A DNA stretch of 64,000 bases from Pseudoselenomonas ruminantium (GTDB taxonomy: Bacteria; Bacillota; Negativicutes; Selenomonadales; Selenomonadaceae): the NCBI RefSeq assembly GCF_900104055.1, contig NZ_FNJQ01000004.1, positions 1 to 64,000 on the forward strand, read 5' to 3'. Of this stretch, positions 1 to 64,000 are shown piece after piece (the stretch's first letter is position 1; each line of letters begins with the position of its first letter). The position numbers and the translations under genes were made by a program. Below the pieces are notes generated by a model that was given only the letters and a program-made list of their open reading frames with translations, was not told where the DNA came from and did no database searches.

Positions 1-123
1 AATGTTGACCTTGCCGAGCGGGTCGTTTAGCGCAACCAGAAAAAGCACTCCCCCGTGAACCCCTGACTGCGCATGAGCGGGATACCTTTGCCACGAACTC
101 CCCGATAAACTGCAATTTAAAGA
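1..123. other. Unassigned left-edge sequence
   Basis: No gene can be supported here. The minus strand is open for about 38 codons to the window edge, but the translation is rich in Ser, Arg, Gly and Cys and resembles structured-RNA sequence read as protein. The stretch is GC-rich and is followed at once by a strong terminator-like hairpin, so it could be the 3' end of a transcript or RNA gene entering from the left. I could not match it to tmRNA, RNase P RNA, SRP RNA, 5S rRNA or 6S RNA from memory. Confidence 0.25.
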
Positions 124-157
124 AAGTCCGCTGACAACTTCGTCAGTGGACTTTTAG
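124..157. terminator. Rho-independent terminator, probably bidirectional
   Basis: A 12-bp stem (124-135 with 142-153, one G-U pair) encloses a six-base loop. It is followed by TTTT on the plus strand, and a T-rich stretch follows on the minus strand. It can end both a plus-strand transcript from the left edge and the minus-strand operon whose last stop codon is at 206. Confidence 0.75.
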
Positions 158-205
158 CGTTATAGGGGCTATTTTTTTACCGGTTCTTGCTGATTTAGCC
201 GGTGT

Positions 206-1138
206 TTATTGGGGGATAAGGCGGAACAAGATGGTATGGGCTGAGATAATCTGGGCGTGGCGGGCGAAGAAAATCAGGCCGTCATGCGGGGCGCGGATTT
301 CTTCGTATACTTCTGCCGTATATGGATCTACAATATTGGCGATGATTTCGCCGCTTTTGACCTGCTGGCCTACCTTGCGGCAGTGGAGCAGGATGCCTCC
401 GTAGCAGTTCCGTACGGTGAGAAGATTATTCTCTTTTATTTCCTGCGTCAGTGCCCCTGCTGGCAGCGCGGCGTCTTTAAGGAAGCCGTGACAGGCCAGA
501 AAGCGCAGAATGCTGTCTGTGGCTTCCTGTGCGCTTTCCTCGTCAATGAAATCGGTGGCCTTGGTATAGAGGGAAAAGGTACGGGTTTCCCAGACCTGCC
601 AGTTATAGTTCAAGGTGGTGGTGTCGTAGGGATGGGGCTTGCGGGTGATCAGATAGGGCAGGCCGAAGTCCAGCCCTTCCTCGTTATCCTGCCAGCCCGT
701 GTCCATAATGCGGATATGGGGCACGAAATCACCGGGCAGGTAGAGGCTGGTCAGATGGATGCCAAAGGTATAGCCCTTGAGCGCCGCAAAGATGCGGGCG
801 GCCAGCCGCTGGGTGGTTTCGCCTTTTTCATAGCCTGGGAACATGCGGTTGATATCCGTATTGTCCAAGGGCCAGAAGCGGCGGCTGACATTCATGGAGA
901 ACTGGCCCGCGCAGGGAATGACCAGGATGCCGCAATCATCTGCCAGTTTACCTGCGGCTTCCAGCTCGGAAAGCTGCTGTACCAATTTGGCCGCCGTATA
1001 CATCTGCTGGAACTCATCACCGCGGATGGCGCCCATCACCGCCAACGTCTTTTTCTCGCTGCCAAAAAAATAGCCATAGACCGGAATAGATTGACGGTAG
1101 GGCTGGGCATCTATCGTGAATAAAGTTTTTCTCTTCAT
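206..1138 (-). CDS. AstE/AspA-like M14-family protein with degenerate zinc site
   Basis: This is a succinylglutamate desuccinylase/aspartoacylase-family protein (310 aa), the last gene of the ATP-grasp operon. It overlaps the preceding paralogue by ATGA. In the paralogue the first metal motif is GTHGDE. Here the matching stretch is GAIRGDE, with Arg39 where the zinc His is expected, and the second motif reads GIHLTS instead of DIHAS, so its Asp is lost. Glu42 and His128 remain. The C-terminal third looks like the usual beta-rich domain (about residues 230-310). It may be a non-catalytic or substrate-binding partner of the gene above. Loss of hydrolase activity is inferred from the motif only. 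Confidence 0.75.
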   Translation of the reverse strand: MKRKTLFTIDAQPYRQSIPVYGYFFGSEKKTLAVMGAIRGDEFQQMYTAAKLVQQLSELEAAGKLADDCGILVIPCAGQFSMNVSRRFWPLDNTDINRMFPGYEKGETTQRLAARIFAALKGYTFGIHLTSLYLPGDFVPHIRIMDTGWQDNEEGLDFGLPYLITRKPHPYDTTTLNYNWQVWETRTFSLYTKATDFIDEESAQEATDSILRFLACHGFLKDAALPAGALTQEIKENNLLTVRNCYGGILLHCRKVGQQVKSGEIIANIVDPYTAEVYEEIRAPHDGLIFFARHAQIISAHTILFRLIPQ

Positions 1139-2073
1139 AGGGTAGTGCCTCCTAGTATCCGGGCAATCAGCGAGCCTTCATTGACCACCGGGTATTCCCG
1201 CAGGGTGAAGATAAGACCGCTGGCAGGGCTCTGCAGTTCTTCCCGGATTGTACCGGTCAGCGGGTCGGCAATTATGCCGATAAGCTCACCCTGCTCCAAA
1301 CGGTCGGCATGCTGTACCTTGGGGATAAAGATGCCCGAGGTATTGGCATTGACAAAGGAAACACTGCCGTCACTGCTGATGATGGGCGGCGCCACGGGCG
1401 GGGCCGGTTCGGTCAGCATTCCGAGTTTTGCCATCACAGAAAGGATTCCCGTAATCAGCTGGTCGCCGTAACTGCGGGTAATCCGCATGCCAACGCCCAT
1501 TTCTACCACGAGAGTGGGCGTACCGATGGCGTTGAGGCTGTAGGCCAAAGTGCTTTCCAGCACTGTGGCGGCGCTGTGAATCCAAAGAAAGTCCATGTTC
1601 AGATGCCTGGCCAGCGGCACCAAGGTTTCGGCACTGATTTCGTTGATGCGCACTTGGGGGATTTCCCGCAGGAAGATATTGCTGGCATGGATGTCAATGC
1701 AGAGGTCGGCACCGGCAATATCTTCCACGATGCCATGGGCGATGTATTCGTACATGGTCTCGTCCGGACTCCCTGGGAAAATCCGGTTCATGTCCAGGTC
1801 GAATCCCGGTAGTCCTCGGTATATCGTGCTGATGCCCAAGGGGTTCAGCGCCGGGTATATATCTACCGTACCGCAGAGGGCGGGCAGTTTTTTTTTCAGT
1901 ACCCGGGCCAGCTGGAAGGCCACATACTGACCTTCCAGTTCATCTCCATGGGTGCCGGTGACGATGGCCAGCCGGTGCTTGTGCGGCTCCTGGCCTTCGA
2001 TGCGGTTCTTTTGTATCACGAGTGTCTCGCCCACGGGCAGGCGGGCGGACACCACTTCTTCAATCATATTCAT
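1135..2073 (-). CDS. Succinylglutamate desuccinylase/aspartoacylase family zinc hydrolase
   Basis: This 312-aa M14-like metallohydrolase has the expected zinc and catalytic residues: His42 and Glu45 in GTHGDELEG, His129 in DIHAS, and a later Glu191 in VVEMG. Family members hydrolyse acyl-amino acid or peptide-like amide bonds. The start follows a GGAGG-type site and overlaps the transglutaminase-like gene by ATGA, implying translational coupling. In an operon with an ATP-grasp amide ligase, a plausible role is trimming or removing the amino-acid group that the ligase adds. The substrate is unknown. Confidence 0.8.
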   Translation of the reverse strand: MNMIEEVVSARLPVGETLVIQKNRIEGQEPHKHRLAIVTGTHGDELEGQYVAFQLARVLKKKLPALCGTVDIYPALNPLGISTIYRGLPGFDLDMNRIFPGSPDETMYEYIAHGIVEDIAGADLCIDIHASNIFLREIPQVRINEISAETLVPLARHLNMDFLWIHSAATVLESTLAYSLNAIGTPTLVVEMGVGMRITRSYGDQLITGILSVMAKLGMLTEPAPPVAPPIISSDGSVSFVNANTSGIFIPKVQHADRLEQGELIGIIADPLTGTIREELQSPASGLIFTLREYPVVNEGSLIARILGGTTL

Positions 2074-2846
2074 GCCTCCGTCACTTTCATAAATACGGTT
2101 TGGAGCTGATCGGCTTTGCCGGAAAACATCCCTCGTTCCAGTGGGCAGTCGTTGTAATCCCGGCCCACGCAGAACTTGAGATAGCCTTCGTCGGCAGGGC
2201 AGTCCCTTGTTGGATCAAGTCCGTGCCAGAAGCCATCGGCCCAGATTTCTGCCCAGGCATGGCTGGCCCCTTCGCCGAGGGGCAGGCCACTGACATAGCG
2301 GGCGGGGATATGGGCCATGCGGCACAGCGTCAGGAAAACATGGACGTAATCCTGACAGACGCCAGTGCCCTGTTGGAAAGCCTCGGCGGCAGAGGTAGAC
2401 ACGTCCGTTTTGCCCGGGGCATAGGTAAAGTGGCGGTGTACCCGGGCCGCCAACCGTTTGGCTGTTTCCAGGGTTCCCTGCTTTATGGGCAGGGCGGCAA
2501 AGAAATCCTCCAGCTCCTTGGTGGGCTGCGTCAGCGGGGAAGGATAGAGATAATAGGGCGCCGCAGGGGCTTTTTCCCGCTGCGTATCATCGCGATAGCC
2601 TTTTCCCTGCAGGGTATAATGGAATATTTTGTGGGGCTTTTCCACCCGGCCGGCGCAGTAGCGGTTGCCGAAGGCATCCTTGCCCAGACTGGATACCGTA
2701 CATTCCGGCAGCAGGGACAGGGAATGTTTTTCTATTTTCTGCTCCGGCAAATCGGCGGGCAGGCAGCGCAGGAGAAATTCGTGTTCCGTAATGGGTTGGG
2801 AAAATTCCAGTTTCGTATCAAAGTAAAATTCCAGAGAACGTCCCAT
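2070..2846 (-). CDS. Transglutaminase-like cysteine protease domain protein
   Basis: The 258-aa protein has an N-terminal beta-rich region (about 1-105), as in bacterial COG1305 proteins, followed by a transglutaminase core. The catalytic triad is visible: Cys164 in GVCQDYVH, His196 in SHAWAE and Asp211 in LDPTRD. Such proteins in this genomic setting are thought to act as peptidases or amide-transfer enzymes. The ATG at 2846 has a good AGGAGG site. The gene lies 31 bp after the alpha-E gene and is coupled to the AstE-like pair. No signal peptide is seen, so it is probably cytoplasmic. Confidence 0.85.
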   Translation of the reverse strand: MGRSLEFYFDTKLEFSQPITEHEFLLRCLPADLPEQKIEKHSLSLLPECTVSSLGKDAFGNRYCAGRVEKPHKIFHYTLQGKGYRDDTQREKAPAAPYYLYPSPLTQPTKELEDFFAALPIKQGTLETAKRLAARVHRHFTYAPGKTDVSTSAAEAFQQGTGVCQDYVHVFLTLCRMAHIPARYVSGLPLGEGASHAWAEIWADGFWHGLDPTRDCPADEGYLKFCVGRDYNDCPLERGMFSGKADQLQTVFMKVTEA

Positions 2847-2877
2847 GGCCGTTCGCCTCCTTTTCAGCAGCTAAATT

Positions 2878-3549
2878 TCAAAGGGAAAAATACGCTTCTA
2901 CCGCCCGCAACAGAGTCAGGCGATTATCTCCTTTCAGGGGCAGCGGCGTGTCCTTGATAATCTTGAAGCACTCCGGTGCTGGCGTCAGCCTGGCCCGCTT
3001 GGTGCGATAGAGGAGCCGTCCCACCTCGGTGGGCAGGAATTCCAGACGCCAGCCCAGGCGCAAGTAGAGGCTCAGCCGTTCCACGCTGGCGCCGCATTTG
3101 ATGATGTTGCGCACTTCCATATCGGGAATGCAGTCATCATAACAGCCCCGGAAGGCCAGAATGTAATCGATGGTGCGCTGCAGCGGCAGAGTGGGTGAGA
3201 GGCTGCCAATGCCGCTGTCCATGGCGGTGACGGCCAGTTCCAGATAGGACAGGGTGCGGCTGCCGATGGTTTCTCGCAGCATCATGCCATTACCCAGCAT
3301 ATTGTCCGCCGCCATGCGCAGGGAGTCGGGATTGGTACTGTCAAAGACATAATCCTGCAGGAATTCCTCGGCGGAAAGATAGAAGCAGTCAATCTCCAAG
3401 GCCTTGCAGAACGTCTTGTAATCGGGGGGCTCCCCATCAATCACTTTGTCATACCAGCTCCAGAGATAGGTGAGCGTGGTAACCGTGCGTTCGTAGTAGC
3501 GTCCCAGCCAGAAGAGCCGGGAGGCTTTGCTTAATGGCATAGAATCCAT
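2878..3549 (-). CDS. Alpha-E domain protein (COG2307-like)
   Basis: This is a short, mostly helical protein (223 aa) beginning with a motif typical of the alpha-E family, SRLFWLGRYYER (about residues 10-21). The family is found almost only beside circularly permuted ATP-grasp ligases and transglutaminase-like genes. Its biochemical function is not established, though an accessory or scaffold role has been proposed. It overlaps the end of the ATP-grasp gene by 19 bp. The family is often near 300 aa, so this is a compact version. A GGAGGAGG ribosome site lies upstream, and an internal ATG at 3540 is an alternative start. Confidence 0.8.
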   Translation of the reverse strand: MDSMPLSKASRLFWLGRYYERTVTTLTYLWSWYDKVIDGEPPDYKTFCKALEIDCFYLSAEEFLQDYVFDSTNPDSLRMAADNMLGNGMMLRETIGSRTLSYLELAVTAMDSGIGSLSPTLPLQRTIDYILAFRGCYDDCIPDMEVRNIIKCGASVERLSLYLRLGWRLEFLPTEVGRLLYRTKRARLTPAPECFKIIKDTPLPLKGDNRLTLLRAVEAYFSL

Positions 3550-4841
3550 GTGTCCTTGAAACCTCCTCCTTGTGACGAGTTGACAACGAAGCTGTCGGGA
3601 TTGCGGGAAAAGCGGGTAAGGCCGCTGGGCCAGACCACGGGCTTTTCCGCCGTGAGGACAAAGGCCCTGAGGTCAGCCTTGCGCTGGACGATTTCCTCTC
3701 CTTCGGTCACGGGCATATCCTGGAAATCCACTACCTCCTGCGCGATAAAGCGGCGGGGAGAGGTGCGGATGGCAGCTTTTAGTTCATCGAGCTGGCCCTT
3801 GGTGAGGTCTTCGCCGAAGATGACACCATAGCCACCTGCTTCCGACACATCCTTGACGACCAGCTGGCCAATATGCTCCATGACAAAGGCAAAATCCTCG
3901 GGAAAATAGGGCAGGTAAGTCGGGGCGTTCTTGAGGATGGGCTCCTCGCCCAGATAATAGGAAACCATGCGGGGCACGAAGTAATAGATGCCCTTGTCAT
4001 CGGCCACGCCATTGCCCGGCGTGTTGAGGATGGCCACATTGCCGGCCATATAGGCATCCATCAGATTGGGAATGCCAATCAGGGACGAGGCCTCGAAGAA
4101 CAAGGGATCAAGATACTCATCGCTGATTCGGCGGTAAAGGGCGCCCACCTGAGTGGCCCCGCAGCTGGTATGGCAGTAAAGCTTGCGGTTCTCTACAAAG
4201 AGGTCGCCGCTTTCTGCCAGCACAGCGCCTGCCTGCTCGGCCAGATAGGCATGTTCAAAATAGGCGGCATTATAACGGCCGGGCGTGAAGATGACGTTGA
4301 TGCCGCCGGTGTTCACATAGTCCATGGTATGCTTGAGCAGTTTGCCATAGTCCCGGTTGTCTACCACCCGGTGCTGCCGGAAGGTGGCAGGGCTGCAGCG
4401 GCGGCAGAGTGTCCGGGCAATCAACGGATAGGAGGCCCCGGAGGGAATGCGCAAATTGTCCTCCAGCACATACCATTCCCCGTCCTTGCCCAAAACCAGA
4501 TCGATGCCGGAAATATGGCTGTAACGATCCTTGGGCGGTGTGATGTCCTCACATTGGGCCAGATATCCCGGCGAGCGGTAGACGAACTCCTCCGGCACGA
4601 TCTTGTCCTTGATGATCTTCTTCTCGTGGTAAATGTCATAGAGAAAATGATTTAAGGCGGCCACCCGCTGGGCAAGGCCCTTTTCCAACTGCCGGAAATC
4701 GTCAGCGGCAATTTGCCGGGGATGGGGATCAAAGGGGAACAGCCTTTCCTTGAAATTGCCATCCTTGTAAATCCCAAATTTTACGCCATAACGGGCGAGC
4801 TGCTCATTGATTTCATCTTTATGGGCTAGTAATGCGTCCAT
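3531..4841 (-). CDS. Circularly permuted ATP-grasp ligase (COG2308-like)
   Basis: This is the first gene of the five-gene minus-strand operon (436 aa). Family signatures are clear: EDNLRIPSGASYPL, TPGRYNAAYFEHAYLA, GNGVADDKGIYYFVPRM and VVKDVSEAGGYGVIFG, the last carrying the Lys-and-Gly-rich ATP-grasp element. Family members are predicted amide or peptide ligases that join amino acids or modify peptides with ATP. The product is unknown. The ATG at 4841 follows TAGGAGGGAG. Upstream lie a consensus-like promoter and a structured, terminator-containing leader, which suggests the operon is regulated by attenuation. Confidence 0.85.
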   Translation of the reverse strand: MDALLAHKDEINEQLARYGVKFGIYKDGNFKERLFPFDPHPRQIAADDFRQLEKGLAQRVAALNHFLYDIYHEKKIIKDKIVPEEFVYRSPGYLAQCEDITPPKDRYSHISGIDLVLGKDGEWYVLEDNLRIPSGASYPLIARTLCRRCSPATFRQHRVVDNRDYGKLLKHTMDYVNTGGINVIFTPGRYNAAYFEHAYLAEQAGAVLAESGDLFVENRKLYCHTSCGATQVGALYRRISDEYLDPLFFEASSLIGIPNLMDAYMAGNVAILNTPGNGVADDKGIYYFVPRMVSYYLGEEPILKNAPTYLPYFPEDFAFVMEHIGQLVVKDVSEAGGYGVIFGEDLTKGQLDELKAAIRTSPRRFIAQEVVDFQDMPVTEGEEIVQRKADLRAFVLTAEKPVVWPSGLTRFSRNPDSFVVNSSQGGGFKDTWILCH

Positions 4842-5042
4842 ATCGTCTCCCTCCTAGTCTTTTTCGGGCAAAGCAAAAAGTGCCTGACGGGCGGGGATAA
4901 ACCGCCACAGTCAGACACCTTTGTCCTGCCTTTGGTAGATGTGTATAGGCCGATAGCGTGTTATCCAAGGAGCGGGAAAGACAGAATAAAAGCCCGGACG
5001 AATCATTATCATTCGTCCGGGCTTCGTTGCCACGCTATCGAT
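4842..5042 (-). promoter_or_regulatory. Structured 5' leader, riboswitch-like, of the ATP-grasp operon
   Basis: The likely transcript starts just downstream of the -10 box at 5049-5054. Its first bases form a perfect 10-bp helix, 5031-5040 with 4951-4960. Inside it sits a perfect 14-bp hairpin, 5011-5024 with 4990-5003. Some 30 nt later comes a 9-bp stem, 4910-4918 with 4880-4888, ending in a U run before the ribosome site. A 5' closing helix, an inner hairpin, then a terminator is the layout of a cis-regulatory RNA. It matches no riboswitch class I can recall (cobalamin, TPP, SAM, glycine, M-box, ykkC and T-box were considered). The inner hairpin could instead be the rqcH terminator. Confidence 0.5.
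4875..4918 (-). terminator. Leader terminator upstream of the ATP-grasp gene
   Basis: On the minus strand a 9-bp stem (GTGTCTGAC with GTCAGGCAC, one U-G pair) has an additional GGCGG/CCGCC pairing inside it and is followed by TTTTTG. It ends about 35 bp before the start codon at 4841, so it sits where an attenuator would act. Confidence 0.65.
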
Positions 5043-5048
5043 GCTTTT

Positions 5049-5078
5049 ATTTTACGCGGAAAGACACATGTTTGTCAA
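5049..5078 (-). promoter_or_regulatory. Sigma-70-type promoter for the ATP-grasp operon
   Basis: On the minus strand TTGACA (5073-5078) and TAAAAT (5049-5054) are separated by 18 bp. The predicted start lies at the 5' edge of the leader helix, which supports the leader model. Predicted by eye only. Confidence 0.6.
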
Positions 5079-5091
5079 TAAAAATATTTGC

Positions 5092-5132
5092 GATTACAAA
5101 TTGCATATGTTTGCGGCCGCAAAACTGTAATC
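5092..5132. repeat. Nested inverted repeats between rqcH and the leader promoter
   Basis: A perfect 14-bp palindrome, TTTGCGGCCGCAAA (5110-5123), lies between the arms of an outer inverted repeat, GATTACA (5092-5098) and TGTAATC (5126-5132). There is no U run, so it is not an obvious terminator. It lies about 15 bp upstream of the -35 box of the ATP-grasp operon and just after the rqcH stop codon, a suitable place for a regulator-binding site. Confidence 0.4.
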
Positions 5133-5144
5133 ATGTTCATGGGG

Positions 5145-6908
5145 TTATGCTTGGGGATCCTGGGCCAGGATAGGGGCCAGTTCCTGTTCATCCGGGGTGA
5201 TGTAGAGGGTTTTCTGATTGGTGAAAATCACAAAGCCCGGTTTGCTGCCGGAAGGTTTCTTGACGTAGCGGATTTCCGTATAGTCCACGGGAACCTTGGA
5301 GGAGCCCTGTGCCTTGCTGAAATGGGCGGCAAGGCTGGCGGCTAAAAGAATATTATCCTCGCTAAGTTCTTCGCCGCCATTGCGTACGATCACATGGGAA
5401 CCGGGGATGTTCTGGGTATGAAACCAAGTATCATTGAAGCTGGCGGTCTTGCAGGTCAGTTTGTCGTTCTGGTAGTTGTTCTTGCCCACAAGGATCTGCA
5501 GGCCGTCTGGTGTAGTGAAGCGGAAGGGATGGGAGGGCTTGTCGTTGTTCTTGCGCTTGAGTTTTTCGCGCAGGTAGCCGCCCTCTACGAGTTCATTATG
5601 GATTTCGGCGATTTCGCCGAGGCTCGATGAAGCGGAGAGGGATGCTTCAATGCTTTCGAGATAGCTGATGGAAGCTTCGCATTCCTGCCGCTGTACCTGC
5701 AAAAGTTCCTGGGCGCGTTTGAGCTTGTCGTATTTTTTGTAGCAAAGCTGCATATTCTGGATGATGGTGAAACGCTGGTCGAGGGGAATCGTGATTTCCT
5801 CGCCGGTTTCACTGTAGATATTGACCACGGTGATTTCAGCATCTTCATGGTCATTATATTGATACTGATAGGTCATAAGGTTGTCGCCGCGGACTTTGTA
5901 TTCCTCGGCATTTTCGGCGGCGGCTATTTCCTCATCGAGCTTCACCAGCTTGTTTTCGGCGCGGTGCAGTTCGTTCTTCACGAGTTTCTTGAAGCGGTCC
6001 TTATCGGGCAGCACATAGCTGCCGGCCAGTGCGCTGGCCTTTTCGAGCATGGCGCTGATGGTATCGAAGTCCAATGTGACAGCCTGAGGCAGATAGTGGA
6101 GGGGGAAGGAGGCCATGGCCAGCACTTTCTGGTTTTCGTCCATCAGGATTACGGGCTGGGCTTCTTCACTGCTGGCGGCCTGGCGGATTTCGGCCAAAGC
6201 CTGCTCGATGGAAGTAAAGTCAGCTTCGTCCAATGTATTCAACCTGGTGCTCGGAGCAAAGCCCGCGCAGAAGCAGACTTCCTTAGCTGACACGGGGCCA
6301 AAGCCCATGCAGGCGCCAAGGATGGCTTTGTCGAGACGTTCTTGGCTGTCTGTTTCTTTGATGCGCTCCATGACTTGAGCCAGGTCTGTGGCAAAGAGGT
6401 CGAGCTTATCCTGCCCCGGGGGCAGTTCATAGGCATCGCCGGGCAGTACTGTGCGCACGCGGCTGCTGTTGCTGCCAATCTTGCGCAGAGCATCGATGAT
6501 AGTGCCATCCTGTACGAGGATGATATTGCTGTATTTGCCCATGAGTTCCATGACGAGCGTCTTGGTCACGATCTTGCCGCCCGCGGCAATGGAGTCCACA
6601 TCCATCAGGATCAGACGGTCAAGGCCGTGTTGACGGATAGCGGCAATGCGGCCGGTTTCCAGCTGCTTGCGGAGAACCATGCAGAATACGGGCGGTTCGG
6701 GCGGATTTTCCAGATTCTTGGCCATGATATGGGCGGCAGGATTCTGGGAATTGATGCTGATATGCAGTTGATGGTTCTGCCCCGGCTGGCGGATGGACAG
6801 GACGATGGATTGTTTATTGGGTTGGGTGATCTTATCGATGCGGCCCCCGGCAAGCTTGTCATTCAGCTCGCGCACGAGAGGACGCATGGAAAAGCCGTCA
6901 AGACTCAT
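5145..6908 (-). CDS. rqcH: NFACT-family ribosome quality control protein RqcH
   Basis: This 587-aa protein matches the bacterial Rqc2/NEMF/FbpA family over its full length. An N-terminal NFACT-N domain starts MSLDGFSMRPLVRELN, a long coiled-coil middle follows (about 290-440), and the C-terminal NFACT-R domain contains the HTQNIPGSHVIVRN stretch (about 505-520). RqcH binds obstructed 50S subunits carrying peptidyl-tRNA and recruits tRNA-Ala to add alanine tails that mark stalled chains for degradation. Older annotations call it a fibronectin-binding protein. The ATG at 6908 follows AAGGAG. It lies 65 bp after the GalT-like gene on the same strand. Confidence 0.92.
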   Translation of the reverse strand: MSLDGFSMRPLVRELNDKLAGGRIDKITQPNKQSIVLSIRQPGQNHQLHISINSQNPAAHIMAKNLENPPEPPVFCMVLRKQLETGRIAAIRQHGLDRLILMDVDSIAAGGKIVTKTLVMELMGKYSNIILVQDGTIIDALRKIGSNSSRVRTVLPGDAYELPPGQDKLDLFATDLAQVMERIKETDSQERLDKAILGACMGFGPVSAKEVCFCAGFAPSTRLNTLDEADFTSIEQALAEIRQAASSEEAQPVILMDENQKVLAMASFPLHYLPQAVTLDFDTISAMLEKASALAGSYVLPDKDRFKKLVKNELHRAENKLVKLDEEIAAAENAEEYKVRGDNLMTYQYQYNDHEDAEITVVNIYSETGEEITIPLDQRFTIIQNMQLCYKKYDKLKRAQELLQVQRQECEASISYLESIEASLSASSSLGEIAEIHNELVEGGYLREKLKRKNNDKPSHPFRFTTPDGLQILVGKNNYQNDKLTCKTASFNDTWFHTQNIPGSHVIVRNGGEELSEDNILLAASLAAHFSKAQGSSKVPVDYTEIRYVKKPSGSKPGFVIFTNQKTLYITPDEQELAPILAQDPQA

Positions 6909-6973
6909 AGTGGTAAATCTCCTTGTATTACGAAATATAGATTAAATCATTATACTTTAGGTGCGGGGAACGG

Positions 6974-7759
6974 TCAAACCTCAGCGAAATACAACTGGCG
7001 GATGTTTTGGGCTGCTTCCCGGATATTGGTGGGACGCACATGGACGCCATAACCGATGAACAACGGCGGTGTGGCAAAGCGCGGCACGATCTTTCCATAG
7101 ATTTGCCCGGCCAGCTGATAGAAAAAGATATTGTAGCTTTGCACGCGTCCCTTGTGGAATTGACTGGTCAGATAACGTGTTCCGGTTTGCAGGAAATGAG
7201 CCATAGCCTGGATGGCGCAATCGCTTTCAATTTCCTGCGGTACGATATTCAGTTCCCAGAAGCCAATCCGCGGACTCGTGGAAATATTGAATTCTACATT
7301 ATGTTCCGTGGTAATGATTTCACCGGAAAATTCCTCCGGGTAAACCTGCAGGGGCTGATTTAGATGGGGGAAGGCCACGATTTGCATATGGGGATGTCGG
7401 ATCGTGCCCCCGGACAGGGGGCCATAGTTTTTGAAGAAGACCACATCCGCGTATTTTCCGGAATGCAGCATTGCCTGCCAGTGATGAAGGCCAAAGCGCA
7501 ACAGTCTTTGCATATGTTCGGGGCTGTAATCCGGGATATCGCTCTGGCAGATGTCGCTTTCAATCAGCACGAATTGTTCTGTGCCGGCAAGGACATTATA
7601 TTTATTGCGCAGGAGGATGATGGGGCCATCGGTCGCTATGATGTCGGTCAGTTCCTCGGGATGGCAAAAAGGACAGTAGTTATCCGGATGACGGATGGTC
7701 TCCGGTTTCTGCCGTCCGATTTTCATATCAAAGTCGATGAGATTATATGGTAAAGCCAT
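6974..7759 (-). CDS. GalT-like / DUF4931 HIT-superfamily protein
   Basis: The 261-aa protein resembles galactose-1-phosphate uridylyltransferase-like proteins of the DUF4931 type. A CPFC pair at residues 31-34 may bind zinc, and GGTIRHPHMQIVAF (about 118-131) carries the HPHxQ nucleotidyl-transfer motif of the GalT branch. It is shorter than true GalT (about 350 aa) and no galactose genes are nearby, so its substrate is unknown. The ATG at 7759 follows GGGAGG. The divergent chemoreceptor gene begins about 200 bp away. Confidence 0.75.
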   Translation of the reverse strand: MALPYNLIDFDMKIGRQKPETIRHPDNYCPFCHPEELTDIIATDGPIILLRNKYNVLAGTEQFVLIESDICQSDIPDYSPEHMQRLLRFGLHHWQAMLHSGKYADVVFFKNYGPLSGGTIRHPHMQIVAFPHLNQPLQVYPEEFSGEIITTEHNVEFNISTSPRIGFWELNIVPQEIESDCAIQAMAHFLQTGTRYLTSQFHKGRVQSYNIFFYQLAGQIYGKIVPRFATPPLFIGYGVHVRPTNIREAAQNIRQLYFAEV

Positions 7760-7962
7760 GATTTTTCCTCCCTGGTGCGCCCGTCGTTAAGTCCTAGTTT
7801 AGCACAGTGATTCTGGAAAAACAATGAAGGATGAGATTCGCCGATTTTTTACAAAAATTTATGAATCGAGCGATAATTCTAGCAGGAAAAATTTACCCTC
7901 CTGTCGTATAAGAAAAGCAAGTGTAGTGAGGTGTATAGGAAGTGCATAAAGGAGATGAGGGA

Positions 7963-10053
7963 ATGGGCGGATTATTAGACCGGCTCAATGTCAAACAGAA
8001 GATAATGGTATCCGTGTCGGTGCTCTTTATCTTTGTGATGGCAGTGCTGGGATTTGTGCTGGATGGTATCATCACCGACAGCCAGATGAACAATTTTGAG
8101 GAAGAGGCAGATCTGCAGTCTACACAGGTGGATAATGCGATGGATCTGTTCCTCATTGGCTTGCGGGATGGCCTGGTGAATATGGCCAATGATCCTGTAC
8201 TCAGGGCGGGCGGCGAAATCACCCGCTATATGGATGAGGCCGTAGCTGCTACGGCAGCTTCCGATGGCAATATCACCATGGATCCGCAGGCAAAGGGCGG
8301 CTTTGAACTGGCAGCTTATCAGGTCTTCCAGCGATTTGGCGAATCCCATAAGACCGCTGTATCGGTAATCAGCTATGGTACGACGGATGGCGGTTATCTG
8401 CAGTATCCGGCCGTGAAACGCAAGAAGGGCTATGATTCCCGCAAGCGCGACTGGTTCAAGGAAAGCATGGCCGATGTGAGCAAGGTTCGCATCACGAAGC
8501 CGTTCAAGACTTCCAAAGGGACGCCGACCGTTGGTATCTTCGCGACGGTCAAGGGGATGGATGGCCAGCCTTTGGGTGTTCTGGGGCTCAATATCGATTT
8601 GCCGGTGGTTACGGATATGATTTCCGAGATCAAGGTGGGGGAGACCGGCTATATCATGATGTTGGATGCGGATGGCGTGATTATCGCAGATCCCAAACAT
8701 CAGGATGCAGCCTTCAAGAAACTGGCGGAAGCAGAACTGGGTGAGTTGTCCAACCTGGATACGGCCAAGAGTCTCAAAGGCCTGCGGGAAGTGAATCTGG
8801 ATGGCAGCAGCAAGATGGTCAATACCTATGTTTCGGAAAAGACCGGTTATCGTTACCTGACCATTGTGGATCGTTCCCAGCTCATGCAAAACGTCAATCA
8901 CATGCGCATGATTCTGGGCGGTGTTTTGGTCGTTGCTCTGCTTTTGATTTTTGCGGCTACCTATTTTATCTCCAATCTCATCGTATCCCCGCTCAGAGGC
9001 CTGCAGGCTTCGGCAGAGCGGCTGGCCGATGGCGATTTGCGTAATAACCAGCTCGCTGTTGATTCGGATGATGAAATCGGCACGCTGGCGCAGTCGTTCC
9101 ATAAGATGACGACGGAACTTACTACACTTTTGAAACAGATCAAGGGCAGTGCCGATGAAGTATCCAACTCTTCCGGTCAGATGTCCAGCGGCGTAGAGCA
9201 GGTGGCTGAGACCATCACCCACGTAGCTGAACAGGTCGGTGATATCGCGGAAGCTGCCAGCCATCAGAGTGAGACCATCAATAATGTCGTGGGCAATATA
9301 CGGCAGATGACGGACCATGTCAACGGTATTGCCGATAAATCGGCCAATATCAGCAAGACCTCCGGCATGGCAGGCGTAGCGGCCAAAGAGGGTGTTGCCG
9401 CCATTGAAGCAGCGGTAGAACAGATGAAGGTTGCGCATAAGACGGTCGTGGAATCCGCAGCAAATGTGGATGAACTGGGCAAGAGCTCCGAACAGATTGG
9501 CGAAATCATCAACACCATCCAAAGCATTGCCGAACAGACCAATCTTCTGGCACTGAATGCCGCTATCGAAGCAGCACGGGCCGGTGAACAGGGCCGCGGC
9601 TTCTCCGTTGTGGCTGATGAAGTTCGCAAACTGGCTGAGCAGTCCTCCGAAGCTGCTACGGAAATCGCGCAGATGATCAGTGGCGTGCAGCAGGTGACCA
9701 AACGTGCCGTGGAATCCATGAATGTGGGTACGGAACAGGTCAGCACCAGCGGCCGCACGGTTGTCGAAGCCGGTGAGAAATTCCGCCAGATTGCTTCGCA
9801 TATCGAAGAAGTGGATAATCTGGTCAAGGATGCGGCACATAGTGCTTCTCGGGTAGCCGATGACAGTGTGAGCGTACTGCGGGATGCTGAAGATGTGGAT
9901 GAAACCACCAAGCAGATCACTCAGAACATCGCGTCCATCTCGGCGGCAACCGAGGAACAGTCTGCTTCCATGGAAGAATTGGCTGCTTCCAGCCACAGAC
10001 TGGCTAATATGGCAGAAGAACTCCAGAAGGAAAGCGCAAGGTTTAAATTCTGA
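7963..10053 (+). CDS. Methyl-accepting chemotaxis protein with Cache sensor
   Basis: This is an inner-membrane chemoreceptor (696 aa from this start). The order is TM1 (about 10-32), a periplasmic dCache-like ligand-binding region, TM2 (about 315-338), HAMP, and a cytoplasmic signalling hairpin with the conserved tip [19 protein letters not shown]. It would control CheA in response to a small molecule. The ligand cannot be read from sequence. The ATG at 7963 is preferred because AAAGGAG lies about 10 bp upstream, whereas the GTG at 7942 has no site. A GCGATAA stretch near 7870 could be a sigma-28-like -10 element, but this is weak. No che genes are adjacent. Confidence 0.92.
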
Positions 10054-10082
10054 TTGTTATAGCAAACTTTGTGTAAAATAAG

Positions 10083-10120
10083 AAACGTGCAGTGAAATCG
10101 GATCACTGCACGTTTTTCTT
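10083..10120. terminator. Bidirectional terminator between chemoreceptor and symporter genes
   Basis: A perfect 13-bp stem (10083-10095 with 10103-10115) is followed by TTTTTCTT on the plus strand, and it carries AAA/TTT flanks for the minus strand. It separates the convergent genes ending at 10053 and 10131. Confidence 0.85.
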
Positions 10121-10130
10121 ATTATGATAT

Positions 10131-11546
10131 TCAGTCTTTATCTACACCCCAGGCATGGATGCCATGTTCGTCGGGCAGGATAGCCGGATCGAAGACCGGT
10201 TCAACGCCGCGTTTTTTCTGCTCTAAGTAGCTGACGAAGGTTACATGAGCGTATTTATACAGGCGGGAGATCGCATAGAGGTTGGTCAGGCACAGGAGCC
10301 CCATAAAGAGGTCGGCCAGGTTCCAAACCAGAGAAAGTTCGGCCATGCTGCCGAAAACGACCATGAAGATGACCAAAGCTCGGAACAGGAAAAGAGCGGT
10401 CTTGCCCTTGGCTTCGAAGAAGGCGATGTTGATTTCACCATAGTAGTAGTTGCCGACGATGGAACTGAAGGCAAACATCAGAATCATGAAGGAAACCGCT
10501 GCCGGTGCCGAAGCACCGAAGATGCTGGCCAGCGATGCCTGTGCCAGTGCAATACCCGTAAGCTCGCCGCCCACGGTATACTGACCGGCTAGCAATACGA
10601 TGAATGCGGTAGCCGAGCAGACCAGCCAGGTATCCACATAAACGCCGAACGCCTGGATCAGGCCCTGTTTGACCGGATGGCTGACATCGGCCGTGGCGGC
10701 AGCATTTGGCACGGAACCTTCACCGGCCTCATTGGAGAACAGGCCGCGTTTTACGCCCGTGAGGATGGCAGAGCCAAGGCCGCCGCCTACTGCTGCCTGC
10801 GGGGAGAATGCGTCATGGATGATCATGGCAAACATCGCCGGCACCTTGTCGATATTGATCACGGTAATGATAATGGCCACGAGGATGTAAAGGCCTGCCA
10901 TGATGGGAACCAGGAATTCCGTGACCTGGGCAATGCGCTGAACGCCGCCACAGATTACGAGCCCCGTGAAGAATGCCAGCACGCCAGCTGTTACATATTG
11001 TGGCACATTGAAGGCCGTAGCGGCCGAAAGGGCAATAGTGTTGGCCTGTACGGAGTTGTAGATCAGGCCGAAGGTGACAGCCAGCAGCACGGCAAAGAGC
11101 TTAGCCACACCCGTCTGATGCAGGGCATTCTTGATGTAGTAAGCCGGACCGCCATGGAAGGAACCATCGGGACGCTGAATCTTGTAAATCTGCGCCAGGG
11201 TACTTTCCACAAAACCCGTAGCGCTGCCGATAAAGGCGATAACCCACATCCAGAATACGGCACCGGGTCCACCTGTGACGATGGCAATGGCCACACCGGC
11301 GATATTGCCGACACCTACACGGGAGGCTGTACTGACGCAAAAGGCCTGGAAGGAGCTGACAGCCCCGCCTTCTGTCTTTTTGCCGATGCCCTCTGTCAGG
11401 AGCTTTACCATCTCCGGCAGCAGGCGCAGCTGCACGAATTTGGTGGACAGGGTGAAGTAGATGCCGCACCCAATCAGGATGACGATGAGCACATAAGACC
11501 AAAGAATGGTATTGATGCTATCGACAACAGAGTTTAACAAGATCAT
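10131..11546 (-). CDS. Sodium:alanine/glycine symporter (AgcS family)
   Basis: This polytopic inner-membrane carrier (471 aa, about 10-11 TM segments) imports alanine or glycine with sodium. Family motifs are present: GNIAGVAIAIVTGGPGAVFWMW near the N-terminus, the KRGLFSNEAGEGSVPNAAA loop in the middle, and GNYYYGEIN late. The ATG at 11546 is preferred because AGAAGG lies six bases upstream. A TTG two codons earlier is the longer alternative. A consensus promoter and a roughly 120-nt structured leader precede it, suggesting RNA-level control. It is convergent with the chemoreceptor gene and divergent from the small membrane protein gene. Confidence 0.92.
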   Translation of the reverse strand: MILLNSVVDSINTILWSYVLIVILIGCGIYFTLSTKFVQLRLLPEMVKLLTEGIGKKTEGGAVSSFQAFCVSTASRVGVGNIAGVAIAIVTGGPGAVFWMWVIAFIGSATGFVESTLAQIYKIQRPDGSFHGGPAYYIKNALHQTGVAKLFAVLLAVTFGLIYNSVQANTIALSAATAFNVPQYVTAGVLAFFTGLVICGGVQRIAQVTEFLVPIMAGLYILVAIIITVINIDKVPAMFAMIIHDAFSPQAAVGGGLGSAILTGVKRGLFSNEAGEGSVPNAAATADVSHPVKQGLIQAFGVYVDTWLVCSATAFIVLLAGQYTVGGELTGIALAQASLASIFGASAPAAVSFMILMFAFSSIVGNYYYGEINIAFFEAKGKTALFLFRALVIFMVVFGSMAELSLVWNLADLFMGLLCLTNLYAISRLYKYAHVTFVSYLEQKKRGVEPVFDPAILPDEHGIHAWGVDKD

Positions 11547-11676
11547 AAACAACCTTCTTTCTATAAAAAATATAAAACGCCCTTTGTTTCTGCCGATAAA
11601 TAGAGACAGAAATCCTGTCTGCTTTGCCGGGGAGAAGCAAAAGGCGCCATTGCCTAAGAATATAATCTTTTATGCA
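11547..11676 (-). promoter_or_regulatory. Structured leader of the symporter gene
   Basis: Between the predicted transcription start (about 11676) and the start codon, the minus strand can form an outer helix pairing CGCCTTTT with AAAGGGCG (one U-G). It encloses two small hairpins, one TTTGC/GCAAA and one GACAG/CTGTC, and the closing strand runs straight into a T-rich tract. The layout resembles an attenuator or small riboswitch. I looked for glycine-riboswitch core sequences and did not find a convincing match on either strand. Confidence 0.4.
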
Positions 11677-11681
11677 TAGAT

Positions 11682-11711
11682 ATTATAACTAAAAAGTTTA
11701 CATGTTGTCAA
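11682..11711 (-). promoter_or_regulatory. Promoter of the AgcS symporter gene
   Basis: On the minus strand TTGACA (11706-11711) and TATAAT (11682-11687) are both perfect consensus hexamers with an 18-bp spacer. Confidence 0.75.
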
Positions 11712-11798
11712 TGATAAGACAGTTTTCTGTAATCTTATCGGTTAAAATTGACAAAGCAGAGCGGAAAGGGTAAAGTATTAGAAAGAGATTAGATTTTT

Positions 11799-12221
11799 AT
11801 GAGAGCTTTCTTAAAAGTGACGGTGATACAGATGAAGCAACAGTCGAATAACGCTCATGGCAAGGGGGAGAAATCCCTGATGATACTGGCCGTGTTGGTA
11901 TTGCTGCTCGTGTCCTTCTGCCTCTTTGGTATCATCTGTGATCCAGGCGGGGGCGGATATGTGGAGGAACCTCCTAATATGGTGACGGCTGCCAATACCG
12001 GCAGTGATGCGGAAGGGCCGAAAATAGTCGGTGGGTTTGTGCCGGAACGTCATATGGGACCGCCACAGGCCAAGGAAGCGCCATTGTTCCTGAGTTGGAA
12101 TTTCATCAATGGGCTCTTTGTCATCATCATCCTTTTTGAAATCATCGTGTTCCCGTTGTTATTCTGGTTGTGGTTTGGCAAACAGCAGCATATAGAAGAA
12201 CAGTCTGACCGGTCAAATTGA
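11799..12221 (+). CDS. Small two-TM membrane protein of unknown function
   Basis: I do not recognise this 140-aa protein. It has a hydrophobic segment at about 29-47, ending in a Cys that could be a weak lipobox (LFGIIC), a Gly/Pro-rich loop of about 50 residues, and a second hydrophobic segment at about 100-126. Both ends are hydrophilic. The ribosome site is weak, and an ATG at 11832 is an alternative start. Its last codons lie inside the terminator hairpin. It is divergent from the symporter gene and unlinked in strand to any obvious pathway partner. A true gene is likely but its role is unknown. Confidence 0.6.
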   Translation: MRAFLKVTVIQMKQQSNNAHGKGEKSLMILAVLVLLLVSFCLFGIICDPGGGGYVEEPPNMVTAANTGSDAEGPKIVGGFVPERHMGPPQAKEAPLFLSWNFINGLFVIIILFEIIVFPLLFWLWFGKQQHIEEQSDRSN

Positions 12222-12232
12222 CCGGTTTTTTC
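12207..12232 (+). terminator. Terminator overlapping the stop codon of the small membrane protein
   Basis: ACCGGTC (12208-12214) pairs with GACCGGT (12220-12226), followed by a run of T residues. The stop codon (12219-12221) sits at the loop-stem junction. The same GACCGGTC core builds the terminator after rpoN. Confidence 0.8.
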
Positions 12233-12336
12233 TTTGTTTACCGGAAGAGAAGAAATTTGTTTCGCATCAGGTACTAGGAAAAACAAGCAAAAGACGCTAT
12301 AATAAGAAGGAATGTTTACAGATAGGACGATAGTTT

Positions 12337-14250
12337 ATGATAATCACCATCGAAAATTTTACCAAGAGTTATGGCGAGAAGGTCTTGTTTTCGGGCATTA
12401 ACTTCAGCATGGATGCTGGGGACAAGGTGGGCATTGTCGGCGTCAACGGTACCGGCAAGTCCACTTTCATGAAGGCGGTAGCTGGACTGATTCCTGTGGA
12501 TGAGGGCACGATGACCACCATGCGTGGCTTGCAGCTGGAGTATCTGGCGCAGGATAAGGTCTTTGCCCCGGGAAATACGGTGCTCATGGAGGTGTTCCGC
12601 GGACTTTCGCCGTTGATGCAGGCTTTGCGCGGCTATGAGCTGGCCATGGCCAAGGCGGCGGAGCATCCGGATGATAAGGCCCTGCAGCAGGAAATCATGC
12701 GTTATACGGCCGTGATTGACGAACATGACGGCTGGCAGCTGGAAAGCTCGGCCAAGACGGTGCTGACGAAATTGGGCATCAACGACTTCACGGCGCCTGT
12801 GGGCACGCTGTCTGGCGGCCAGCAGAAGCGGCTGGCGCTAGCCACAGCCTTGATTCAGCCCTGCGACCTGCTGATCCTCGATGAACCGACCAACCATCTG
12901 GACAGTGAGACCATTGTCTGGCTCGAGGAATATCTGCGGGGGCTCAAGGGTGCGCTGTTGATGGTGACACATGACCGGTACTTCCTCGACAATACGGCCA
13001 ACAAGATCTTGGAACTGGATCAGGGTTTGGCCTATACCTATACGGGCAATTATTCGGAGTTTCTCGAGCAGAAGGCCGCACGCCTCGAGCGTTTGCAGGC
13101 CACGGAGGCTAAGCGGCAGAACTTCCTGCGCAATGAACTCAAATGGCTGCGCCGCGGTGCGCAGGCCCGTTCCACGAAACAGAAGGCGCGCATCCAGCGC
13201 TATGAGGAAGTCAAGAGCCAGAGCGTAAGTATCAGCAATGACACGGTGGAAATCGGGTTGGCAGGCAGCCGTTTGGGGCGTACGGTCATTGAGCTCGACC
13301 ATGTGCACTATGAGGTGGATGGCCGTACCATCGTGCAGGACTTCACCTATACGGTGCTGCGCAATGACCGCGTGGCCATTTTGGGGGCCAATGGCACGGG
13401 CAAGACCACGCTGCTCAATATCATCGCCGGCCTGCAGCAGCCGACCTCCGGCACGGTGACCATCGGCCAGACGGTCAAGATCGGCTACTTTGCCCAGCAG
13501 GCCCGGGAGATGGATGAGCGTCTGCGGGCCATCGAATACGTGCAGGAAGCTGCTCATTATATTACCTTGGCGGATGGCACGCGGATTTCGGCTTCCCAGC
13601 TCATGGAGCGTTTCCTGTTCCCGGGAGACCTGCAATGGACGCCCATTGCCCGGCTGTCCGGCGGCGAGAAGCGGCGCCTGTATCTCCTGCGGGTGCTGAT
13701 GGAAGAGCCCAATGTACTGCTGCTCGATGAGCCGACCAACGATTTGGACTTGGAAACCATGGCCGTGCTCGAAAGCTTTATCGACGATTTCCAGGGCGCA
13801 ATCATCTTCGTGTCTCATGACCGCTTCTTCGTAGACCGGTTGGCCGATAAAGTCTTTGCCTATGAGGAAGGTGGCAGGCTGCGGATGTACGCCGGTGGCT
13901 ATTCCTATTACAAGGAGAAGCTGGCCGCGGAGCAGGCAGAAACAGAAGTCCTGGCTAAAACCGAGAAGCCTGCCGAGGCTAAGCCAAAGGCAGCGGCCAA
14001 TCATAACAGTGAACCTGCCGCCAAACGGCGCTTTACCTTCAAGGAACAGAAGGAATATGCGGAAATCGAGGGCATCATAGCCAGCAAGGAAGGGGAACTC
14101 AAGGTGGTGCAGCTGCAGATGGCCGAAAACGCCACCGACTTCGGCAAGCTCAACGAGCTGGCCAAGGAGGAAACACGGCTGAACGCCGAGCTCGAACATC
14201 TGATGGAGCGCTGGGAGTATCTTGAGGCCATTGCCGAAGAGCAGGCATAA
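12337..14250 (+). CDS. ABC-F family ATPase (YdiF/Uup-like)
   Basis: This 637-aa protein has two tandem ABC ATPase domains and no membrane domain. Walker A motifs are GVNGTGKST (about 35-43) and GANGTGKTT (about 350-358). Signatures are LSGGQQKR and LSGGEKRR, each followed by LLLDEPTN-type Walker B. A C-terminal coiled coil (about 565-637) is present. ABC-F proteins bind the ribosomal E site and aid translation on difficult sequences, and some confer antibiotic resistance. The length and tail fit the housekeeping YdiF/Uup type. A TATAAT box at 12298-12303 may be its -10 element. Confidence 0.9.
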   Translation: MIITIENFTKSYGEKVLFSGINFSMDAGDKVGIVGVNGTGKSTFMKAVAGLIPVDEGTMTTMRGLQLEYLAQDKVFAPGNTVLMEVFRGLSPLMQALRGYELAMAKAAEHPDDKALQQEIMRYTAVIDEHDGWQLESSAKTVLTKLGINDFTAPVGTLSGGQQKRLALATALIQPCDLLILDEPTNHLDSETIVWLEEYLRGLKGALLMVTHDRYFLDNTANKILELDQGLAYTYTGNYSEFLEQKAARLERLQATEAKRQNFLRNELKWLRRGAQARSTKQKARIQRYEEVKSQSVSISNDTVEIGLAGSRLGRTVIELDHVHYEVDGRTIVQDFTYTVLRNDRVAILGANGTGKTTLLNIIAGLQQPTSGTVTIGQTVKIGYFAQQAREMDERLRAIEYVQEAAHYITLADGTRISASQLMERFLFPGDLQWTPIARLSGGEKRRLYLLRVLMEEPNVLLLDEPTNDLDLETMAVLESFIDDFQGAIIFVSHDRFFVDRLADKVFAYEEGGRLRMYAGGYSYYKEKLAAEQAETEVLAKTEKPAEAKPKAAANHNSEPAAKRRFTFKEQKEYAEIEGIIASKEGELKVVQLQMAENATDFGKLNELAKEETRLNAELEHLMERWEYLEAIAEEQA

Positions 14251-14253
14251 AAA

Positions 14254-14302
14254 GCCTTCCCCTTGAGGGGAAGGGGGACCGCGTAAGCGGTGGATGAGGT
14301 GT
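14254..14302 (+). repeat. Two-hairpin intergenic repeat, copy 1
   Basis: Hairpin 1 is CCTTCCCC (14255-14262), loop TTGA, GGGGAAGG. Hairpin 2 is ACCGC (14278-14282), loop GTAA, GCGGT. The tail is GATGAGGTGT. A diverged copy at 23958-24005 keeps both hairpins with paired base changes and the same tail. It starts three bases after the ABC-F stop codon. Confidence 0.75.
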
Positions 14303-14345
14303 CAAGCATTTACTTGCTTAATATACAAAAAAGGGGAAAAAGAAA

Positions 14346-15635
14346 ATGGCATTTAACAAGGAACAATTTGCAAATCTGATTGAGGAGTTCACGGTCAAGA
14401 CCGAACAGCTACGCGAAATCGCCGCTGACTTCCGCTATGACCTGCGTCTGGGGCTCAAAGATCCGGATCAGTCCTCCCTGCGCATGCTGAAATCCTACGT
14501 GGGTCTGCCCACGGGCAAGGAAACAGGGGAATACCTCGCTCTGGATTTCGGCGGCACGAACCTGCGTGTCCTGCGCATCAAACTCTTAGGGGAAGGCAAG
14601 TTTGAAGTGCTCAAGAAAGTCGCTAAGCCGCTGAAGGTGGAAGGCGTCTATGACTTTATCGGTGCAGATTCCACTGCTGAAGAGATGTTTGACTTTATCG
14701 CCGAACTTGTGGATGAAGCCGTGGAAGGCGACCACACGACGAAATATCTCTTGGGACATACGTTCTCTTTCCCGTCTGAGCAGACGGATCTCTACAATGC
14801 TAAGCTGATCATCTGGACGAAGGAATTTGCGACGCCGGGCGTGGAAGGCAAGGTTGTCAATGACCTGCTCAAGGAAGCGCTGCACCGTCAGGGCATCGAC
14901 AATGTTGAACCGACGGCCGTTATCAACGATACGGTAGCCGTACTGCTGGCTGCTGCTTACAAACAGCCGGATATCTACATCGGTTCCATCTATGCGACGG
15001 GCCACAACACCTGCTATCTCGAACCCTATGCCGACAGTGCCGATGCGCCGATGATCCTGAATCTCGAATCCGGCGGTTTCATGAAGCTCGTGCCAAGCCG
15101 TCTCGATATTGAATTCGACAAGGCATCCGAGAAACCGGGCGAACAGCGTCTGGAAAAGATGGTGTCCGGCCGCTATATGGGCGAGCTCTTTGGCATGGCT
15201 CTCGCAGAACTGCTGGATGAAAAAGGCAAGAACTATGGCTTTACCAGCATCGATATGAGCAACATCATCCTCGACGAAAGTGCTGACAAGGCTGAAGTCG
15301 TGAAAATCGTAGCGGCTAAGACCGGCAAGACCATCGACGCAGCCGATGCCGAAATGGTACGCGAATTGGCCAGCACGCTGGTCATCCGTTCTGCCCGTCT
15401 TGTGACGGCTTCCTTTGTCGGCATTATCTGGCAGCTGGCTGGTGAAGGCAAGGCACCGAAGCAGCATATCGCTGTGGACGGTTCTGTCTACGAGAAAATG
15501 CCACTGGCCAAGGAAAACATCATGCGTGCCCTGTCCGAACTGCTCGGCGAAGAAGCCAGCGTGGTGGACACGGTACTCGAAAACGGTGGCAGCGGCTTAG
15601 GCGCAGCGATTGCGGCAGCCATGTCCCAGAAATAA
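14346..15635 (+). CDS. Hexokinase (eukaryotic-type fold family)
   Basis: This 429-aa sugar kinase of the eukaryotic hexokinase family phosphorylates glucose and related hexoses at C6 with ATP. The phosphate-binding motif LALDFGGTNLRVLRIKL lies at about 64-80, the INDTVAVLLAAAY segment with the catalytic Asp at about 198-210, and a C-terminal ENGGSGLGAA glycine motif near the end. Most bacteria use ROK or Glk-type glucokinases, so this type is uncommon. AAGGGG precedes the ATG. It stands alone between ABC-F and rpoN, and its product could feed the sugar-nucleotide pathways further right. Confidence 0.88.
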   Translation: MAFNKEQFANLIEEFTVKTEQLREIAADFRYDLRLGLKDPDQSSLRMLKSYVGLPTGKETGEYLALDFGGTNLRVLRIKLLGEGKFEVLKKVAKPLKVEGVYDFIGADSTAEEMFDFIAELVDEAVEGDHTTKYLLGHTFSFPSEQTDLYNAKLIIWTKEFATPGVEGKVVNDLLKEALHRQGIDNVEPTAVINDTVAVLLAAAYKQPDIYIGSIYATGHNTCYLEPYADSADAPMILNLESGGFMKLVPSRLDIEFDKASEKPGEQRLEKMVSGRYMGELFGMALAELLDEKGKNYGFTSIDMSNIILDESADKAEVVKIVAAKTGKTIDAADAEMVRELASTLVIRSARLVTASFVGIIWQLAGEGKAPKQHIAVDGSVYEKMPLAKENIMRALSELLGEEASVVDTVLENGGSGLGAAIAAAMSQK

Positions 15636-15663
15636 GCAACAATCACAATGAAGGAGTATCTCC

Positions 15664-17028
15664 ATGCAGCAGGAACAATCCCTAAATATGAACCTCTCGC
15701 AGCATCTGGCCATGACCATGAAGCTGCAGCAGGCCATACAGATCTTGCAGTTATCCGCACAGGATCTGAAAAGTGAAATCGAAAAAGAATATTTGGAGAA
15801 TCCTGCGCTGGAGATGGAATACGGCGATGGTGCCGGCGAAAATCAGGGCGAGCTCTTCCGGGCGGATAACCTTTCGGCTTTGGCTGATTATCTGGGGGAG
15901 GACGCGAGTGATTTCAGCGGCGGCTTCGCCGAGCGGGAGCATGTCTTCGAATCGGCGGCGCCCGTGAGCACGACGCTTGAGACTGAATTGCTGGAACAGG
16001 CGGAATTTGCCTTTGCCGACGAGCAGGAACGGGCTATTGCCACCTTTATCATCGGTTCCATTGACGATTGGGGGTATCTGACCTTATCGTTAGAGGATAT
16101 CGCCAAGACCATGGAGGCAGATGTAGCCTTGGTGGAGAAGGTTTTGACCGTAGTGCAGGGCTTTGAGCCGGTGGGGGTTGGCGCCCGCAGCCTCAGCGAA
16201 TGTCTGCGTCTGCAGGCACAGAAACTGGGCATTTACGATGGCCTGGTGGCAGCACTGATTGACAAACATCTGACCGCTGTGGCCGATGCCCGCATCAAGG
16301 AAATCGCCGCAGCCGAGGGCTGCAAGCCTGCCGAAGTGCAGATGGCCGTGGATATCCTGCGCAAGCTCGATCCTAAACCAGGCAGTGCCTATGGCGGCGA
16401 AGCTGCCAATTACATCACGCCGGATGTACTGGTGCAGAAAACGCCGACGGGGTATCAGGTAAGTCTTAATGATACTTACATCCCGAAACTGAAGATCGCC
16501 CCCATGTATAAGGAGGCGGCAGATTTCGACAAGGATACCCAGAAGTATATCAGCAAGCGTCTGAGTGCGGCCTCCTGGCTCATCAACAGTATTGAACAGC
16601 GCCGCAGTACCATCAAGAAAGTGGTGGAAGAAATCATCCGTGTGCAGCATGATTTCCTTGAGGAAGGCCATGCGAGCCTGCATCCCCTGACCATGGGGGA
16701 TGTGGCCGAAGCCATCGGCGTCCATGAGTCAACGGTCAGCCGTGCAGTAGCCAATAAATACGTGGAACTGCCCAACGGCATCATGGCCCTGCGGAAATTC
16801 TTCACCGCCAGCCTCAACAAGAGCAGCAATGGCGAAGACTTCATCGCGAGCCAGGCCAAGGCCGCTATAGAGGAGCTCATCAAGGGCGAAAATCCCCAGA
16901 AGCCCCTGAGCGACCAGAAGCTCTGCGAACTCCTGCAGGCCAGGAATATGGAACTGTCCCGCCGTACGGTCATGAAGTACCGGGAACAGCTGGGTTATCC
17001 ATCATCCGTGAAACGTAAACGATATTAA
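15664..17028 (+). CDS. rpoN: RNA polymerase sigma-54 factor
   Basis: This 454-aa protein is sigma-54. Region I is Gln/Leu-rich (residues 1-50, QQAIQILQLSAQDL). The core-binding domain lies at about 100-280, a helix-turn-helix region at about 340-365 contains GVHESTVSRAVANKY, and the C-terminal RpoN box is SRRTVMKYRE. It recognises -24/-12 promoters and needs an AAA+ activator, none of which is encoded in the window. AAGGAG precedes the ATG, 28 bp after hexokinase. A strong terminator follows. Confidence 0.95.
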   Translation: MQQEQSLNMNLSQHLAMTMKLQQAIQILQLSAQDLKSEIEKEYLENPALEMEYGDGAGENQGELFRADNLSALADYLGEDASDFSGGFAEREHVFESAAPVSTTLETELLEQAEFAFADEQERAIATFIIGSIDDWGYLTLSLEDIAKTMEADVALVEKVLTVVQGFEPVGVGARSLSECLRLQAQKLGIYDGLVAALIDKHLTAVADARIKEIAAAEGCKPAEVQMAVDILRKLDPKPGSAYGGEAANYITPDVLVQKTPTGYQVSLNDTYIPKLKIAPMYKEAADFDKDTQKYISKRLSAASWLINSIEQRRSTIKKVVEEIIRVQHDFLEEGHASLHPLTMGDVAEAIGVHESTVSRAVANKYVELPNGIMALRKFFTASLNKSSNGEDFIASQAKAAIEELIKGENPQKPLSDQKLCELLQARNMELSRRTVMKYREQLGYPSSVKRKRY

Positions 17029-17065
17029 AAAATTGACCGGTCAGATTCTGACCGGTCAATTTTTG
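17027..17065. terminator. Bidirectional terminator between rpoN and the 50-aa gene
   Basis: A perfect stem with TTGACCGGTCAG (17033-17044) against CTGACCGGTCAA (17048-17059) is extended by A-T pairs, so both strands end in U runs. It serves rpoN and the convergent small gene ending at 17093. Each arm itself contains the palindrome TGACCGGTCA. Confidence 0.85.
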
Positions 17066-17092
17066 TCCTGCTATATATATGGTATGATAAGA

Positions 17093-17245
17093 TTAGTTCT
17101 TGTCGCAGCTATCAGCTTTAGCCAGTTTGGCGCAAGCGGCAGCAATACGGTCGATGAAATCATATTCCATGGAAGTAGCTTCAAAAGCCTCCTGGAATTC
17201 ACGGCTGCCCAGTTTCTGATCGAGAATCTTTTCGCAATCACGCAT
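17093..17245 (-). CDS. 50-residue acidic helical protein of unknown function
   Basis: This small gene has all the expected signals: GGAGGTGA eight bases before the ATG at 17245, a near-consensus promoter at 17305-17332, and a terminator just past its stop. The product (MRDCEKILDQKLGSREFQEA, then about 30 more residues) is mostly helical and has three Cys (4, 38 and 47). I know no family for it. Its codon use matches nearby genes. A plus-strand open frame across the same bases (17033-17311) lacks a ribosome site and is rejected. Confidence 0.72.
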   Translation of the reverse strand: MRDCEKILDQKLGSREFQEAFEATSMEYDFIDRIAAACAKLAKADSCDKN

Positions 17246-17304
17246 GGTCAATTGTCACCTCCAAATTTTTGTTGGTACCTCTTAGTACCTGCTAACAGAA
17301 ATCT

Positions 17305-17332
17305 ATTATAGCAGGTTAAATCATTTTTGCAA
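17305..17332 (-). promoter_or_regulatory. Promoter of the 50-aa protein gene
   Basis: On the minus strand TTGCAA (17327-17332), 16 bp spacer, perfect TATAAT (17305-17310). It lies about 60 bp before the start codon, giving a short leader. Confidence 0.65.
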
Positions 17333-17481
17333 GTAATTTTTTGAAGTATTTACCATAAAAATTTTTTATAGCGAATAGGGGGAAACTATGTGTTTGCTGA
17401 CAGGAATACCCTTTACAGTTCAGCCGTTCTTGTGTATAATCTAATATATTAACACTTTACGACACTAAAGGAGAAAGACGC

Positions 17482-18106
17482 ATGGAAAAACTTTGGGACA
17501 CATTCCTGCTGATGCTGGATGGTTCGGAAATAACATTGGAAATATTCTTCGTCACGCTGATACTGGCTTTGCCTTTGGGGATGCTGGCGGCTTTGGGGCG
17601 CTTGTCCACCTTTAAACTGGTGAGCCGGCTGGTGGAATTCTATATCTGGATCATGCGCGGGACACCGCTGATGTTGCAGTTGCTGTTCGTTTACTTTGCC
17701 CTGCCGATGGTGGGCATCCGCCTGCCGGATATTGCGGCGGCGCTGCTGGCGTTCACGCTGAACTATGCGGCCTACTTTGCCGAAATTTTCCGCGCGGGCA
17801 TCCAGGCCGTACCCAAGGGGCAGTATGAGGCAGCCAAGACTTTGGGCATGAGCTATCCTCAGACCATGCGCCGCATCATCCTGCCGCAGGTCATCCGCAT
17901 TGTCCTGCCACCGGTCAGCAATGAGACCATCAACCTGGTCAAGGATACCTCTTTGGTCTACATCCTGGCCATGAATGACCTGCTGCGCGTGGCCCGTACC
18001 ATTGTCCAGCGTGAATTCGATATGACGCCGTTCCTGTTTGCGGCCATCTTCTATCTGGCAATGACTTTTGTCCTGACCTGGGGCTTTAAGAAACTGGAGG
18101 CATATT

Positions 18107-18120
<14 letters not shown>
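17482..18120 (+). CDS. Polar amino-acid ABC transporter permease
   Basis: This 212-aa HisM/GlnP-type inner-membrane permease has about five TM helices. The EAA loop ([21 protein letters not shown], about 113-133) contacts the ATPase. AAAGGAG precedes the ATG. The stop overlaps the ATPase gene by 14 bp, so the two are coupled. No substrate-binding protein gene is adjacent, so the binding protein must be encoded elsewhere. The amino acid carried is not readable from sequence. Confidence 0.9.
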
Positions 18121-18883
<763 letters not shown>

Positions 18884-18966
18884 GATGGACATTGACCTAT
18901 GGAAAATTCCTGCGAAGGGCGTTATAATTAGAATTATCAAAGGATATATTTAAATCCGGTGTAAAC

Positions 18967-18995
18967 TTGTAAACCTTCGCCACATATTGTAAAAT
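18967..18995 (+). promoter_or_regulatory. Probable promoter of hisF-hisIE
   Basis: TTGTAA (18967-18972), 17 bp, TAAAAT (18990-18995), about 40 bp before hisF. A TATAAT near 18921 upstream is a second possible -10 box. No his-leader peptide or T-box motif is visible. Confidence 0.45.
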
Positions 18996-19036
18996 AGGTA
19001 ATGTTGAGTGTAAATACTGTATGAGGATTTTGCTAT

Positions 19037-19807
19037 ATGAGTACATCTACCTATACGAAACGCATTATTCCCTGTCTGGATGTCAAAGCCGGCAGGGTGG
19101 TGAAGGGCACGAATTTTGTCGGCCTGCGGGATGCCGGTGATCCGGTGGAGCTGGCAGCCCGTTATGACAAGGAACGTGCAGATGAATTGGTATTCCTGGA
19201 CATTACCGCTTCGAGCGATCAGCGGGATACCATTGTACAGGTTGCCCAGGATTGTGCCAGTCAGGTGTTCATTCCTTTTACCGTAGGCGGCGGCATCCGC
19301 ACGGTGGAGGATATGCGCCGCATGCTGAAAGCCGGTGCGGACAAAGTATCCGTGAATACGGCGGCAATCAAGAATCCCGAACTCATTCGGGAAGGCGCGG
19401 CGAAGTTTGGCCGCCAGTGCGTGGTTCTGGCCGTGGATGCCCGGCGCAGCGGTGAGGACAAATGGGAAGTCTATGTCAATGGCGGCCGCACGCCGACAGG
19501 GCTTGATTGTCTGGAATGGATAAAGAAGGCCGTGGATCTGGGAGCAGGCGAGATCTTGCTCACGAGCATGGACGCCGATGGCACAAAGGACGGCTATGAT
19601 ATTGCCCTGACCAGAGCCGTTTCCGAAGCGGTGGATGTCCCGGTCATCGCTTCCGGCGGCGCAGGCAAGTTGGAACATTTCTATGATGTGCTGACTGAAG
19701 GCAAGGCAGATGCGGTACTGGCAGCTTCCGTATTCCATTACGGGGAGTTCACGGTACGGCAGGTCAAAGAATATCTGAAATCGCGGGGCGTGGAGGTAAG
19801 ATTCTGA
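19037..19807 (+). CDS. hisF: Imidazole glycerol phosphate synthase subunit HisF
   Basis: This 256-aa (beta/alpha)8-barrel cyclase converts PRFAR and HisH-supplied ammonia to IGP and AICAR in histidine synthesis. The two catalytic Asp are visible in [12 protein letters not shown] and AVDARRSG, and phosphate-binding glycines in [10 protein letters not shown] and IASGGAGK. Its stop overlaps the next start (TGATG). The rest of the his operon, including hisH, is not in this window. Confidence 0.96.
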
Positions 19808-20514
19808 TGAATGAAGTTGACATTTCCATGATTAATTTTGACGAAAAAGGGTTAGTGCCCGCAGTGGTGCAGGAAGAAAACGGCCAGGTCCTGATGCTGG
19901 CCTATATGAACGCCGAATCCTTGCAGAAGACCATCGAGACGGGTTACACCTGGTTCTACAGCCGCAGCCGCCAGCGCCTTTGGAACAAGGGCGAAGAATC
20001 CGGCAATAAGCAGAAAGTAAGGGAAATCTCCTACGACTGCGATGGCGATACCCTGCTGATCAAGGTTCATCAGACCGGTGTGGCCTGCCATACGGGTACT
20101 TATACATGCTTCAGTGGCCGCAAGCTCGTGGAAGAGAAGGAAAAAGGCCTGGTCGTGGTTGAGCCGGAAGAGGAAACTTCACTGGCTACCGTGCTGAACG
20201 ATCTGTACAATGTCATCCAGAACCGTCAGCTTAACCCCGTGGAAGGTTCCTATACGAACTACCTCTTTGAAAAGGGGCAGGACAAGATCCTCAAGAAGGT
20301 CGGCGAAGAAGCCGTAGAAACGGTTATCGCTTCCAAGAACAACAAGAGCGAGGAAGTCCTTTATGAGATGGGGGACCTCTGGTATCACTGCCTGGTGCTG
20401 CTGGCGTTCCACAAGCTCACGCCGGACCAGTTGCTGGACGAACTCATGAGCCGCCGCAAAGGTGCCTCCTATCACAAGTTTACCGGCAAGACGGGCGTAA
20501 GACCTGATCTATAA
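19807..20514 (+). CDS. hisI: Bifunctional phosphoribosyl-AMP cyclohydrolase / phosphoribosyl-ATP pyrophosphatase
   Basis: This 235-aa HisIE fusion catalyses steps 2 and 3 of histidine synthesis. The N-terminal HisI half (about 1-120) has the metal sites [10 protein letters not shown] and [15 protein letters not shown]. The C-terminal HisE half (about 130-225) is a MazG-like helical domain with [15 protein letters not shown]. It is translationally coupled to hisF. Confidence 0.95.
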
Positions 20515-20532
20515 GATTTATTTCGGATTAAG

Positions 20533-20576
20533 AAAGGACATTTTTCTGCTTTATGGCGGGGAAATGTCCTTTTTCC
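20533..20576 (+). terminator. Terminator after hisIE
   Basis: AAAGGACATTT (from 20533) pairs with AAATGTCCTTT (ending near 20573), followed by T residues. Confidence 0.75.
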
Positions 20577-20707
20577 GTTGCAATATGCCTTCCGGAATGA
20601 TAAAATAGGGGAGAATGAATTGTTCGGACTTTGATTGCGCAGACGCAATGAAATATATGAGTTAAAAATTTGAGTAAGAAGACAATTGAATTATGGAGGT
20701 GTAATTT

Positions 20708-22369
20708 TTGTCAAAAGCACAAAAACTACAGATTATTCCCTTAGGCGGACTGGGGGAAATCGGCAAGAACATGACCGTTGTTCGGGTTGAGGATGAGATT
20801 CTCGTAATTGATTCCGGTCTCATGTTCCCCGAAGAAGATATGCTGGGGGTTGACCTGGTTATTCCGGATATCAGCTATCTTTTGGAGAATCGCGATATGA
20901 TCAAGGCGATTGTCCTGACGCACGGCCACGAGGACCATATCGGGGCGCTCCCGTATGTTCTCAAGCAGCTGAATGTACCGGTATATGGTACCCGCCTGAC
21001 GCTGGGAATCCTGGAAGGCCGTCTCAAGGAAAACGGGGTGGATTCCAGCAATCTGCATTCGGTGATGCAGGGGGATATCATTAACGTGGGCTGCTTCAGT
21101 GTCGGCTTTATCCGCGTGAACCATTCCATTCCCGATGCAGTGGGGCTTTCCATCAAAACTCCGGTGGGCATGATCGTTCATACCGGCGACTTCAAGCTGG
21201 ATTATACGCCCATCGATGGCAAGATGACGGATTTCCGCCGCTTTTCGGAGCTCGGGAACAAAGGTGTCCTGCTGATGATGGCCGATTCCACCAATGCAGA
21301 ACGGGCCGGTCATACGCCTAGCGAAAGCACCGTGGGTGCGTCCTTTGACAAGGCATTCCATGGAGCACGCAGCCGCATCATCGTAGCGACGTTCTCGTCC
21401 AACGTGCACCGCATCCAGCAGGTGATTGACACGGCTGTGCGCTATAAACGCCGCGTCGCTATCTTGGGCCGCAGCATGGTGAATGTTGTGACCATATCCC
21501 TGGAGCTTGGTTATATCACCGCTCCGGAAGGAACTATAATCGATATTGATGAGATCAATAACTATCGTCCAGAACAAATCGTTATTGTCACCACGGGCAG
21601 CCAGGGTGAACCCATGTCGGCTCTTACCCGCATGGCTCTGTCCGACCATCGCAAGGTGACCATTGTTCCCGATGATACGGTCATCATCTCGGCAACACCA
21701 ATCCCGGGCAATGAAAAACTGGTTTCCAAGACCATCGACAATCTGATGCGTCTCGGTGCCAACGTCATCTATGGCCGGGATAAGGAAGTCCATGTATCCG
21801 GTCACGCCAGCCGCGAAGAATTAAAACTCATGCACAATCTCGTGCGCCCGAAATTCTTCATCCCCGTGCATGGCGAATACCATCATCTGGTACAGCATGC
21901 CAAACTGGCCCAGGAACTCGGTATGGCCAAAGACCATATCTTCCTCGGCGAGAACGGCTATGTATTCGAATTCACCCGGGATAAAGGCCAGGTGGCAGGC
22001 AAGGTTCCCGCTGGTATGGTCATGGTTGATGGCTTGGGCGTCGGCGATGTGGGCAACATCGTCCTGCGTGACCGCCGCCAGCTGTCTCAGGATGGTATCC
22101 TGATCATCGTCGTAGCCATGGACCGGGCATCCAACACCGTTGTCGGCGGCCCGGATATCGTATCCCGCGGTTTCGTCTACGTGCGTGAGTCTGAAGCCCT
22201 GATGGACGAAGCCAAGGCCCGCGTAGAGCAGGCACTGGATCGCTGCCAGGAAGAAGGCGTAAAGGAATGGGCCGCCATCAAGGCCAACGTTCGCGATGCG
22301 CTGGGCCGTTATCTCTTCGAGAAAACCCGCCGCAGACCGATGATCCTGCCTATCATTCAGGAAATCTAA
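20708..22369 (+). CDS. rnj: Ribonuclease J
   Basis: This 553-aa metallo-beta-lactamase/beta-CASP ribonuclease has 5'-3' exonuclease and endonuclease activity and is central to mRNA turnover and rRNA maturation in Firmicutes. The zinc motif THGHEDHIGALPY lies at about 74-86, the beta-CASP region in the middle (TGSQGEPMSAL), then a VHVSGHAS motif, with a small C-terminal domain. The start is a TTG after GGAGGTG. It is monocistronic with its own terminator. Confidence 0.95.
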   Translation: MSKAQKLQIIPLGGLGEIGKNMTVVRVEDEILVIDSGLMFPEEDMLGVDLVIPDISYLLENRDMIKAIVLTHGHEDHIGALPYVLKQLNVPVYGTRLTLGILEGRLKENGVDSSNLHSVMQGDIINVGCFSVGFIRVNHSIPDAVGLSIKTPVGMIVHTGDFKLDYTPIDGKMTDFRRFSELGNKGVLLMMADSTNAERAGHTPSESTVGASFDKAFHGARSRIIVATFSSNVHRIQQVIDTAVRYKRRVAILGRSMVNVVTISLELGYITAPEGTIIDIDEINNYRPEQIVIVTTGSQGEPMSALTRMALSDHRKVTIVPDDTVIISATPIPGNEKLVSKTIDNLMRLGANVIYGRDKEVHVSGHASREELKLMHNLVRPKFFIPVHGEYHHLVQHAKLAQELGMAKDHIFLGENGYVFEFTRDKGQVAGKVPAGMVMVDGLGVGDVGNIVLRDRRQLSQDGILIIVVAMDRASNTVVGGPDIVSRGFVYVRESEALMDEAKARVEQALDRCQEEGVKEWAAIKANVRDALGRYLFEKTRRRPMILPIIQEI

Positions 22370-22386
22370 TTAAATAGCATACAGTT

Positions 22387-22429
22387 AAAGACTGCGAAAG
22401 ATCGTAAGATTTTTCGCAGTCTTTTTTTG
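22387..22429 (+). terminator. Terminator after RNase J
   Basis: AAAGACTGCGAAA (22387-22399) pairs with TTTCGCAGTCTTT (22412-22424), followed by a T run. It isolates the polysaccharide locus from rnj. Confidence 0.9.
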
Positions 22430-22443
22430 TGCTTATTTTGCAA

Positions 22444-22472
22444 TAGACATTACATTATTATTGTGCTAAAAT
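22444..22472 (+). promoter_or_regulatory. Probable promoter of the polysaccharide locus
   Basis: TAGACA (22444-22449), 17 bp, TAAAAT (22467-22472), in an AT-rich stretch about 60 bp before the first gene. The motif CTAAAAT(A/G)AAA recurs at 22466 and 22512, and a second TTGAAT/TAAATA pair lies between. Predicted by eye. Confidence 0.4.
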
Positions 22473-22531
22473 AAAAACCGTTGAATTAGTGCAAATAATA
22501 TTATTAAATACACTAAAATGAAAGGGTTAAA

Positions 22532-23956
22532 ATGACATTGACTGTAGCAAGAAGTAACAATTCCATAAGGCAAAAGGTACGGCGTTACCTGACACCTGTC
22601 CTGTTCCTCATGATGGACTACCTGGCAGTCATTTTGACCGGTCAAATGTCAACGTCAATATATGACCTGTCAATTCACAAGGCCTACCTCTACTTTTGGC
22701 TGCCATTGACCTTTCTGCTATTCCTCGCCCAATCGCGCGTCTATAATACGATGCAGCCATTTATCTATACAGTGCGGAGCATTTTCTACGGCGTAACCTA
22801 CGCCATGGTAGCCTGCGTGGTGGCGTTGTACTTCTTTACCAGTTGGCAGGCACCAAGGTCATTTTTTCTGACATTCTGGCTTTTGATGCTGATCATCATC
22901 TATATAGAACGACTTCTGGTCAGTGCTTATCTGAAAAAAAGTGGTCACCTTTATTATGAAGTGATTTTTATAGGCGCAGGTAAAACGGCTGAGCGGGCAC
23001 TGCATTTCTTCCGGGATGATTTAGGCTATCGCTACAATATTGCTGGTTTTATCGATGATCACCCGGTTTCCCAGCGAATCCCGCAGCATTACAAAATATT
23101 AGGGAAGATAGACGAAGCAGAGGAAATCATCAAGTCCAGTACGGCAAAAACAGTTATCATTACGGTTCCGGGGATGGAGCGGGAGAAATTGCAACATCTG
23201 ATAGCGGTGGTACAGCCACATGTCAGGCATCTGTCCTATGTACCGGACCTTATCGGTACGCCAATGGCCGATGTGGAAGCACAGTCGCTGTTCAGTGAAG
23301 AAATCCTGATGCTGCATATGAAGAACAATCTGGCTTTGCGGCGCAATCGGATTTATAAACGCCTGTTTGATCTGACACTGACCGTTATTGGCGGGATTCT
23401 TATCAGCCCTATTTTGCTGCTTCTGGCGCTGTGTATAAAGATAGATTCTAAAGGCAGCGTATTCTACAATGCAGAACGTATTGGTAAAAGTGGCAGAAAC
23501 TTTAAGTGTTATAAGTTTCGTACCATGTATACCAACGGTGATGAAATTCTCAAAAAATATCTGGCCAGCAATCCTGCTGCGGCGGCAGAATGGAAAGAAT
23601 ACGCCAAACTGCGGGATTACGATCCCCGGGTTACCAAGGCAGGTACTTGGATGCGCAAGTACAGTCTGGACGAGTTACCGCAAATTCTGAATGTTATAAA
23701 AGGCGATATGAGTCTGGTAGGTCCAAGGCCGTACCTGCCGAGAGAAAAAGCAGATATCGGCAAGGACATCAACACCATCACCCTGAGTCTTCCCGGCATC
23801 ACCGGCTACTGGCAGGTCAGCGGCAGAAACGACGTCAGCTTTCAGGAAAGAGTCACCATGGATACCTGGTATGTCAGAAACTGGTCCGTATGGCTCGACA
23901 TTATGTACCTGGCCAAAACCTTCACCGCCGTTCTCTTCGGCAAGGGAGCTTATTAA
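22532..23956 (+). CDS. Polyprenyl-phosphate sugar-1-phosphate transferase (initiating transferase)
   Basis: This 474-aa WbaP-like enzyme starts repeat-unit synthesis by moving a hexose-1-phosphate from a nucleotide sugar to undecaprenyl phosphate. It has four to five N-terminal TM helices (about 25-135), a Rossmann-like middle ([16 protein letters not shown]), then the catalytic bac_transf domain (about 275-474) beginning [13 protein letters not shown], with [20 protein letters not shown] and the late [12 protein letters not shown] motif. It is the first gene of the locus. The sugar it transfers cannot be read from sequence. Confidence 0.92.
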
Positions 23957-23957
23957 G

Positions 23958-24005
23958 GCCTTCTCCTTGAGGAGAAGGTGGGCGCGAAGCGCTCGAATGA
24001 GGTGT
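23958..24005 (+). repeat. Two-hairpin intergenic repeat, copy 2
   Basis: Hairpin 1 is CCTTCTCC (23959-23966), loop TTGA, GGAGAAGG. Hairpin 2 is GCGC (23982-23985), GAA, GCGC. The tail is AATGAGGTGT. Compared with the copy at 14254, a C-G pair in hairpin 1 has become T-A and hairpin 2 has a different but still paired stem. It starts right after the initiating-transferase stop codon, as copy 1 does after its gene. Confidence 0.75.
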
Positions 24006-24042
24006 TTAATCCTCAAAAATAACTTTTAAGGAGCAAATCTCA

Positions 24043-25395
24043 ATGGAACATAAACCACAACATTTAGAAGAAGACACCATCGACCTCGGCAAATTAGCCA
24101 ACATCGCCATCGACCATAAAAAACAGGTAGGCGGCATCATCATTGGTTGCACTCTGTTGGCCGCTGGCATCAGTTTCATCCTGCCGAAGCAGTACGAATC
24201 CACCACATTGGTACAGACCAGGGATGCTGGTCAGGATATCAGTGGTGCCGCAGCTATGGCGGCGATGATGGGAGTGAATACAGGTACTGGCAGTTCCACC
24301 ACCAATTATATGGAACTGATGAAATCCCGCCGCGTATTGGAACCCATCATTGACGATATGGAATGGGAAGATGAGAAGAAAAAGCCTGAGGCCGAGGATT
24401 TTGCTAAGAAATATCTGGACATCAAGAATACAAAGCAGACGGATCTTATAACCGTTACTGCCAAGGGCAGAACGCCGGAAGAGGCCCAGAAAATATCGCA
24501 GGGCGTGGTAGACAACTTCCTGCTCCTGCAGACGGATATGAACCAGCAAACCCAGAGCCTGCTGGTGAAATTCCTCGAAAAACGTATTGATGAAGCAAAA
24601 AAAGATGCGGAAGAAGCCAGAACTAAATTTGCTGAATACCAGCAGGAACATAAAATCTACAGTCCGGATGAACAGGCCAAAGCTGCTGTGTCGAAAATGA
24701 GCGCCTTTGATGAAGCCATCAGCAACATGCAGGTACAGGAAAAGGCCAATCAGGCAAAACTGGATGCTGTGGGTGCAAAACTAGGCGATATCAGCTCTAG
24801 CAGTCAGAATTATAACATCAATGATAATGAAATTGTTATGGATTTGCGAAAGCAGATTGTAGCAGCTCAGGTTGATCTTGTGGGGTTGAGGGAACGCTAC
24901 ACAGAAGAAAATCCTAGTATTATTTCTGCAAAAGAAAGAATCGATGCCCTGCAAAAGAAACTGGCTAGTGAAGTAAATACCATCGTAGCTTCCAAATACA
25001 CCACAATGAATTCCACCCAAGCAGGCCTTATCGGTGAGCAGGCGAATGCCGAAGTCAGCGTAGCCGTGGCCAAGGCCAGTGAAGCGGCCATAAGACAGCG
25101 CCGGGAAGAGGAAGAAAAGAAACTGGACGGCTTCCCGAAAGCCGTGTTGGAATATTTGAACCTTCAGCGTGATACCGGCATTAAGGAACAGATCTATACC
25201 AACCTTATCAAGCAGGCAGAGGATAAAAAGCTGAAAGAAGCTTTGGACAGTATGGATGTCCAGATTGTCGATGAAGCCGATTTACCGAAAAGCCCGGCTT
25301 TCCCCAATAAAATGCTATTCTCAGTTATAGGCTTTTTATTAGGAGTAATGATGAGTTTTGGTTATTGTTTGAAGCAATATAGACGGGAAGCTTGA
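24043..25395 (+). CDS. Wzz-type polysaccharide chain-length determinant
   Basis: This 450-aa polysaccharide co-polymerase has an N-terminal cytoplasmic stretch, TM1 (about 28-49), a long periplasmic part with coiled coils (about 180-400) and TM2 (about 424-444). A Pro-rich element before TM2 (LPKSPAFPNK) is typical. It sets chain length together with Wzy. It lacks the C-terminal tyrosine-kinase domain of larger relatives. AAGGAG precedes the ATG. Confidence 0.88.
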   Translation: MEHKPQHLEEDTIDLGKLANIAIDHKKQVGGIIIGCTLLAAGISFILPKQYESTTLVQTRDAGQDISGAAAMAAMMGVNTGTGSSTTNYMELMKSRRVLEPIIDDMEWEDEKKKPEAEDFAKKYLDIKNTKQTDLITVTAKGRTPEEAQKISQGVVDNFLLLQTDMNQQTQSLLVKFLEKRIDEAKKDAEEARTKFAEYQQEHKIYSPDEQAKAAVSKMSAFDEAISNMQVQEKANQAKLDAVGAKLGDISSSSQNYNINDNEIVMDLRKQIVAAQVDLVGLRERYTEENPSIISAKERIDALQKKLASEVNTIVASKYTTMNSTQAGLIGEQANAEVSVAVAKASEAAIRQRREEEEKKLDGFPKAVLEYLNLQRDTGIKEQIYTNLIKQAEDKKLKEALDSMDVQIVDEADLPKSPAFPNKMLFSVIGFLLGVMMSFGYCLKQYRREA

Positions 25396-25399
25396 TGCT

Positions 25400-26524
25400 A
25401 TGAATGGAATAAGGTCTATTGGCTTAAAGACATGGATAAATACATTGTTTAATAATCAATTTAAGGTAGTCGCATGGTGGATTTGGCTGATTATCATAAG
25501 CAAGTTGGTCCGGTATACGGTATTGTATGAAACTTTGGTTAAGGCAAGTATTGGATGGTCCTATTTATCTGTTCTTAATTCGCATCAGGCATGTTTAGGC
25601 GGAATTAGTTTGTCAAGTGACGATGTAATAAATCCCAGTGATAATGCCCTGTTTTTATTGCAAATATTTTCTTATTTTGGAGTCACATCTTACTATGGAT
25701 ATGAAATATTGCTGACGATTATTGGAAATGCTGTTCTGTTTTATATCATAAGAAAATGTAGAAGTAGATATTCGTGGATAGAATCATTGTTCATAGTTAT
25801 AGGTATTATGACCATCAACGTATTTGCTTTTAATTTATCAAAGGATGTCATTCAGCTTCTTTTATTTGTGGTCTTGTTCATAATGATGAAGGATATCCAC
25901 AACTCAAGAATAAGAAATGCTTTGAGCTTGGCATTTGTGATAGCAATTGCAGCTTTATTATTTAGACTTTATTACATGTTGCTGGTGTATTTTTTTCTGG
26001 CAGCTTACGTGGCTGATAGGATTATGCGTAATGTGTCTAATCGATGGGTACGTATGATTGCTATGTGGATAATGATTACATGTTCGTATTTGGCAATATT
26101 ATACATTGTTCAGCAGATATTACCCGGCTATCATGATGAGATGTTGCGTGTTCGTAGTCGAGAAAGTGATGCAACTACCGATATAAGATTGTTGTTTAAC
26201 TCACAGGAATTATGGTTGTGGGGGCTGGATTATATGATTATGATTCTTCGGCTATTGTTTCCTGTTGAATTAATTTTATTTGGGCCTAAGTTTTTGGCAT
26301 TTCTAGGAGTACAGCTAACATATACAATTGCTTTTTTATATGCTTTTTGGCATAAAATTTCGGTAGAAGGAATTGAAAGAATAGCTGTATTGATATATTT
26401 AGCTTTTGTAGGTATGTCGGCAACCTTTGAACCGGATTTTGGTTCATGGATCAGGCATGAATGCATAATATTTCCAGTGCTGTTGATCGCATTGGGACTA
26501 AATCGGCAAAAGATGGAGAGATAA
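25400..26524 (+). CDS. Multi-pass membrane protein, probable polysaccharide polymerase (Wzy)
   Basis: This 374-aa protein has about ten hydrophobic segments and a hydrophilic loop near 245-265. No sequence motif proves function, as Wzy proteins are poorly conserved. Its place directly after wzz, the topology and the late FGSWIRHE segment before the last TM fit a Wzy or EpsG-like polymerase. It is clearly AT-richer than the two genes upstream and marks the start of the low-GC block running to 34101. An acyltransferase-like or other membrane role is possible. Confidence 0.6.
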   Translation: MNGIRSIGLKTWINTLFNNQFKVVAWWIWLIIISKLVRYTVLYETLVKASIGWSYLSVLNSHQACLGGISLSSDDVINPSDNALFLLQIFSYFGVTSYYGYEILLTIIGNAVLFYIIRKCRSRYSWIESLFIVIGIMTINVFAFNLSKDVIQLLLFVVLFIMMKDIHNSRIRNALSLAFVIAIAALLFRLYYMLLVYFFLAAYVADRIMRNVSNRWVRMIAMWIMITCSYLAILYIVQQILPGYHDEMLRVRSRESDATTDIRLLFNSQELWLWGLDYMIMILRLLFPVELILFGPKFLAFLGVQLTYTIAFLYAFWHKISVEGIERIAVLIYLAFVGMSATFEPDFGSWIRHECIIFPVLLIALGLNRQKMER

Positions 26525-26526
26525 CT

Positions 26527-27657
26527 TTGCAAAGAGATTCAATAAGAGTGCTACAAATAATCGGTATAGTCTGCGGTGGCGGTGTTGAAGCTGTTATCAT
26601 GAATTATTATCGTAACCTAGACAGGAGTAAAATACAGTTTGATTTTGTTGTGGATGGTTATGATAAGACAATTCTTGATGATGAAATATTGTCTCTTGGC
26701 GGCAAGGTTTATCATGTGGAGCCCTATCGTAGAAATATTTTCCGTTACATGAAGCAAGTTTATTGGATCGTTAAGAAGGAAAATTATGACATCGTGCATG
26801 TTAATATGAATACATTGTCCATTTTTTCTCTCTTTCCAGCATGGCTGGCGGGAGCCAAAATCCGTATTTTACACAATCATTCGACAGCCGTGAAAAACGA
26901 AGGTGTTCGTTCTATATTGAAAAAGGTGTTGCGTCCCTTAGCACCGTTATTTGCTAATCGTTATGCGGCTTGTTCTGTATTAGCGGGCAGGTGGATGTAT
27001 GGCGAAAAACGTGTGAATAGCGGTGGGATAAAGATTATCCGTAATGCCATAGATGTGAACGAATATGCATATTCATCGGATTTGCGCAAGAAATATCGCA
27101 CGGAACTGGGGATTGCCGATGATATATTGGTTATCGGTCATGTTGGACGTTTTATGTTTCAAAAGAACCATGCATTTTTGCTCAAAATATTTAATGAAGT
27201 TTGCAAACGTAGTTCCAAAGCCATGTTGCTGCTGGTTGGTGAAGGGGAACTGCGTATGGAGATGGAGAGGTGTGCGGCGCGTTATGGTATAGCCGATCGT
27301 GTTCGTTTCTTAGGATTACGCCGTGATGTACATCAGTTATACAATGCCATGGATGTATTTGTCCTTCCCTCTTGGTATGAAGGTTTGCCGGTGGTATCAG
27401 TAGAAGCGCAAGCTAATGGCTTGCGATCCTTGTTTTCAACGAATGTAACGGCAGAAAGTGGTATTACTCGATCAGCCGAATTTTATCCCTTAACAGAGGG
27501 AGCCGATAAATGGGCAGAACATATTTTACAAGGCAATAATAGAAGAAACGAAAACGCAAGTGCAGATTTGCGCATGTCTGGATTTGAGATACATAGTCAA
27601 GCCGAGGCATTAATAGCTTGGTATGAAAAAGAAATTGCAATTAAAAAGAGGAGTTAG
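26527..27657 (+). CDS. Glycosyltransferase, GT4-like
   Basis: This GT-B fold glycosyltransferase (376 aa from this start) has an N-terminal VCGGGVEAVIMNYYRNL acceptor-side motif and a C-terminal donor domain with GHVGRFMFQKNH, LVGEGELR and the SWYEGLPVVSVEAQANG E-x7-E-type region (about 300-320). The open frame begins at 26461, inside the previous gene. The TTG at 26527 is preferred because GGAGAG lies six bases before it. It adds one sugar of the repeat unit on the cytoplasmic face. Confidence 0.85.
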   Translation: MQRDSIRVLQIIGIVCGGGVEAVIMNYYRNLDRSKIQFDFVVDGYDKTILDDEILSLGGKVYHVEPYRRNIFRYMKQVYWIVKKENYDIVHVNMNTLSIFSLFPAWLAGAKIRILHNHSTAVKNEGVRSILKKVLRPLAPLFANRYAACSVLAGRWMYGEKRVNSGGIKIIRNAIDVNEYAYSSDLRKKYRTELGIADDILVIGHVGRFMFQKNHAFLLKIFNEVCKRSSKAMLLLVGEGELRMEMERCAARYGIADRVRFLGLRRDVHQLYNAMDVFVLPSWYEGLPVVSVEAQANGLRSLFSTNVTAESGITRSAEFYPLTEGADKWAEHILQGNNRRNENASADLRMSGFEIHSQAEALIAWYEKEIAIKKRS

Positions 27658-27659
27658 TG

Positions 27660-28829
27660 GTGAAGAAAAGGGTAAATCTGGCAGCCTGCTATTTTCAAAA
27701 AAATTATGGAAGTATGCTGCAGGCGTATGCATTGCAGGAAGCAGTTAGTTCATTGGGATACGAAGCGGAGAACCTGCGGATTGATGGAATTGCCAGGGAG
27801 ATTCGCAATAAAAAGCTGGGTTACTATGCTCGCCAACTGGCAGACTGGTCCGTGGTGAAAGAAAAGGCAGGCATGGTGCGCAAAGTATGGCAGAAGAAGA
27901 GAAATAAGACCTTTGCCTGCAATAGCCAGATTCGCAATAGAAAATTTCAGGAATTTCAACAGTCGTTTTTTAAAGTATCCCCCTATTTTGCTTCTAAAAA
28001 AGCCATGGGGGAATATGTAAAAGACTGTCAGGCAGTAATTGTCGGCAGTGACCAGCTTTGGCTTCCTTCGAACATAACAGCGGATTATTACACCTTGAAT
28101 TTTGTACCCTTGGAAGTCCGAAAAGCTGCCTATGCTACAAGTTTTGGCGTAAGCAACCTGCCTAAACGTATGCATGAGTTTGTCGCGAACTTTCTGAACC
28201 GCATAGATTATGTTTCTGTGCGGGAAGAAAAAGGCCGTGAACTGGTAGCCAGCATTGCGCATCGGGAGGTGCCAGTCGTTTGTGATCCAACCATGTTGTT
28301 TGCCAAGGAAGAATGGGCAAAACTGATTGCCCCGCAAAAGATTATTCAGGACAAATATATTTTCTGCTACTTCCTGGGAAATAATTTTTGGCAAAGGGAG
28401 ATTGCATGCAAGCTTAGGGAAAAAACTGGCTATAAAATTGTTTCCTTATTACATATGGATGAATATGTGGCGGCAGATGAATTCTTTCCGGACATTGCCC
28501 CCTACGATGTAGGCCCGGCAGAATTTGTGAATCTGATAAGGAATGCGGAATATGTACTGACAGATTCCTTCCATGGTACGGTCTTTTCCGCCCTTCATGG
28601 CAAGGATTTCTTCACTTTCCGCAGATTTTCGCAGAAGGCTACTCTTTCTACCAATTCCCGGATGGATTCGCTCTTTTCCTTATTGGGAGTTCCGGAGCGC
28701 CTGTTGGATGAACATGTAAACGTGGAAGATATGCTGAAAATGTGCTTGGATGTTGATCGGGTTTTGGCAAGAATAGAAAAACTGCGCAGACCTTCATGGG
28801 CATATATTAAGCAGGCGATAGGAGATTGA
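27660..28829 (+). CDS. Polysaccharide pyruvyl transferase family protein
   Basis: This 389-aa protein resembles the CsaB/WcaK-type family that adds ketal-linked pyruvate from PEP to sugars. Family landmarks are QKNYGSMLQAYALQE near the start, VGSDQLW (about 124-130), CDPTMLF and TDSFHGTVFSALHGKDF near the end. Two GTG codons (27657, 27660) follow GAGGAG, and the second has the better spacing. It forms a tight pair with the iron-sulfur gene two bases downstream, an arrangement often seen in surface-polysaccharide loci. Confidence 0.85.
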   Translation: MKKRVNLAACYFQKNYGSMLQAYALQEAVSSLGYEAENLRIDGIAREIRNKKLGYYARQLADWSVVKEKAGMVRKVWQKKRNKTFACNSQIRNRKFQEFQQSFFKVSPYFASKKAMGEYVKDCQAVIVGSDQLWLPSNITADYYTLNFVPLEVRKAAYATSFGVSNLPKRMHEFVANFLNRIDYVSVREEKGRELVASIAHREVPVVCDPTMLFAKEEWAKLIAPQKIIQDKYIFCYFLGNNFWQREIACKLREKTGYKIVSLLHMDEYVAADEFFPDIAPYDVGPAEFVNLIRNAEYVLTDSFHGTVFSALHGKDFFTFRRFSQKATLSTNSRMDSLFSLLGVPERLLDEHVNVEDMLKMCLDVDRVLARIEKLRRPSWAYIKQAIGD

Positions 28830-28830
28830 C

Positions 28831-30036
28831 ATGATAAAAATAGAGCGAGAAGAAGACTGCTGCGGATGTTCAGCCTGTATGGCGGCCTGTCCAGTAGATG
28901 CGATAAAAATGCTGGCAGATGAAGAAGGCTTCCTGTATCCCAAGGTTGATAAAGATAAATGCGTTAACTGTGGCAAATGTGATCGGATCTGCCGCATAAA
29001 GAACCCGGTTGTGGAGGTGTCCAAGGAACAGAAGGCCTATCTTTTCCAGTTGCAGGATAAAAAAATGCGGCTGGATAGTACATCTGGAGGGGCGTTCACC
29101 GCTATCGCCAGCGCTGTACTGCGCAATGGCGGTGTGGTTTTCGGCGCTGCATACACGGATGATTTGCGGGTGATACATACCTATGTGGAGAAGGAAGAAG
29201 ATTTATGGCGTTTTCGGAACAGCAAATACGTGCAGAGTGATGTGCGTAATTCCTTCCGGGAAGTCAAAGCGTTCCTGCAGCAGGGGCGCAAAGTATGCTT
29301 CAGTGGCACTCCTTGCCAGGTAGAAGGTTTACATAGTTATTTGGGAAATGTGGATAAAGAAAAAAGTTTAATCTTAGTCGATTTAGTTTGCCACGCCGTA
29401 CCATCACCGTTATTTTGGGAAAAGTATGTGGCATGGCAACAGGAACGCCTGAGCAGTGAAATAGGAAATATCCGTTTTCGTGACAAACGTCATTATGGAT
29501 ATAAATATCCACAAATGGTTATAGAAGATAAAGCAGGAAATGTTATTTATCATAACGGCGTGGAAAGCGATCCGTATCTAAGAGCGTTCTTCAGTAATCT
29601 AAGCGATAGGCCCTCCTGTTACGAATGTAAATTCAAGAAAAGATACCGTGTCAGTGATATGACAATTTGGGATTGTTTTGATGTGGGGTTGAAAGCACCA
29701 AACATGGATGATGATCAAGGGACTACCAATATTCTTACACATACATCCAAAGGAGAAAAATTTTTACATGAGATTTTGATGAGCACTGATAGGATTGAGT
29801 GTATAGATCCTGATTATTGCGTAAAAGGTATGTGGGAGTTAGTGTATTCCGTTTCGAAGAATAATTGGCGTGATGAATTTTTTAAAGATGTATCTAGTAA
29901 TGGTATGGAGTATCTTATAGATAAATATTTCCCGGATACATCGGTAATAAAAGCAAAGCGACTATTGCGTAAGACGCTGATATGTATGGGGATATATGGA
30001 ATGATAAAAAAATGCATAATGATAATACGAAGATGA
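28831..30036 (+). CDS. Ferredoxin-domain protein with F420-hydrogenase beta-subunit-like C-terminus
   Basis: The 401-aa protein starts with two 4Fe-4S motifs, CCGCSACMAACP and CVNCGKCDRIC (residues 10-50). The rest resembles the coenzyme F420 hydrogenase/dehydrogenase beta-subunit family (SGTPCQVEGLHSYL, LVDLVCHAVPSP, CYECKFKKRYRVSDMTIWD). These proteins recur next to polysaccharide pyruvyl transferases, but their reaction is not established. A flavin or iron-sulfur redox step on a sugar or on the pyruvyl group is an inference. The last third is AT-richer than the first. Confidence 0.8.
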   Translation: MIKIEREEDCCGCSACMAACPVDAIKMLADEEGFLYPKVDKDKCVNCGKCDRICRIKNPVVEVSKEQKAYLFQLQDKKMRLDSTSGGAFTAIASAVLRNGGVVFGAAYTDDLRVIHTYVEKEEDLWRFRNSKYVQSDVRNSFREVKAFLQQGRKVCFSGTPCQVEGLHSYLGNVDKEKSLILVDLVCHAVPSPLFWEKYVAWQQERLSSEIGNIRFRDKRHYGYKYPQMVIEDKAGNVIYHNGVESDPYLRAFFSNLSDRPSCYECKFKKRYRVSDMTIWDCFDVGLKAPNMDDDQGTTNILTHTSKGEKFLHEILMSTDRIECIDPDYCVKGMWELVYSVSKNNWRDEFFKDVSSNGMEYLIDKYFPDTSVIKAKRLLRKTLICMGIYGMIKKCIMIIRR

Positions 30037-30162
30037 TTATTTACATGGATATAATAAATTAATTTACAAAGATATTTTCAAGATATATTTTGTTTTTTAA
30101 AAGCGTATATGAATCAATAAAAAACGCTACTAATTTGATAAAAATGATGAGGAGTTATAGAA

Positions 30163-31272
30163 ATGAAAAAAATCTTAGTAAATTATTTAGGAAGAAAAAG
30201 TGGTACAGCAATGTACTCATATGAGATGACAAAAGGCCTGATAGAAAATGGAGCAATTGTATATGCTATAATATCTGAGCAAAATACTATATTAGATGAA
30301 TGGAAAAAACTTGGGTTGCAAGGTCTTTGTGTATATCCTACATATAATTCTTTATGGTCGTTTATTAAATCAACTATTAGATTTTTAATATTAGGTAGAA
30401 AGGAACTAAAAAAAATATGTGAAACATGGGATATTGATGTTGTCTATGTTCCTGCATTTCATCTTTGGAGTGAACTGGTAAACAGGTTGTTTCCTACAGC
30501 ACATAAGATAATAACAAATCATGATGTATTGCCACATAGCGGAAATATATTTAAAAATAAAATAATATGGTATTATAATTTTATTTCATTAAAAAAAGCA
30601 GATGATATAGTTATATTGTCTAAACAATTTAGTGACGTGATAAAAAAAAGAACTGGATTAGATAACAACCATATCCATGTAATACCTCACGGATGTTTTA
30701 GTTTATATGAAAGAATTTACAATTTGAAACGATATGATTATGGAAATCATAAGGTAAATTTTCTTTTTTTTGGTAGAATTGAGCCATATAAAGGACTTAA
30801 TGTATTAGGCGAAGCTTATAAAAGAATACTTTGTGATGGATATGACGTATCATTAACTATTGTAGGTAATGGAGATTTTTCACTCTATAGTCATACTTTC
30901 AAAGATTTAAAAAATGTTAATATCATTAATCGTTGGATAAAAGATGAAGAGGTATTGAGCTTCTTTCAAGAAGATAATATAGTCACAGTTTTGCCTTATT
31001 TGGATGGAACTCAATCTGGTGTGATTAATATAGCAATGAAACATAGTTCATTAGTCGTTGCATCGAATGTAGGTGGAATAAAAGAACAAATTAAAAACAT
31101 GGAAACAGGGATACTGGTAGAAAGTAATGATGTTGATTCATTGTATAATGCGATGAAATTTACGTTGAATGATAATTGTGAAATTGGTAGGATGAAGCAA
31201 AACGCTCTTCGTGAGATGAGAGAATTATCGTGGGATAAATTATCAAAGAAAATATTAGACATTATTCCATAA
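30163..31272 (+). CDS. Glycosyltransferase, GT4-like
   Basis: This 369-aa GT-B glycosyltransferase has an N-terminal acceptor domain starting KKILVNYLGRKSGT, and a donor domain with FFGRIEPYKGLNVL (about 200-213), IVGNGDFS and VLPYLDGTQSGVINIAMK (about 280-297). It is strongly AT-rich with many AAA, TTA and ATA codons, unlike the flanking housekeeping genes, consistent with horizontal transfer. The 126 bp before it hold no gene, only AT-rich sequence. GAGGAG lies upstream. Confidence 0.85.
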   Translation: MKKILVNYLGRKSGTAMYSYEMTKGLIENGAIVYAIISEQNTILDEWKKLGLQGLCVYPTYNSLWSFIKSTIRFLILGRKELKKICETWDIDVVYVPAFHLWSELVNRLFPTAHKIITNHDVLPHSGNIFKNKIIWYYNFISLKKADDIVILSKQFSDVIKKRTGLDNNHIHVIPHGCFSLYERIYNLKRYDYGNHKVNFLFFGRIEPYKGLNVLGEAYKRILCDGYDVSLTIVGNGDFSLYSHTFKDLKNVNIINRWIKDEEVLSFFQEDNIVTVLPYLDGTQSGVINIAMKHSSLVVASNVGGIKEQIKNMETGILVESNDVDSLYNAMKFTLNDNCEIGRMKQNALREMRELSWDKLSKKILDIIP

Positions 31273-31321
31273 AATGGTTACGGTAGCTTCTTTTAACTAG
31301 GAATATTCATAAGGATGTGGA

Positions 31322-32179
31322 ATGGAAGTGTCAAACGAATATAAATACAAAATAACCATTATAACTGCTACGTATAACAGTGCGATTACGTTAGAACAAA
31401 CAGTAGCAAGTGTGGCACAACAAGATTATCCTAATATAGAATACATCATAGTGGATGGAAAATCAATCGATGGGACACTTGATATAATTAGAAAATATGA
31501 GGATAAAATTAATTTAAAGTGGATAAGTGAGCCAGATAAAGGTATATATGACGCCTTTAATAAGGGGGTAGATATGGCCACTGGAGATTATATTTATTTT
31601 CTTGGCTCGGATGATGCTTTGTGTAATGCGCATATTATTTCGGATATTGTAGCGCATATAGAAGCTGATACGGATGTCCTATCAGCAGCGATTATTGTTG
31701 TAGACGAAAAAAGTAAAAAGTGTTATCCAACATACAATCATCATGCATTAAACAAAGAAAAATATATTGGTGGTCCGATTCCACACCAAGGGATGTTCGT
31801 AAGAACCTCAGTGGTGAAAAAATATAAATTTGATTCAAGTTATACAATAGCAGCAGATTATAAGTTCTTTTTGCAATGCTATTACAATGATGTTGTTAAA
31901 TTCAAATTCATTGATGAGCCTGTGGCTTTCTTCGCGAATAATGGCACAAGTTCTAATTTAGAAGAATGTTTTAAAGAAAATAATCGCATATACAATGAAT
32001 TGCAAGTACCATTTCAAAATTCTATAGTTTTCAATTTAAAGAAATATATGAAAATAGTATTATTGAATATACATTTATTGCCTTGGTTTACAAGATTAAA
32101 AAGACAGAGAAAAATCAAATCGTTAAAGACTAAGCATACATGTGATAATAAAATATGTCGTTGGTGTGGACGTTTGTAA
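31322..32179 (+). CDS. Glycosyltransferase, GT2 family
   Basis: This GT-A fold glycosyltransferase (285 aa) begins TIITATYNSAITLEQTVASV, has VDGKSIDGT, and a DxD-like GSDDALCN (about 95-102), which binds the nucleotide-sugar metal. The C-terminus is basic with a Cys-rich end (CDNKICRWCGRL), which is unusual and may be a small metal site. It is AT-rich like its neighbours. It is the last polysaccharide gene before the CBASS-like pair, 22 bp upstream of it. Confidence 0.87.
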   Translation: MEVSNEYKYKITIITATYNSAITLEQTVASVAQQDYPNIEYIIVDGKSIDGTLDIIRKYEDKINLKWISEPDKGIYDAFNKGVDMATGDYIYFLGSDDALCNAHIISDIVAHIEADTDVLSAAIIVVDEKSKKCYPTYNHHALNKEKYIGGPIPHQGMFVRTSVVKKYKFDSSYTIAADYKFFLQCYYNDVVKFKFIDEPVAFFANNGTSSNLEECFKENNRIYNELQVPFQNSIVFNLKKYMKIVLLNIHLLPWFTRLKRQRKIKSLKTKHTCDNKICRWCGRL

Positions 32180-32201
32180 TTATTAAAATGGAGTATATTT
32201 A

Positions 32202-33191
32202 ATGGATACTGCTAATAAATTGCTAACCCAACTTATGGTTAATAAAGTTAATCTTGATAAAGATATTGTTTCTCAAGCTCGTAAAAGCAGAGATAATTTG
32301 TTAGAAAATATAAAATCATTTTCAAGTGAAGAAGATTTTTTTGAGCTTTGCGATGATTTTAATATTCAATTTGGTTCATTTGCTCGTAAAACAAAGTGCC
32401 AGCCATTAGATGATATTGATTTGATGATCGGTTTATCTGCAAGAGGCGCAACATATTCGGGAAACTCATGGGATGAAATAAAAATTAGTATTCGTAATCC
32501 TGATTTTGGGCAAAAGATGTGTATGAATGATGATGGTACATTAAATAGTAGAAAGGTACTTAATCAGTTCAAGAGAAAATTACAACATGTCCGAGAATAT
32601 GCAAGGTCTGAATTGAATAAAAGACAAGAGGCCGTCGTATTAAATTTGATATCTAAAGATTGGTCTTATGATTTGGTTCCATGCTTTCATACTACGAAGG
32701 AATATGATGGACGGGAATACTTCTTAATTCCCAATGGGAACGGTAACTGGAAGAAAACAGCACCTGATAGAGATAGAGCGTATGTCACGCGTGTTAATCA
32801 GGAAAAAGATGGGATGCTGCTGGAATTAGTACGGCTATGTAAATATTGGAAAAGCAGAAAATTAAAAAATATTTTACCATCATACCTGCTTGAAACAATT
32901 CTAGTGGTTCATTCAAAAGAAGTTCAATATTTGAAAGGTAATTTATTAGAGAGATTTGCCGATGCCCTATGTGCTATAACAGATAAAATATGCTATAGCG
33001 TTCCAGATATGAAGAATATACAGGATGATATCAATGATTTAGATGTAAGTGATAGGCATGCAATTTATAATAAAGCATGTGATGATTATAATAAAGTCTT
33101 AGACGTCATTAATTATGAAAGAATAGGATCATATACAAGGGCAATAAATATACTAACAGATGTTTTGGGAGATGAACTGTTAGATGAATGA
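32202..33191 (+). CDS. CD-NTase (SMODS) nucleotide second-messenger synthase, CBASS-like
   Basis: This 329-aa cGAS/DncV-like nucleotidyltransferase has active-site motifs GS (58-59) in FGSFARKT, Asp71 and Asp73 in LDDIDLM, and the third Asp157 in SYDLVPCF, so it looks catalytically intact. A helical C-terminal domain (about 190-329) completes the fold. Family enzymes sense phage infection and make cyclic or linear oligonucleotides that activate an effector. The next gene overlaps by 8 bp and encodes a membrane effector type known to pair with SMODS enzymes. No HORMA, TRIP13 or E1/E2 gene is present, so it would be a minimal system. The nucleotide product is unknown. Confidence 0.87.
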   Translation: MDTANKLLTQLMVNKVNLDKDIVSQARKSRDNLLENIKSFSSEEDFFELCDDFNIQFGSFARKTKCQPLDDIDLMIGLSARGATYSGNSWDEIKISIRNPDFGQKMCMNDDGTLNSRKVLNQFKRKLQHVREYARSELNKRQEAVVLNLISKDWSYDLVPCFHTTKEYDGREYFLIPNGNGNWKKTAPDRDRAYVTRVNQEKDGMLLELVRLCKYWKSRKLKNILPSYLLETILVVHSKEVQYLKGNLLERFADALCAITDKICYSVPDMKNIQDDINDLDVSDRHAIYNKACDDYNKVLDVINYERIGSYTRAINILTDVLGDELLDE

Positions 33192-34101
33192 AAAGTCCAT
33201 ATTTCATATACAGAATGATGAGTTTATATTAAGATGCTTGCGGACACAAAGCCAGATGTATTCTAAGGCTAAGAAATATAATATATATGAAGCAGTTTTA
33301 ACCTTTATACTGCCCGTTTGTGCTGTATTCATAAATTTAATAAATATTCTAAGAGAATATAGTGACTATATTAATTGTATGGCGTTTTTATTTATTGTAA
33401 TTACTTACTTTATAGCGAATAAATCAATACAAATGAAGACACAAGCTGCAATGATTCAACAATATATAGATTCATCGTTATACAACAGGGTATTAATGGA
33501 TGATAAAAATGTTTTTAAGATTAGTGACCTAAATAAAAACAATATTGCGTTATTGATTGCTAAATATGGTAACGATGATACGGATGATTTTAGAAATTGG
33601 TATGCAGATTACTCGATGTTTCCAGCGGAAATGCAGATTTTTTACTGTCAAAAAGATAATATATATTGGGACGGTTGGTTAAGGAAAAAATTATACGTGG
33701 CAATCGCTATAGGCATGTTTCTAGCGTTGGCGTTGTTGTTACTAATTAGTTGCTATTATTCGATGTACCTAATTAATCTTTTGAATATATGTAGTGCAAT
33801 TGCTGTTTTTAGATTCATATGGCCAGTATTTATGAAATTGCATAAAGATGTGAGTCGAATGGATGAGATAGGCGATTATATAAAACATATAGAAATGCAA
33901 TTACAAAATAACAATGTTAATGATTTGTTAGTGGAATTGACAATGTTACAGGTAAAAATTATGGAGCATCGTAAAAATGCTGTATTAGTTCCAGATTTTA
34001 TTCATAAAATATTTAAGAGTAAAATTCAAGAAGATATAGAAAGAAGAATTAAATTTAATAAACTGATGAGTGATTTTGAAAATAATCAAATATCGAAATA
34101 A
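33184..34101 (+). CDS. S-4TM family putative pore-forming effector
   Basis: This 305-aa membrane protein has two hydrophobic hairpins, at about 34-79 and 171-216, separated by a cytoplasmic-type middle with QYIDSSLYNRVL and IYWDGWLRKKLY. This fits the SMODS-associated four-TM family. The expected role is inner-membrane disruption once the partner enzyme's nucleotide signal binds, killing the infected cell. It overlaps the CD-NTase gene by 8 bp, so the two are coupled. Its AT content is like the upstream glycosyltransferases. It is followed by a relic of a fic gene promoter region on the other strand. Confidence 0.82.
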   Translation: MNEKSIFHIQNDEFILRCLRTQSQMYSKAKKYNIYEAVLTFILPVCAVFINLINILREYSDYINCMAFLFIVITYFIANKSIQMKTQAAMIQQYIDSSLYNRVLMDDKNVFKISDLNKNNIALLIAKYGNDDTDDFRNWYADYSMFPAEMQIFYCQKDNIYWDGWLRKKLYVAIAIGMFLALALLLLISCYYSMYLINLLNICSAIAVFRFIWPVFMKLHKDVSRMDEIGDYIKHIEMQLQNNNVNDLLVELTMLQVKIMEHRKNAVLVPDFIHKIFKSKIQEDIERRIKFNKLMSDFENNQISK

Positions 34102-34219
34102 GTTTTCTTGATATGTTATTGAGAAGAATAAGAGGCGTGTTTGTTTTAATAAAGCGTGGTTCAGGCATTTTTTCGGAGATCAGTTGCTTAGTCAGTTTTT
34201 CTACATTATTTGAGTTCAT
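34055..34219 (-). pseudogene. Truncated copy of the fic 5' end
   Basis: The minus strand has an ATG at 34219 with a ribosome-site region and 17 codons (MNSNNVEKLTKQLISEK) nearly identical to the start of the fic gene at 36123. Homology stops at the A-tract (about 34166). What follows is only the antisense of the S-4TM gene end, running to a stop at 34055. It is read as a relic or a recombination scar, not a working gene. Confidence 0.65.
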
Positions 34220-34282
34220 AATATCCCCCTTGTTCAGCGTATACATATATCTATATTTTAACATATTTCGCGTAAAAATGGA
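34166..34282. repeat. Direct repeat, copy 1 (fic promoter and 5' end)
   Basis: About 115 bp match 36070-36182 in the same orientation at roughly 85% identity by eye. They include the fic start, its ribosome site and the upstream stretch GTTCAGCGTA...TTTTAACATATTT. The two copies bracket gmd and fic. Confidence 0.7.
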
Positions 34283-34297
34283 AAAGGAGCGTTTAGT

Positions 34298-35329
34298 TTG
34301 AAAAAAGCTTTAATCACAGGCATTACCGGGCAGGATGGTTCCTATTTGACGGAACTGCTCCTCTCTAAAGGTTATGAGGTGCATGGTATTGTGCGGCGGC
34401 ATAGTACGTCATGCACAGAGAGGATTGATCATTTGCTGGGGGATGAGGCCAATAAGGATTGCTTGTTCCTGCATTATGGGGACTTGACGGATTCATCGAA
34501 TTTCCATCGTTTGATTATGGAGATTAAGCCGGATGAGGTTTACAATCTGGCGGCGCAGTCGCATGTGGCGGTGTCTTTTGAGGTGCCGGAGTATACGGCA
34601 GATGCTACAGGTGTGGGGACGGTGAAGCTTTTGGAAGCTATCCGCCAGTCCGGTTTGCCAATCAAGTTTTATCAGGCGTCTACGTCGGAATTGTTTGGCG
34701 GCATTCCGGAGACCGCACCGCAGAGTGAGAAGACACCGTTCTATCCGAAATCTCCCTATGGTGCGGCGAAACTCTATAGCTTCTGGATTACAAAGAACTA
34801 TCGTGAATCCTATGATATGTTCGCCTGTAATGGTATTCTCTTCAACCACGAATCCCCGCGCCGCGGTGAGACTTTCGTCACGCGCAAGATTACGCTGGCC
34901 GTGGGCCGGATCATGGCCGGCAAGCAGGAAAAACTCAGTCTGGGCAACCTTGATGCCAAACGTGACTGGGGATTTGCCGGTGATTATGTGGAAGGCATGT
35001 GGCGTATGCTTCAGCAGGATAAGGCCGATGATTATGTACTGGCCACCAACGAGACGCATACCGTCCGTGAATTTGTGCAGCTGGCGTTCAAGGAAGTTGG
35101 CGTGGATATCGAGTGGCAGGGTATTGGCGTTGAAGAAAAAGGTTACTGCAAGAAAACCGGCAAGCTTTTGGTGGATGTAGATCCGCAGTTCTTCCGTCCA
35201 GCAGAAGTGGAACTCCTCTGGGGCGATAGCACGAAAGCAGAACAAGAACTGGGCTGGAAGCGCAAGGTTTCCTTCCCGGAGCTGGTGAGCATGATGGTCA
35301 AGACAGATTGTGAGAAGGCAAAAAAATGA
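34298..35329 (+). CDS. gmd: GDP-mannose 4,6-dehydratase
   Basis: This 343-aa short-chain dehydrogenase/reductase converts GDP-D-mannose to GDP-4-keto-6-deoxy-mannose. The NAD(P) motif [10 protein letters not shown] is near the start, then HGIVRRHS, the catalytic YxxxK in [12 protein letters not shown] (about 149-160) and [16 protein letters not shown], all typical of Gmd. The start is TTG after AAGGAG. GC content is much higher than in the CBASS and flippase genes on either side. Together with manC, manB and fcl it gives GDP-L-fucose. Confidence 0.95.
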
Positions 35330-35367
35330 CAAGTCAGATTGCGGTCATTTGACTAGCTGACTTGTCA
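35327..35367. terminator. Inverted repeat between gmd and fic
   Basis: TGACAAGTCAG (35327-35337) pairs perfectly with CTGACTTGTCA (35357-35367), and the gmd stop codon lies in the first arm. There is no T run on either side, so it may be a weak or factor-aided terminator between these convergent genes, or a binding site. Confidence 0.45.
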
Positions 35368-35381
35368 GACGGATAGTGTAT

Positions 35382-36123
35382 TCAACGGAAATCTTTTACA
35401 AAATGCTTGCAGTATGCCGTGTACTTATCCTGTGCGGACAAGCATGTATCTGTCAGGTAGCCGGATTCGCGGTAAATTTCTCGTAAGCCGCGAGAGTAGA
35501 ACTGCTTGTGATCGTTGTCAATAATGAAGGGGATTATGCCATGGTTCAGGCATTCCTTGAAGAGCAGCAGTCTTCCTACCCGGCCATTGCCATCCTGAAA
35601 GGGATGGATAGCTTCAAAGTCAACGTGGAATTTAAGCAGGGTGTGGAAATCATACTTTGAGAGCATCAGGTAATCATCAATGAGTTTTTCCATATCACTG
35701 GTTACTTTATCTGGTGGGGAGTTTTCCTTGTCACCAATTGTATTGGCCAGGGCCTTATACTCTCCGACGTTGAACCAATCTAAATCGGCATCGGTGGTAT
35801 TTGTTTTGAGAATCTTGTGCAGATGTTTGATGATTTTTTCATTCAGAGATTGGGCGTAGTTTTGCAGGATAAAGTCAAACGCCCGGAAGTGATTCATGGT
35901 TTCAGTAATATCATTGCTATCAATGACTTCATTGCCGTTACTAAGAATTGTGTGGGTGTTAAAGAGATTGACAGTATGCTTGTGACTTAGCTTGCTGCCC
36001 TCAATGCGGTTGCTGTTGTAAGCCAGATTTGTCTGGGTGAAATGATAAATGCCATTTTTGTATTTGGCGTTTTTTTTCAGAGATTAGTTGCTTAATAAGC
36101 TTTTCTACATTATCTGAGTTCAT
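35382..36123 (-). pseudogene. Fic-domain (AMP-transferase) gene, frameshifted at an A8 tract
   Basis: From the ATG at 36123, after an AAGGAGGAT ribosome site, the frame runs MNSDNVEKLIKQLISEKK and then shifts at eight A residues (complement of 36070-36077). Seven A would join it to one 246-codon frame. That frame has the class II inhibitory motif SNRIEG and the full catalytic motif HPFQDGNGRVGR, so the rest of the gene is intact. Fic enzymes AMPylate or otherwise modify target proteins. Only an internal ATG at 35897 would be read without slippage, and that product lacks the inhibitory motif. Phase variation, transcript slippage, decay or sequencing error are all possible. Confidence 0.75.
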
Positions 36124-36182
36124 AGTATCCTCCTTGTTCAGCGTACATATCTATGTTTTAACATATTTTGGGTGAAAATGGG
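36070..36182. repeat. Direct repeat, copy 2, with A8 tract at its edge
   Basis: This is the partner of 34166-34282. It contains the fic start codon and ribosome site (minus strand) and the sequence just upstream of the flippase gene. The homology ends at the homopolymer (36070-36077), as in copy 1, which has six A. Confidence 0.7.
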
Positions 36183-36205
36183 AAAAGAATTGATGGTGGT
36201 GATCA

Positions 36206-37498
36206 GTGATTGATAGTCGAAGCAGGAATGTAAAAAAAAATATAGCATGGTCTTTTGTATTGAAGGCTGTAAGTGTAGGTTTGTCCTTCTTAGTGTTGCC
36301 GTTGACGGTCAATTACTTGACAGCGGTAGAGTATGGCGTTTGGGTGACGTTGTTTTCCGTGATGAACTGGGTGAATATGCTGGATATGGGTATTGGCTTA
36401 GGATTTCGGAATAGACTGGCAGAGGCGGTTGCTAAACAGGATATTTCACTTGTAAGATGCTATATGTCAGCGGGTATTTTCTCTTTAAGCGGTATTGGCT
36501 TATTATTGTTGATATTGTTTTTGATAGGAATAAATTTTGTTGATTTTCAAGCTGTATTTAATAGTCGGGAAATCAGTGAAGCTGATTTATATACAGCTAC
36601 GCTTTATACAGGAATCTTTGTTATTGCTACCTTTGTGTTATCAGTAATCAATCAGATTTACTATGCATATCAGCAGGCCGCTAAAACAGGTTTTATTAAT
36701 ATTGTACATAATATGTTGATGTTAATATGCATATATTATTTAACGTTACAAGCAGAACATAAGCTCGTATACTTTGTTTTTTGTTTTGGTATAGCTTCAT
36801 TGTCATCAAGAGTATTGTTCCTGGGAGATTTTTTTGCTCGAAATCGTAATGTTTGGCCATGCTTATCTTTGGTGAAAATAAGTTATATAAAAAATATAAC
36901 TGGTATTGGTGTGCAATTTTTTGTTATTCAACTGGCAGTAATATGCTTATTTTCTTCATCTAATATACTCATAACGCAGCGACTGGGGCCGGAACATGTA
37001 CTGGCATATGATATTGTGTTCAAGATATTTAGTATAGTAACTATGATTCATGGTATTATCTGTGCGCCATTATGGAATGCCTATACAGAAGCATATGTGA
37101 AAAAAGATTTTATTTGGTTGCGGCAGACGATAAAACGAATGATAAAGCTCATGGTACCAATTGGTGCGATGTGTGTGGCGCTTATATTGCTAAATGAATG
37201 GCTTATTGCCGTATGGATACGGAAAAATGTAGAAATTCCTTCATGTTTGGCACTTTCAGCAGGATTGTTTGCTTTTATCAGCTGCCTCAATAATGTATTC
37301 GCGATATTTCTAAATGGTGTGAATAGAATCAGATTGCAGATGTATCTAAGTATTATATCCGCCATGGTAGTTATTCCTTTGGCATGGTGGCTGATGGGGG
37401 TTATGGATGTTACAGGGATGATGTTGGCAATAGTTATTTGTATGTCTGTAGGTACTTTGCCTCTAGGGATGCAAGTTAGAAATATTTTGCGAGGTTGA
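36206..37498 (+). CDS. Oligosaccharide flippase (Wzx-like)
   Basis: This 430-aa MOP-superfamily transporter has about 12 TM helices and starts RNVKKNIAWSFVLKAVSVGLS, with the family's early YGVWVTLFSVMNWVNMLDMGIGLGFRN segment (about 42-68). It would flip undecaprenyl-linked repeat units to the outer face for Wzy. The start is GTG after GGTGGTGAT. It is AT-rich, unlike gmd upstream and rfbF downstream. It is read independently of fic, which is on the opposite strand just before it. Confidence 0.88.
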   Translation: MIDSRSRNVKKNIAWSFVLKAVSVGLSFLVLPLTVNYLTAVEYGVWVTLFSVMNWVNMLDMGIGLGFRNRLAEAVAKQDISLVRCYMSAGIFSLSGIGLLLLILFLIGINFVDFQAVFNSREISEADLYTATLYTGIFVIATFVLSVINQIYYAYQQAAKTGFINIVHNMLMLICIYYLTLQAEHKLVYFVFCFGIASLSSRVLFLGDFFARNRNVWPCLSLVKISYIKNITGIGVQFFVIQLAVICLFSSSNILITQRLGPEHVLAYDIVFKIFSIVTMIHGIICAPLWNAYTEAYVKKDFIWLRQTIKRMIKLMVPIGAMCVALILLNEWLIAVWIRKNVEIPSCLALSAGLFAFISCLNNVFAIFLNGVNRIRLQMYLSIISAMVVIPLAWWLMGVMDVTGMMLAIVICMSVGTLPLGMQVRNILRG

Positions 37499-37504
37499 TT
37501 AATC

Positions 37505-37610
37505 GTGAAAAAGTTGACTATATTTGTACCAACGTATAATACCGTCTGATTTGCAAGCAGACTTGTTGTTAGATATGCAGCAAAGAACAAGTGTTTGGAC
37601 GAAAAATTAA
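37505..37610 (+). pseudogene. Relic of a GT2 glycosyltransferase
   Basis: A GTG at 37505 opens VKKLTIFVPTYNTV and then stops at 37547. The first 12 residues are a textbook GT2 N-terminus. In another frame the bases just after (about 37543-37610) read as a plausible C-terminal tail, SDLQADLLLDMQQRTSVWTKN. The simplest reading is an internal deletion that removed nearly the whole gene and fused its ends out of frame. Confidence 0.55.
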
Positions 37611-37627
37611 TTTTAGGGGGAAGAAGA

Positions 37628-38410
37628 TTGAAAGTTGTATTACTTGCTGGTGGATTTGGCACAAGAATCAGCGAAGAATCACAGTTCAAGCCAAAACCAA
37701 TGATTGAAATTGGTGGCAAACCAATGCTTTGGCATATCATGAAGGAATATCTGCATTATGGTTTTGATGAATTCATCATTTGTGCAGGCTACAAGCAGGA
37801 GTATATCAAGAATTACTTTGCGCATTATTTCCTGCAGGCTAGTGATATTTCCTTTGATTTTCGCGTGGAAGGGGAGCGGGAACATCGGGGGATTATTGCT
37901 ACGGCATTTGAACCTTGGAAGGTGACGGTGGTGGACACTGGACTGGATTCCTTGACGGGCTGGCGTATCAAGCAGGTGCAGGATTATATCGGAGATGAAC
38001 CCTTTCTGATGACCTATGGGGATGGTGTCTGCGATGTCGATTTGAAAGCACTGGTGGAGTTCCATAAATCTCATGGTAAGGCTTGCACGTTGACCGCAGT
38101 AAAACCGGAAGGGCGTTTTGGCATCTTGGATTTGAATGGCAATAATGTACAGTCTTTTCGGGAAAAGAGCCGGGATGATGTGGGGTACATCAATGGCGGT
38201 TATATGGTGTTGGAACCGAAGGTCTTTGATTACATCACCTCCAATGTGATGTTCGAGCGTGATCCCATGGAGCATCTGGCTGATGATGGTGAGATTATGG
38301 CCTTTAAGCACAAAGGATTCTGGCAGTGCATGGACACGCTGCGGGATAAGCAGAAATTGGAAGAGATGTGGCTGGCGGGCAAAGCTCCCTGGAAAGTGTG
38401 GCAGGAATGA
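37628..38410 (+). CDS. rfbF: Glucose-1-phosphate cytidylyltransferase
   Basis: This 260-aa nucleotidyltransferase makes CDP-glucose from CTP and glucose-1-phosphate, the first step of CDP-3,6-dideoxyhexose synthesis. The signature is at the N-terminus: VVLLAGGFGTRISEES, with KPKPMIEIGGKPMLWHI next, and GDGVCDVD carries the catalytic Asp. The TTG at 37628 is preferred because GGGGGAAG lies just upstream. The frame is open from 37595. It opens a tightly overlapping run of six genes (rfbF to the GT2 gene). Confidence 0.94.
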   Translation: MKVVLLAGGFGTRISEESQFKPKPMIEIGGKPMLWHIMKEYLHYGFDEFIICAGYKQEYIKNYFAHYFLQASDISFDFRVEGEREHRGIIATAFEPWKVTVVDTGLDSLTGWRIKQVQDYIGDEPFLMTYGDGVCDVDLKALVEFHKSHGKACTLTAVKPEGRFGILDLNGNNVQSFREKSRDDVGYINGGYMVLEPKVFDYITSNVMFERDPMEHLADDGEIMAFKHKGFWQCMDTLRDKQKLEEMWLAGKAPWKVWQE

Positions 38411-39477
38411 AGTTAAATCCAGAATTCTATCAAGGAAAAAAGGTATTAGTTACCGGCCATACAGGCTTCAAGGGCATGTGGCTGTGCAAGATGCTCTCCA
38501 TGTTTGGGGCCAAAGTGACAGGGTATGCTTTGTCTTCGCCAACAGAAGAAGGCGGGAAGGTTTTCCGTGAGGCCGGAGTTGAAGCGGCTATTCATTCTGT
38601 TATTGGCGATATCCGTGACTGGGCGCATCTGGCCAAGGTTTTTGCCGAAGCGCAGCCGGAAATCGTATTGCATCTGGCAGCCCAGCCTTTGGTCATCAAA
38701 AGTTATGAAGAACCAGCACTGACCTATGAAACCAACGTGATGGGCACGGTCAATGTGCTGGAATGCGTGCGTCAGACAGAAAGTGTCAGGTCATTCCTCA
38801 ATGTCACCACGGATAAGGTTTATGAAAATAAGGAATGGTCTTGGGGATACCGGGAAAATGAACCTTTGGACGGTTACGATCCTTATTCCAATAGCAAGAG
38901 TTGTTCGGAGTTGGTGACGCACAGTTATAAAAAGAGCTTCTTTGCGGATGGGCGTTGCGCGATATCTACCGCAAGGGCAGGCAATGTGATTGGTGGTGGA
39001 GATTTCTCTGAAAACCGCATTGTACCGGACTGTATCAGGGCGGCCTATGTGAGGCAGAAAATTGAAGTGCGCAATCCCTATTCTACCCGGCCTTATCAGC
39101 ATGTGCTGGAGCCGTTGCATGCATATCTTTTGATTGCGCAGGCGCAATATGAAGATGGTAAATATGCGGATTGGTACAATGTCGGCCCGGATGAGTGCGA
39201 TTGCGTGACCACTGGAGAACTGACGGATATCTTCTGCCGTCAGTGGGGCGAGGGGCTGACTTGGGAAAATGTCAGCGTGGAAGGCCCCCATGAGGCCAAT
39301 TTTCTCAAGCTGGATTGTTCCAAGATAAAAAGCCGCCTTCATTGGCAGCCGCGCTGGCATATTGAAGATGCCCTACGGGAGACCGTGACCTGGGCAAAAG
39401 CATGGCAGCAGGGCGAAGATATCGCCAAGGTAATGGAAATGCAGATCAATGAATTTTTAGGAGAGAATCAGCAATGA
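38407..39477 (+). CDS. rfbG: CDP-glucose 4,6-dehydratase
   Basis: This 356-aa SDR enzyme converts CDP-glucose to CDP-4-keto-6-deoxyglucose with bound NAD. The cofactor motif is GHTGFKGMWL near residue 16, and the catalytic YxxxK is in PYSNSKSCSEL (about 159-169). The ATG at 38407 overlaps the rfbF stop (ATGA). An upstream in-frame ATG at 38368 lies inside rfbF and has no ribosome site. Confidence 0.94.
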   Translation: MKLNPEFYQGKKVLVTGHTGFKGMWLCKMLSMFGAKVTGYALSSPTEEGGKVFREAGVEAAIHSVIGDIRDWAHLAKVFAEAQPEIVLHLAAQPLVIKSYEEPALTYETNVMGTVNVLECVRQTESVRSFLNVTTDKVYENKEWSWGYRENEPLDGYDPYSNSKSCSELVTHSYKKSFFADGRCAISTARAGNVIGGGDFSENRIVPDCIRAAYVRQKIEVRNPYSTRPYQHVLEPLHAYLLIAQAQYEDGKYADWYNVGPDECDCVTTGELTDIFCRQWGEGLTWENVSVEGPHEANFLKLDCSKIKSRLHWQPRWHIEDALRETVTWAKAWQQGEDIAKVMEMQINEFLGENQQ

Positions 39478-40799
39478 ATAAACAGGAAATGCATGACAAG
39501 ATCCTCGCTATGGTGCGGGAATACTGCGATACTTACCATAATCAGGAGGGAGCGTATAAGGAAGGCAATCGCATTCCCTATGCTTCCCGTGTCTATGACC
39601 ATGAGGATATGGAAAACCTCGTGGACAGCGCATTGGAGTTCTGGCTTACGTCCGGCCGCTATGTGAATGAGTTTGAAAAGGGGCTGGCAGAGTATCTGGG
39701 CACGAAGTTCGTGTCTGTGGTGAACTCTGGTTCCTCGGCCAATCTGCTGGCTTTTATGACGCTGACTTCACCGCTGTTGAAAGAGCGCCGTATCCGTCGT
39801 GGTGATGAGGTCATTACGGTAGCCGCAGGTTTCCCCACTACGGTTTCACCGATTATTAACTACGGTGCAGTGCCGGTGTTCGTGGATGTGACCATTCCCC
39901 AGTACAACATTGATGTGACCAAGCTGGAGGCAGCCCTGTCCGAAAAGACGAAGGCGGTCATGATTGCCCATACCTTAGGCAATCCTTTTGATCTGAAAGC
40001 TGTCAAGGATTTCTGCGATAAGCACAATCTCTGGCTGGTGGAGGATAACTGTGATGCGTTGGGCTCCCTCTATACCATTGATGGCGAAGAAAAATTCACG
40101 GGCAGCATCGGTGATATCGGTACTTCCAGCTTCTATCCGCCCCATCATATGACCATGGGACAGGGCGGTGCCGTCTATACGAAGAATCCGCTGCTCCACA
40201 AGATTATCCGTTCCATGCGCGACTGGGGCCGGGATTGTGTCTGCGCATCCGGTCAGGACAACTTCTGCGGTCACCGCTTTGACGGTCAGTATGGGGAACT
40301 GCCGAAAGGTTATGACCATAAATATGTCTATTCTCATTTCGGCCTGAACCTCAATATCACGGATATGCAGGCAGCCGTAGGGGTGTCCCAGCTGAAGAAG
40401 TTCCCGAAATTCGTGGAACGCCGCCGTTATAACTTTGACCGCCTGTATAAGGGTCTGCAGGAAGTCAGTGACAAACTGATTCTGCCGGAGCCGGCAGCAA
40501 ACAGCAAGCCCAGCTGGTTCGGCTTTATGATGACCTGCAACGGCGTAGACCGCAAAAAGGTCGTGCCCTATATCGAAAGCAAGGGCGTACAGACCAGAAT
40601 GTTGTTCGCCGGGAATCTCATCAAGCATCCGTGCTTTGACGAAATGCGCGCCAGTGGCGAGGGATATCGTGTGGTTGGCAGCCTCGAAAATACGGATCGC
40701 ATTATGAACGATACCTTCTGGGTGGGTGTGTATCCCGGCATGACGGATGAAAAGCTGGATTACATGATTAAGGTCATTAAAGAAGCGGTGCAGCAGTAA
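39474..40799 (+). CDS. rfbH: CDP-4-keto-6-deoxyglucose 3-dehydrase (E1), PMP and 2Fe-2S enzyme
   Basis: This 441-aa aspartate-aminotransferase-fold enzyme removes the C3 hydroxyl to start 3,6-dideoxysugar formation. The Schiff-base Lys of the family is replaced by His (His224/His225 in SSFYPPHHMTMGQGG), the hallmark of E1, which makes it a dehydrase and not a transaminase. Cysteines in DCVCASGQDNFCGHRF fit the iron-sulfur site. It needs an electron-donating reductase (E3, RfbI type). No such gene is seen in the window. ATGA overlap with rfbG. Confidence 0.93.
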   Translation: MNKQEMHDKILAMVREYCDTYHNQEGAYKEGNRIPYASRVYDHEDMENLVDSALEFWLTSGRYVNEFEKGLAEYLGTKFVSVVNSGSSANLLAFMTLTSPLLKERRIRRGDEVITVAAGFPTTVSPIINYGAVPVFVDVTIPQYNIDVTKLEAALSEKTKAVMIAHTLGNPFDLKAVKDFCDKHNLWLVEDNCDALGSLYTIDGEEKFTGSIGDIGTSSFYPPHHMTMGQGGAVYTKNPLLHKIIRSMRDWGRDCVCASGQDNFCGHRFDGQYGELPKGYDHKYVYSHFGLNLNITDMQAAVGVSQLKKFPKFVERRRYNFDRLYKGLQEVSDKLILPEPAANSKPSWFGFMMTCNGVDRKKVVPYIESKGVQTRMLFAGNLIKHPCFDEMRASGEGYRVVGSLENTDRIMNDTFWVGVYPGMTDEKLDYMIKVIKEAVQQ

Positions 40800-41671
40800 T
40801 GAAGAAATGTTTTTTGGTAACAGGAGCGACAGGCTTTTTGGGCAGTCATGTTGTGAAAAAATTAGTGGCAGAAGGGCAGAATGTTGTCCTTTTAAAACGC
40901 AGTTTTTCCAATATCAGTCGCTTGGCATCTGTGATGAAAAATGTCAAAAGCTACGATATTGACAAATTGGATGATTTTGCCCAGGTGTTTGATGACCAGC
41001 ATATCGATGTAATAATCCATACGGCAACCTGCTATGGGCGGCAGGGGGAGGCTGTGGAGCAGATATACGATGTGAATCTGCATTTTCCATTGAAATTGCT
41101 GGAACTGGCTTTGCGCTTTAATACTGATACTTTCTTTAATACTGATACTATTTTATCGAAATACCTTAATTGGTATGCACTATCCAAGAAACAATTTTCC
41201 GAAATCGGCCAGCAGTTTGCTGGCCAGGGCAAGATAAATTTCATCGATGCCAAACTGGAGCATATGTATGGCGAAGATGATGCCAATACCAAATTTGTAA
41301 CTTATGTAATAGAAAAGTTGCAGGAAAATATTGACGAGTTGAAGCTGACAAAGGGCGAACAATGTCGTGACTTCATTTATGTCGATGATGTGGTGGAGGC
41401 CTATTGGAAAATCTTGTGTAATCAAAATGAGGATAAAAAGTATCAGCAATACGAAGTGGGAACGGGCAAAGCCGTCAGTATCAAAGAATTAGTAACGCTA
41501 GCTAAATCCATAACCAAAAGCCAGACAAGATTGGCTTTTGGTGCTGTGCCTTATCGGGAAAATGAAATCATGGACTCAAAGGCAAATATCGAGTCTTTGC
41601 AGAAATTGGGCTGGCAGCCACGAATGGATTTGGAAGCAGGTATCAGAAAAATAGTGGGGGCAGGAAAATGA
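40799..41671 (+). CDS. NAD(P)-dependent reductase, probable CDP-paratose (or CDP-abequose) synthase
   Basis: This 290-aa extended SDR protein has a Rossmann motif [13 protein letters not shown] at the start and catalytic YxxxK in WYALSKKQF (about 127-135). Its place between rfbH and rfbE predicts reduction of the 4-keto group of the 3,6-dideoxy intermediate. Since an RfbE-type 2-epimerase follows, the product is more likely CDP-paratose than CDP-abequose. Overlaps: TAATG with rfbH and ATGA with rfbE. Confidence 0.8.
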
Positions 41672-42696
41672 AATTGCAGAAACTCTTGATTAATGGCGGT
41701 TGTGGATTTTTGGGAAGCAACCTGGCGCAGCATGCCTTGAAATCCGGTATTGAATTGGTGGTCTTTGATAATCTCAGCCGCTTGGGTGCTGCAGATAATC
41801 TGAAATGGCTGCAGGCACAGGGGGATTTCAATTTTATCAATGGTGATGTGCGCAATGCCAATGATGTGGAAAATGTTATCCGCAATGAAAAGCCGGATGC
41901 TGTGTTCCATGTGGCTGGGCAGGTGGCCATGACCACATCTATTGCCAATCCCCGCAAGGATTTTGAGATCAATGCTTTGGGCACATTCAATGTGTTGGAT
42001 AGCATTCGCAAATATTCTCCGGATACCTGTATGCTCTTTTCCTCTACGAACAAGGTCTATGGCGATTTGGAACAATATCACTACACGGAAACAGATACCC
42101 GCTATGTTTGTGATGAATTTCCTGACGGCTATGACGAAAGCGTACCATTGGAATTTCATTCGCCCTATGGCTGCTCCAAGGGAACCGCCGACCAGTACAT
42201 GCAGGATTTTGCCCGGATTTTCGGCCTGAAGACCTTGGTGTTCCGTCATTCCTCCATGTATGGTGGCCGTCAGTTTGCCACCTATGATCAGGGATGGATT
42301 GGCTGGTTCTGCCAGAAAGCTATTGAAACCAAGCGGGGCGAATTAAAAGAGCCGTTCACTATTTCCGGTGATGGCAAGCAGGTCCGGGATGTACTGCATG
42401 CAGAAGACATGGTACGTCTGTACTTTGCCGGCGTGGAGCATATGGAAGAAGCCGCAGGGAAAGTTTGCAATATCGGCGGCGGTATGGATAACAGCCTGTC
42501 CCTGCTGGAACTTTTCGCCCTGCTGGAAAAAGAGCTGGATGTGAAGCTGAATTATAAGAAACTGCCTTGGCGGGAAAGCGACCAGAAGGTATTCGTGGCA
42601 GATACGGCAAAAGCTCAGTCATTGCTAAACTGGAAACCTCAAGTATCCAAGGAAGACGGCATTCGTAAGATGCTGGATTGGGTGAAGTCTTTATGA
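41668..42696 (+). CDS. rfbE: CDP-paratose 2-epimerase (CDP-tyvelose epimerase)
   Basis: This 342-aa SDR enzyme epimerises CDP-paratose at C2 to CDP-tyvelose. Landmarks are [40 protein letters not shown], catalytic [12 protein letters not shown] (about 166-177) and [20 protein letters not shown], the last being typical of RfbE. With rfbF, rfbG, rfbH and the reductase it completes the tyvelose route except for the E3 reductase. Confidence 0.9.
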
Positions 42697-43634
42697 GTTA
42701 TATGACAGAAAAGCCTTTGGTCAGTATTCTGATTCCTGTGTATAATCGTGAGGATTTAATCAGGCCGTGTATTGAATCGGCTTTGGAGCAAACTTATGAG
42801 AACACAGAAATAATCGTAGTAGATAATAAAAGTACGGATAATACGTGGAACGTAGTCAAGGAATATGCGAGAAATTATCCTAAAGTCAAGGCTTTTCAGA
42901 ATGAAGAAAATATTGGTCCAGTGCGTAATTGGCTCAGTTGCATGAATCATGCTACAGGCAAGTTGGGAAAAATACTGTTTTCTGATGATTTGATGTATGA
43001 AACCTATTTGGAAAAGACAGTGCCTTTGCTAACTGATAATGTAAGTCTAGTTTTTTCTATGGTCGAAATTGGGGAGGGGCGTGGACAGGGTAATGTTAGT
43101 TATCGATATAAAGAACGGACTTGCCGAATAGAAAGTAGAGAATTTTTAAGGGATTCTCTGTTGAGCAAATTGGGACTGGTTTCTCCAGGAGCGGCACTAT
43201 TCAGATTATCAGATCTACGCAAAAATTTGCGCTACGGAGATAATGTTATTCCCTCGCCAACGATTTATGATTTTGATCGTCATGGTGCTGGGCCGGATTT
43301 ATGGTTGTATTTGGCTGCCGCTGGTCAATATGATCAAGTGGCATATGTCGATGAAGTGCTTTGCCTGTTTCGAGCACATCCTGGATCGATATCGATTATG
43401 GATTCCAAACTGCAATATTTAGACAAGTGTTATTTTCAGGCTAGGATCGCATATTGTGAAGAACGGATGCCAGAAATGACTGAAGCAGTGTTATGCCGAA
43501 GATGGATGAAGGATTTGAAGAAAACTAAAAAAATAATATCATTTCGTAAATGGGCAAATAGTTATGTACAAAATGGTATGCAATATGAAGTTTCTGTCTC
43601 ATTAGTGATTAAGTCATTAATTGAATGGATGTAA
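42693..43634 (+). CDS. Glycosyltransferase, GT2 family
   Basis: This GT-A glycosyltransferase (313 aa from this start) begins [20 protein letters not shown], with VDNKSTDNT and an SDDLMYE metal-binding stretch (about 95-100). The ATG at 42693 overlaps the rfbE stop (ATGA), so it is coupled to the tyvelose genes. It is therefore a candidate tyvelosyl transferase, by context only. The C-terminal half is AT-richer than the rfb genes. Confidence 0.87.
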
Positions 43635-43658
43635 AGAAAATGTTTTTGCAAATAAAAA

Positions 43659-44081
43659 TTATTGTAAAGACTTATTGATCTGTTCTGTTGCCCAATCTTC
43701 TACGTTTAAACCTTTTACACGTTTGAATTCACGTGTATTGTTGGTTACCAGTGTCATGTTCAAAGCTTTTGCATGGGCGGCTATTTGTGTATCAAGCGGA
43801 CCGATGGGCGTTCCTTTTGTCTCCAGGTCAGCACGGACGATGCCATACTCATAGGCGGCAAGTTCGTCAAAGGGCATGATGTTTATGGCAGATAGGAACA
43901 GGGTGAGAGCAAGTCTGTTACGAGCCTTTGCCTGACTCTTCTCTACGCCGTGGCACAGTTCAGCGTAGGTGATGGATGAAATGCAGATTTCAGAAGGTTT
44001 ATGGGACTGTAATTTGGCTAATACCTTCTCTGGACGTTTTTTTATGGCGAATATGCAAATATTGGTATCGAGCATATACAT
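43659..44081 (-). CDS. vapC: VapC-type PIN-domain toxin
   Basis: This 140-aa ribonuclease toxin has the N-terminal MLDTNICIFAIKK with the first acidic residue, the central SSITYAELCHGVEKS Glu, and the late PLDTQIAAHA and LVTNNTREF elements typical of PIN domains. VapC toxins cut tRNA or rRNA and are neutralised by the cognate VapB. It shares one base with the vapB stop. It sits between the rfb block and manC on the opposite strand. Confidence 0.92.
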   Translation of the reverse strand: MYMLDTNICIFAIKKRPEKVLAKLQSHKPSEICISSITYAELCHGVEKSQAKARNRLALTLFLSAINIMPFDELAAYEYGIVRADLETKGTPIGPLDTQIAAHAKALNMTLVTNNTREFKRVKGLNVEDWATEQINKSLQ

Positions 44082-44317
44082 TAAAGTACATCCCTTTCCT
44101 GCTCTGAAACAGTATTGCGACCATCAGCCATAAAGTCCTCACTGAATAGGTCAAGGCTGGTAAGTAACATGTTCCAGCTATCTTCCTGTGATTTTGGGAA
44201 GAGCATCACGACATCTCCGACTTTGTGGGTGAGGACCTCGGTGTCGTTGAAACGATACTCTTTGGGCAGACGCACAGCCTGACTTCTCCCGTTCTGAAAA
44301 ATTTTTGCAGTAAGCAT
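44081..44317 (-). CDS. vapB: VapB-type antitoxin
   Basis: This 78-aa antitoxin has an AbrB/SpoVT-like swapped-hairpin DNA-binding N-terminus (AKIFQNGRSQAVRLPKEYRF) and an acidic C-terminal toxin-binding tail. The ATG at 44317 has AGAGGTG upstream. The frame is open 29 codons further, but that extension crosses the promoter region. The antitoxin probably represses the pair through the inverted repeat at 44331-44359. Confidence 0.9.
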   Translation of the reverse strand: MLTAKIFQNGRSQAVRLPKEYRFNDTEVLTHKVGDVVMLFPKSQEDSWNMLLTSLDLFSEDFMADGRNTVSEQERDVL

Positions 44318-44330
44318 AAAAATCACCTCT

Positions 44331-44359
44331 TTGATATAAGTATATATCAAAGTATATAC
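44331..44359 (-). promoter_or_regulatory. Probable vapBC operator
   Basis: TTGATATA (44331-44338) and TATATCAA (44343-44350) form an inverted repeat with a 4-bp centre, next to the palindrome GTATATAC (44352-44359). This is the usual site and architecture for VapBC autoregulation. It also lies just upstream of manC on the other strand. Confidence 0.55.
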
Positions 44360-44398
44360 CTGGTCAAATTCTTTATATTTATGTATAGGAGTGATTCT

Positions 44399-45706
44399 TT
44401 GCATATCGTGTTATTATCCGGTGGTTCTGGCAAACGTCTGTGGCCGCTATCGAATGACATTCGCTCGAAGCAGTTTATTCCGTTGTTTCCCCAGGTGGAT
44501 GGGGCGTATATCTCTATGGCCCAGCGGGTTTTCCGGCAGATTCGTAAGGTTGATAGACAAGCGGATATCACGGTGGCGACTTCAAAGTCTCAGGTGTCCA
44601 CGCTGAAAAATCAGCTGGGCGATCAGGTGGATATTTCCGTGGAACCCTGCCGTCGGGATACGTTTCCGGCTATTGTGCTTGTCAGTGCCTATCTGCATGA
44701 TGTAAAAGGTGTGGGGCTGGATGAAGCAGTGGCGGTCTGCCCGGTTGACCCCTATGTGTCCACGGATTATTACAAGGCAGTCGCGCATCTGACGGAACTT
44801 GCTGCTAAGGGCACGGCTGATTTGATGCTGATGGGCATTGAACCAACTTATGCGAGCGAAAAATATGGTTATATTATGCCGACCTCCAAGGATGAAATTA
44901 GCAAGGTGGCTTCGTTTAAGGAGAAACCTACGGAAGCTAAAGCGGCAGAGTATATCGAAAAGGGTGCTCTTTGGAACAGCGGTGTCTTTGCATACCGCCT
45001 GGGTTATGTGCTGGAAAAAGCCCATGAACTCCTGGATTTCAAGGGCTATGAGGATTTATACGCGAATTACGGCAATCTGACTAAAATCAGCTTTGACTAT
45101 GCCGTGGTGGAGAAGGAACAGAGCATTGGCGTTCTGCGTTATGCCGGCGAATGGAAAGATTTGGGCACCTGGAATACACTGACGGAAATCATGCATGCGC
45201 CATCTATTGGTGACGTGACCATGGATGATAATTGTGTTGATACCCATGTGGTCAATGAAATGGATGTGCCTATCCTCGTGATGGGGGCGAAAAACCTAGT
45301 CGTTGCGGCAAGCCCTGAGGGAATTTTGGTAGCTGATAAAGATGCGTCCAGTCATATCAAGCCCTATGTTGAGAATCTCACCCAGCCGGTGCGTTTTGCC
45401 GAAAAATCTTGGGGCAGCTTCCAGATTATTGATGTGGAAGCTGACAGCCTGACCATCAAGGTTACATTAAATGCAGGGCACGGTATGAATTATCATAGCC
45501 ATACACTTCGCAATGAAATTTGGAATGTTGTTAGTGGTGAAGGGAAAGTCCTACTTGATGATAGGGAACAGGTGGTTAAGGCTGGCGACATTGTTGAATT
45601 GCCTGCGGGGTGTAAACATAAGATAACGGCAGATACCTGCATGACTATTATTGAGGTTCAGATGGGCGAAGCTATTAAGAAGTCAGATAAGATCAAATGG
45701 GAGTAA
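44399..45706 (+). CDS. manC: Mannose-1-phosphate guanylyltransferase with C-terminal cupin
   Basis: This 435-aa enzyme makes GDP-mannose. The nucleotidyltransferase domain starts HIVLLSGGSGKRLWPLSN, and FKEKPTEAKA (about 180-189) is the second family motif. The C-terminal cupin (about 340-430, HGMNYHSHTLRNEIWNVVSGEG) is of the type fused to a phosphomannose-isomerase domain in larger ManC proteins. The TTG at 44399 is preferred because TAGGAG lies seven bases upstream and the protein then begins exactly at the family N-terminus. Confidence 0.92.
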   Translation: MHIVLLSGGSGKRLWPLSNDIRSKQFIPLFPQVDGAYISMAQRVFRQIRKVDRQADITVATSKSQVSTLKNQLGDQVDISVEPCRRDTFPAIVLVSAYLHDVKGVGLDEAVAVCPVDPYVSTDYYKAVAHLTELAAKGTADLMLMGIEPTYASEKYGYIMPTSKDEISKVASFKEKPTEAKAAEYIEKGALWNSGVFAYRLGYVLEKAHELLDFKGYEDLYANYGNLTKISFDYAVVEKEQSIGVLRYAGEWKDLGTWNTLTEIMHAPSIGDVTMDDNCVDTHVVNEMDVPILVMGAKNLVVAASPEGILVADKDASSHIKPYVENLTQPVRFAEKSWGSFQIIDVEADSLTIKVTLNAGHGMNYHSHTLRNEIWNVVSGEGKVLLDDREQVVKAGDIVELPAGCKHKITADTCMTIIEVQMGEAIKKSDKIKWE

Positions 45707-45718
45707 AAGGCATAAATT

Positions 45719-46935
45719 ATGGATAAAGTAAAATACCTTATTTTGGGGGCAGGGCCAGCAGGATTGACTTTTGCGAATAAGATAAAGAATCATACCGATG
45801 ATTTTATTGTTTTAGAAAAAGAATCCACGGGGGGGGGTTATGTCGTTCTGTGGATGTAGATGGTGCACCTTTCGATATTGGTGGAGGACATTTTTTAGAT
45901 GTTAGAAGACCAAATGTGAATGAATTTCTTTTCCAATTTATGCCTGAGGATGAATGGAACCTTTTTAGTAGAAAGACTACATTACATGTCAATGGCAATG
46001 TAATTGGCCAACCAATAGAGGCTAATATATGGCAGATGAGGCTTGAAGACCAAGTGGATTACCTAAAATCAATAGCTATTGCTGGCTGCAATCTTGACGA
46101 ACCTATGCCAACGCGTTTTGTAGATTGGATTTATTGGAAATTAGGAAAAAGGATAGCCGACGATTATATGATTCCCTACAACAAAAAAATGTTTGGTAAG
46201 AATCTTAATAAATTAGGTACTTATTGGTTGGAAAAACTTCCTAATGTTAGTTTTGAGGAAACCTTACTATCGTGTTTAACAAAAAAAGCTTATGGTAAAG
46301 ATCCTGGTCATACGCAATTCTATTATCCTAAAAAGAGTGGGTATGGTGAATTATGGTTAAGAATGGCAGAAGCGATAAAAGATAGGGTTCAGTATAATAG
46401 CACAGTAAAAAGTATTAATTTTGAAAATCATACAGTTACTACGAGCGGGGGGAATGTATATAAATCGGATTTTATTATTACAACTATCCCTTGGATGGAG
46501 TTTAGCGAACTTTCCGGTATGCCAGACGATATAAAGGATGGTATTAACGAATTAGAATATAGTTCAATACAAACAAAGTATTATCCTGAAAGATTAAATA
46601 CTGATTCTCAATGGGTGTATTTTCCAGATTTAAAATTACCATATCATCGTATCTTAGTAAGACATAATTTTGCTCCGAATAGTAAAGGATACTGGACAGA
46701 AACTAATTGTGAACGTATAAATGAAAAAGATGAAAGCCAGTATTTTTCGTATACAAATAAATATGCATACCCTTTAAACACTATAACAAAGCCTGTGATA
46801 ATGAAAAAATTATTAACCTGGTGTAGAGAACATGATGTATATGGTCTGGGACGATGGGGGGAGCATTCACATTATAATTCAGATGTTACGGTAGATTTAG
46901 CTATGAGACTTTCTGAGGAGTTGATAGATAGATGA
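45719..46935 (+). pseudogene. UDP-galactopyranose-mutase-like flavoprotein gene, frameshifted at a G9 tract
   Basis: The ATG at 45719 follows AAAAGG and opens VKYLILGAGPAGLTFANKI, a classic FAD-binding start, continuing to EKEST. Nine G (45829-45837) then shift the frame to a stop at 45857. With ten or seven G the frame would continue as LCRSVDVDGAPFDIGGGHF to 46935 (about 405 aa). The rest is intact and resembles UDP-galactopyranose mutase or related amine-oxidase-fold flavoproteins. A re-start at GTG 45850 would lack the FAD motif. In this clean context the G tract is a strong candidate for slipped-strand phase variation. Sequencing error is the main alternative. Confidence 0.8.
45829..45837 (+). 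repeat. Poly-G tract (G9), candidate contingency switch
   Basis: Nine consecutive G lie 37 codons into the flavoprotein gene. The present length puts the gene out of frame. A change to ten or seven G would restore it. Long G tracts inside surface-structure genes are the classic form of slipped-strand switch. Confidence 0.75.
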
Positions 46936-47942
46936 AACTAAAAATTTTGTCAGAAAGGGCATATCAAAAATGGCCTTCATGGCATGTAGTATATGAATGG
47001 GAAGACATCATTGCGGAAAAAGCCAATATACCGATTGTCAATTATTCTAATGATATAGGAACTAGGATTCATAGTTTTTTTAGACGATTATGTAAAAAGT
47101 TTTACAAAAAATGGATGCCTGAATACAAATTCAATTTGAGCTGTGAATGTTATATTATGTTTATAATGAATGCTGCTTCATATCATATATTACCTACAAA
47201 TAATATTATTCCTATATTTTTGGACTTTCCAATTAATATGATAGATGACATTACACGAGTAACTAAAGGATTGCCAGTTTTTTTTGTAACATGTAAGGAT
47301 ATATATAATATTTTATCAAGTAATGGCGTGAAGAATGTTCGTTACATGCCTTTGTCAATATCTGATAAACATGTTCAAAGTGATGTACCTAAAAAAACTA
47401 TCGATGTGATTCAATTTGGACGAAAAAATAATGTTCTACATGATTATATGCTGAAATATTGCAAAGAAAGACCTAATGTTGAATATATTTACCAAACGGA
47501 TAATGGTACATTGACCTATATATCGACCACGAGAGGCATAATAGGTAAGTTTGATAGTCGTGATGAATATTTTGATTTGATAAAATCTAGCAAGATTAGT
47601 TTAGTTTCAACGCCTGGTTTTGATAACTCTCGAACTGCAGATTTTGGTAATATTGATTTTGTCACGCCACGTTTTTATGAAAGCGCTGCGTCTTTTTGTC
47701 ACATGATTGGTAGATATACAAGTAATGATGAAACAACAGATTTGCGATTAAGTGATGTGTGTCCAAATGTAAGTAGCTATAGCGAATTTGCAAATCTAGT
47801 AGATGCATATTTAAGCGAAGATTATGATTGGCATATACAACGGGAGTTTGTAAACAGTAATCTTACGAGTCTACGTGCGGAATATATAATTAATGAGATT
47901 GAAAAGGCAGTTTATAATAATGAAGAGGCGCAAAAATCATGA
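46932..47942 (+). CDS. Probable glycosyltransferase of unknown family
   Basis: I do not recognise a close family for this 336-aa protein. No TM segment is evident. The C-terminal half (about 150-330) shows GT-B-like features: [18 protein letters not shown], a late [20 protein letters not shown] stretch resembling the donor-binding Glu region, and an [13 protein letters not shown] tail. It overlaps the flavoprotein gene by ATGA and the fcl gene by ATGA, so it is read with them. It is strongly AT-rich. If the flavoprotein makes UDP-galactofuranose, this gene is a candidate galactofuranosyltransferase. That link is an inference. Confidence 0.6.
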
Positions 47943-48883
47943 TGGAAAAAAATGCAAAAATCTATGTGGCAGGCCACAGAGGTATGGTTGGTTCAGCCAT
48001 TGTACGGGAACTGAAGCGTCAGGGTTATACCAATATCATCACCCGCACGCATAAGGAATTGGATTTAATTGACCAGGTGGCTGTAAATACGTTCTTTGTC
48101 GAGGAAAAGCCAGAGTATGTATTCCTGGCAGCGGCAAAGGTCGGCGGCATCGTGGCCAACAGTGAAGCCTTAGCAGATTTTATGTATGACAATATGATGC
48201 TGGAGATGAATGTGATCCATGCGGCTTGGCAAAATGGCTGCAAGAAGCTGGAGTTCCTGGGGTCTAGCTGTATCTATCCCCGTTTGGCTCCTCAGCCCAT
48301 GAAGGAAACCTGCCTGCTGACTTCGGAACTGGAGAAAACCAATGAGGCTTATGCCTTAGCCAAGATATCTGGCTTGAAATACTGCGAGTTCCTGAATAAG
48401 CAGTATGGCACGGATTACATCTCTGTGATGCCCACCAATCTTTATGGGCCGAATGATAACTACCATCCTACTCACAGCCATGTACTGCCGGCTCTTATCC
48501 GACGCTTCCATGAAGCGAAGGAACAGGGCTTGACTAAAGTAACTTGCTGGGGGGATGGATCGCCTTTGCGTGAATTCCTGTATGTAGATGATTTGGCCAA
48601 TCTCTGCGTGTTCTTGATGAACAACTACAGTGGCGATGAAACTGTCAATGCAGGTACGGGGAAAGAACTCACCATTAAGGATCTTACTGAACTGGTGGCA
48701 GAGGTTATCGGCTACGAAGGCGAAATAGCCTGGGATACCAGCAAGCCCAACGGCACCCCCCGCAAGCTTCTTGATGTGTCCAAGGTGGAAAAATTAGGCT
48801 GGACCTACAAGACGGAGTTAAAGGATGGCATTAAGCTGGCTTATGAGGATTTCTTGAATAATCCCATGCGGGCAGAGCGTTGA
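47939..48883 (+). CDS. fcl: GDP-L-fucose synthase
   Basis: This 314-aa SDR 3,5-epimerase/4-reductase makes GDP-L-fucose from GDP-4-keto-6-deoxymannose. Motifs are [28 protein letters not shown], the catalytic Tyr-Lys in [14 protein letters not shown], and [21 protein letters not shown], all typical. It overlaps the preceding gene by ATGA. GC content jumps up from the AT-rich gene before it. Confidence 0.95.
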
Positions 48884-48902
48884 CAAGGTAAGGAATGAAC
48901 TA

Positions 48903-50258
48903 ATGAGTTATTGCACAGAGGCCTTTGGTGCCTATGATATCCGGGGAATTTATCCGGAAACGATAAATGAAGATATTGCCTATCGCATTGGCAGATTTTT
49001 TACTGGCCTGTTCGGGGCGAAGAAAGTGGTTGTCGGCAATGATATCCGTTTGTCTGGCACCACGCTGAAGGAGGCTTTAATTAAGGGCCTTACGGAGTCT
49101 GGCTGTGATGTGCTGGATATCGGCCAGTGCGGCACAGAGATGATTTACTTTACCACGGCTTATCTGAAGTTAGACGGTGGTGTTATGATTACCGCCAGCC
49201 ATAATCCGAAAGAATACAATGGCATGAAGTTTGTGCGGCAGGCAGCCAGACCGATTTCCGGAGATAACGGCTTGCGGGATTTGGAGGCAAAGGTAGCTGA
49301 GAGTGAGTTGCCGGCTATGGCTGATAATGTTGGCAAAGTGGAAAAGCTGGATATCACTGAAGATTATGTCAAGCATATCCTGTCCTATGTGGATGTATCC
49401 CGGTTGAAGCCCTTGAAGGTAGTGGTCAATGCCGGCAATGGTGCGGCAGGGCCAATCCTTGATGTGATGGAAAAGTACTTGCCCTTTGAACTGGTAAAGG
49501 TACATCACGAGCCGGATGGGAATTTCCCTAATGGCGTACCGAATCCGCTGCTACCGGAGAATCGTGAGGCTACGGCCAAGGCTGTGCGCGAATCCGGTGC
49601 CGATGTAGGCGTAGCCTGGGATGGAGACTTTGACCGCTGCTTTATGTTTGACGAGCAGGGAAATTTCATCGAGGGCTATTATATGGTAGGTTTCCTCGCG
49701 CAGGCTTTCCTGCAGAAGCGGCCGGGCGAGAAGATTATCTACGATCCGCGCCTGACCTGGAACACCGAGGAACTGGTGGAAGAAAATGGTGGCATCCCCG
49801 TGATTTCCAAGAGCGGTCATGCTTTTATCAAGGAAAAGATGCGCAAGGTTAATGCTATCTATGGCGGCGAGATGAGTGCGCATCACTATTTCCGTGATTT
49901 TTCCTACTGTGACAGCGGCATGATTCCCTGGCTGCTGGTACTGGAACTGCTGTCCAAGGCGAATGGTAAAAGGCTGTCGGAATTGATGGAAGAACGTATG
50001 GATAAGTATCCCTGCTCTGGTGAAATCAACAGCAAGGTCAGGGATGCCGATGAAGTATTGGCAAGGATGGAAGCAGAGTATGGTCCGCAGGGGCATGTTA
50101 CGAAAATCGATGGCTTGACCGTAGAATTGGCTGATTGGCGCTTTAATCTGCGCCAGTCCAATACGGAGCCGGTCATCCGGCTGAATGTGGAGACCAGGCA
50201 GGACAGCTGTTTGCTGCAGGATAAAACGGCGGAGTTATTGGCGAAAATCCGCAGCTGA
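48903..50258 (+). CDS. manB: Phosphomannomutase
   Basis: This 451-aa alpha-D-phosphohexomutase interconverts mannose-6-phosphate and mannose-1-phosphate for manC. It begins AFGAYDIRGIYPETI, has the phosphoserine loop TASHNPKEYNGMKF (about 97-110), the metal loop WDGDFDRCF (about 239-247), the sugar-binding GGEMSAHHYF and the phosphate-binding RQSNTEPVIRL near the end. It is the last gene of the polysaccharide locus. The sugar could also be glucose, but manC and fcl next to it favour mannose. Confidence 0.93.
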   Translation: MSYCTEAFGAYDIRGIYPETINEDIAYRIGRFFTGLFGAKKVVVGNDIRLSGTTLKEALIKGLTESGCDVLDIGQCGTEMIYFTTAYLKLDGGVMITASHNPKEYNGMKFVRQAARPISGDNGLRDLEAKVAESELPAMADNVGKVEKLDITEDYVKHILSYVDVSRLKPLKVVVNAGNGAAGPILDVMEKYLPFELVKVHHEPDGNFPNGVPNPLLPENREATAKAVRESGADVGVAWDGDFDRCFMFDEQGNFIEGYYMVGFLAQAFLQKRPGEKIIYDPRLTWNTEELVEENGGIPVISKSGHAFIKEKMRKVNAIYGGEMSAHHYFRDFSYCDSGMIPWLLVLELLSKANGKRLSELMEERMDKYPCSGEINSKVRDADEVLARMEAEYGPQGHVTKIDGLTVELADWRFNLRQSNTEPVIRLNVETRQDSCLLQDKTAELLAKIRS

Positions 50259-50292
50259 CGGGTTAAAGTTTATATGGTTGAATCGGTGTTGT

Positions 50293-50329
50293 GATCAGGA
50301 GGAGGTTTTGTAATAGCCTCCTCCTGATC
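50293..50329. terminator. Hairpin at the end of the polysaccharide locus
   Basis: A perfect 13-bp GC-rich stem, GATCAGGAGGAGG (50293-50305) with CCTCCTCCTGATC (50317-50329), lies 35 bp after manB. No T run follows on the plus strand, so it may slow or end transcription only partly, or protect the 3' end. Confidence 0.5.
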
Positions 50330-50459
50330 CATTGTACGGAAATGTGAAAATTGCTCAATTGATTCGAGAAAGTGTGAATTTGCGAGAAAAACCTTGAAAA
50401 TTTACGAAAATGCAGGTATTATAATAAAGATATCGAAATAGGTAGGAGGCATAGTGTTC

Positions 50460-51314
50460 ATGAAGAATTTTACGAAATGGCAAGGCTGCGGCAATGATTT
50501 CGTGCTGCTTGATTGCTTGCAGGAAGATATTCAGGATTATGCAGCTTTAGCCCGCAAGGTCTGTGACCGTCACTATGGTGTGGGGGCAGATGGGATTTTA
50601 GTAGTGCTTCCTTCTGATAAAGCGGATTTCCGCATGCGGATTTTCAATACCGATGGCAGTGAGGCCGAGATGTGCGGCAATGGCATCCGTTGCTTTGCCC
50701 GCTATCTCTATGACTTTGGTCTGACGAAGAAGACCAGCTTTACGGTGGAAACCGGGGCAGGGATTCTTGTTCCGGAGATTGTGCTGGCAGATGGTCAGGT
50801 CAGGGGCGTCAAGGTGGATATGGGTGAGCCGCATCTCTTGGGTGAGGAGATTCCTGTCGTCGGGTTTGACGGTCAGAAAGTCATCAATCAGGTCATGACT
50901 GTCGAGGATCAGGAATATCACTTCACGGCTGTATCCATGGGCAATCCCCACTGCGTGATTTTCGTAGATGATGCGGAGCATTTTCCCATTTACGAGCTGG
51001 GACACAAGTTTGAGACGCATGAGCTGTTCCCGCGTAAGACCAATACGGAATTCGTAGAGGTCAAAGACCGGAAGCATGTACGCATGCGTGTCTGGGAACG
51101 CGGTGCTGCTGTGACACTGGCCTGTGGTACGGGCTCCTGCGCTACGGTGGTGGCTGGTATCCTCAATGACAAGCTGGACCGCGAGGCCGAAGTGGAATTG
51201 GATGGCGGCAAGCTGCTGATCCATTGGGCGGATAACAATCACGTCTTCATGACGGGGCCGGCAGAATTGGTATTCAGCGGTGAACTGGCAGATTGTGAGG
51301 CGGCGTCATGTTAA
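50460..51314 (+). CDS. dapF: Diaminopimelate epimerase
   Basis: This 284-aa cofactor-free racemase converts LL- to meso-diaminopimelate for lysine and peptidoglycan synthesis. The two catalytic cysteines are in AEMCGNGIRCFARY and LACGTGSCATVVAG, and the N-terminus KWQGCGNDFVLLD is typical. The ATG at 50460 is chosen over the GTG at 50454, which is only four bases from AGGAGG. It overlaps yicC by 7 bp. Confidence 0.95.
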   Translation: MKNFTKWQGCGNDFVLLDCLQEDIQDYAALARKVCDRHYGVGADGILVVLPSDKADFRMRIFNTDGSEAEMCGNGIRCFARYLYDFGLTKKTSFTVETGAGILVPEIVLADGQVRGVKVDMGEPHLLGEEIPVVGFDGQKVINQVMTVEDQEYHFTAVSMGNPHCVIFVDDAEHFPIYELGHKFETHELFPRKTNTEFVEVKDRKHVRMRVWERGAAVTLACGTGSCATVVAGILNDKLDREAEVELDGGKLLIHWADNNHVFMTGPAELVFSGELADCEAASC

Positions 51315-52183
51315 AAAGTATGACGGGGTTTGGCGCAACTGTCCTGGAAACAGATGACTACAAGGTGACGGTGGAAATCAAAGCCGTCAATCAGCGCTTT
51401 TTGGAGCTGAATTTCCATATGCCGCGGCAGTTGGGACAGTGGGAAGAAAACTTGCGACAGCTGGTTCGTCAGACTGCGGCCCGGGGAAAAGTGGATCTCT
51501 TCATTAACTATGCAGATAAGCGGGAGTCCAAAAGCTCCATCCGGGTAGATAAGGGCTTGGCGCTGGCTTATCAGTCTGCTTTGAATGAACTCAGTGATAC
51601 CCTGCATCTTCCGCGTCCGGATAGTGCGGCTTTGTTTGCCGGTTTTCCAGATGTCCTGCAGGTAGAGCAGACCACGGAATTGGATGGCTTCCAGCCTGTC
51701 CTGGAAGAAGCTATGGGAAAGGCGCTGGCGGCCTTTGATACGATGCGTCAGCGTGAAGGTGCACATATCGCTCAGGATTTCGAGCACCGTCTGACCAAAT
51801 TGGAGACTATGCGTCAGCAGGTTATCGAACTGGCACCGTCCATCGTGGCGGAACGGCGCCAGCATCTGCAGGAAGTGCTTGCAGATGCTTTGGCCGGCAA
51901 GGATTTTGACGAAACCCGAGTGATTCAGGAGACCGCGCTCTTTGCGGACCGGGTGAATTACACGGAAGAGGTCGTACGGCTGGAAAGCCATATTGCCCAG
52001 TTCCGTCAGATCATGGCCGCAGACGAGCCAGTGGGCAGGAAACTGGATTTCCTGATCCAGGAATTCAACAGGGAAACGAACACCATTGGCTCCAAGGCCA
52101 ATAGCAAGGACGTCGCGCAGCTGGTGGTGGATATGAAGAGCGAGATCGAGAAGATTCGCGAGCAGGTGCAAAATATCGAGTAA
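51308..52183 (+). CDS. yicC: YicC-family endoribonuclease
   Basis: This 291-aa protein of the YicC/YloC family has the N-terminus LKSMTGFG, an internal [14 protein letters not shown] motif, and a C-terminal DUF1732-type end [19 protein letters not shown]. Members are reported to be endoribonucleases acting on small RNAs. The order yicC-remA-gmk-rpoZ-coaBC is the standard Firmicute arrangement and supports all five calls. Confidence 0.93.
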
Positions 52184-52196
52184 AGGGGAGATACTG

Positions 52197-52481
52197 ATGG
52201 ATATCAAACTCATCAATATCGGCTTTGGTAATATTGTATCGGCCAACCGCATTGTGGCCATTGTCAGTCCTGAGTCTGCACCAATCAAGCGGATCATTCA
52301 GGAAGCCCGGGATGGGGAACGGCTTATTGACGCTACTTATGGGCGCAGGACAAGAGCTGTCCTGATCATGGACAGCGACCATGTCATTCTTTCTGCGGTG
52401 CAGCCGGAAACGGTAGCACATCGGGTGGAGGATGACGATGAAGATGTAAAGACGGAGAAAGAGAAAGAAGACGAAGAATAA
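52197..52481 (+). CDS. remA: RemA/DUF370 family regulator
   Basis: This 94-aa protein matches RemA, a DNA-binding regulator of biofilm-matrix and osmoprotection genes in Bacillus. The N-terminus [21 protein letters not shown] and the middle [22 protein letters not shown] are diagnostic. The acidic C-terminal tail (about 83-94, mostly D, E and K) is longer than usual. In this organism it is a possible regulator of the nearby polysaccharide locus, but that is speculation. Confidence 0.92.
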
Positions 52482-53084
52482 ATGAACAAAGGATTATTGA
52501 TCGTGGTTTCCGGACCTTCGGGAACGGGCAAGGGAACTGTGTGCAGTGAGCTGCTGACGCAGGCCCAGGATCTTGCTTACTCCATTTCTGCTACTACGCG
52601 TCAGCCGCGTGCAGGTGAGGTAGATGGCAAGAACTACTATTTCATGGATAAGGCGGATTTTGAAAAGAAGATTGCAGAGGGCGGCTTCTTGGAATATGCC
52701 AATGTATATGGCAATTACTACGGCACCCCGTTGGCTAAAATCGAGGAGCGTCTGAGCGAGGGAGCAGATATCCTGCTCGAAATCGATACCCAGGGGGCGC
52801 TCAATGTCATGAAAAAGTGCCCGGATGGGCTCTTTATCTTCCTGGTGCCGCCTTCCATCGCTGAGCTGGAGCGCCGTATTCGTGGCCGCGGCTCGGAGAC
52901 GGAAGAATCCCTGAAAAAGCGTATGGGTTCGGCCCGCAAGGAAATCGAAGATGGCAAGAAATACGGTTATGTGGTAGTCAACGATACGGTCAAAAACGCG
53001 GTCAGCCGCATTTTGGCAATTCGCACTGCTGAACATTGCCGTGTAGATAAAAATCAGAACATATTTGAGGAGTTGGCAGAGTAA
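52482..53084 (+). CDS. gmk: Guanylate kinase
   Basis: This 200-aa enzyme phosphorylates GMP to GDP. The P-loop is SGPSGTGKGT, GMP-binding residues lie in SISATTRQPRAGEVDGKNYYF, and the lid follows RRIRGRGSETEESLKKR. It begins one base after the remA stop codon and overlaps rpoZ by one base (TAATG). Confidence 0.96.
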   Translation: MNKGLLIVVSGPSGTGKGTVCSELLTQAQDLAYSISATTRQPRAGEVDGKNYYFMDKADFEKKIAEGGFLEYANVYGNYYGTPLAKIEERLSEGADILLEIDTQGALNVMKKCPDGLFIFLVPPSIAELERRIRGRGSETEESLKKRMGSARKEIEDGKKYGYVVVNDTVKNAVSRILAIRTAEHCRVDKNQNIFEELAE

Positions 53085-53320
53085 TGAAAGTAATGAGCAA
53101 ACCGGAAATGAGCATGGTGAACCCGTCTACGGATAAATTGATGTCCCGCGTGGACAGCCGTTATGGTCTGGTCGTATGCGCTTCCAAGCGTGCACGCCAG
53201 CTGGTGGATGGCGAAGAACTCAAGGAAATCGAGATGAAATCCACCAAGGATGTAACCAATGCATTAGAAGAAATCGCAGAAGGCAAGATTGCCTACAAGA
53301 TTTCCAAGGCTGACCTGTAA
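53084..53320 (+). CDS. rpoZ: RNA polymerase omega subunit
   Basis: This 78-aa omega subunit aids assembly of RNA polymerase. It has the family core DSRYGLVVCASKRARQL (about 24-40) followed by TKDVTNALEEIAEGKI. It sits one base after gmk and one base before coaBC, as in many Firmicutes. Confidence 0.94.
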   Translation: MKVMSKPEMSMVNPSTDKLMSRVDSRYGLVVCASKRARQLVDGEELKEIEMKSTKDVTNALEEIAEGKIAYKISKADL

Positions 53321-53321
53321 G

Positions 53322-54521
53322 ATGGGCGCCTTAGAGAGCAAGAAAATTGTTTTGGGCGTGACGGGAGGCATTGCCGCTTATAAGGCGGTGGAGATTGCCT
53401 CCCGTCTCCGCAAAGCAGGGGCAGAAGTCCATGTGATCATGACAAAAGAGGCCACGCAGTTTGTCACAGAGCTGACCTTCCGGGAAATCACAGGACAGCC
53501 TGTATCCGTGGATATGTGGGGCAAGGTGGCCAATTTCAATGTGGAACATATCGCACTGGCAAATCTGGCGGATCTTGTGCTGATTGCTCCGGCTACGGCC
53601 AATATCATGGCCAAGATTGCGGCGGGGATTGCCGATGATATGCTGAGCACGACAGTTCTGGCAACCAAGGCACCAGTGATGCTGGCCCCCGCTATGAATA
53701 CCAATATGTATGAAAACCCCATCACCCAGCGGAATATGTCCGAACTCAGGCAGCGGGGCATGCAGCTGATTGAGCCGGCTGCCGGGCATCTGGCCTGTGG
53801 CATTGAAGGCAAGGGTCGGCTGCCGGAACCTGTAACCATTGTGCAGGAAGTCATGGACTTTATGACTGGCGAGCAGCCTTTGAAGAGCCGGAAAATCATC
53901 ATTACGGCGGCCGGGACCATTGAGCCCTTAGATCCTGTGCGCTTTTTGGGCAATCATTCCACGGGCAAGATGGGCTATGCTATCGCAGCCGAAGCTGCTC
54001 GACAAGGTGCAGACGTATTATTGGTGTCCGGCCCCAGCGCTTTGCCGAACCCGGCAGGCGTGCGTATGAAACGGATTCAGACTGCCCGGGAGATGCAGGC
54101 CGCTGTAGAGGCGGAATATGCCCAGGCTGATGCTGTCATCATGTCGGCGGCAGTGGCCGATTATCGTCCGAAGACCGTGGCGGCAGAAAAGATCAAGAAG
54201 AGCGATGATGAGCTGGTGTTGCATCTGGAGCGCAATCCGGATATCTTATGGGGATTGGGACAGCAGAAGCAGCAACAGGTTCTCGTGGGCTTTGCGGCGG
54301 AGACCTGTAATGTGGAGGAGTATGCCAAGAAGAAGCTGACGAAAAAGAATCTGGACTTTATCGTGGCTAATGATGTTTCAGCCAAGGATGCGGGCTTTGC
54401 CGTGGACAATAACCGCGTTCAGCTCTATTTCCGCGATGGCCGCACCGAAAAATACCCATTGATGGCAAAATCTGAATTAGCCAAGGTCATATTGGACAAG
54501 CTGGCAGCAATCCTGCCCTGA
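53322..54521 (+). CDS. coaBC: Phosphopantothenoylcysteine decarboxylase / synthetase
   Basis: This 399-aa bifunctional coenzyme A enzyme has an N-terminal CoaC flavoprotein half (about 1-190), starting KKIVLGVTGGIAAYK, with PAMNTNMYENPITQRN and the active-site Cys in GHLACGIEGKGRLPE. The C-terminal CoaB half has ITAAGTIEPLDPVRFLGNHS and AAVADYRPK. The ATG at 53322 is used. The frame is open from 53289, but that lies inside rpoZ. Confidence 0.95.
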   Translation: MGALESKKIVLGVTGGIAAYKAVEIASRLRKAGAEVHVIMTKEATQFVTELTFREITGQPVSVDMWGKVANFNVEHIALANLADLVLIAPATANIMAKIAAGIADDMLSTTVLATKAPVMLAPAMNTNMYENPITQRNMSELRQRGMQLIEPAAGHLACGIEGKGRLPEPVTIVQEVMDFMTGEQPLKSRKIIITAAGTIEPLDPVRFLGNHSTGKMGYAIAAEAARQGADVLLVSGPSALPNPAGVRMKRIQTAREMQAAVEAEYAQADAVIMSAAVADYRPKTVAAEKIKKSDDELVLHLERNPDILWGLGQQKQQQVLVGFAAETCNVEEYAKKKLTKKNLDFIVANDVSAKDAGFAVDNNRVQLYFRDGRTEKYPLMAKSELAKVILDKLAAILP

Positions 54522-54538
54522 CCAAAAGGAGGCGCACT

Positions 54539-54856
54539 ATGCCTAAGGTTACCCGTGAAGATATTCCCAATTGGTTCCAGCGTAAGACTGGTTTTAATGT
54601 CGATGTGGAAGAACTGAAGAAAGCGGCGGAACTTGACCGCATAGCCTGCGCTGATGAACCCATGAAGATGATGCGCGACCTATGGGGCATCACGCCCCGG
54701 GATTGTGAAAAGCTTTTGGGAGCGCCCAGCCGCACGGTGGAGATGTGGTTTCACAAGGATGCTTCCCGGCCGCCCTCCTGGGTGGTGCGCCTCATCGTGG
54801 AGAAGTGCGCAGAACTCCATGAACGGAGGCTGCAGCGAGAGAAGAAGCGGCGCTGA
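54539..54856 (+). CDS. Small protein with HTH-like region, function unknown
   Basis: The 105-aa basic protein has a possible helix-turn-helix at about 45-75 (LWGITPRDCEKLLGAPSRTVEMW), which resembles XRE-like or transposase-type DNA-binding helices, and a very basic C-terminus. I do not recognise the family. AAAGGAGG precedes the ATG by seven bases, 17 bp after coaBC, so it is likely co-transcribed. It may be a small transcription factor. Confidence 0.6.
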   Translation: MPKVTREDIPNWFQRKTGFNVDVEELKKAAELDRIACADEPMKMMRDLWGITPRDCEKLLGAPSRTVEMWFHKDASRPPSWVVRLIVEKCAELHERRLQREKKRR

Positions 54857-54980
54857 ATACATATGAACAGATATACAACTGATAATCTTACTCAATTAAC
54901 TTGACAGATTAGGCAAAGACATGTAAAATGAGGCCTGTTCTCATTTCACAGTTTATTTCTCAAAGAGAGGAGTGCTTAGT

Positions 54981-55874
54981 TTGAAGAAGTTCATGAGTAT
55001 ATTGTCAGTTGTTTTTTTATGTCTGGCAATGGTTGGCTGTGGCAGCCAGGCTGGGCAGGATAAGAAGGAATTTACGATTGTCACATCTTTTTATCCCATG
55101 TACATTGATGTACTGAACATCACCAGGGGCGTAGAAGGGGTAAAGGTGGTCAATATGACCAAGCCGCAGACGGGCTGCTTGCATGATTACCAGCTGACCA
55201 CAGAAGATATGAAGACGCTGGAGAGTGCAGACGTGTTCGTGGTCAACGGTGCGGGCATGGAGAGTTTCTTGGATAAAGCTGCCAAGCAGAATCCGAAGAT
55301 GAAGACCATTGAGGCATCCAATTACAAGGATATCAATCTGCTCAAGGATGGGGATGAAGAAAATCCACATGTCTGGTTGTCGGTTACCTATGCGATTGCG
55401 CAGGTCAAGGCCATCACAGCTGGTCTGTGCGAAGCTGATCCGCAGCATAAGGAGCAATACCGCCAGAATGCCTTGGATTACTGCATGAAGCTTGAGGCGT
55501 TGAAAAAGGAAATGCATGAGAACTTAGATGATCTGTCGCATAAGGATATCGTCACGTTCCATGAGGCTTTCCCGTATCTGGCGAAGGAATTCAAGCTGAA
55601 TATTGTCAGTGTTATCGAAAGAGAACCTGGCACGGAGCCTACGCCCCAGGAATTGGAAGATACGATCAAACAGGTAAACAGCCTGTCTTCCAAGGTGCTC
55701 TTTACGGAGCCGCAGTATTCGCCGGCAGCTGCCGAAACCATTGCCCGGGAAACCGGGGCAACGATCTACCAGCTTGATCCGGTGGTAACGGGAGAAGCAG
55801 ATGAAGGTGCTCTTGATGCCTATATTGATACGATGAAAAAGAACATGGCCGTATTGAAGGAAGCACTGAAGTAA
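54981..55874 (+). CDS. Zinc/manganese ABC transporter substrate-binding lipoprotein (ZnuA/TroA-like)
   Basis: This 297-aa cluster A-I binding protein has a signal peptide with lipobox AMVGC (Cys about 20). Metal-ligand candidates lie in QTGCLHDYQLTTEDM, NPHVWLSVTYA, TFHEAFPYLAKEF and the late Asp region (LDPVVTGE). It would capture Zn or Mn outside the inner membrane, but no permease or ATPase gene is adjacent. The TTG at 54981 follows GAGAGGAG at good spacing. The open frame starts three codons earlier at a GTG. Confidence 0.88.
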   Translation: MKKFMSILSVVFLCLAMVGCGSQAGQDKKEFTIVTSFYPMYIDVLNITRGVEGVKVVNMTKPQTGCLHDYQLTTEDMKTLESADVFVVNGAGMESFLDKAAKQNPKMKTIEASNYKDINLLKDGDEENPHVWLSVTYAIAQVKAITAGLCEADPQHKEQYRQNALDYCMKLEALKKEMHENLDDLSHKDIVTFHEAFPYLAKEFKLNIVSVIEREPGTEPTPQELEDTIKQVNSLSSKVLFTEPQYSPAAAETIARETGATIYQLDPVVTGEADEGALDAYIDTMKKNMAVLKEALK

Positions 55875-55898
55875 AGATAAATTTTCATAAATAATAGG

Positions 55899-55937
55899 AA
55901 ATCGTCGTCAAATCAATCTTGACGGCGATTTCTTTTC
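55899..55937 (+). terminator. Terminator after the metal-binding lipoprotein gene
   Basis: AAATCGTCGTCAA (55899-55911) pairs with TTGACGGCGATTT (55919-55931, one G-T), followed by CTTTTC. The remaining 200 bp up to 56141 hold no gene. They include a small inverted repeat, TACTACATAGTAGTA (about 55965-55979), that could be a binding site for the CoA transferase promoter. Confidence 0.75.
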
Positions 55938-56140
55938 GTGCTAACATAAGTCGTGGGACATAATTACTACATAGTAGTACGATAATCTATGATTATAATT
56001 CATAATACCTATAACCTGATGTTATCATTGATGGTAAAAAGGGAATCATAGTTATGGTTTATTGGTGGCGATTGGTCCATGTTATTAAAATCTGTTGCCG
56101 GAATCGAAAATGAGTCGGCACTGATGAGGGAGGATTTTTC

Positions 56141-57643
56141 ATGATTGATATTCTCGACCGCGTGCGCAACAAAGAGTTGCAGAGCAAGATTGTCACGGCG
56201 GAAGAAGCAGCAGCTTTTTTCAAAGAAGGCATGAATGTTGCAACCAGTGGTTTCACAGCTTCGGCATATCCGAAAGCTATTCCACTGGCACTGGCTGAAC
56301 GGATGAAGAAGGAACCGTTCACCATCAACCTCTGGACGGGGGCTTCCACAGGCCCGGAGCTGGATGAGGCTTTGGCCAAAGTCCATGGTATCAAGAAGCG
56401 TTTACCCTACCAGACGGATAAGGACCTGCGCAATGAGATCAACGACGGTTCTGTAGATTATCTGGACCTGCATCTTTCCGAATCAGCCCAGCTCAGCCGT
56501 TGCGGCTATCTTGGCAAGGTGGATGTGGCCGTGGTAGAGGCCTGCGCCATTACGGAAGAGGGCAATATCATACCGACGACTTCCCTGGGCAACGCTGCTT
56601 CCTACGTGCAGAGCGCCGATACGGTCATCGTGGAAGTCAATACTTCCCAGCCGCTGGAACTTGAGGGCATGCACGATGTGTATATCCCGATGGACCCGCC
56701 AAACCGCTTGCCGATTCCTATCGTCAAGGCAACGGACCGTGTAGGTACTTCTTACATTCCCTGCACGCCGGACAAGATCAAATACATCGTACCTTGCGAT
56801 ATCCCGGACCATACGCGTCCACTCAAGGCCATCGACGATGATTCCCGCAAGATGAGCCAGTTCACGCTGGACTTCCTCAAGAAGGAAGTGGAAGCTGGCC
56901 GCATGCCGAAGAACCTGCTGCCGCTGCAGTCTGGTGTCGGCAACGTAGCCAACGCTGTTATGGCCGGTTTCGTGGATTCGGACCTCAAGGACCTGACGGT
57001 TTACACCGAAGTCATCCAGGATGGCATGCTCGACCTCATCGATGCCGGCAAGCTCCTGATTGCTTCTGGTACGGCCTTCAGCCCGTCGCCGGAAGGCATG
57101 GCCCGTTTCTATAAGGATGTAGCTAAGTATAAGAAATACCTGCTGCTGCGTCCGGAAGAGATTTCCAACAGCCCGGAGGTTGTGCATCGTCTCGGCGTTA
57201 TCGCCATGAACACGGCCATCGAAGTGGATATCTACGGCAATGTAAACTCCACGCATATCACGGGTACCAAAATGATGAATGGTATCGGTGGCAGCGGTGA
57301 CTTTGCCCGCAATGCTTACCTGACCATCTTCTACACGCCGTCTGTTGCCAAAGACGGCAAGATTTCCGCCGTTGTGCCGATGTGCTCCCATATCGACCAT
57401 ACGGAACATGATGTGGATATCATCATCACGGAACAGGGTATTGCCGATCTCCGTGGCAAGGCTCCGCGTGAGCGTGCCCTCGAAATCATCAATAACTGCG
57501 CCCATCCGGACTATCGTCCGATCCTGCTGGATTACTTTGAGAGAGCAACCGAAGCAACCCATCATGCCAACACGCCGCATATCCTCGAAGAGGCCCTGTC
57601 CTTCCATGAGCGGTTCGTGGCTACGGGCAGCATGAAAAAATAA
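56141..57643 (+). CDS. Succinate / propionyl-CoA:succinate CoA-transferase (acetyl-CoA hydrolase family)
   Basis: This 500-aa class I-type CoA-transferase of the Cat1/ScpC family has two related halves. The C-terminal half carries the catalytic Glu region (about 275-300, TVYTEVIQDGMLDLIDAG), then GNVNSTHITGTKMMNGIGGSGDFARN. It moves CoA between propionyl-CoA or acetyl-CoA and succinate. In front of the methylmalonyl-CoA genes the expected reaction is propionyl-CoA + succinate to propionate + succinyl-CoA. GGGAGG precedes the ATG. Confidence 0.9.
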   Translation: MIDILDRVRNKELQSKIVTAEEAAAFFKEGMNVATSGFTASAYPKAIPLALAERMKKEPFTINLWTGASTGPELDEALAKVHGIKKRLPYQTDKDLRNEINDGSVDYLDLHLSESAQLSRCGYLGKVDVAVVEACAITEEGNIIPTTSLGNAASYVQSADTVIVEVNTSQPLELEGMHDVYIPMDPPNRLPIPIVKATDRVGTSYIPCTPDKIKYIVPCDIPDHTRPLKAIDDDSRKMSQFTLDFLKKEVEAGRMPKNLLPLQSGVGNVANAVMAGFVDSDLKDLTVYTEVIQDGMLDLIDAGKLLIASGTAFSPSPEGMARFYKDVAKYKKYLLLRPEEISNSPEVVHRLGVIAMNTAIEVDIYGNVNSTHITGTKMMNGIGGSGDFARNAYLTIFYTPSVAKDGKISAVVPMCSHIDHTEHDVDIIITEQGIADLRGKAPRERALEIINNCAHPDYRPILLDYFERATEATHHANTPHILEEALSFHERFVATGSMKK

Positions 57644-57700
57644 GGTAGACTATATAAAATAAAAACAGAACTGATTGAATTGAATAGGAGGCACATCCTC

Positions 57701-59350
57701 ATGAGCAAGGAAAAAATCCAGGCTGAGCTTGAAAAATATCAGGCCAAAGTTGAAAAAGCTGTAGCACGTTTCCCGGAGCGTCCACATCTGCCGGAACAGC
57801 GTCTTTATACGCCGCTGGACATTAAAGGCGATGATTATGCAGAAGAAATCAGCTTCCCAGGCGTTTATCCCTTCACCCGTGGTGTACAGCCCACCATGTA
57901 CCGTGGCCGTTTTTGGACCATGCGTATGTATGCCGGCTTCTCCACGGCCGAAGAGTCCAACAAGCGCTATCGTATGCTGATTGAAAACGGCGCTACGGGC
58001 CTTTCCTGCGCCTTTGACCTGCCGACGCAGATCGGTTACGACTCCACCGATCCGATTTCCGAAGGTGAAGTTGGTAAGGTTGGCGTGGCCATCGACTCCC
58101 TGGCTGATATGGAAACGCTGTTTGACCAGATTGACCTGGGCAAGGTTTCCACGTCCATGACCATCAATGCACCGGCTTCGGTCCTGCTGGCTATGTACAT
58201 CGCTGTGGCTGAAAAGCAGGGTGTTCCTGCTGACCAGCTCCGTGGTACGATTCAGAACGATATCCTGAAAGAATACGCAGCCCGCGGCACGTATATCTTC
58301 CCTCCGCGCCCGTCCATGCGTCTGATTACGAATATCTTTGAATATTGCTCCCAGAATGTACCGAAATGGAACACGATTTCCATCTCCGGTTACCATATCC
58401 GTGAAGCAGGTTCCACGGCCGCTCAGGAAATCGCTTTCACGATTGCTGATGGTATCGCATACTGCGAAGCAGCAATCAAAGCTGGCCTGAAGATTGATGA
58501 TTTCGCCGGCCGTCTGTCCTTCTTCTGGAATGCTCATAACAACGTTCTCGAAGAAGTGGCGAAATTCCGTGCCTCCCGCCGCATCTGGGCTAAGGTTATG
58601 AAGGAACGCTTCCATGCAGAAAAGGATAAATCCATGATGCTGCGTTTCCACACCCAGACTGCCGGCTCCATGCTGACGGCTCAGCAGCCCAACAACAACA
58701 TCGTCCGCGTTGCTCTGCAGACGGCCGCTGCTGTTATGGGCGGCACCCAGTCCCTGCACACCAACTCCCGCGATGAAGCCCTGGCTCTGCCGACGCAGGA
58801 ATCCGTTACGATTGCTCTGCGTACCCAGCAGATCGTAGCTTACGAAAGCGGTCTGGCTGATGTCATCGATCCGCTGGCTGGTTCCTACTATGTAGAAGCC
58901 ATGACGGACAAGATCGAAGCAGAAGCTTGGGACTACATCAAGAAGATTGATGACATGGGCGGTGCTGTTGCAGCTATCGAAAAAGGCTATATCCAGAAGG
59001 AAATCCAGGATTCCGCTTACAAATGGCAGATGGATGTTGAATCCGGTGCCCGCACCATCGTTGGTGTCAACAAATTCCAGATGGAAAACGAAGAACCTCC
59101 AAAAGATCTGCTGAAGGTTGACGAAGCTGTTGGCGAACGCCAGAAGGCCAAAGTCAACGCCATGAAGGAAAAACGCGACAACGAGGCCGTTAAGGCTGCG
59201 CTGGCTGACCTCAAGAAAGCCTGCCAGGATGAGAACGAAAACCTTATGCCGCATATCCTTGCCGCTGTCAAGACCTACGCAACGCTCGGTGAAATCTGCA
59301 ATGTGATGCGTGAAGTCTTCGGCGAATACGAAGCTCATGTGAGCCTGTAA
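57701..59350 (+). CDS. Methylmalonyl-CoA mutase, large (catalytic) subunit
   Basis: This 549-aa TIM-barrel subunit binds the CoA ester. Landmarks are [25 protein letters not shown] (start of barrel), [27 protein letters not shown] and [15 protein letters not shown]. It ends where the cobalamin domain of one-chain mutases begins, and that domain is the next gene, as in archaeal and clostridial split mutases. The ATG at 57701 has AGGAGG nine bases upstream. The enzyme interconverts succinyl-CoA and (R)-methylmalonyl-CoA by adenosylcobalamin radical chemistry. Confidence 0.95.
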
Positions 59351-59396
59351 TACAGGTGATTCAGCGATTTTAGCGTTTAGCTTGGAGGAATACAAA

Positions 59397-59792
59397 ATGG
59401 AAAAGAAAATCAGAGTTCTTGTTGCCAAACCGGGCCTTGATGGCCATGACCGCGGTGCAAAAGTAGTTGCCCGTGCCCTGCGTGATGCTGGTTTTGAAGT
59501 TATCTATACGGGCCTGCGCCAGACTCCGGAACAGATTGCCGAAGCTGCCCTGCAGGAAGACGTCAATGTGGTTGCGATGAGCATCCTGTCCGGTGCTCAC
59601 GGCCATCTCTTCCCGAAAGTGGTAGATCTGGTCCGCGGCAACGGCATGACCGATACTTTGATTATCGGTGGCGGCGTTATCCCCGATGGTGATATCCCGG
59701 CACTCAAGGAAGCTGGTGTAGCGGAGGTATTCACGCCGGGGACCCCGACCAGCGATGTGGTTAATTTCATCAAGGAACATGTAAAACTCTGA
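59397..59792 (+). CDS. Methylmalonyl-CoA mutase, small cobalamin-binding subunit
   Basis: The 131-aa B12-binding domain has the base-off motif [16 protein letters not shown] with the axial His. It continues with the [11 protein letters not shown] (SxL) and GGGVIPDGD elements of the family. The ATG at 59397 follows GGAGGAA. It pairs with the large subunit 47 bp upstream. Confidence 0.95.
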
Positions 59793-59885
59793 GAAGGATA
59801 AGTTAGTGTTAGGCGGAGGAAGCTAGGCACCTGCTTGGTTTTCTCCCCTGGCACTTTTATTTTGCTACCGAGAGGTGGTGACAGA

Positions 59886-60827
59886 ATGGATATTGCCAAA
59901 GAATTACTCAAGGGTAACCGTCTGGCGCTTTCCAGAGCCATAACGGCCATTGAAAACGAATATCCTGAAGCCACGGAAATCATGAAGGAAATCTATCCGC
60001 ATACCGGCCATGCTTATGTGCTGGGGATTACCGGGCCACCAGGAGCAGGCAAGAGTACCCTGACGGATAAGATCACCCGGGCCTATCGCGCCCAGGGCAA
60101 GACTGTGGGCATAGTGGCGGTGGACCCCACCAGCCCCTTTACCGGCGGTGCCATCTTAGGTGACCGTATCCGCATGAATGACCTGACACTGGACGAGGGA
60201 GTCTTTATCCGCAGCATGGGCACCCGCGGCAGTCTGGGCGGTTTATCCCATAAGACTGCTGATGCCGTAAAGGCTATGGATGCTTTTGGAAAGGACATCA
60301 TCATCGTCGAGACCGTCGGGGTAGGGCAGTCGGAGGTGGACATTGTCAAAGCCGCCGATACTACGATGGTTGTACTCATCCCGGGTATGGGGGATGATAT
60401 CCAGGCCATCAAGGCTGGTATCCTCGAAATCGGTGATCTCTACTGCATCAATAAATCCGACCTTGACGGGGCGGACAAACTGGTGCGGGAAATCAATATG
60501 ATGCTGGATCTGGACAGCTTCATGACCGACTGGCGTCCGCCGATCACCAAAGTGATTGCCAGCCAGAATGAAGGCATAGAAGAACTCATCGGCACAGTGG
60601 AAAAGCACAGGGCGTATATCGAAGGCAATGGGGAACTAACCCGCCGCCGCACGAAGCGCACCCGTGACGAGATGCTGGATATTTTAGGCAGCGGCATCAA
60701 CAAGTATGTGAAACAGCAGATTGTGGATAGCGGCCGTCTGGATGGATATGTGGAAAGCATCCGCAAGCACGAGACCGATCCTTATACGGTCGTAGGCGGC
60801 TTGTTGGATGAGATGCTCAAAAAGTAA
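59886..60827 (+). CDS. meaB: MeaB-type GTPase chaperone of methylmalonyl-CoA mutase
   Basis: This 313-aa G3E-family GTPase guards the mutase, gating cobalamin loading and protecting it from inactivation. The P-loop is GITGPPGAGKST, with VDPTSPFTGGAILGDRIRM (switch region), a VETVGVGQSEVD Walker-B-like stretch and the NKSD base-recognition motif. The ATG at 59886 has GAGAGGTGGTG upstream. The open frame begins 17 codons earlier without a site. Confidence 0.95.
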   Translation: MDIAKELLKGNRLALSRAITAIENEYPEATEIMKEIYPHTGHAYVLGITGPPGAGKSTLTDKITRAYRAQGKTVGIVAVDPTSPFTGGAILGDRIRMNDLTLDEGVFIRSMGTRGSLGGLSHKTADAVKAMDAFGKDIIIVETVGVGQSEVDIVKAADTTMVVLIPGMGDDIQAIKAGILEIGDLYCINKSDLDGADKLVREINMMLDLDSFMTDWRPPITKVIASQNEGIEELIGTVEKHRAYIEGNGELTRRRTKRTRDEMLDILGSGINKYVKQQIVDSGRLDGYVESIRKHETDPYTVVGGLLDEMLKK

Positions 60828-60848
60828 GTGTTTTAGGAGGAATGCAAG

Positions 60849-61265
60849 ATGTTTAAAGTATTAGGTGTAGACCATATCGGTATCGCTGTTGGTGACCTCA
60901 AAGAAGTCGGCTCCTTCTGGGGCGATATGCTCGGCCTGCCGAACAACGGTGAGGAAACCGTTGAAGAGCAGAAAGTGACCACGGGCTTCTTCCCGACGCC
61001 GAATGGCAGCGAGATTGAACTTCTGGCAGCTACGGCTGATGATTCCCCGATTGCCAAGTTCATCGAAAAGAACGGCGGCCGCGGCGGCATCCAGCATATC
61101 GCCCTGCGCGTGGATGACCTCGAAGCAGCTTTGGCTGACCTTAAGGAAAAAGGCGTGCGCCTGATTGATGAAAAGCCCCGCAAAGGTGCTGGCGGCGCTA
61201 AGATCGCTTTCGTTCATCCGAAAGCTTCCCATGGCGTCCTGCTCGAACTCTGCCAGCGTGACTAA
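60849..61265 (+). CDS. mce: Methylmalonyl-CoA epimerase
   Basis: This 138-aa vicinal-oxygen-chelate protein interconverts (R)- and (S)-methylmalonyl-CoA. Metal ligands are visible as the early HIGIAV His, GSEIELL Glu, GGIQHIALRVDD His and the C-terminal GVLLELCQ Glu. AGGAGG precedes the ATG, 21 bp after meaB. It ends the operon. Confidence 0.95.
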   Translation: MFKVLGVDHIGIAVGDLKEVGSFWGDMLGLPNNGEETVEEQKVTTGFFPTPNGSEIELLAATADDSPIAKFIEKNGGRGGIQHIALRVDDLEAALADLKEKGVRLIDEKPRKGAGGAKIAFVHPKASHGVLLELCQRD

Positions 61266-61281
61266 TCATTAAATAGGCAAA

Positions 61282-61321
61282 CAGGCTTTGACATCTTGAA
61301 AATGTCAAGGCCTGTTTTTTT
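61282..61321 (+). terminator. Terminator of the methylmalonyl-CoA operon
   Basis: A 13-bp stem (61282-61294 with 61302-61314, one T-G) is followed by seven T. Confidence 0.9.
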
Positions 61322-61579
61322 ATTTAATATTAGTATGATTTAATATAAGATAAATATAAATAATCATTAAATAATTTTATAATAAATAGTATTTACTTAT
61401 ATATAGTCATTGTAGTATAATTAGCAAGGACTTAGCAGAATTAGGGTTTATTGAAACTATTTAGAAAAGTTATGAAATTTTTTTTATGGTTGCAGGAAAT
61501 TGAATGGCTTTGACGAATAGGAACAACAAGGGGAGATATCTGCTAACAAAAATTTTATAAGGAAAGGGAGATTACAATT
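61322..61579 (+). promoter_or_regulatory. AT-rich upstream region of the Dcu gene
   Basis: There is no gene in this 258-bp, very AT-rich stretch. A perfect TATAAT (61416-61421) with TTACTT (61393-61398) at 17 bp is a possible promoter, leaving a leader of about 150 nt with no clear strong hairpin. A sigma-54 type GG-N10-GC pattern was looked for and nothing convincing was found. Confidence 0.4.
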
Positions 61580-62920
61580 ATGGAAATGTTAGTTGGTCTC
61601 ATAGTACTGCTGGCCTGCTTGATCGTTGGCGTCCGTCATGGCGGCATTGGTCTCGCTGTTATCAGTGGTATTGGTCTCATTATCTTCACTTTTGTCTTCG
61701 GTTATAAACCGGGGAATCCGCCTATCGATGTTATGCTTACGATCTTGGCGGTAGTTACCTGCGCTGGTTTCCTGCAGACCTCCGGCGGCCTTACGGTTAT
61801 GCTGAAATATGCAGAGATTTTCCTGCGCAGCAATCCGAAACATGTTACAATCTTTGCTCCGCTCACTACCTGGTTCCTGACGGTGCTCTGCGGTACGGGT
61901 CATGTGGTTTACACCATGTTCCCGATTATCTATGATATCGCTATCAAGCAGAATATCCGTCCGGAACGTCCGATGGCTGTAGCTTCGGTGGCATCTCAGA
62001 TGGCTATCTGTGCTTCCCCTGTATCGGTAGCTGTTGTATCCATCGTCAGCTTCTTTGCTACGGCAGATTTCCATTATTCTGTTCTGCAGATCTTGGCAGT
62101 ATCTATCCCTGCGACCGGTTTTGGTGTGTTCTGTGCTGCGCTGTGGTCTTACCGCCGCGGCAAGGAACTGGCTGATGATGAACGCTTCCAGGAATTCATC
62201 AAGGATCCGGAAAACCGTGACTATGTATACGGCGATACGGAATCCCTGATGGACAAGGAACTGCCCGCAACTTATTATCGGGCCATGTACATCTTCTTTG
62301 CCGGCATCATCGTGATTGCCGTTCTGGGCAACTTCCCGGATCTGCTGCCGCATTTCAAGAATGCCAAGGGCGTGATGAAGCCGATCTCCATGACGATTGT
62401 CATCCAGATGGTTATGCTCTTTGTGGCTGCTATGATCCTGCTGAGCTGCAAGATCAAGGCTAAGGACGTGGGCAACAGCCAGGTATTCCGCTCCGGTATC
62501 GTAGCGCTCGTATCCGTATACGGCGTTGCTTGGATGGCCAGCACTTACTTCGGCGCACATATGACTTTCCTCAAGGAAAGCCTGGGCGCAGCAGTGACGA
62601 CATATCCCTGGGCATATGCCATCATCGCGTTTCTGACTTCCAAGCTGGTTAACTCGCAGGCAGCTGCTATTGCCATCGTAGTGCCGCTGGCTCTGTCTGT
62701 AGGCATGGATCCGGTGATGATCATGTCCTTTATCTCCGCTTGCTATGGTTACTTCTTCCTGCCGACTTATCCCTCCGACCTGGCCTGCATTGGTTTCGAC
62801 CGTTCGGGTACGACTCGTATCGGTAAGTACATCCTGAATCACAGCTTTATGATTCCGGGCCTTATCGGTGTAGCAACTGGTTGCTGCATGGGCTTTGTCA
62901 TGGCACATATCGTAATGTAA
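61580..62920 (+). CDS. Anaerobic C4-dicarboxylate transporter (DcuA/DcuB family)
   Basis: This 446-aa inner-membrane carrier, with about ten or more TM segments, has family stretches GYKPGNPPIDVMLTILAV, VLCGTGHVVYTMFPIIYDIA and late FFLPTYPSDLACIGFDRSGTT. It exchanges fumarate, malate or aspartate for succinate in anaerobes. Next to the propionate genes it would manage succinate and related acids. GGGAG precedes the ATG. It has its own promoter region and terminator. Confidence 0.92.
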   Translation: MEMLVGLIVLLACLIVGVRHGGIGLAVISGIGLIIFTFVFGYKPGNPPIDVMLTILAVVTCAGFLQTSGGLTVMLKYAEIFLRSNPKHVTIFAPLTTWFLTVLCGTGHVVYTMFPIIYDIAIKQNIRPERPMAVASVASQMAICASPVSVAVVSIVSFFATADFHYSVLQILAVSIPATGFGVFCAALWSYRRGKELADDERFQEFIKDPENRDYVYGDTESLMDKELPATYYRAMYIFFAGIIVIAVLGNFPDLLPHFKNAKGVMKPISMTIVIQMVMLFVAAMILLSCKIKAKDVGNSQVFRSGIVALVSVYGVAWMASTYFGAHMTFLKESLGAAVTTYPWAYAIIAFLTSKLVNSQAAAIAIVVPLALSVGMDPVMIMSFISACYGYFFLPTYPSDLACIGFDRSGTTRIGKYILNHSFMIPGLIGVATGCCMGFVMAHIVM

Positions 62921-62937
62921 GGGAAATTTTTCCAAAC

Positions 62938-62972
62938 AAAAATCGGCGGTTCATTTGAACCGTCGATTTTTA
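62938..62972. terminator. Bidirectional terminator between dcu and lysR genes
   Basis: AAAATCGGCGGTTC pairs with GAACCGTCGATTTT (one G-T) around an ATTT loop, with T runs on both strands. It separates the convergent genes ending at 62920 and 62982. Confidence 0.88.
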
Positions 62973-62981
62973 GTTTGCGAT

Positions 62982-63878
62982 TTATTGCTCGTTGTTAGCT
63001 TTTCGTTCCTTCAGCAGGTCTTTGCAGAAATCGATAAAGGATTGGGCGGCTTTGGAGATATAGCGGTCTTTCTTCCAGGCCAGGCCAACATCCACGAAGA
63101 GGGGATCGGAGAGAGGGATAGCCTTGACACCAGGCGTATCTTCGACTACCATGTTAAGCAGGAAAGCGATGCCTACGCCACTGGCGACGAGGCCTTTCAG
63201 CGTGACTACCTGATTGGACTCCAATACGATATTGGGCGTGACATTTTCCTCTTTCATCTTGGAAAGGATGGTCTGACGCAGGAAAGAACCTTCCTTGAGC
63301 ATGATGATATTCTCTTCAGCGATATCCTGCAGGGAAATGCTCTTCTTTTCCGCCAGCGGACTGTCTTCCGGCACGCAGCAGACAATCTGATCCGTAGTCA
63401 TGGGCAGCAGCTGCAGGTGATTGGAAGCACCGGAGATGATGATGATGCCGAAATCCAATTCATCCCGTTCCAGCTGTTCACGGATGGACATGGAACCTTC
63501 CTCATGCATGAAGATTTCCAAGTGGGAATAACGGCGTTGGAAACTGGAGAAGATCTTGGGGAAGAGGTAGGCACCCATCATCGGTGGGATACCAATCTTG
63601 ATGGTGCCCTTTTGCAGTTGTTTGTAATCGTTGACTTCCAGCACGGCGTCCTGGATATTGCGGAGCGCCAGTTCTACGCGATTGAGAAAGACGGCACCTT
63701 CCGGCGTCAGGGACAGCTGCTTCTGACTGCGGTCAAAGAGCTGGATGCCCAGTTCGGCCTCTAGTTTCTTAATCGCTACGGTGATGTTGGGCTGGGACAC
63801 GCGCAGGCGTTCTGCGGCCCGGGTGATATTTCGCAGACGGCTGGCCATCTGGAAATATTCAAGTTGTCTAAGTTCCAT
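62982..63878 (-). CDS. LysR-family transcriptional regulator
   Basis: The 298-aa regulator has an N-terminal winged HTH (residues 1-60: ELRQLEYFQMASRLRNITRA, then AERLRVSQPNITVAIKKLE) and a periplasmic-binding-like effector domain (about 90-298). It is convergent with the Dcu gene and could control it or an unseen gene to the right. The closest broad type is CynR/CidR-like, but the effector is unknown. The ATG at 63878 follows AAAGAAG. Confidence 0.9.
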   Translation of the reverse strand: MELRQLEYFQMASRLRNITRAAERLRVSQPNITVAIKKLEAELGIQLFDRSQKQLSLTPEGAVFLNRVELALRNIQDAVLEVNDYKQLQKGTIKIGIPPMMGAYLFPKIFSSFQRRYSHLEIFMHEEGSMSIREQLERDELDFGIIIISGASNHLQLLPMTTDQIVCCVPEDSPLAEKKSISLQDIAEENIIMLKEGSFLRQTILSKMKEENVTPNIVLESNQVVTLKGLVASGVGIAFLLNMVVEDTPGVKAIPLSDPLFVDVGLAWKKDRYISKAAQSFIDFCKDLLKERKANNEQ

Positions 63879-64000
63879 CGTATCGCTTCTTTCTCTATAA
63901 ACTAGTTTTATTCACATCTATTATACCATATTTTTGATGAATGTATGATATAATAATAAAAATTTATTATAAAAAATAGAAAAATTTTTCTGACGCTATA
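63879..64000. other. AT-rich upstream region of the lysR gene
   Basis: There is no gene in this stretch. It is strongly AT-rich (TATAATAATAAAAATTTATT-like) and probably holds the lysR promoter and part of a divergent promoter for a gene off the right edge. Many -10-like boxes occur, so none can be singled out. Confidence 0.35.

Follow-up and report, generated by a model that had tools for sequence, protein, structure and literature searches.

The leader of the ATP-grasp operon in the window (the whole analysed stretch of 64,000 nucleotides from Pseudoselenomonas ruminantium) is in all likelihood an ANTAR-type transcription attenuator with two units in tandem, which would be released by a REC-ANTAR protein under nitrogen control. 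Overlapping pairs of hexaloop hairpin and terminator, the conservation of these pairs, the pattern of the regulon and a gene for the regulator are all found in the sequences. An earlier note had proposed a ligand- or protein-controlled leader that matches no known class. The controlled attenuator of the ATP-grasp operon is supported, as the closing helix is kept in 7/7 comparable leaders and the leader remains in place without the neighbouring rqcH gene, but the ligand-binding riboswitch is not. Nor is the class new: both terminators carry the A1/G4 hexaloop of ANTAR targets, in two overlapping hairpins that the note had missed. The note had also hoped for a ligand that would point to what the pathway makes or uses. 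Instead, the nitrogen state is the signal to be expected, and a two-component ANTAR regulator would relay it, because the leader has A1/G4 hexaloops and no Rfam match, and because a covariance model built from ATP-grasp leader units (R1, see below) recovers the leaders of nitrogen genes.

Table 1 Positions of the leader elements, the operon and neighbouring features in the window
Feature	Position	Strand	Details
Promoter	5049-5078	minus	-35 TTGACA 5078-5073, -10 TAAAAT 5054-5049, spacer 18 nt; from sequence
Closing helix, 5' arm	5031-5040	minus	at expected RNA 5' end; abuts hexaloop 1 (base 5031 common to both)
ANTAR-type hexaloop hairpin 1	5020-5031	minus	GGC[AACGAA]GCC; loop 5028-5023, A1 = 5028, G4 = 5025
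Intrinsic terminator 1	4985-5025	minus	15 pairs 5025-4989, U tract TTTTATT; bases in common with hexaloop 1
Closing helix, 3' arm	4951-4960	minus	
ANTAR-type hexaloop hairpin 2	4913-4926	minus	GGAC[AAAGGU]GUCU; loop 4922-4917, A1 = 4922, G4 = 4919
Intrinsic terminator 2	4875-4922	minus	4922-4910 with 4888-4876, nested hairpin, U tract TTTTT 4879-4875; bases in common with hexaloop 2
Ribosome binding site	4849-4855	minus	AGGAGGG, 7 nt before ATG 4841
Circularly permuted ATP-grasp ligase	3531-4841	minus	PF14403/PF04174; operon gene 1
Alpha-E protein	2878-3549	minus	PF04168
Transglutaminase-like protein	2070-2846	minus	PF01841, PF08379
AstE/AspA-type deacylase	1135-2073	minus	PF24827
Second AstE/AspA-type deacylase	206-1138	minus	PF24827
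rqcH	5145-6908		other side of leader
Second leader	11596-11657	minus	hexaloop AGGC[AAUGGC]GCCU (11655-11642) and terminator-like region; before Na+:alanine symporter gene 11552-10131

The good promoter, the perfect 10-bp helix, the inner hairpin (terminator 1) and the terminator-type stem ahead of the ribosome site (terminator 2) that the earlier note had described are all present (Table 1). The promoter scan gave a consensus match of 11/12, and the 701-base region holds 3 promoter-like sites versus 0.9 in shuffles. Transcription is expected from the sequence to start at about 5044-5041, at the foot of the closing helix. Each hexaloop overlaps the 5' arm of its own intrinsic terminator, which makes hairpin and terminator mutually exclusive, and the two hexaloops lie 106 nt apart with terminator 1 in between. 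The predicted fold of the whole leader has an energy of -82.1 kcal/mol compared to -57.6 (sd 4.7) for shuffled sequences (z -5.2; 0/200 shuffles equal). Terminator 1 folds at -29.3 kcal/mol (5044-4985), and hexaloop 1 is predicted to fold first, ahead of synthesis of the 3' arm of this terminator. Terminator 2 was read from sequence and fold, and is missing from the consensus terminator scan because of its long loop; in the best predicted fold of hexaloop 2 the loop is closed further, with A1 paired to U6. Rfam covariance models gave no match at gathering score in the whole window, and at E ≤ 10 merely three sub-threshold matches to snoRNA/miRNA families between 4700 and 5200. Likewise, no repeat of the whole leader was found elsewhere in the same genome, save for a short match to the single unit before a 131-aa ORF (contig C41).

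The same arrangement recurs in other genera, where ATP-grasp leaders have in common an A1/G4 hexaloop hairpin, such as GAC[AAUGGC]GUC, that doubles as the 5' arm of a terminator. The leader scan comprised 95 sequences (80 loci that ranked best among the 84 of one genome scan, the window leader, and 14 from other genomes). Groups were assigned mostly by record titles, the Negativicutes-like group including one Desulfovibrionaceae (L117) and the Clostridia-like group one Thomasclavelia (L152); three pairs of records look identical (L115/G116, L116/G227, L118/G202), and one per pair was used in the unit and helix counts. A unit overlapping a terminator was found in 15/17 Negativicutes-like and 28/38 Clostridia-like leaders (43/55 together), compared to 23/275 dinucleotide shuffles and 3/55 reverse strands of these 55 leaders. 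Replacing A1/G4 by other letter pairs in the scan gave 2-12/55. Twelve of the 55 fail the A1/G4 test (2 Negativicutes-like, 10 Clostridia-like), several of them, by eye, with G at position 1. Elsewhere the unit is present in 0/8 leaders of Coriobacteriia, 1/7 of Bacteroidota and 3/25 others (Cyanobacteria, Proteobacteria and the like). Among 29 aligned units, which had been selected for A1 and G4 alone, three further bases never vary: A2, and the C and G that flank the loop on its 5' and 3' sides. Apart from the tandem leaders treated below, the family leaders looked at have a single hexaloop unit each.

These comparisons also bear on a new ligand-binding riboswitch, in which the helix-closed domain would be the aptamer and terminator 2 the expression platform. 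Such an element would indeed look like this: a 5' domain that is closed, stable and conserved, with a terminator-type stem behind it. However, the leader is without an Rfam match, the conserved part is the hexaloop/terminator unit, which occurs also without a closed domain in other family leaders and also before amtB and other nitrogen genes, and the loops of terminator 1 vary among relatives with no conserved pocket-like core (by eye). The riboswitch is thus highly improbable.

Even less credible, to the point of being almost negligible, is that the inner hairpin is merely the terminator of rqcH, although it starts 120 nt after the end of that gene and has a U tract at its end. Two genomes of the same genus, G013 and G017, keep the leader before the ATP-grasp operon with 71-73% identity over ~130 bases, while rqcH is on another contig or ~135 kb away. 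The hairpin is moreover downstream of its own promoter, and inspection by eye of the 170 nt that follow rqcH in 6 relatives did not show the element (the L048 stretch being partly N). G013 and G017 refute termination of rqcH as the sole role of the hairpin; it could additionally stop rqcH transcripts. Just after rqcH, at about 5125-5085 on the minus strand, there is a 14-base palindrome, TTTGCGGCCGCAAA, in a GATTACA...TGTAATC stem with a T-rich stretch behind it, and this stem is perhaps the true rqcH terminator.

In G013 and G017 a 131-aa ORF lies between the leader and the ATP-grasp gene; it has no confident family, its sole Pfam match being below cut-off. Four relatives (L073, L074, L115, L116) have the gene for the 131-aa protein immediately behind the leader and ahead of ATP-grasp. 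In the genome of the window this ORF is found on a separate contig (L252 428-823, G000:C41) with a hexaloop unit of its own. The ORF and the ATP-grasp operon thus seem to be parts of a split operon, with control apparently retained.

A candidate for the regulator is encoded in the same genome. Its one ANTAR gene (G000:C39:57876-58037) codes for a REC-ANTAR protein and comes directly after a GAF_PdtaS/HisKA_2 kinase (PdtaS-like). The best solved relatives of the REC-ANTAR protein are 1s8n (putative antiterminator) and 6wsh/6ww6 (EutV), matched over nearly full length. We take 1s8n to be PdtaR, Rv1626. 6WW6 is described as a structure of EutV with RNA (PMC8934654). The REC-ANTAR protein would be the one that acts on the window leader. 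Across 100 relatives, PF03861 (ANTAR) is present in 92, in 91 of them over cut-off. R1 matches were obtained in 42/56 ANTAR-bearing genomes versus 0/4 genomes (G029, G033, G078, G080) in which no ANTAR gene passed the cut-off. With laxer filters, nine ANTAR-lacking genomes gave an R1 match in 4/9 cases at E ≤ 1 and in 1/9 (G039) at E ≤ 0.1. Three of the nine have amtB (G033, G060, G078): no unit precedes amtB in G033 and G060, whereas G078, a genome 87% complete in which an ANTAR gene was not found, has tandem units there. In eight ANTAR-bearing genomes a unit is present in 11/12 amtB leaders. In combination, ANTAR gene and hexaloop unit go together, with exceptions, and the ANTAR-lacking genomes are only partly clean as a control.

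G078 is the case that would favour a different RNA-binding protein, rather than the ANTAR regulator, as the reader of the same hexaloop attenuators. This is improbable, given that A1 and G4 are the letters published for EutV and NasR (PMC3369931), that ANTAR genes are nearly universal among the relatives, and that the amtB leaders of G033 and G060 are without units.

The regulon was addressed with the covariance model R1, which was built from the 29 ATP-grasp units alone and run on the window, on its genome and on 60 relatives. Within the window, R1 scored unit 2 at 25.1 bits, unit 1 at 18.6 bits and a third site (11657-11596) at 18.7 bits, besides four weaker matches, of which one was inspected and lies inside a gene. 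The third site is the second leader of Table 1, and the Na+:alanine symporter gene behind it is probably in the same regulon as the ATP-grasp operon. That leader (11760-11596, minus strand) has its own promoter-like sequence. In the own genome, 7 matches were obtained at E ≤ 10 (150 of 621 first-pass candidates scored), each of them individually weak (best E 0.013, unit 2 E 0.09). They are unit 2 of the leader, the alanine symporter, an amino-acid-type ABC transporter (C44), the 131-aa ORF (C41), a broken ABC-ATPase-like frame (C21), and two on C30 and C70 that are seemingly chance; unit 1 and the genome's own tandem amtB leader are absent from these seven. On C21 the unit (L195, G000:C21:19653-19698) precedes a frame whose beginning resembles the ABC-transporter ATPase of G008 (L217) and which stops after ~40 residues, probably a broken gene.

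Among the relatives, an R1 match at E ≤ 0.1 was found in 42/60 genomes. The best match was taken from 29 of the 42, one per genome, and the gene behind it was defined as the longest reading frame starting within 400 nt. Three of these matches are ATP-grasp leaders. The 26 others are followed by 11 ammonium transporters, 2 alanine symporters and 3 amino-acid permeases, and by one each of an aminotransferase, a YcsF protein, an aromatic amino-acid lyase, an M20 peptidase, an amidohydrolase, a molybdopterin-dehydrogenase FAD subunit, an ABC ATPase and a Lar_N protein, with 2 lacking a recognised gene; many of the amtB matches are orthologues within one genus. A canonical second hexaloop shortly upstream was rejected as a general feature, since a further hexaloop ≤ 60 nt upstream was seen at 4/26 R1 sites compared to 1.84 expected by shuffling. 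A direct search for amtB (best 30 loci, one too short and dropped) showed at least one strict unit in 28/29 leaders and two in 24/29; 1450 shuffles gave 20 with a strict unit and 0 with two, and the reverse strand 0/29. A loose parse classed 30/35 amtB leaders as tandem, and the genome's own amtB leader (L283) is likewise tandem. These data suggest that the ATP-grasp operon is a new member of the nitrogen regulon, and that the operon itself may have a nitrogen role. The latter would agree with an observation on the Anbu protease of Pseudomonas putida: its operon shares the ATP-grasp/Alpha-E/transglutaminase core, and its level goes up when nitrogen is limiting (PMC5666114), which likewise hints at a nitrogen context for the ATP-grasp operon.

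The closing helix was compared, by script and by eye, in the seven family ATP-grasp leaders with a unit 1 (G000, G013, G017, G116, G213, G227, G216), which had been picked by eye. A helix of 9-13 pairs is present in 7/7, connecting the bases just 5' of hexaloop 1 (offset -1 to +3) with bases 3-23 nt before unit 2. One pair is mismatched in the G017 helix, and G216 has a degenerate unit 2. Across the seven leaders, 0-22/1000 shuffles of the 3' region reach the helix score, the window leader accounting for 2/1000. By eye, the pair following the common UAG/CUA core is C-G, U-A, U-G or A-U, and further compensatory changes replace G-C by A-U before AUAG and give U-A, A-U or G-C two positions further on. 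In the window the helix is predicted to contribute ~12 kcal/mol (-44.6 kcal/mol, versus -32.7 with the 3' arm blocked). Judged from these comparisons and folds, the closing helix is genuine, conserved with compensatory changes, and a novel element of such a leader; the conservation among relatives on which the earlier note had made its proposal depend is thus borne out.

A fair share of tandem amtB leaders in Negativicutes have helices of this kind. These helices are unrelated in sequence, e.g. CCATCAACAGATA/TAGCTGTTGATGG (G001), AACAAGATAGTT/AAGTATCTTGTT (G061) and TTACAAATAAA/TTTATTTGTAG (G078). Counting a helix when ≤ 10% of shuffles reach it, the survey of tandem Negativicutes leaders found one in 16/22 with a hexaloop spacing above 65 nt versus 2/14 at or below; the corresponding numbers for amtB leaders alone are 10/16 and 2/14. 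The relation between spacing and helix over all leaders (Fisher p 0.0016, Spearman p 0.009) is descriptive, because the 65-nt cut-off was set post hoc and the leaders are related. The choice of hexaloop 1 looks wrong in G071, G024 and G012, and these rows were retained in the spacing counts. Mean helix scores were 20.1 with the leaders' own 3' regions versus 15.3 with swapped ones (22 leaders). Conversely, 10 tandem ATP-grasp leaders of Clostridia (L119-L124, L137, L140, L147, L188; spacing 52-96 nt) have no comparable helix. Only L120 and L188 among them pass the 10% limit, their helix being made of A/T pairs alone and stopping 8 nt short of hexaloop 1, at an apparent -10 box. The closing helix is therefore not general there. 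In Mediterraneibacter and relatives (L119-L124, L188), the tandem units before the ATP-grasp operon are of the types AGC[AAGGGC]GCU and GAC[AAAGGC]GUU, and at least L120 and L188 have a separate hairpin between both units.

The following sequence of events is proposed. Without signal, RNA polymerase would halt at terminator 1 or, if past it, at terminator 2. When nitrogen is short, the PdtaS/EutW-like kinase would activate the REC-ANTAR protein, which would hold hexaloop 1 and then hexaloop 2 as each emerges. As the hexaloop uses bases of the terminator 5' arm, the terminator cannot form while the hexaloop is held. Antitermination would then lead to expression of the ATP-grasp/Alpha-E/transglutaminase/AstE operon along with amtB and other nitrogen genes. 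Binding, signal and antitermination are inferred here, and without protein on hexaloop 1 the stable terminator 1 would be expected to win. The closing helix could form solely after terminator 1 has been passed. When terminator 1 was blocked in the fold prediction, the closing helix was kept and the hexaloop-1 hairpin was absent from the best structure; therefore, either protein would be needed to hold this hairpin or the helix displaces it. In G013, G017 and G216 the helix absorbs the stem of hexaloop 1, as if it might release the protein.

What the helix does can be read in two ways. The two units may be independent single-hexaloop attenuators in series, with a helix that does not couple them but keeps unit 1 insulated from unit 2 and shields the full-length mRNA at its 5' end. 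Such a role is quite possible, its chances being a little below even. It would accommodate the single unit of other family ATP-grasp leaders, the Clostridia tandem leaders without comparable helix, a helix that begins at the expected 5' end and can form solely once terminator 1 has been passed, and the genome's own amtB leader, which by eye has an 8-bp helix around both units instead. Two observations speak against it: the helix abuts hexaloop 1 in all seven leaders, and the Negativicutes helix tracks long spacing (with the post hoc cut-off given above). The most likely single job of the helix, though more tentative than the ANTAR assignment and less probable than not, would be to loop out unit 1; hexaloop 1 would then sit on a helix with its foot 23 nt from hexaloop 2, and the protein could pass between the hexaloops. 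A still wider proposal is rather unlikely as a whole: that the ANTAR leaders of Negativicutes form a distinct class, with the whole first attenuator looped out by a covarying helix at the 5' terminus and far-apart hexaloops thereby juxtaposed, one ANTAR dimer being handed on in a two-step gate, with the same device at amtB and at the ATP-grasp/Alpha-E/transglutaminase/AstE pathway, so that this orphan pathway would serve nitrogen scavenging or storage. Passage of the protein and the distinct class are both rated slightly lower because of the Clostridia leaders without comparable helix.

The leader is very probably a tandem variant of the known kind of ANTAR attenuator with an extra end-to-end helix; the helix looks like a new twist, and its function may be one of those considered above. 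A1/G4 hexaloops overlapping terminators, with the 13-mer AGCAANGRRGCUY, are reported to be strongly linked to nitrogen genes and to lie mostly at these (PMC3369931). The ANTAR motif was published as two hexaloops close together before one terminator (PMC3369931), and the minimal binding motif was later redefined as one hexaloop (PMC8934654). The EutV/EutW attenuators of the Enterococcus faecalis eut operon (PMC3369931, PMC8934654) resemble the window leader in the A1/G4 hexaloop, in a stem of at least 3 pairs, and in the overlap with the terminator 5' arm. Its CAAxG core fits the published 13-mer, and both systems combine a two-component REC-ANTAR regulator with several attenuators per regulon. 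In contrast, the window leader has one terminator per hexaloop, a spacing of 106 nt and a long-range helix at the 5' end, and here the target is an ATP-grasp peptide-ligase operon and the kinase has a GAF_PdtaS sensor part. Other such attenuators, those of NasR/NasT and AmiR, belong to single loci of nitrate or amide use, and the sensing by their regulators differs. The NasR/NasT (nitrate) and AmiR attenuators follow the same hexaloop/terminator principle (PMC3369931). The ANTAR nitrogen regulon of Desulfotomaculum acetoxidans, six transcription units with 13 or more attenuators between them (PMC3369931), is similar in its ammonium transporters, other nitrogen genes and several attenuators per operon. 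It differs from the present one, which is found in the class Negativicutes and has closing helices and an ATP-grasp/Alpha-E/transglutaminase operon as target. The terms "transglutaminase" and "DUF404" are absent from the main text of PMC3369931. A literature search, mostly at the level of abstracts and with "antar" also catching Antarctic words, found nothing on ANTAR control of the ATP-grasp operon or on closing helices.

This links an orphan amide-ligase operon to a probable regulator and to nitrogen supply as its likely physiological setting, and so suggests a condition in which to seek the product of the pathway. The leader is also a natural test of the distance permissible between two ANTAR hexaloops, since lengthening the linker by 20 nt is reported to abolish antitermination (PMC8934654). 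The same study proposes that the dimer binds a recruitment hairpin first and then passes to the antitermination hairpin.

The five-gene operon itself is spread from Negativicutes to Lachnospiraceae, Coriobacteriia and Bacteroidota. It is seen in records titled Eggerthellaceae, Adlercreutzia, Slackia and Olsenella (L125, L128, L129, L136, L149) and in others titled as Bacteroidota (L145, L148, L163, L164, L166). The hexaloop unit is absent from all but one of the 15 leaders of Coriobacteriia and Bacteroidota, suggesting that the operon was transferred to these groups and re-wired locally.
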